Positions 1 to 14,442 of a DNA stretch of 14,442 nt are shown here, one piece after another (positions within the stretch are counted from its first letter, which is position 1; each line of letters begins with the position of its first letter). The notes beneath the pieces were generated by a model that did no database searches, was not told where the DNA came from, and worked only from the letters and a program-made list of their open reading frames with translations. The stretch is from an uncultured Arenimonas sp. GTDB lineage: Bacteria > Pseudomonadota > Gammaproteobacteria > Xanthomonadales > Xanthomonadaceae. Position numbers and translations under genes: made by a program. Where the stretch lies: the NCBI GenBank assembly GCA_946480565.1, contig CAMLKR010000048.1, forward strand, positions 1-14,442, given 5' to 3'.

Positions 1-803
1 ACAACTGGCGCCGCGACCCGCTGGTGCGCACCTGCTTCGCGCCGCACGCGCCGTACACGGTGAGCGACGCCAGCTTCGAACGCATCCGCATGCTCACCGA
101 CCAGCTCGACCTGCTGGTGCATTGCCACGTGCACGAGACCGCGCACGAGGTGGAGGAGTCGCAGCGCCAGCACGGCATGCGCCAGATCGCCCGGCTCGAC
201 CGCCTGGGCCTGGTCAGCGACCGCCTGATCGCGGTGCACATGACCCAGCTCACCGACGCCGAAATCGCCCTGTGCGCCGAACGCGGCGTGTCCGTGGCGC
301 ACTGCCCGGAATCCAACCTCAAGCTGGCCTCGGGCTTCTGCCCGGTGCACCGGTTGCACCAGGCCGGCGTGAACCTGGCCCTGGGCACCGACGGCTGCGC
401 CAGCAACAACGACCTGGACATGTTCGGCGAGATGCGCACCGCGGCCCTGCTGGCCAAGGGCGTGTCCGGCGACGCGTCCGCGCTCGACGCCGCCAGCGCC
501 CTGCGCATGGCGACGCTGGGCAGCGCCCGGGCGATGGGCCTGGGCGATGTCGCCGGGTCGATCGAACCGGGCAAGCAGGCCGACCTGGTGCTGGTGGACA
601 TGGAGCCGCTGGAAACCCAGCCGATGTTCCATGCCATCTCCCAGCTGGTCTACGCGACCGGCCGCCAGCAGGTTAGCGACGTCTGGGTCGCCGGCGTGCG
701 CAAGCTCGCCGATGGGCGATTCACCGATCTCGACGCCGACGCCATCCGCGCCAAGGCGCGGGCCTGGCGCCAGCGCATCGCCGCCATCCGGACCGGCGCA
801 TGA
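1..803 (+). CDS. mtaD: 5-methylthioadenosine / S-adenosylhomocysteine deaminase, TRZ/ATZ amidohydrolase family (5'-truncated)
   Basis: This is the C-terminal part of an amidohydrolase; the window begins inside the gene and the reading frame starts at base 3. Family members hydrolytically deaminate 5'-methylthioadenosine and S-adenosylhomocysteine in the cytoplasm, linking SAM by-products to purine and methionine salvage. Visible motifs are APHAPYT near base 45, the metal/catalytic stretch [14 protein letters not shown] (about 120-165), the AVHMTQ histidine (about 231-248), [13 protein letters not shown] (about 297-335) and the metal-binding aspartate of [10 protein letters not shown] (about 384-413). 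Roughly 265 codons are present; full-length members are about 440 residues, so the N-terminal third or more lies outside. The stop overlaps the ubiG start as ATGA, pointing to an operon. Pseudomonas carries the same mtaD-ubiG-mupP order. The family is clear; the exact substrate among N-ribosyl heterocycles is less certain. Confidence 0.88.
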
Positions 804-1507
804 GCGCGCCCGCCGCCAACGCCAGCCAGGCCGAGCTCGACAAGTTCGGCGCGCTCGCCAACCGCTGGTGGGACCCGCAGGGTCCGCAGCGCCCGCTGCA
901 CGAGCTCAATCCGGCCCGGCTGGGCTATGTGCGCGACCGCGTCGCGCTGGCGGGCGCCCGCGTGCTCGACGTCGGCTGCGGCGCCGGGCTGCTCAGCGAG
1001 GCGCTGGCGCGCGAAGGCGCCGCCGTCACCGCGCTGGACCTCGCGCCCGAACTCATAGACGTCGCGAAACTCCACCTGCTCGAATCCGGCCTGCAGGTGG
1101 ACTATCGCCTGCAGTCCGTCGAGGCGCTGGCCGCCGAGGCACCGGCCAGCTTCGACGCCATCACCTGCATGGAGATGCTCGAACACGTGCCGGATCCGCT
1201 GGCGGTGGTGCGCGCCTGCGCGACCCTGCTCAAGCCCGGCGGCCGGCTGTTCCTGTCCACGCTCAACCGCACGCCCGCGGCCTTCGCGGTCGCGATCGTC
1301 GGCGCCGAATACGTCGCGCGCCTGCTGCCCAGGGGCACGCACGACTACCGGCAGTTCATCAAACCCTCCGAGCTCGCGGCCTGGCTGCGCGCCGCCGGCC
1401 TGCAGGCCGAGGACGTCAGCGGCCTGGCCTACGACCCGGTCCGCCGCAAGGCCTGGGTCGGCGGGCCGACCGCGGTCAACTACCTGGCCTGCGCGGTGAA
1501 AGCCTGA
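800..1507 (+). CDS. ubiG: Bifunctional ubiquinone O-methyltransferase UbiG
   Basis: A class I SAM-dependent methyltransferase of 235 residues, the normal UbiG length. UbiG carries out both O-methylations of ubiquinone synthesis, on the polyprenyl-hydroxyphenol intermediate and on demethylubiquinone, at the inner face of the cytoplasmic membrane. The N-terminal signature [17 protein letters not shown] (about 13-29) is typical of UbiG. The SAM-binding motif [10 protein letters not shown] is at 55-63, the acidic residue ending strand 2 is D80, and EMLEHVPDP is at about 125-133. A later [10 protein letters not shown] and [13 protein letters not shown] stretch also matches UbiG. The ATG overlaps the mtaD stop by four bases (ATGA) without a clear ribosome-binding site, suggesting translational coupling. 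The stop overlaps the next ATG by one base. Confidence 0.95.
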
Positions 1508-2175
1508 TGTCCAAGCCGCTGCGTGCGGTGTTGTTCGACCTGGATGGCACCCTGGTCGACAGCGCCCCGGACCTGTGCAATGCGGTGAACCGCGTGCTGG
1601 CCGATCTGGGCCGGCCGGCGGTGCCGCTGCAGCGCCTGCGCCAGGTGGTGTCCAAGGGTGGCCGCGCGATGCTGTCGGTGGCCTTGCCCGACCTGGCCGA
1701 GGCCGAACGCGAAAAGCTGCTGCCGCCTTTCCTTGCTCGCTACGGCGAAGCGCTGGCGGTGGACAGTGTGGCCTTCGCCGGCGTCGCCGAACTGCTGGCG
1801 GCGATCGAGGCGCGCGGCCTGCGCTGGGGCATCGTCACCAACAAGCCCGAGGGGCTGGCGGTGGGCGTCGTCGAGGGCTTCGGCTGGACCCGGCGCTGCG
1901 CCGTGCTGGTGGGCGGCGACACGCTGCCGCAGCGCAAGCCCGACCCGGCACCGATCCTGCTGGCTTGCCGTCGCCTGGGCATCGGCGCCGATGAAGCCAT
2001 CTACGTCGGCGACGACGAGCGCGACATCGTCGCGGCGCGCGCGGCGGGCATGGTGTCGGTGGCGGCGCTGTGGGGGTACCGCGAGCCGGGCGACGACCCG
2101 ATGGCCTGGCGCGCCGACCACGCCTGCGCCGGCGCCCGCGACCTGCTGGACGTGCCCGGACTGCTGCCGGCGTGA
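1507..2175 (+). CDS. mupP/gph: HAD phosphatase, probable N-acetylmuramic acid 6-phosphate phosphatase MupP (commonly annotated as phosphoglycolate phosphatase Gph)
   Basis: A 222-residue haloacid dehalogenase phosphatase. Motif I is FDLDGTLVD with nucleophile D11 and acid/base D13; motif II is T111 in IVTNKP; motif III is K144 in QRKPDP; motif IV is YVGDDERD with D169, D170 and D173. An insert after motif I forms the small alpha-helical cap. By general annotation it would be Gph, which dephosphorylates 2-phosphoglycolate. The position directly after ubiG, however, matches mupP of Pseudomonas, and remembered MupP features (VVSxGxRAM near 47-55 and a YxxPxDxPxxWxAD stretch near 191-204) are present. 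MupP dephosphorylates MurNAc-6-phosphate in the cell-wall recycling route that feeds AmgK and MurU. The MupP assignment rests on synteny plus these motifs; the HAD fold is certain. It starts one base into the ubiG stop (TGATG). Confidence 0.85.
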   Translation: MSKPLRAVLFDLDGTLVDSAPDLCNAVNRVLADLGRPAVPLQRLRQVVSKGGRAMLSVALPDLAEAEREKLLPPFLARYGEALAVDSVAFAGVAELLAAIEARGLRWGIVTNKPEGLAVGVVEGFGWTRRCAVLVGGDTLPQRKPDPAPILLACRRLGIGADEAIYVGDDERDIVAARAAGMVSVAALWGYREPGDDPMAWRADHACAGARDLLDVPGLLPA

Positions 2176-2933
2176 GTACGCTGCCCGCCGACGCGATCGA
2201 GCACTTCGTCGCCAAGTGGCATCGGCGCGAGCCGGAGATGGCGCTGGCCGAAGTGTTCTGCGCGCCGGAGCGGCGTGCGCATTTCCGCGCCTGGGGTGCC
2301 CTGGTGCACGAACTGCGCGAGGCGGCGTTCGAACTCAGCGATGCCCGCGTGACGGCGGTGAAGAGCCAGTGGTGGGCCGAGGAACTGGTCAACCTGGCCC
2401 AGGGCCGCGGCCGCCATCCGATCAGCGCGGTGCTGACGCGGCCTGGCCTGCCCTGGGCCGCGCTGGCGCGCGCACTGATGGAGCAGGCGCAGTTCGATGC
2501 GCGCCCGGCCGATGCCGGGCAGGCGCTGGTCCAGGTCACCGGGTTCGCGAAGGCGCTGGCTGCGCTGGAGGCCGGCCTGTTCGACGCGGAACCGGCGCCG
2601 GACGCCGTACGCGGCATCGCCGTGCACCTGCTGCTGCAGCGCCTGCCGGCCGGGCTCGGTGCCGAGGACCAGGCCCGCCTGCCGCTGAACCTGCTGGCCC
2701 GGCATGGCCTGACGGCCGCGCAGGTGGCGGCGGGGCAGGGCGACGTGCTGCTGCGGGACTGGGCGCAGGAACTCGGGATGGCGCTTCCCGAGCCGCAAGG
2801 CCCGCTGTTCCGCCGGCTGCGCACGCGCTTCGACCAGGTCAGGCTGCGGCGCCTGGCCGCGGGCAAGGGCTTCGTGCCACCGGCCGCTGCGGCGAGCGTA
2901 TGGCGCGCCTGGCGCATCGCACGCGGCCGCTGA
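2172..2933 (+). CDS. Squalene/phytoene synthase-like protein lacking the catalytic Asp-rich motifs
   Basis: A 253-residue protein read from GTG at 2172, whose start overlaps the mupP stop (GTGA). The frame extends upstream of this point but only inside mupP, so the GTG is the sensible start. It is helical and resembles a trans-isoprenyl diphosphate synthase (squalene/phytoene synthase) fold: QWWAEELVNLAQGRGRHP (near 66-83) looks like the helix after the first aspartate-rich motif, and VHLLLQRL followed by LPLNLLARHGL (near 152-181) resembles the region around the second. The two DxxxD magnesium-binding motifs expected of an active synthase are not seen. A non-catalytic or diverged role is therefore more likely than carotenoid or hopanoid synthesis. 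It sits last in the mtaD-ubiG-mupP operon, with no visible terminator before folE2. The family call is moderate; the function is unknown. Confidence 0.7.
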   Translation: MSTLPADAIEHFVAKWHRREPEMALAEVFCAPERRAHFRAWGALVHELREAAFELSDARVTAVKSQWWAEELVNLAQGRGRHPISAVLTRPGLPWAALARALMEQAQFDARPADAGQALVQVTGFAKALAALEAGLFDAEPAPDAVRGIAVHLLLQRLPAGLGAEDQARLPLNLLARHGLTAAQVAAGQGDVLLRDWAQELGMALPEPQGPLFRRLRTRFDQVRLRRLAAGKGFVPPAAAASVWRAWRIARGR

Positions 2934-3020
2934 GACGCATCGTTCCGCGGTATTCCGTGCCCGATCCCAGAACTTGACGTAGCCTGCACCTGCCCCCAAC
3001 TAGCTTGCCGTGACCGCAAA

Positions 3021-3026
3021 CAGGAG
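3021..3026 (+). promoter_or_regulatory. Ribosome-binding site that sets the folE2 start
   Basis: CAGGAG lies seven bases before GTG 3034. The alternative in-frame GTG at 3010 has no Shine-Dalgarno-like sequence ahead of it, so 3034 is preferred as the start. Confidence 0.6.
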
Positions 3027-3033
3027 CGCCGCC

Positions 3034-4008
3034 GTGGCCCCCAGCAATCTTGAGAACACCGCCCGCGTGATGCCCGACATCGCGGCCGACGCCCGTCCGG
3101 CCCTGGCCGGCGTGCTCGACTGGGTCGGCATGGGCGAGATCGAGATGCCGGTGACGCTGCAGGCCGAGGATGGCCGGACCCTCAGCAGCGGCGCCCGGGT
3201 CAACGCCTTCGTCAACCTCAAGCGCGGCGACGTGCGCGGCATCCACATGTCGCGCCTGTACCTGCACGTGGACAAGGCCCTGTCGAACGAGCCGGTGACG
3301 CCGGCCAGCGTGCGCCGGCTGCTGAAGGATTTCCTGGAATCGCACGCCGAACTGTCCGATCGCGCCACGATCAGCATCCGCTTCGAACACCTGGTGCGGC
3401 GTCCGGCCCTGGCCAGCGACAACAGCGGCTGGAAGAGCTACCCGGTGAGCATCACCGGCGTGATGGACCGCGGCCACTTCGCGCTCGAACTGGGCCTCGA
3501 AGCCGCGTATTCGAGCACCTGCCCATGCTCGGCGGCGCTGGCGCGCCAGCTGATCCAGGAACAGTTCGAAGCCGACTTCGCCGCCGGCCGGCCGGTCGAC
3601 CGCGAGGCCGTGCTGGCCTGGCTGGGCACCGAGCAGGGCATCCGCGCCACGCCGCACAGCCAGCGCAGCAGCGCCGAGGTCAAGCTGCGCCTGGTGCCTT
3701 CGTTCCAGAGCTTCCCGATCGTCGAGATCATCGACCGCATCGAGGGCGCGCTGAAGACGCCGGTGCAGACCGCAGTCAAGCGCGTCGACGAGCAGGCCTT
3801 CGCCCTGCTCAACGGCCAGAACCTGATGTTCTGCGAGGACGCAGCGCGCCGCATCCAGGACGCGCTGGAGCAGGACGAGCGCATCAGCGACTTCTGGCTG
3901 CGCGCCACCCATCGCGAAAGCCTGCATCCGCACGACGCGGTCGCGGTGGCCACCAAGGGCGTGCCGGGCGGCTACACGGCGCTGCCGGACGGGCTCGCCG
4001 CGCGCTGA
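3034..4008 (+). CDS. folE2: GTP cyclohydrolase FolE2 (type IB)
   Basis: It converts GTP to 7,8-dihydroneopterin triphosphate, the first step of tetrahydrofolate synthesis, in the cytoplasm. It belongs to the COG1469/FolE2 family, unrelated in sequence to the zinc enzyme FolE. Family motifs are MPDIAAD and LDWVGMGEIEMPV near the N-terminus, the active-site cysteine in YSSTCPCSAAL (about 3510-3542), TPHSQRSSAEVKL (about 3651-3689) with the metal-site histidine, SFPIVEIIDRIE, and CEDAARRIQ near the C-terminus. The product is 324 residues from GTG 3034, or 332 if GTG 3010 is used. A TTGACG at 2974-2979 could be a -35 element, but no convincing -10 follows it, so the promoter is unresolved. The gene ends tail-to-tail with the M23 gene with zero spacer. 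FolE2 works with several metals and is often a zinc-sparing replacement for FolE. Confidence 0.93.
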   Translation: MAPSNLENTARVMPDIAADARPALAGVLDWVGMGEIEMPVTLQAEDGRTLSSGARVNAFVNLKRGDVRGIHMSRLYLHVDKALSNEPVTPASVRRLLKDFLESHAELSDRATISIRFEHLVRRPALASDNSGWKSYPVSITGVMDRGHFALELGLEAAYSSTCPCSAALARQLIQEQFEADFAAGRPVDREAVLAWLGTEQGIRATPHSQRSSAEVKLRLVPSFQSFPIVEIIDRIEGALKTPVQTAVKRVDEQAFALLNGQNLMFCEDAARRIQDALEQDERISDFWLRATHRESLHPHDAVAVATKGVPGGYTALPDGLAAR

Positions 4009-4015
4009 TCAGCGC
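4002..4015. repeat. 14-base perfect palindrome holding two convergent stop codons
   Basis: GCGCTGATCAGCGC is fully self-complementary. Its central TGATCA supplies the TGA of folE2 (4006-4008) on the plus strand and the TGA of the M23 gene (4009-4011) on the minus strand. Both proteins therefore end in Arg(CGC)-stop. No T-run follows on either side, so it is not a standard intrinsic terminator. Confidence 0.8.
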
Positions 4016-4824
4016 TCCAGCACCAGCAGCGGATCGATCCGCACGTCGAACCAGTTCATGCCCCAGTGCAGGTGCGGCCCGGTCGCACGCCCGGTCGCGC
4101 CGACGGCGGCCACCACCTGGCCCTGTTCCACCCGGTCGCCGACCCGCACGTCGATGCGCGAGAGGTGCAGGAAGTTCGAGCTGATGCCGTGGCCGTGGTC
4201 GATGATCAGGGTGCCGCCGGTGATGTAGTAGTCGGCCGCGGCCAGGGTCACCACGCCGGCCGCGGGCGCCTGCACCGGCGTGCCCGCGGGCGCGGCGATG
4301 TCCATGCCCGAATGCGGGCTGCCGGGTTTGCCGTTGTAGATGCGCTGGTTGCCGAAGCGTCCGCTCACCCGGCCCGCCACGGGCCAGACGAAGGGGCGCG
4401 CGAAGTCGGCGCGGGCGTCGTCGCGCATGCGGGCGGCCCCTACCTCGGCCGCCTCCCGCGCGATGCGCGCGGCCACCTCCGGCGGCGGATCGACGGTCCG
4501 GGGCGGCACCCCGCGCACGTGTTCCACCGGCCAGTCCCGCGGCGTGACGGCGATCCGGACCTGCTCGCGGCTGCCGTCCGGGCGCACCACCTCGACCGGC
4601 AGCGGCTCGCTCGCGTCGCGGCCGACGCCGAACACCACGCTGCCATAGCCGGTCACGCGCAGCTCGCGACCGCCGTGGCGCACCCGGCTGCCGGGCGGCA
4701 CCTTGCCGACCACCATCGCGCCCTGGGGCACGCTGGCGGGAAAAACGATGCGGGCGGGATCGGCCGGGGCGGCGGCACCCGTCGCGGCCGCCGCCGACAG
4801 CAGCGCGGCCAGCAGCAGGCTCAT
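4009..4824 (-). CDS. Secreted M23 (LytM/lysostaphin-type) peptidoglycan endopeptidase
   Basis: A 271-residue zinc metallopeptidase predicted to cut peptide cross-links of peptidoglycan in the periplasm. An N-terminal signal peptide is seen ([20 protein letters not shown], likely cut around residues 17-21), followed by a beta-rich N-terminal region and a linker to about 140. The M23 domain covers about 144-268: H171 and D175 in HSGMD, H210/H212 in IDHGHG, H220 in FLHLS, and H251/H253 in GPHLHWGMNW, so all expected zinc and catalytic residues are present. The frame extends upstream to 4956 but only within pyrC; the ATG at 4824 overlaps the pyrC stop as ATGA and starts exactly at the signal peptide. 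It is the last gene of the yidD-pyrC-M23 operon and ends against folE2. Confidence 0.92.
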   Translation of the reverse strand: MSLLLAALLSAAAATGAAAPADPARIVFPASVPQGAMVVGKVPPGSRVRHGGRELRVTGYGSVVFGVGRDASEPLPVEVVRPDGSREQVRIAVTPRDWPVEHVRGVPPRTVDPPPEVAARIAREAAEVGAARMRDDARADFARPFVWPVAGRVSGRFGNQRIYNGKPGSPHSGMDIAAPAGTPVQAPAAGVVTLAAADYYITGGTLIIDHGHGISSNFLHLSRIDVRVGDRVEQGQVVAAVGATGRATGPHLHWGMNWFDVRIDPLLVLER

Positions 4825-6155
4825 CGCGCGAAGGCCAGGCGCCGGCCCTGCGGGGCGCCGACCAGCGTGCGGCCATCCCAGGCCAGCTGGCCGTTGACGT
4901 AGGTCGCCGCGACCCGCGAGCGGAAGGTCTCCCCCTCGAACGGCGACCAGCCGCACTTCGACAGCACGTCCTCGCGGCGCACGGTGAAGGGCGCGTCCGG
5001 ATCCACCAGCACGAAGTCGGCGAAATAGCCCTCCCGCAGGAAGCCGCGTTCGGTGATTCCGAAACGCAGCGCCGGCGCATGCGCGATCTTCTTCACCAGG
5101 TGCGGCAGGCTGAAGTGGCCGTCATGGACCTTTTGCAGGGCGCAGCTGAGGAAATCCTGCACCAGCGGCAGGCCCGACGGCGCAGAGATGTACGGCTGCT
5201 GCTTCTCCGCCAGGGTGTGCGGGGCGTGGTCGGTTGCCAGCACGTCGATCCGGTCCTCGGCGACGGCGCGGATGATCGCCGCGCGGTCGCTGGTTTCCTT
5301 GATCGCCGGGTTGCACTTGATGAAGTTGCCGCGCGTGGCGTAATCCGGCCGCGCGAAGTGCAGGAAATGCACGCAGGTCTCGGCGGTGATCCGCTTGCCC
5401 TCGACCGGGCCGGGTTCGAACAGCATCAGCTCCTCGGCGGTGCTGATGTGCAGCACGTGCAGGGCGGTGCCGTGCCTCTTGGCCAGCTCGATCGCCAGCC
5501 GGGTGGACTTGATGCAGGCTTCGCGCGAGCGGATGACGCCGTGCAGGTCCGCCGGGATGTCGTCGCCGTATCTGGCCTTCGCCTTGGCCATCTCGGCGTC
5601 GATCATCGGCGTGTCCTCGCAGTGCGTGATGATCGGCACGCGGCACTCGCGGAACATGGCGTCCAGGATGGCCGGGTCGTCCACCAGCATGTTGCCGGTG
5701 GACGCGCCCATGAAGATCTTCAGGCCCGGCGTGGTGGCCGGGTCGATGCGCTTGACGTTCTCCAGGTTGTCGTTCGACGCGCCGAAGTAGAAGCCGAAGT
5801 TGGCGCGCGAACGGCCCGCGGCGCGCCGGTACTTGTCCTCCAGGGCGTCGTTGTCCAGCGTCGGCGGCTTGGTGTTGGGCATTTCCAGGTAGCTGGTGAC
5901 GCCGCCGGCCACCGCTGCCGCCGGTTCGGTGTCCAGGTCGCCCTTGTGCTCCAGGCCCGGCTCGCGGAAATGCACCTGGCCGTCGATGACGCCGGGTAGC
6001 AGCCACTGGCCGCGGGCGTCGCGCACGGGTTCGCCCTCGCGCGCGGACAGGTCGGCGCCGATCTGCTCGATGCGGTCGCCGCGCACGCGCAGGTCGCCCT
6101 CGAACTCACGGCCTTCGTTGACGATGCGGGCGTTCTTGATCAGCAGGGAAGTCAT
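4821..6155 (-). CDS. pyrC: Dihydroorotase (amidohydrolase; Gln in place of the first metal-ligand His)
   Basis: It catalyses the reversible ring closure of N-carbamoyl-L-aspartate to dihydroorotate, the third step of pyrimidine synthesis, in the cytoplasm. The 444-residue length fits the long 'multifunctional-complex type' dihydroorotases, not the ~345-residue E. coli PyrC. Visible residues are H62 and R64 in [15 protein letters not shown] near 92-99, K146 in [11 protein letters not shown] (probably the carboxylated bridging lysine), H178 in ITHCED, H236 in VLHIST, and D309 in ATDHAPHT. The usual D-x-H-x-H metal motif reads DGQVH, so position 60 is Gln. The ATG is preceded by AAGAGG five bases upstream and overlaps the yidD stop (ATGA). 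Allantoinase or hydantoinase are the alternatives, but HFREPG and TDHAPHT favour dihydroorotase. Confidence 0.9.
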
Positions 6156-6388
6156 GGCGTCCTCTTGTCGGGCCAGGTGTCGGGGACCGGATCCAGGCCG
6201 CCGGGGTGGAAAGGATGGCAGCGGCCGATGCGTTTCGCGCCCAGCCAGCTGCCGCGGACCACGCCGAAACGCTCGATCGCCTCCATGGTGTAGACCGAAC
6301 AGCTGGGATGGAAACGGCAGCGCTGGCCCAGCAGGGGGCTGATGAGCAGTTTGTAGCCACGCAGCAGCAGGATGGCGGGTTTTTTCAC
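6152..6388 (-). CDS. yidD: Membrane protein insertion efficiency factor YidD
   Basis: A 78-residue protein with the full YidD signature: [20 protein letters not shown] at about 10-29, [15 protein letters not shown] at 28-42, and a C-terminal [17 protein letters not shown]. It includes the conserved cysteines of CRF, SCS and RCHPF. YidD associates with the inner membrane through an N-terminal amphipathic helix and helps YidC insert membrane proteins. Translation starts at GTG 6388 (residues VKKPAILLL, first read as Met), without a good ribosome-binding site. It is usually found next to rnpA and rpmH near oriC; here it instead leads an operon with pyrC, with a four-base overlap. A minus-strand promoter candidate lies at 6441-6468. 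Confidence 0.93.
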
Positions 6389-6419
6389 TGATTGCGCCGG
6401 ACTGGCGTGAGGACTAAGG

Positions 6420-6448
6420 TTGCCGCTGGTGAAGGACTAGGCTATAAC
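6420..6448 (+). promoter_or_regulatory. Sigma-70-type promoter of dksA
   Basis: TTGCCG (6420-6425), a 17-base spacer and TATAAC (6443-6448) form a good sigma-70-like promoter, strong for such GC-rich DNA. The leader before GTG 6490 would be about 35 bases and contains GAGAGGA (6474-6480) as ribosome-binding site nine bases ahead of the start. Confidence 0.7.
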
Positions 6449-6468
6449 ACGCCGCCTTCGAGCCTCAA
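6441..6468 (-). promoter_or_regulatory. Candidate promoter for yidD-pyrC-M23
   Basis: Read on the minus strand, TTGAGG (6468-6463), a 16-base spacer and TATAGC (6446-6441) match sigma-70 -35 and -10 elements at four of six positions each. The -10 overlaps the dksA -10 on the other strand. Confidence 0.4.
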
Positions 6469-6489
6469 GGAAAGAGAGGAATTGCCCTA

Positions 6490-7383
6490 GTGGCCGCTAA
6501 GAAACCCGCAAAGAAGGCCGCCAAACCGGCCGCCAAGAAGCCCGTCAAGGCCAGCAAGCCGGCGAAGAAGCCGGCTGCCAAGGCCAAGCCGGCCGCCAAG
6601 CCCGCCAAGAAGGCCAGCAAGCCCGCCAAGAAGGCCGCCAAACCCGTCGCCAAGGCCAAGCCCGCCGCGAAGCCGGCGAAGAAGGCCGCCAAGCCTGTCG
6701 CCAAGAAGGCTGCTGCCAAGCCCGCCGCCAAGCCGGCCGCCAAGGCCGTCGCCAAACCCGCGCCCAAGCCTGTCGCCAAGCCGGCGGCCAAGCCGGTGGC
6801 CGCACCTGCGGCCAAGGCCAAGCCTGCGGCGGCCCCCGCGCCGGTGGCCAAGGCCGTGCCCGCGCCCGCGGCCAAGCCCGCGCCGGTCCGACGCGAGCCG
6901 GGCGTGCGCGCCGGCTACGTCAAGCCCGCCGCGCCGCGCCCCGAGCGCATGAAGCCGGCGCCGTCGCGCGAACGCGTGGTGCTGCCGGCGGGCTACAAGC
7001 CCTCGGCGAAAGAGGAATACATGGGCCCGATGCAGCTCGAGTATTTCCGCCAGCGCCTGCTGCAGTGGAAGGACGACCTGGTCGAGGAGTCCAAGCAGAC
7101 CATCGAGAACCTCAAGGAAGAAGTGCGCGACGTCGGCGACGAAGCCGAGCGCGCCAGCCGCGAATCCGAGAACTCGCTGGAGCTGCGCACCCGCGACCGC
7201 TACCGCAAGCTGATCAGCAAGATCGACAGCACGCTCAAGCGCATCGAGGACGGCAGCTACGGCTACTGCGTGGACACCGGCGAAGAAATCGGCCTGGAGC
7301 GCCTCGAGGCGCGCCTGACCGCCGAGCGCACCATCGACGCGCAGGAGCGCTGGGAACACCGCCAGAAGCAGATGGGCGAATGA
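6490..7383 (+). CDS. dksA: RNA polymerase-binding transcription factor DksA with long Lys/Ala/Pro-rich N-terminal tail and no zinc finger
   Basis: DksA enters the RNA polymerase secondary channel and, with ppGpp, alters initiation at rRNA and amino-acid promoters. The product is 297 residues, about twice E. coli DksA (151). Residues 1-130 are almost only K, A, P and V in AKP/AKK units; 131-175 are a linker. The DksA domain begins at EEYMGPMQLEYF (175-186), followed by a coiled-coil whose tip reads D217-E218-A219-E220-R221-A222 (E. coli DxxDxA, so Asp74 becomes Glu), then SLELRTRDRYRKLISKI and DGSYGYC. Of the four zinc cysteines only C260 remains; the others are T263, T281 and A284. GTG 6490 has a well-spaced GAGAGGA. 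A strong promoter precedes and a terminator follows, so it is monocistronic. The tail could bind DNA or RNA nonspecifically, like histone H1 or AlgP; that is inference. Confidence 0.9.
   Translation: MAAKKPAKKAAKPAAKKPVKASKPAKKPAAKAKPAAKPAKKASKPAKKAAKPVAKAKPAAKPAKKAAKPVAKKAAAKPAAKPAAKAVAKPAPKPVAKPAAKPVAAPAAKAKPAAAPAPVAKAVPAPAAKPAPVRREPGVRAGYVKPAAPRPERMKPAPSRERVVLPAGYKPSAKEEYMGPMQLEYFRQRLLQWKDDLVEESKQTIENLKEEVRDVGDEAERASRESENSLELRTRDRYRKLISKIDSTLKRIEDGSYGYCVDTGEEIGLERLEARLTAERTIDAQERWEHRQKQMGE
6502..6885 (+). repeat. Low-complexity coding repeat (GCCAAG / CCGGCC units) encoding the DksA tail
   Basis: About 380 bases are built from degenerate 12-15 base units such as GCCAAGCCCGCC and GCCAAGAAGGCC, encoding AKPA and AKKA. 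Units vary in third-position and Pro/Lys/Ala order, so this is a diverged tandem repeat. Such tracts tend to vary in length between strains. Confidence 0.8.
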
Positions 7384-7403
7384 TCCCCGCAACAGCGCTT
7401 TGA

Positions 7404-7437
7404 AGAAGAAGCCCCGCCTCGGCGGGGTTTCTTTTTT
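7404..7437. terminator. Bidirectional intrinsic terminator between dksA and the DUF3037 gene
   Basis: The core stem is CCCCGC (7412-7417), loop CTCG, GCGGGG (7422-7427), extended by A/G-rich bases pairing with the following T-rich run (7428-7437, TTTCTTTTTT). On the minus strand the same stem is followed by TTCTTCTTC. It lies 20 bases after the dksA stop and immediately beyond the minus-strand stop at 7441, so it can serve both convergent units. Confidence 0.9.
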
Positions 7438-7440
7438 GCC

Positions 7441-7824
7441 TCACCCCACCAGTTTCTGCAGCAGCCGGTCGAGCGTCGCCTCGGGGTCGCCGCAGCGGCC
7501 GGTGTGGACCGGCGACGTCTGGATGATGGAGCTGCGCCGGGCGGTGAGCCAGTGGAAACGCGCCCGCGGCGGCAGCGCGCCGATCGGGCCCGCGTCGGCA
7601 TGGCCGGCGCAGATCGCCGGGATCGCGGCCAGGTGGCGGCGCACCAGCTCCAGGTCCACGTCCGGCGCCAGCGCCAGCAGCCGGGACTCGTCCAGCGCGA
7701 TGCGCGCACCCAGGAAGCCGAGCTTCTGGCAGGAAAGCATCACGCCCGCGTTGACGAATTCCTCGCGCTCGATCCGCGGCACGACGCGGATCACGGCGTA
7801 GTCGTAGGTGTCAGCCGCGTGCAT
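7441..7824 (-). CDS. DUF3037 family protein, partner of the HipA-like kinase
   Basis: A 127-residue protein beginning MHAADTYDYAVIRVVPRIER, followed by EEFVNAGVMLSCQ; the YxYAVIRxVP...EFVNAGV pattern is characteristic of DUF3037 (family name from memory). No signal peptide or membrane segment is seen, so it is probably cytoplasmic. The frame is open further upstream but only as a shadow of the kinase gene. ATG 7824 is chosen because AGGAGG lies six bases ahead and the conserved motif begins a few residues later. It overlaps the kinase gene by 14 bases, which suggests co-translation and possibly a complex. In my memory DUF3037 genes commonly sit next to HipA-like kinase genes, and no biochemical role is known to me. 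Confidence 0.8.
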   Translation of the reverse strand: MHAADTYDYAVIRVVPRIEREEFVNAGVMLSCQKLGFLGARIALDESRLLALAPDVDLELVRRHLAAIPAICAGHADAGPIGALPPRARFHWLTARRSSIIQTSPVHTGRCGDPEATLDRLLQKLVG

Positions 7825-8578
7825 CGATGGCCTCCTGGACGAAGCTCCGGCGCGCCAGCCGGCGGCAGAAGTAGTCGACGTAGGCACGGCGCTGGGTGTC
7901 CGGATCGCCGATAGCGGCGTCCAGCAGCAGCGAATCGGGCACCTCGGCGACGATGCCGGCGATGGTGCCGGCGTCCAGCCGTGGCGCCAGCGCCGCATCG
8001 GCCGCCGCCAGCCCGCTGGCCAGCGGCAGCAGCACATGGTCGCGGATCATCGGGAAGGGTTTGTCCGCGGCGGCGGGATCGCCGTCCCAACCGTGGTGGA
8101 AATACAGCGCCGCGCCGTGGTCGATCAGCCACAGCCGCCGGTGCCAGGCCAGCAGGTTGGTGTTGCGGGCGCTGCGGTCGACATTGCTGGTGAATGCGTC
8201 GTGCCAGACGATGCGCGAGGCCAGGTCCGCGTCCACCGGATCGGCCACCGGGTCGAAGTTCGCCGAGCCCGGGAGGAAATCCAGCGCGACGTTTGTGCCG
8301 CCGCTGGCTCGGATCAGTTCCTGGATCTCGGGGTCGGGTTCGGTGCGCGCCAGCTCCGGATCCAGCGCGGCCAGGACGATCTCGGGCACGTCCAGCCCCA
8401 GCCTGCGGGCGATGCCGCCGGCGATGATCTCGGCGACCAAGGCTTTGGGGCCCTGGCCGGCGCCGCGGAACTTGAGCACGTACAGCCCCTCGTCATCCGC
8501 CTCCACCAGGGCCGGCAGCGAACCGCCCTCGCGCAGGGGCGTGACGTATCGGCCAACCGTGATGGTGCGCAGTGCCAT
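7811..8578 (-). CDS. HipA-like kinase (single-domain HipA family)
   Basis: A 255-residue protein with a compact HipA/PI3K-like kinase layout. Features are K36 in YVLKFRG (ATP-binding lysine), E50 in ALVAEIIAGGIARRLGL (probable salt-bridge partner), the catalytic-loop stretch IVWHDAFTSNVDRSARNTNL (123-142) with D134 and N139 as likely catalytic and Mg-binding residues, and LIDHGAAL (151-158) with D153 as the DFG-like aspartate. It is much shorter than E. coli HipA (about 440 residues) and lacks the N-terminal HipA subdomain; no HipB-like helix-turn-helix gene lies nearby. It overlaps the DUF3037 gene by 14 bases and follows the DUF885 gene by 11 bases, so it is probably the fourth gene of the cysS-led transcript. 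HipA relatives phosphorylate proteins such as aminoacyl-tRNA synthetases; the target here is unknown. Confidence 0.82.
   Translation of the reverse strand: MALRTITVGRYVTPLREGGSLPALVEADDEGLYVLKFRGAGQGPKALVAEIIAGGIARRLGLDVPEIVLAALDPELARTEPDPEIQELIRASGGTNVALDFLPGSANFDPVADPVDADLASRIVWHDAFTSNVDRSARNTNLLAWHRRLWLIDHGAALYFHHGWDGDPAAADKPFPMIRDHVLLPLASGLAAADAALAPRLDAGTIAGIVAEVPDSLLLDAAIGDPDTQRRAYVDYFCRRLARRSFVQEAIDARG
7831..7836 (-). promoter_or_regulatory. Consensus ribosome-binding site of the DUF3037 gene, inside the kinase gene
   Basis: Minus-strand AGGAGG six bases before ATG 7824, embedded in the last codons of the upstream kinase gene. It fixes the start and indicates strong independent translation of the DUF3037 protein relative to the kinase, whose own start lacks such a site. 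Confidence 0.75.
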
Positions 8579-8589
8579 GTGGCCGGGGC

Positions 8590-10347
8590 TCAGCGGCCGC
8601 CACCGAAGTCGTAGAACTTCCAGTCGGCCTTGAGATCACCCGGCGGCAGCTCGCCGAGCAGGCGCGAACGCACCACGGCCACCGGCATCGGGCCGCCCTT
8701 GAGGATGGCGTCGTGGAACTCGCGCTCGCTCATCTTGCCGGCGCCGACGATCTCGTCGTGCAGGGCGTAGAACTGCAGGCCGCCGATCATGTAGGCGATC
8801 TGGTAGAGCGGGCCGTAGTCGCCGGCGAAGCTGCGGCGCACTTCGGCGCGGGCGTTCTCGCGCTCGTGCCCGACCCGCTCGACCAGCAGGTCCACGGCCT
8901 GGTCGGGCGTCATCTTCTCCAGGTGGAAACCCAGCGAGAACAGGATGCGGGCGGCGCGGTGGCTGCGCCAGAACAGCATGCCGATCCGGTCTTCCGGCGT
9001 CCTGGCGAAGCCGCGGTCCCAGAGGCGGAACTCCCAGTACAGCGCCCAGCCTTCGGTCCAGAAGGGCGTGTCGAACAGTTCGCGCTGGGTCTGGTAGCGG
9101 CTGTTGTAGAAATACTGAAGGTGGTGCCCCGGGATCAGCTCGTGGTGCACCACCGCGCGGCTGAAGTGGCGGTTGTTGCCGCGCAGGGCCATCAGCTTCT
9201 TGTCGTGCGGCATGGTGTCGGTGGGGTAGGCCACCCACACGTCCTGGCCGCCGAGGAAAAACGGCGCCTGCAGCTGGTACTCGGGCGTGAGCATGGTCAT
9301 GCGCCAGTCGCGTTTGGCCAGCTCGGGCACGCTGACCAGGTCGTTGGCGACCAGGTAGTCGATCGCCTCGTCCGCCAGTTCGACCACCAGCTTCGGCTGT
9401 TCGCCCGGCGCCGGGTGCCGGGTCTTGACGATCTCCAGGGCCTGCCGCCAGTCCTTGGCGCCCATCTCGGCGGCGGCCTTCTCCAGCTCGCGCTGACACC
9501 AGGCCAGCTCGCGCTCGGCCAGGTCCATCAGTTGTTCGGGCGAGTAGGGGATCAGCTCATGGCGCAGGCCGGCGACCAGCGCCTCGCGCCCGATCGGGTC
9601 GCCGATGATGGTCTCGGGGTCGTTGGCGCCCGCGAGTTTGTCGCGCAGCAGCTTGCCGTACGCGTCCATCTGCTGGTCCAGGGCTTCGTAGGGCTGTTTG
9701 GCCCACCAGCCGAACTGCGGGTCGTAACCGGCGTGGAAGCCGTACCAGTCCTTCAGGTCGCGGCGAACGTCGTCCAGCAGGCGCGCCGCGCGGTGCGCGA
9801 CGATCGGCGTGGTGCCCAGCGCCTTCGGATCCTTCTCCAGCTGCTTCTGCAGGTCGGCCAGGGCGCGGCGGCTGCGGTCGAGCACCTCGGCGCTGGCGCG
9901 CGGGTCCGGATACTCCAGGGCCCGGCGCGCCTCGGCCAGCGCGATCAGGGCATCCACCTCCGGCAGCAGCGGCGCGGCCTGGCGATAGCGGTCGCGCTCG
10001 AAGTCCAGCTGCCCGATCCGGTAGGCCAGGTCGCGGCGCAGCAGGGCGTGGTCGATGCGGTCCTCCAGGCCCAGGACCGCGGGATCGATCTCGGCCAGGC
10101 GCCCCTGCCAGCCCGTGTAGAGCTCGCGCAGCGCGGTTTCCCGGCGCGGCCCCGCGGTGACGTCGGCCACGCGCTGCAGGCTGGCCAGGTCGGCCCGGAA
10201 GCGCTGCACCACCGGCGCCAGGCGCTGGTGATTGGCAGGCATGTCGGCCAGGGTCGGCACGCGGTCCGGCGCCTCGGCCAGGGTGGCCGCCGGTCCGGCG
10301 AGGGCGGCGGCGAGGCTGAGCGCGATCAGGCGGCGGGCAAGCGGCAT
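8590..10347 (-). CDS. Secreted DUF885 family metallopeptidase-like protein
   Basis: A 585-residue protein with a Sec signal peptide (MPLARRLIALSLAAALAGPA, likely cleavage after ATLA at about 24), so periplasmic or exported. The long, mostly helical body carries the DUF885 signature VVHHELIPGHHLQ with H402, E403, H408 and H409, and FWTEGWALYWE with E432 as a probable further zinc ligand. This is an HExxPGHH arrangement, not the canonical HExxH of thermolysin-like enzymes. Other conserved-looking stretches are GGLQFYALHDEI and GPMPVAVVRSRL near the C-terminus. The family is widespread in bacteria, often as lipoproteins or periplasmic proteins; a peptidase or carboxypeptidase role is likely but unproven. 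The ATG at 10347 follows AGGAG by eight bases and sits five bases after the sufE-like stop. Confidence 0.88.
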   Translation of the reverse strand: MPLARRLIALSLAAALAGPAATLAEAPDRVPTLADMPANHQRLAPVVQRFRADLASLQRVADVTAGPRRETALRELYTGWQGRLAEIDPAVLGLEDRIDHALLRRDLAYRIGQLDFERDRYRQAAPLLPEVDALIALAEARRALEYPDPRASAEVLDRSRRALADLQKQLEKDPKALGTTPIVAHRAARLLDDVRRDLKDWYGFHAGYDPQFGWWAKQPYEALDQQMDAYGKLLRDKLAGANDPETIIGDPIGREALVAGLRHELIPYSPEQLMDLAERELAWCQRELEKAAAEMGAKDWRQALEIVKTRHPAPGEQPKLVVELADEAIDYLVANDLVSVPELAKRDWRMTMLTPEYQLQAPFFLGGQDVWVAYPTDTMPHDKKLMALRGNNRHFSRAVVHHELIPGHHLQYFYNSRYQTQRELFDTPFWTEGWALYWEFRLWDRGFARTPEDRIGMLFWRSHRAARILFSLGFHLEKMTPDQAVDLLVERVGHERENARAEVRRSFAGDYGPLYQIAYMIGGLQFYALHDEIVGAGKMSEREFHDAILKGGPMPVAVVRSRLLGELPPGDLKADWKFYDFGGGR

Positions 10348-10352
10348 TCGGA

Positions 10353-10790
10353 TTACTCCTGGGGTGCAAGGGTCCGGCGGGCGGTGTCCTGGATGAACTG
10401 CAGCAACGAGGCCAGGCCGTTGCTGCGGGTCGGCGAAAGGTGTTTGGCCAGGCCGATGGCGGCGATGTAGTCGGGTGTCGTGGCCAGGATCTCGGAGGCG
10501 CTGCGGCCGGAATACACCCGCAGGGCCAGGTAGATCAGGCCCGAGACGATGCTGGAGTCGCTGATGGCGTGGAACTCCAGGTCCGCCGCGTCGCCCGAGG
10601 CGGTGATCCAGACCATCGACTGGCAGCCGTGCAGGCGGTTGGCCTCGGTCTTGTCGGCCTCGGGGAAGGGCGGCAGCTTGCGGCCCAGGTCGATCAGGTA
10701 CTGGTAGCGCTCGGACCAGTCGCCGAAGAAGCCGAACTCCTCGGCGATGGCGGCCTGCGCTTCGGCGGCGCTGCCTTCGGTCGGGCGCAT
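10353..10790 (-). CDS. sufE: SufE family cysteine-desulfurase sulfur acceptor
   Basis: A 145-residue SufE/CsdE-type protein. It accepts persulfide sulfur from a cysteine desulfurase (SufS or CsdA) for Fe-S cluster assembly in the cytoplasm. The active-site cysteine is C56 in RLHGCQSMVWI. Other family features are FGDWSERYQYLIDLGRKLPP (22-41), the ADLEFHAISDSSIVSGLIYL core (about 69-88), and a C-terminal LSPTRSNGLASLLQFIQ. GGAGG lies about nine bases before ATG 10790, and the start overlaps the cysS stop by one base (TGATG). No other suf gene is in view, so it could equally be a CsdE-like stand-alone sulfur acceptor. Placement next to cysS links it loosely to cysteine use; that link is inference. 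Confidence 0.9.
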   Translation of the reverse strand: MRPTEGSAAEAQAAIAEEFGFFGDWSERYQYLIDLGRKLPPFPEADKTEANRLHGCQSMVWITASGDAADLEFHAISDSSIVSGLIYLALRVYSGRSASEILATTPDYIAAIGLAKHLSPTRSNGLASLLQFIQDTARRTLAPQE

Positions 10791-12160
10791 CAGCCGCGCC
10801 TCCAGCGCACGCCCTGCGCCGTGTCCTCAAGCAGGACGCCCTCGTCGGCCAGCTGCTTGCGGATGGCGTCGGCACGGGCGAAGTCGCGCGCCGCCTTGGC
10901 GGCGTTGCGTTCGTCCACCAGGGCCTGGATGCGGGCGTCGTCGCCCTCGGCGCTGCCGCGGCTGAACCAGGCGGCGGGATCCTGCTGCAGCAGGCCCAGC
11001 AGTTCGCCGCCCCCCAGCAGTTCGGCCTTGAGGTTGGCCCGGACCAGCGGGCCTTCGGCCTTGCGGGCCTCGCCGGCGATGCGGGCCAGTTCGGCCAGGG
11101 CGGCCGGGGTATTTAGGTCGTCGCACAACGCGGCCTCGACGGCCACCGGCACGATCGGCGCGATCACCGGCACGTCGGCCAGGTCGCGCAGCGTCCCGTA
11201 CAGCCGGTCCAGCGTGCGCACGCTTTGTTCGATCAGGTTGTCAGACCAGTCCAGCGGCTGCCGGTAGTGGGCCGAAAGCAGGGCGTAGCGCAGGGCCTCG
11301 GGCGGGTGCTGGTCGAGCAGGTCGTGCACCAGGGACACGTTGCCCACCGACTTGCTCATCTTGGCGCCATCGAAGGTCAGCATGCCGTTGTGCAGCCAGT
11401 AGCGTGCGAACACTTCGCCGCCGTGGGCGCAGGTGCTCTGGGCGATCTCGTTCTCGTGGTGCGGGAACTGCAGGTCGACGCCGCCGCCGTGGATGTCGAT
11501 GGTGTCGCCCAGGTGGGCCTCGGCCATGGCCGAGCACTCGATGTGCCACCCCGGGCGGCCGATGCCCCAGGGCGAGGGCCAGCCGGGCAGGTCGGGCGTG
11601 GACGGCTTCCAGAGCACGAAGTCGCCCGGGTCGCGCTTGTAGGGCGCCACTTCGACGCGGGCGCCGGCCAGCATTTCCTCCGGGTCGCGGCGCGAGAGCT
11701 TGCCGTAGTCGGGGAAGCTGGCGACCGAGAACAGCGCATGGCCTTCGGCGACGTAGGCGTGGCCGCTGTCGATCAGGCGCTCGATCATCGCGATGATGTG
11801 GCCGATGTGGGCGGTGGCGTGCGGAGTCACGTCGGCCGGGGCGACGCCCAGGCGGGCGAGGTCGTCGAAGTAGGCCTGGGTGTACTTGCCCGTGATCTCG
11901 CCGATCGGCACGCCGCGCTCGCGGGCGGCGGCGTTGATCTTGTCGTCCACGTCGGTGATGTTGCGGGCGTAGACCAGCTTCGGATAGCGCCGCCGCAGCA
12001 GGTTGGCCAGCACGCCGAACACCACCGGCGGGCGGACGTTGCCGATGTGCACGTAGTTGTAGACGGTGGGGCCGCAGACGTACATCGTCACCCGGTTCGG
12101 GTCGCGGGGCTCGAAGGTTTCGAGCTGCCGGTGCAGGTTGTTGTAGAGGCGCAGGTCCAT
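10790..12160 (-). CDS. cysS: Cysteinyl-tRNA synthetase
   Basis: A 456-residue class Ia aminoacyl-tRNA synthetase, close to the usual length (about 460). It charges tRNA-Cys with cysteine in the cytoplasm. The HIGH-type motif is HIGN (38-41) in [14 protein letters not shown], and KMSKS is at 267-271 ([10 protein letters not shown]). Zinc ligands that select cysteine are present: C29 in [11 protein letters not shown]209 in [10 protein letters not shown]234 and E236-region in [11 protein letters not shown]. Other class motifs are NITDVDDKI (67-75) and the C-terminal anticodon-binding DALR-like helices. ATG 12160 has no clear Shine-Dalgarno sequence. It heads the five-gene minus-strand cluster and has a weak promoter candidate just upstream. 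Confidence 0.97.
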
Positions 12161-12184
12161 GGCTTGGATCGGGAGGAAAGCTGA

Positions 12185-12213
12185 AGTCTAGCAAGCCCGT
12201 CCGCCGCGCTTAA
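12185..12213 (-). promoter_or_regulatory. Weak candidate promoter of the cysS cluster
   Basis: On the minus strand TTAAGC (12213-12208), a 17-base spacer and TAGACT (12190-12185) match the sigma-70 elements at three and four of six positions. It would give a leader of about 18 bases. The 180-base gap 12161-12340 shows no other clear element for either flanking gene. Confidence 0.3.
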
Positions 12214-12340
12214 CGAAAATCTTAGGCTTGGGTTCAGCCGTTGGGTGTTTGAATCGCCGCGTCAGATGAGCGCGTGGCCCGGGTCCGGGTCGGACCGGGG
12301 AGGTCCAGGCGCCGCTGCCCGCCCCCGCCGGAGATCCTCC

Positions 12341-12907
12341 ATGACCGCTGCCACCCGTTTCCTGCCGCTGTTCCTGCTGCTCGTCGCCGGCCCGGCGGCG
12401 GCCCAGTACGGCCAGGATCCCTACGAGCCCGAGAGCTCCTATTACGACGCCCCGGTGCCGGAGAACATCAGCTACGGCTACGCCCAGGTGCTGCGGGCGG
12501 ACGAGGTCTTCGAGACCGTGCGCACCCGGGTCCCTGAGGAGCGCTGCAGCGACACCGAATACCGCCAGTCCGGCAAGACCACCGGCGGCACCGTGATCGG
12601 CGCCATCGTCGGCGCGGCCTTGGGCAACCAGGTCGGCAAGGGCGACGGCCGCAAGGCCGCCACCGTGGCCGGCGCGGTCGCCGGCGGCATGGTCGGCCAC
12701 AACATCGCCCAGCGCCGCGCCGAGGCCGAGGCCCGGGGCTGCACCCTGGTCGAGGTCGAGCGCGAGGAGCGCCAGGTGGTCGGTTACGACGTCGAATACA
12801 TGTACAAGGGCGAAAAATACATGTCGCGCCTGCCCTACGACCCGGGCAACCGCCTGCGCATCCGGGTCTCGGTGATGCCGGACGACGGCGGCACCGCCGC
12901 CCGCTGA
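12341..12907 (+). CDS. Periplasmic/outer-membrane glycine zipper 2TM domain protein
   Basis: A 188-residue exported protein. The signal peptide is MTAATRFLPLFLLLVAGPAA with likely cleavage after A21 (AAA|QYG); there is no lipobox cysteine. An acidic, Tyr-rich segment (22-45) is followed by a conserved-looking region with C69. The glycine zipper domain (about 82-120) contains GGTVIGAIVGAALGNQVG and AATVAGAVAGGMVGHNIAQ, matching the Rick_17kDa_Anti / glycine-zipper 2TM family. C134 may pair with C69 in a disulfide. A beta-rich tail (139-177, QVVGYDVEYMYKGEKY) follows. Homologues are envelope proteins of uncertain function, often linked to outer-membrane integrity. ATG 12341 is chosen over an upstream extension to 12245 because GGAG lies seven bases ahead and the signal peptide begins there. 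Confidence 0.85.
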   Translation: MTAATRFLPLFLLLVAGPAAAQYGQDPYEPESSYYDAPVPENISYGYAQVLRADEVFETVRTRVPEERCSDTEYRQSGKTTGGTVIGAIVGAALGNQVGKGDGRKAATVAGAVAGGMVGHNIAQRRAEAEARGCTLVEVEREERQVVGYDVEYMYKGEKYMSRLPYDPGNRLRIRVSVMPDDGGTAAR

Positions 12908-12908
12908 G

Positions 12909-12937
12909 TTGCGGCCGCCGGCCCCGGCCGGCATACT
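12909..12937 (+). promoter_or_regulatory. Candidate promoter for the argF' leader transcript
   Basis: TTGCGG (12909-12914), a 17-base spacer and CATACT (12932-12937) match the sigma-70 elements at three and four of six positions. The predicted transcript start would fall at about 12943-12946, so the leader ORF at 12946 could be translated leaderless or nearly so. The region just ahead of argF' (13106-13133) is too short for a complete promoter, which favours an upstream one. Confidence 0.35.
12917..12932. repeat. Perfect inverted repeat in the promoter spacer
   Basis: GCCGGCC-CC-GGCCGGC has 7-base perfect arms and begins 10 bases after the glycine-zipper gene stop. No T-run follows, so it is not a canonical terminator. 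It fills the spacer between the candidate -35 and -10, where it could be an operator or simply a GC-rich hairpin. Confidence 0.5.
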
Positions 12938-12945
12938 GCCCGCCA

Positions 12946-13050
12946 ATGAACCTGACCCGCGCCAGCGCCGACGTCCTCACCTCCGCCTACATGGCGGCGG
13001 GCATGACCTCGCGCGCGCGCCGACCGGAACCCTCCACGCCAGCTGGGTAA
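12946..13050 (+). CDS. Putative 34-codon leader peptide of the arginine operon
   Basis: A short ORF starting MNLTRASADVL and ending with a TAA at 13048-13050. Arginine is encoded at codons 5, 23, 25 and 26, with the cluster CGC-GCG-CGC-CGA at 13012-13023. Its last two codons, GCT-GGG (13042-13047), are identical to the downstream arm of the terminator stem 13081-13099 and can pair with the upstream arm. No Shine-Dalgarno sequence is visible before 12946; a start at the internal ATG 13003 would give a 15-codon peptide with three arginines. The position between a candidate promoter and a terminator just ahead of argF' suggests a ribosome-stalling leader. It could also be a chance ORF; no protein homology is recognised. 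Confidence 0.45.
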   Translation: MNLTRASADVLTSAYMAAGMTSRARRPEPSTPAG

Positions 13051-13105
13051 ACCGGACGTCACTGCTTGTTCACCGGAAAAGCCCAGCCTCGCGCTGGGCT
13101 TTTTT
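13042..13105 (+). promoter_or_regulatory. Putative attenuator: antiterminator/terminator pair ahead of argF'
   Basis: GCTGGG (13042-13047) can pair with CCCAGC (13082-13087), six Watson-Crick pairs plus a possible G-U, which would disrupt the terminator stem. When the ribosome reaches the TAA at 13048 it would cover GCTGGG and allow the terminator; stalling at the arginine codons 13012-13023 would leave it free. This is the arrangement of classical amino-acid attenuators. The pairing is seen; the function is inferred. Confidence 0.45.
13077..13105 (+). terminator. Strong intrinsic terminator 29 bases before argF'
   Basis: AAAA-GCCCAGC (13081-13087), a five-base loop CTCGC, GCTGGGC (13093-13099) and TTTTTT (13100-13105) form an 11-base-pair stem counting the A-T pairs. 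It lies 170 bases after the preceding gene's stop and directly before the argF' ribosome-binding site, so it may be a regulated terminator for argF' instead of, or as well as, the end of the upstream gene. Confidence 0.88.
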
Positions 13106-13133
13106 GTTTTGGGATTTTTCAAAGGGCCGATCA

Positions 13134-14138
13134 ATGAAGCATTTCCTCAATACCCAGGACTGGACCCGGGCCGAACTGGACGCCGTGCTGGCCCAGGCCG
13201 CCGCGTTCAAGCGCAGCAAGGCCGGTGACCAGCTCAAGGGCAAGTCCATCGCCTTGGTCTTCTTCAACCCGTCGCTGCGCACCCGCACCAGCTTCGAGCT
13301 CGGCGCCTTCCAGCTGGGCGGCCATGCCGTGGTGCTGCAGCCCGGCAAGGACGCCTGGCCCATCGAGTTCGGCGTCGGCACGGTGATGGACGGCGAGGCC
13401 GAGGAGCACATCGCCGAGGTGGCCCGGGTGCTGTCGCGCTACGTGGACCTGGTGGCGGTGCGCGCCTTCCCGAAGTTCCAGGACTGGTCGGTGGACCGCG
13501 AGGACCGGGTGCTGCAGGCCTTCGCCAAGTACTCGACCGTGCCGGTGATCAACCTCGAGACCATCACCCACCCCTGCCAGGAGCTGGCGCATGCGCTGGC
13601 CCTGCAGGAGCACTTCAAGACCACCGACCTGCGCGGCAGGAAGTTCGTGCTGACCTGGACCTACCACCCCAAGCCGCTCAACACGGCGGTGGCCAACTCC
13701 GCGCTGACCATCGCCACCCGGCTGGGCATGGACGTGACCCTGCTGTGCCCGACGCCGGAGTACGCGCTGGACGAACGCTACCTGGGCTGGGCCCGCGACA
13801 ACGTCGCCGAGTCCGGCGGCAGCTTCCGCATCAGCCACGACATCACCGCGGCCTACACCGGCGCCGACGTCGTCTACGCCAAGAGCTGGGGCGCGATCCC
13901 GTATTTCGGCCGATGGGAGCAGGAGAAGCCCATCCGCGATGCGCACAGGCACTTCATCGTCGACGAAGCCAAGATGGCGCTCACGAACAACGGTGTCTTC
14001 AGCCACTGCCTTCCGCTTCGCCGCAACGTCAAGGCCACCGACGGCGTGATGGACGCGCCCTACTGCATCGCCATCGAGGAGGCCGAAAACCGCCTGCACG
14101 TGCAGAAGGCGGTGATGGCGGCGCTCGCGAATCAATAA
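13134..14138 (+). CDS. argF': N-acetylornithine carbamoyltransferase (ArgF')
   Basis: It transfers a carbamoyl group to N-acetyl-L-ornithine, giving N-acetylcitrulline, in the variant arginine pathway first found in Xanthomonas. The product is 334 residues and aligns, from memory, along its whole length with the X. campestris enzyme. Key features are the carbamoyl-phosphate loop NPSLRTRTSFE (45-55), W75-P76 in DAWPIEF, E90 (matching the Glu known to select acetyl- over succinyl-ornithine), HPCQE (146-150), TWTYHPKPLNTAVANS (174-189), HCLPLRRNVK (291-300) and K300, matching the lysine reported as carboxylated. The ATG at 13134 has AAAGGG seven bases ahead. The frame is open upstream to 12909, but the terminator and this ribosome-binding site exclude that. 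argG follows after 18 bases, so the two are co-transcribed. Confidence 0.96.
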   Translation: MKHFLNTQDWTRAELDAVLAQAAAFKRSKAGDQLKGKSIALVFFNPSLRTRTSFELGAFQLGGHAVVLQPGKDAWPIEFGVGTVMDGEAEEHIAEVARVLSRYVDLVAVRAFPKFQDWSVDREDRVLQAFAKYSTVPVINLETITHPCQELAHALALQEHFKTTDLRGRKFVLTWTYHPKPLNTAVANSALTIATRLGMDVTLLCPTPEYALDERYLGWARDNVAESGGSFRISHDITAAYTGADVVYAKSWGAIPYFGRWEQEKPIRDAHRHFIVDEAKMALTNNGVFSHCLPLRRNVKATDGVMDAPYCIAIEEAENRLHVQKAVMAALANQ

Positions 14139-14156
14139 TCACAGGACCTTCCCCAG

Positions 14157-14442
14157 ATGACCGACAAGAAAGACATCGTCCTCGCCTTCTCCGGCGGCCT
14201 CGACACCAGCTTCTGCATCCCGTGGCTGCAGGAGCGCGGCTTGGCCGTGCACACGGTGTTCGCCGACACCGGCGGCGTGGACGCCGACGAGCGGGCCTAC
14301 ATCGAGCAGCGCGCCGCCGAACTCGGCGCCGCCAGCCACGTCACCGTGGACGGCGGGCCGGCGATCTGGGACGGTTTCGTCAAGCCTTTCGTGATGGCGG
14401 GCGAGGGTTACCAGGGCCAGTACCCGCTGCTGGTGTCCGACC
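14157..14442 (+). CDS. argG: Argininosuccinate synthase (3'-truncated by window end)
   Basis: The first 95 codons of an ATP-dependent ligase that joins citrulline and aspartate into argininosuccinate. The PP-loop SGGLDTS is at residues 12-18, followed by [21 protein letters not shown] and [14 protein letters not shown], which match the xanthomonad ArgG type. AGGA lies ten bases before ATG 14157. It starts 18 bases after argF' and continues past the window; in xanthomonads further arginine genes usually follow. The deacetylation that converts N-acetylcitrulline to citrulline, needed before this step, must be encoded elsewhere. Confidence 0.95.

What the first reader, a model, noticed from the sequence alone, without database searches (positions are those of the whole stretch)
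12909..13133. Probable arginine-responsive ribosome-stalling attenuator ahead of argF'-argG
The order is: candidate promoter (12909-12937), a 34-codon ORF (12946-13050) with an arginine-codon cluster CGC-GCG-CGC-CGA at 13012-13023, then a strong terminator (13077-13105) only 29 bases before argF'. The ORF's last sense codons, GCTGGG (13042-13047), duplicate the terminator's 3' arm and can pair with its 5' arm CCCAGC (13082-13087). A ribosome stalled at the arginine codons would leave GCTGGG free to form an antiterminator; one at the TAA would cover it. This fits classical attenuation and the biosynthetic product of the operon. There is no room for a full promoter between the terminator and argF', so transcripts probably pass through the terminator. 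I know of no described arginine leader-peptide attenuator in this group. Weak points: no Shine-Dalgarno site for the ORF, only four arginines, and a six-pair antiterminator.
Basis: partly seen in the sequence, partly recalled or inferred. Interest (0 to 1): 0.72.

Follow-up and report, generated by a model that had tools for sequence, protein, structure and literature searches.

The report
Arginine attenuator before argF'-argG
Ahead of the arginine-making genes of this bacterium lies a tiny reading frame with arginine codons and an RNA on/off switch; the same arrangement recurs widely in its bacterial order, so these bacteria probably sense arginine shortage through a stalling ribosome rather than through the usual arginine repressor.

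Summary
A 34-codon ORF (12946-13050) with CGC-GCG-CGC-CGA is followed by a four-segment leader (1:2 hairpin, 2:3 antiterminator, 3:4 terminator) ending 28 nt before argF'. All 81 near loci read (window plus the best 80 of 575 relatives) carry the ORF, as do 60 of 60 lower-scoring loci (two of them repeats). In 12 deeper loci (argF' 64-68% identical) the peptides share only arginine clusters before a matching terminator. The final Arg of the RARR core is CGA in 135 of 136 distinct leaders; CGA is 5 of 1432 Arg codons in argF'. None of 165 genomes with a strong leader match has a detectable ArgR. The missing Shine-Dalgarno is explained: the RNA is nearly leaderless. The Rfam orphan sRNA Xoo5, mapped by 5' RACE before Xanthomonas oryzae argF', is this leader. 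It works like a trp-type ribosome-mediated attenuator for arginine; I found none described for bacterial arginine biosynthesis. Response to arginine is unmeasured; that is the missing test.

The parts
12909..12937 (+). promoter: TTGCGG (12909-12914), 17 nt, CATACT (12932-12937)
   Evidence: TTGC with NANNNT at 16-19 nt and 3-14 nt before ATG in 79 of 80 leaders with an ATG, 81 of 8000 shuffles; spacer 17 in 72, 18 in 7; L037 and L058 lack it
12946..13050 (+). leader peptide ORF, 34 codons, MNLTRASADVLTSAYMAAGMTSRARRPEPSTPAG*
   Evidence: same ORF in 81 of 81 near loci, 80 with ATG and L037 with GTG, and 60 of 60 further loci
13012..13023 (+). arginine regulatory codons CGC-GCG-CGC-CGA
   Evidence: Arg at all three positions in 81 of 81, CGA at the last in 80 of 81; CGA 135 of 136 distinct leaders
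13024..13032 (+). segment 1 (CCGGAACCC), pairs with segment 2; would be under a ribosome stalled at CGA (inference)
   Evidence: 1:2 has at least five pairs in 74 of 78; compensatory changes
13042..13055 (+). segment 2 (GCTGGGTAAACCGG), contains the stop codon
13073..13087 (+). segment 3 (CCGGAAAAGCCCAGC), shared by antiterminator and terminator
   Evidence: 2:3 has at least five pairs in 77 of 78; 97.1% of 2:3 cells pair
13077..13105 (+). intrinsic terminator 3:4, stem GCCCAGC/GCTGGGC, loop of 5, then T6
   Evidence: 99.3% of terminator cells pair over 78 leaders
13134..14138 (+). argF', N-acetylornithine carbamoyltransferase
   Evidence: NF003384 612.8 bits
14157..14442 (+). argG, argininosuccinate synthase (start only, cut by the window)
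   Evidence: NF003385 166.5 bits on 95 residues

Best explanation
A trp-type, ribosome-mediated transcription attenuator that responds to charged tRNA-Arg and controls argF'-argG (in Xanthomonas sacchari the row argF', argG, GNAT, argE, argB, GNAT, argC, argH follows). Transcription starts within a few nt of the leader AUG, so a ribosome loads on an almost leaderless RNA. With enough arginine it passes the CGN codons and reaches the stop in or next to segment 2, which keeps 2:3 from forming, and the 3:4 terminator stops RNA polymerase. With little arginine it stalls at CGC-CGA and covers segment 1; segment 2 pairs with segment 3 and polymerase reads into argF'. Shown here: sequence, conservation, alternative pairings by computation. 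Published in a relative: the 5' end. Inferred: translation, stalling, direction of the response, read-through.
For: Same ORF and Arg codons in 81 of 81 near loci and 60 of 60 lower-scoring loci (two repeat near ones). Twelve deep loci have other peptides that share Arg clusters (RRRR, RRRDRRP, RRLRRP, RRARRTRRP): five or six Arg in 9 residues in 10 of 12 (0-4 of 200 shuffles as high each) and CGA 23 of 65 Arg codons against 15 of 223 in their argF' (p 5e-8). CGA at the last core Arg in 80 of 81 against 5 of 1432 Arg codons of argF'. 1:2 with 3:4 covary above all 500 shuffles. ArgR in 0 of 165 genomes with a strong leader match and 8 of 134 others, all 8 below the family cut-off (p 0.0014). One strong match in each of the six strongly matching genomes. 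In Salmonella's his leader, Arg codon pairs with CGA gave high de-attenuation (PMC4046918, passages).
Against: No measurement of arginine response or read-through, nor of translation. 2:3 covariation is not above shuffles in the near set; in 136 distinct leaders it is (41 double changes, shuffle maximum 28), but on a tree only 5 supported independent pairs exist and the sign test is not significant. Five of 132 leaders have a C.A mismatch in the 2:3 core; in 4 of the 12 deep leaders (L188, L190, L195, L196) I see no perfect six-base 2:3 core (reading). Folded in one piece, 67 of 78 show the terminator and 62 of 78 the 1:2 hairpin. Xoo5 RNA was about 130 and 100 nt, 124 nt by RACE and cloning, shorter than the 159 nt to the end of the T6 in L059. 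Seven of eight Xoo sRNAs were deleted without obvious phenotype (abstract); which seven I did not see. Three of 17 readable deep loci have no leader.
Confidence: 0.88

Rival explanations
1. The stall depends on the nascent peptide (G-M-T-S-R-A-R-R-P in the exit tunnel), not only on tRNA-Arg charging, as in arrest peptides; the RNA switch is the same.
For: G-M-T-S-R-A-R-R-P is nearly invariant in 81 loci (each residue in at least 75 of 81) while third bases vary at Gly, Thr, the first two Arg and Ala; MTSRARR in 135 of 136 distinct leaders. A plain attenuator needs only the Arg codons.
Against: Ser (TCG 79 of 81), CGA and CCG hardly vary even at third bases, so part of the constraint may be on RNA. 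Twelve deep leaders keep Arg clusters but not MTS; Pro after RR is replaced in 6 of 81. An arginine-induced stall at these codons would switch the operon on, wrong for end-product control.
Confidence: 0.15
2. The RNA is mainly a trans-acting small RNA (Xoo5) and/or a small protein, and the terminator is its own 3' end.
For: Rfam RF02242 lists it as an sRNA; detected by Northern blot. The attenuator RNA rnTrpL and peptide peTrpL of Sinorhizobium act in trans (PMC7298713, passages), so both roles can coexist.
Against: In the loci read it lies shortly before argF', its Arg clusters persist when the rest changes, and it has mutually exclusive pairings. I know of no target.
Confidence: 0.08
3. Ordinary terminator of the upstream glycine-zipper gene, with argF' transcribed from its own downstream promoter.
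For: The terminator lies about 170 nt after that gene's stop.
Against: A conserved promoter follows that stop, an RNA begins there in Xanthomonas, only 28 nt separate T-tract and argF' in the window, and the ORF with its Arg codons is conserved. In Xanthomonas the gap is longer (about 105 nt), so a second promoter is not excluded there.
Confidence: 0.02

Closest known systems
trp/his/leu/thr-type ribosome-mediated transcription attenuators (layout recalled; trp and his cases in passages of PMC1183508, and PMC4046918)
   Same: leader ORF with codons of the pathway's product, stop codon in or next to segment 2, exclusive 1:2, 2:3, 3:4 pairings, intrinsic terminator before a biosynthetic operon
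   Different: arginine; rare CGA almost fixed; near-leaderless; peptide core conserved in most of the leaders read
Rfam RF02242 Xoo5, sRNA of Xanthomonas oryzae (PMC3039613, passages and outline)
   Same: orthologous leader RNA; family position 1 aligns 2 nt before the AUG; its downstream gene PXO_00353 is N-acetylornithine carbamoyltransferase
   Different: described as a small RNA; its model stops before the terminator; the words arginine, leader and argF do not occur in the main text
Sinorhizobium meliloti trpL / rnTrpL / peTrpL (PMC7298713, passages)
   Same: leaderless attenuator ORF whose terminated RNA is an sRNA
   Different: tryptophan; trans activity shown there, not here
Salmonella speF orf34 (PMC6386406, passages)
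   Same: ribosome pausing at consecutive arginine codons senses arginine in a 34-codon leader ORF
   Different: controls an ornithine decarboxylase through Rho, translation and RNase G; no intrinsic terminator found there
Fungal arginine attenuator peptide (recalled)
   Same: arginine-responsive upstream peptide of arginine biosynthesis
   Different: translational control by arginine-induced arrest; unrelated

Membership tests
Ribosome-mediated transcription attenuator | translated leader ORF with codons for the operon's product | tested here: inconclusive
   ORF and Arg codons conserved in 81 of 81 and 60 of 60, with synonymous variation; that it is translated was not shown
Ribosome-mediated transcription attenuator | intrinsic terminator between ORF and first structural gene | tested here: met
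   3:4 cells paired 99.3% in 78 leaders, T-tract in alignment
Ribosome-mediated transcription attenuator | antiterminator exclusive with the terminator | tested here: met
   2:3 at least five pairs in 77 of 78, 97.1% of cells paired; covariation weak after tree correction
Ribosome-mediated transcription attenuator | 1:2 hairpin that frees the terminator when nothing stalls | tested here: met
   at least five pairs in 74 of 78; with 3:4, covariation above 500 of 500 shuffles
Ribosome-mediated transcription attenuator | read-through rises when the amino acid is short | not testable with these tools
   needs an experiment
Rfam RF02242 Xoo5 | match at or above the gathering score of 50 | tested here: not met
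   window 31.1 bits, E 6e-5 over the whole model. Of nine other loci tested, six reach 50: L059, L042, L053, L062, L079, L001; L046, L013, L007 do not. Same place before argF', so orthologous but diverged
speF orf34 family (DUF2618) | precedes ornithine decarboxylase, HIRRT core, no intrinsic terminator | tested here: not met
   precedes argF', core MTSRARR, intrinsic terminator; features of orf34 from passages of PMC6386406
ArgR regulon | ArgR encoded in the genome | tested here: not met
   TIGR01529 in 0 of 10 genomes of my loci and 0 of 165 with a strong leader; no whole genome is held for the window itself

The most novel reading that the evidence does not exclude
A widespread arginine attenuator that takes the place of ArgR in this order, whose peptide has gained a second job in many of its members: the almost invariant G-M-T-S-R-A-R-R-P acts as an arginine-tuned slow or arrest sequence read from a near-leaderless RNA, or works in trans as an 'ArgL' peptide/sRNA (Xoo5).
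Probability: 0.3. Interest if true: 0.85.

Novelty: new member of a known kind. Interest (0 to 1): 0.74.

Why it matters
Attenuators are known for several amino acids, but for arginine biosynthesis in bacteria I found none described (searches; open PMC papers only, seen as listings and passages). This one occurs widely in an order that includes Xanthomonas, Stenotrophomonas and Lysobacter, appears to take the place of the arginine repressor, explains the orphan sRNA Xoo5, and is a natural case in which one rare codon (CGA) is kept in a sensor. It makes the question how these bacteria control arginine synthesis without ArgR directly testable.

Tried and rejected
Rejected: a plain terminator of the upstream gene (a conserved promoter and ORF follow it); a known riboswitch (no Rfam match at gathering in the window). 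Weak Rfam matches to rnk_pseudo (E 0.011) and SorX (E 2e-4) were not followed. A search of the peptide in plasmid records gave one hit, the leader before argF' of X. sacchari, with no gene listed there (that gene table is incomplete by its own description). In ten genomes the secondary CM matches score 25.8-33.2 bits and were not opened. In the class-wide sample (274 genomes) only G003, G008 and G022 match strongly; the other 33 matching genomes reach at most 36.4 bits. The four best of these were read: terminators without argF' nearby. The rest were not opened, and diverged true leaders score only 38-39 bits (G146, G123), so absence outside the order is not shown. A paper on Xanthomonas RNA-seq is not held, so published starts in a second species were not checked. 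Searches (six loci on the wrong strand; void, replaced by 84; script errors; rerun).

Full report
What is there. The leader ORF starts at ATG 12946 and ends at TAA 13048-13050; its arginine cluster is 13012-13023. Behind it lie an intrinsic terminator (13077-13105), argF' (13134) and argG (14157), named by NCBIfam. Folding 12945-13110 gives -72.3 kcal/mol, z -4.05, with a hairpin between CCGGAACCC (13024-13032) and GGGTAAACCGG, and the terminator. Without segment 1 and before segment 4 is made, GCTGGGT...CCGG pairs with CCGG...GCCCAGC at -18.7 kcal/mol (z -1.92). This is the four-segment plan of the trp attenuator (plan recalled).

Conservation, near. One scan gave the best 80 of 575 argF' relatives from named records; with the window that is 81, many of them close kin. 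A strict motif search missed one (L045); a looser one found it. All 81 have the ORF. The start ATG is 18 codons before the conserved Met in 45, 19 in 27, 17 in 5, 22 in 2, 16 in 1; L037 has GTG at 19. The core reads M-T-S-R-A-R-R; its three Arg positions are Arg in 81 of 81, with third bases varying at Gly, Thr, Ala and the first two Arg. The third Arg is CGA in 80 of 81, though CGA is 5 of 1432 Arg codons in the argF' stretches of the same loci.

Structure, near. Three loci whose leader repeats another were left out of alignment A1 (78 rows). Folded as separate regions, 1:2 has at least five pairs in 74 of 78, 2:3 in 77 of 78; mean energies are -12.4, -19.4 and -15.8 kcal/mol for 1:2, 2:3 and 3:4, mean z -1.3 and -2.0 for the first two. 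Folded in one piece from CGA to the T-tract, 67 of 78 show the terminator and 62 of 78 the 1:2 hairpin. The terminated state (1:2 plus 3:4) exceeds all 500 shuffles on every measure. The 2:3 helix is 97.1% paired but varies too little to exceed shuffles.

Conservation, further. A covariance model from these 78 was run on 299 genomes of the order. 231 have some match at E <= 0.001; 165 have one at E <= 2e-11 (counted from the table). Sixty of these places were fetched: 60 of 60 have the MTSRARR ORF 128-420 nt upstream of argF'. Two repeat near leaders (L134, L144); argF' identity to the window runs from 71 to 87%. Since the model was built on the core, these hits favour it. In 136 distinct leaders MTSRARR and CGA are each 135. 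Here the antiterminator core changes with the terminator: GCTGGG/CCCAGC/GCTGGG in most, GCCGGG/CCCGGC/GCCGGG in about 30; 41 double changes against a shuffle maximum of 28 in the distinct set. On a tree only 5 supported independent pairs exist, on average 3.1 going the same way and 0.0 the other way, not significant. So 2:3 covariation is suggestive only.

Conservation, deep. 284 of 299 genomes have some argF' match, a few of them weak and probably other carbamoyltransferases, so many have argF' without a strong CM match. I looked at 18 such or weakly matching genomes. One locus is cut by a contig end; 2 have the MTSRARR type; 12 have an ORF with arginine clusters but an otherwise different peptide before a GCTGGG-type terminator; 3 have none. 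In 10 of the 12, nine residues hold five or six Arg, matched by 0-4 of 200 shuffles each; in L193 and L198 the count of three is not striking (49 and 9 of 200). CGA is 23 of 65 Arg codons there against 15 of 223 in the same argF' genes (p 5e-8). A perfect or wobble six-base 2:3 core is seen in 8 of 12 (my reading). Peptides that share little but arginine codons are what an arginine attenuator predicts.

Start of the RNA. TTGC, a 17 or 18-nt spacer and NANNNT stand 4-10 nt (mode 9) before the ATG in 79 of 80 leaders with an ATG, against 81 of 8000 shuffles. That puts the transcript start at about the ATG. Independently, Rfam family Xoo5 (RF02242) matches the window over its whole length from 12944, E 6e-5 but below its cut-off, and three Xanthomonas loci at 143-147 bits, its consensus beginning cuAUG. 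Xoo5 was cloned and its 5' end mapped by RACE in Xanthomonas oryzae, 124 nt as the Rfam model (PMC3039613, passages); its downstream gene PXO_00353 is N-acetylornithine carbamoyltransferase. So the leader is nearly leaderless, which explains the missing Shine-Dalgarno site. In some relatives the ATG seems to lie further from the promoter with GGAA before it (L113, L115; reading). A leaderless attenuator ORF is known for trpL of Sinorhizobium (PMC7298713, passages).

Why CGA. In the his leader of Salmonella, Arg-Arg pairs with CGA gave high de-attenuation, and CGU and CGC were read faster than CGA (PMC4046918, passages). A fixed CGA next to CGC or CGT is thus a plausible built-in slow point. 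In speF orf34, consecutive Arg codons sense arginine whether rare or frequent (PMC6386406, passages), so CGA need not be essential.

Regulator context. ArgR (TIGR01529) was found in 0 of 10 genomes of my loci and in 8 of 299 of the order, all below the family's cut-off; none of these is among the 165 (p 0.0014). The search rings in 9 of 14 control genomes. In X. sacchari the genes after the leader are argF', argG, a GNAT protein, acetylornithine deacetylase, acetylglutamate kinase, a second GNAT protein, argC, argH.

What does not fit. Xoo5 showed about 130 and 100 nt on Northern blots, the longer band only in early growth, while the leader of L059 is 159 nt to the end of its T6. It may be trimmed, be a paused RNA, or gel sizes may be rough. 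Seven of eight Xoo sRNA deletions had no obvious phenotype (abstract). Conservation of G-M-T-S is more than codon sensing needs and may mean a role of the peptide itself.

Verdict. The mechanism is textbook; the amino acid and its wide use in this order are new as far as my searches show. Direction and arginine response are inferred.

Noticed in passing
between terminator and argF' in 34 of 81 near loci, e.g. L042, L053, L059, about 93 nt before argF': A GTTTCAACCGCAAGAAAC-like element, in several Xanthomonas loci with inverted GTTTC/GAAAC arms; also in Stenotrophomonas and Pseudoxanthomonas, not in the window. Role unknown.
   Followed up: partly
L116 and L126 (oriented), leader start: The leader ORF seems to begin with GTG, and the promoter seems to lie further upstream than in Xanthomonadaceae (reading).
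   Followed up: no
L082 (NZ_CP010410.1 64000-80000): The arginine genes sit on a 508-kb record called a plasmid of Xanthomonas sacchari; it may be a piece of chromosome.
   Followed up: no
L003: A record titled Rhizobium MAG encodes an argF' 95% identical to the window's; probably a binning error.
   Followed up: no
L005, argF' stretch: A stop codon appears within the stretch translated as argF'.
   Followed up: no
L196 upstream of the leader: The leader's tail (CGCCGACCACTGTTGGCCGGGTAGCC) appears twice with an N nearby, perhaps an assembly error.
   Followed up: no
PMC3039613, Xoo1 proteome table and Xoo5 in Table 2: PXO_00353 (argF') is listed among proteins changed in the proteome comparison of the Xoo1 section (1.7 +/- 0.19); Xoo5 sizes are shorter than the predicted terminated leader.
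   Followed up: no
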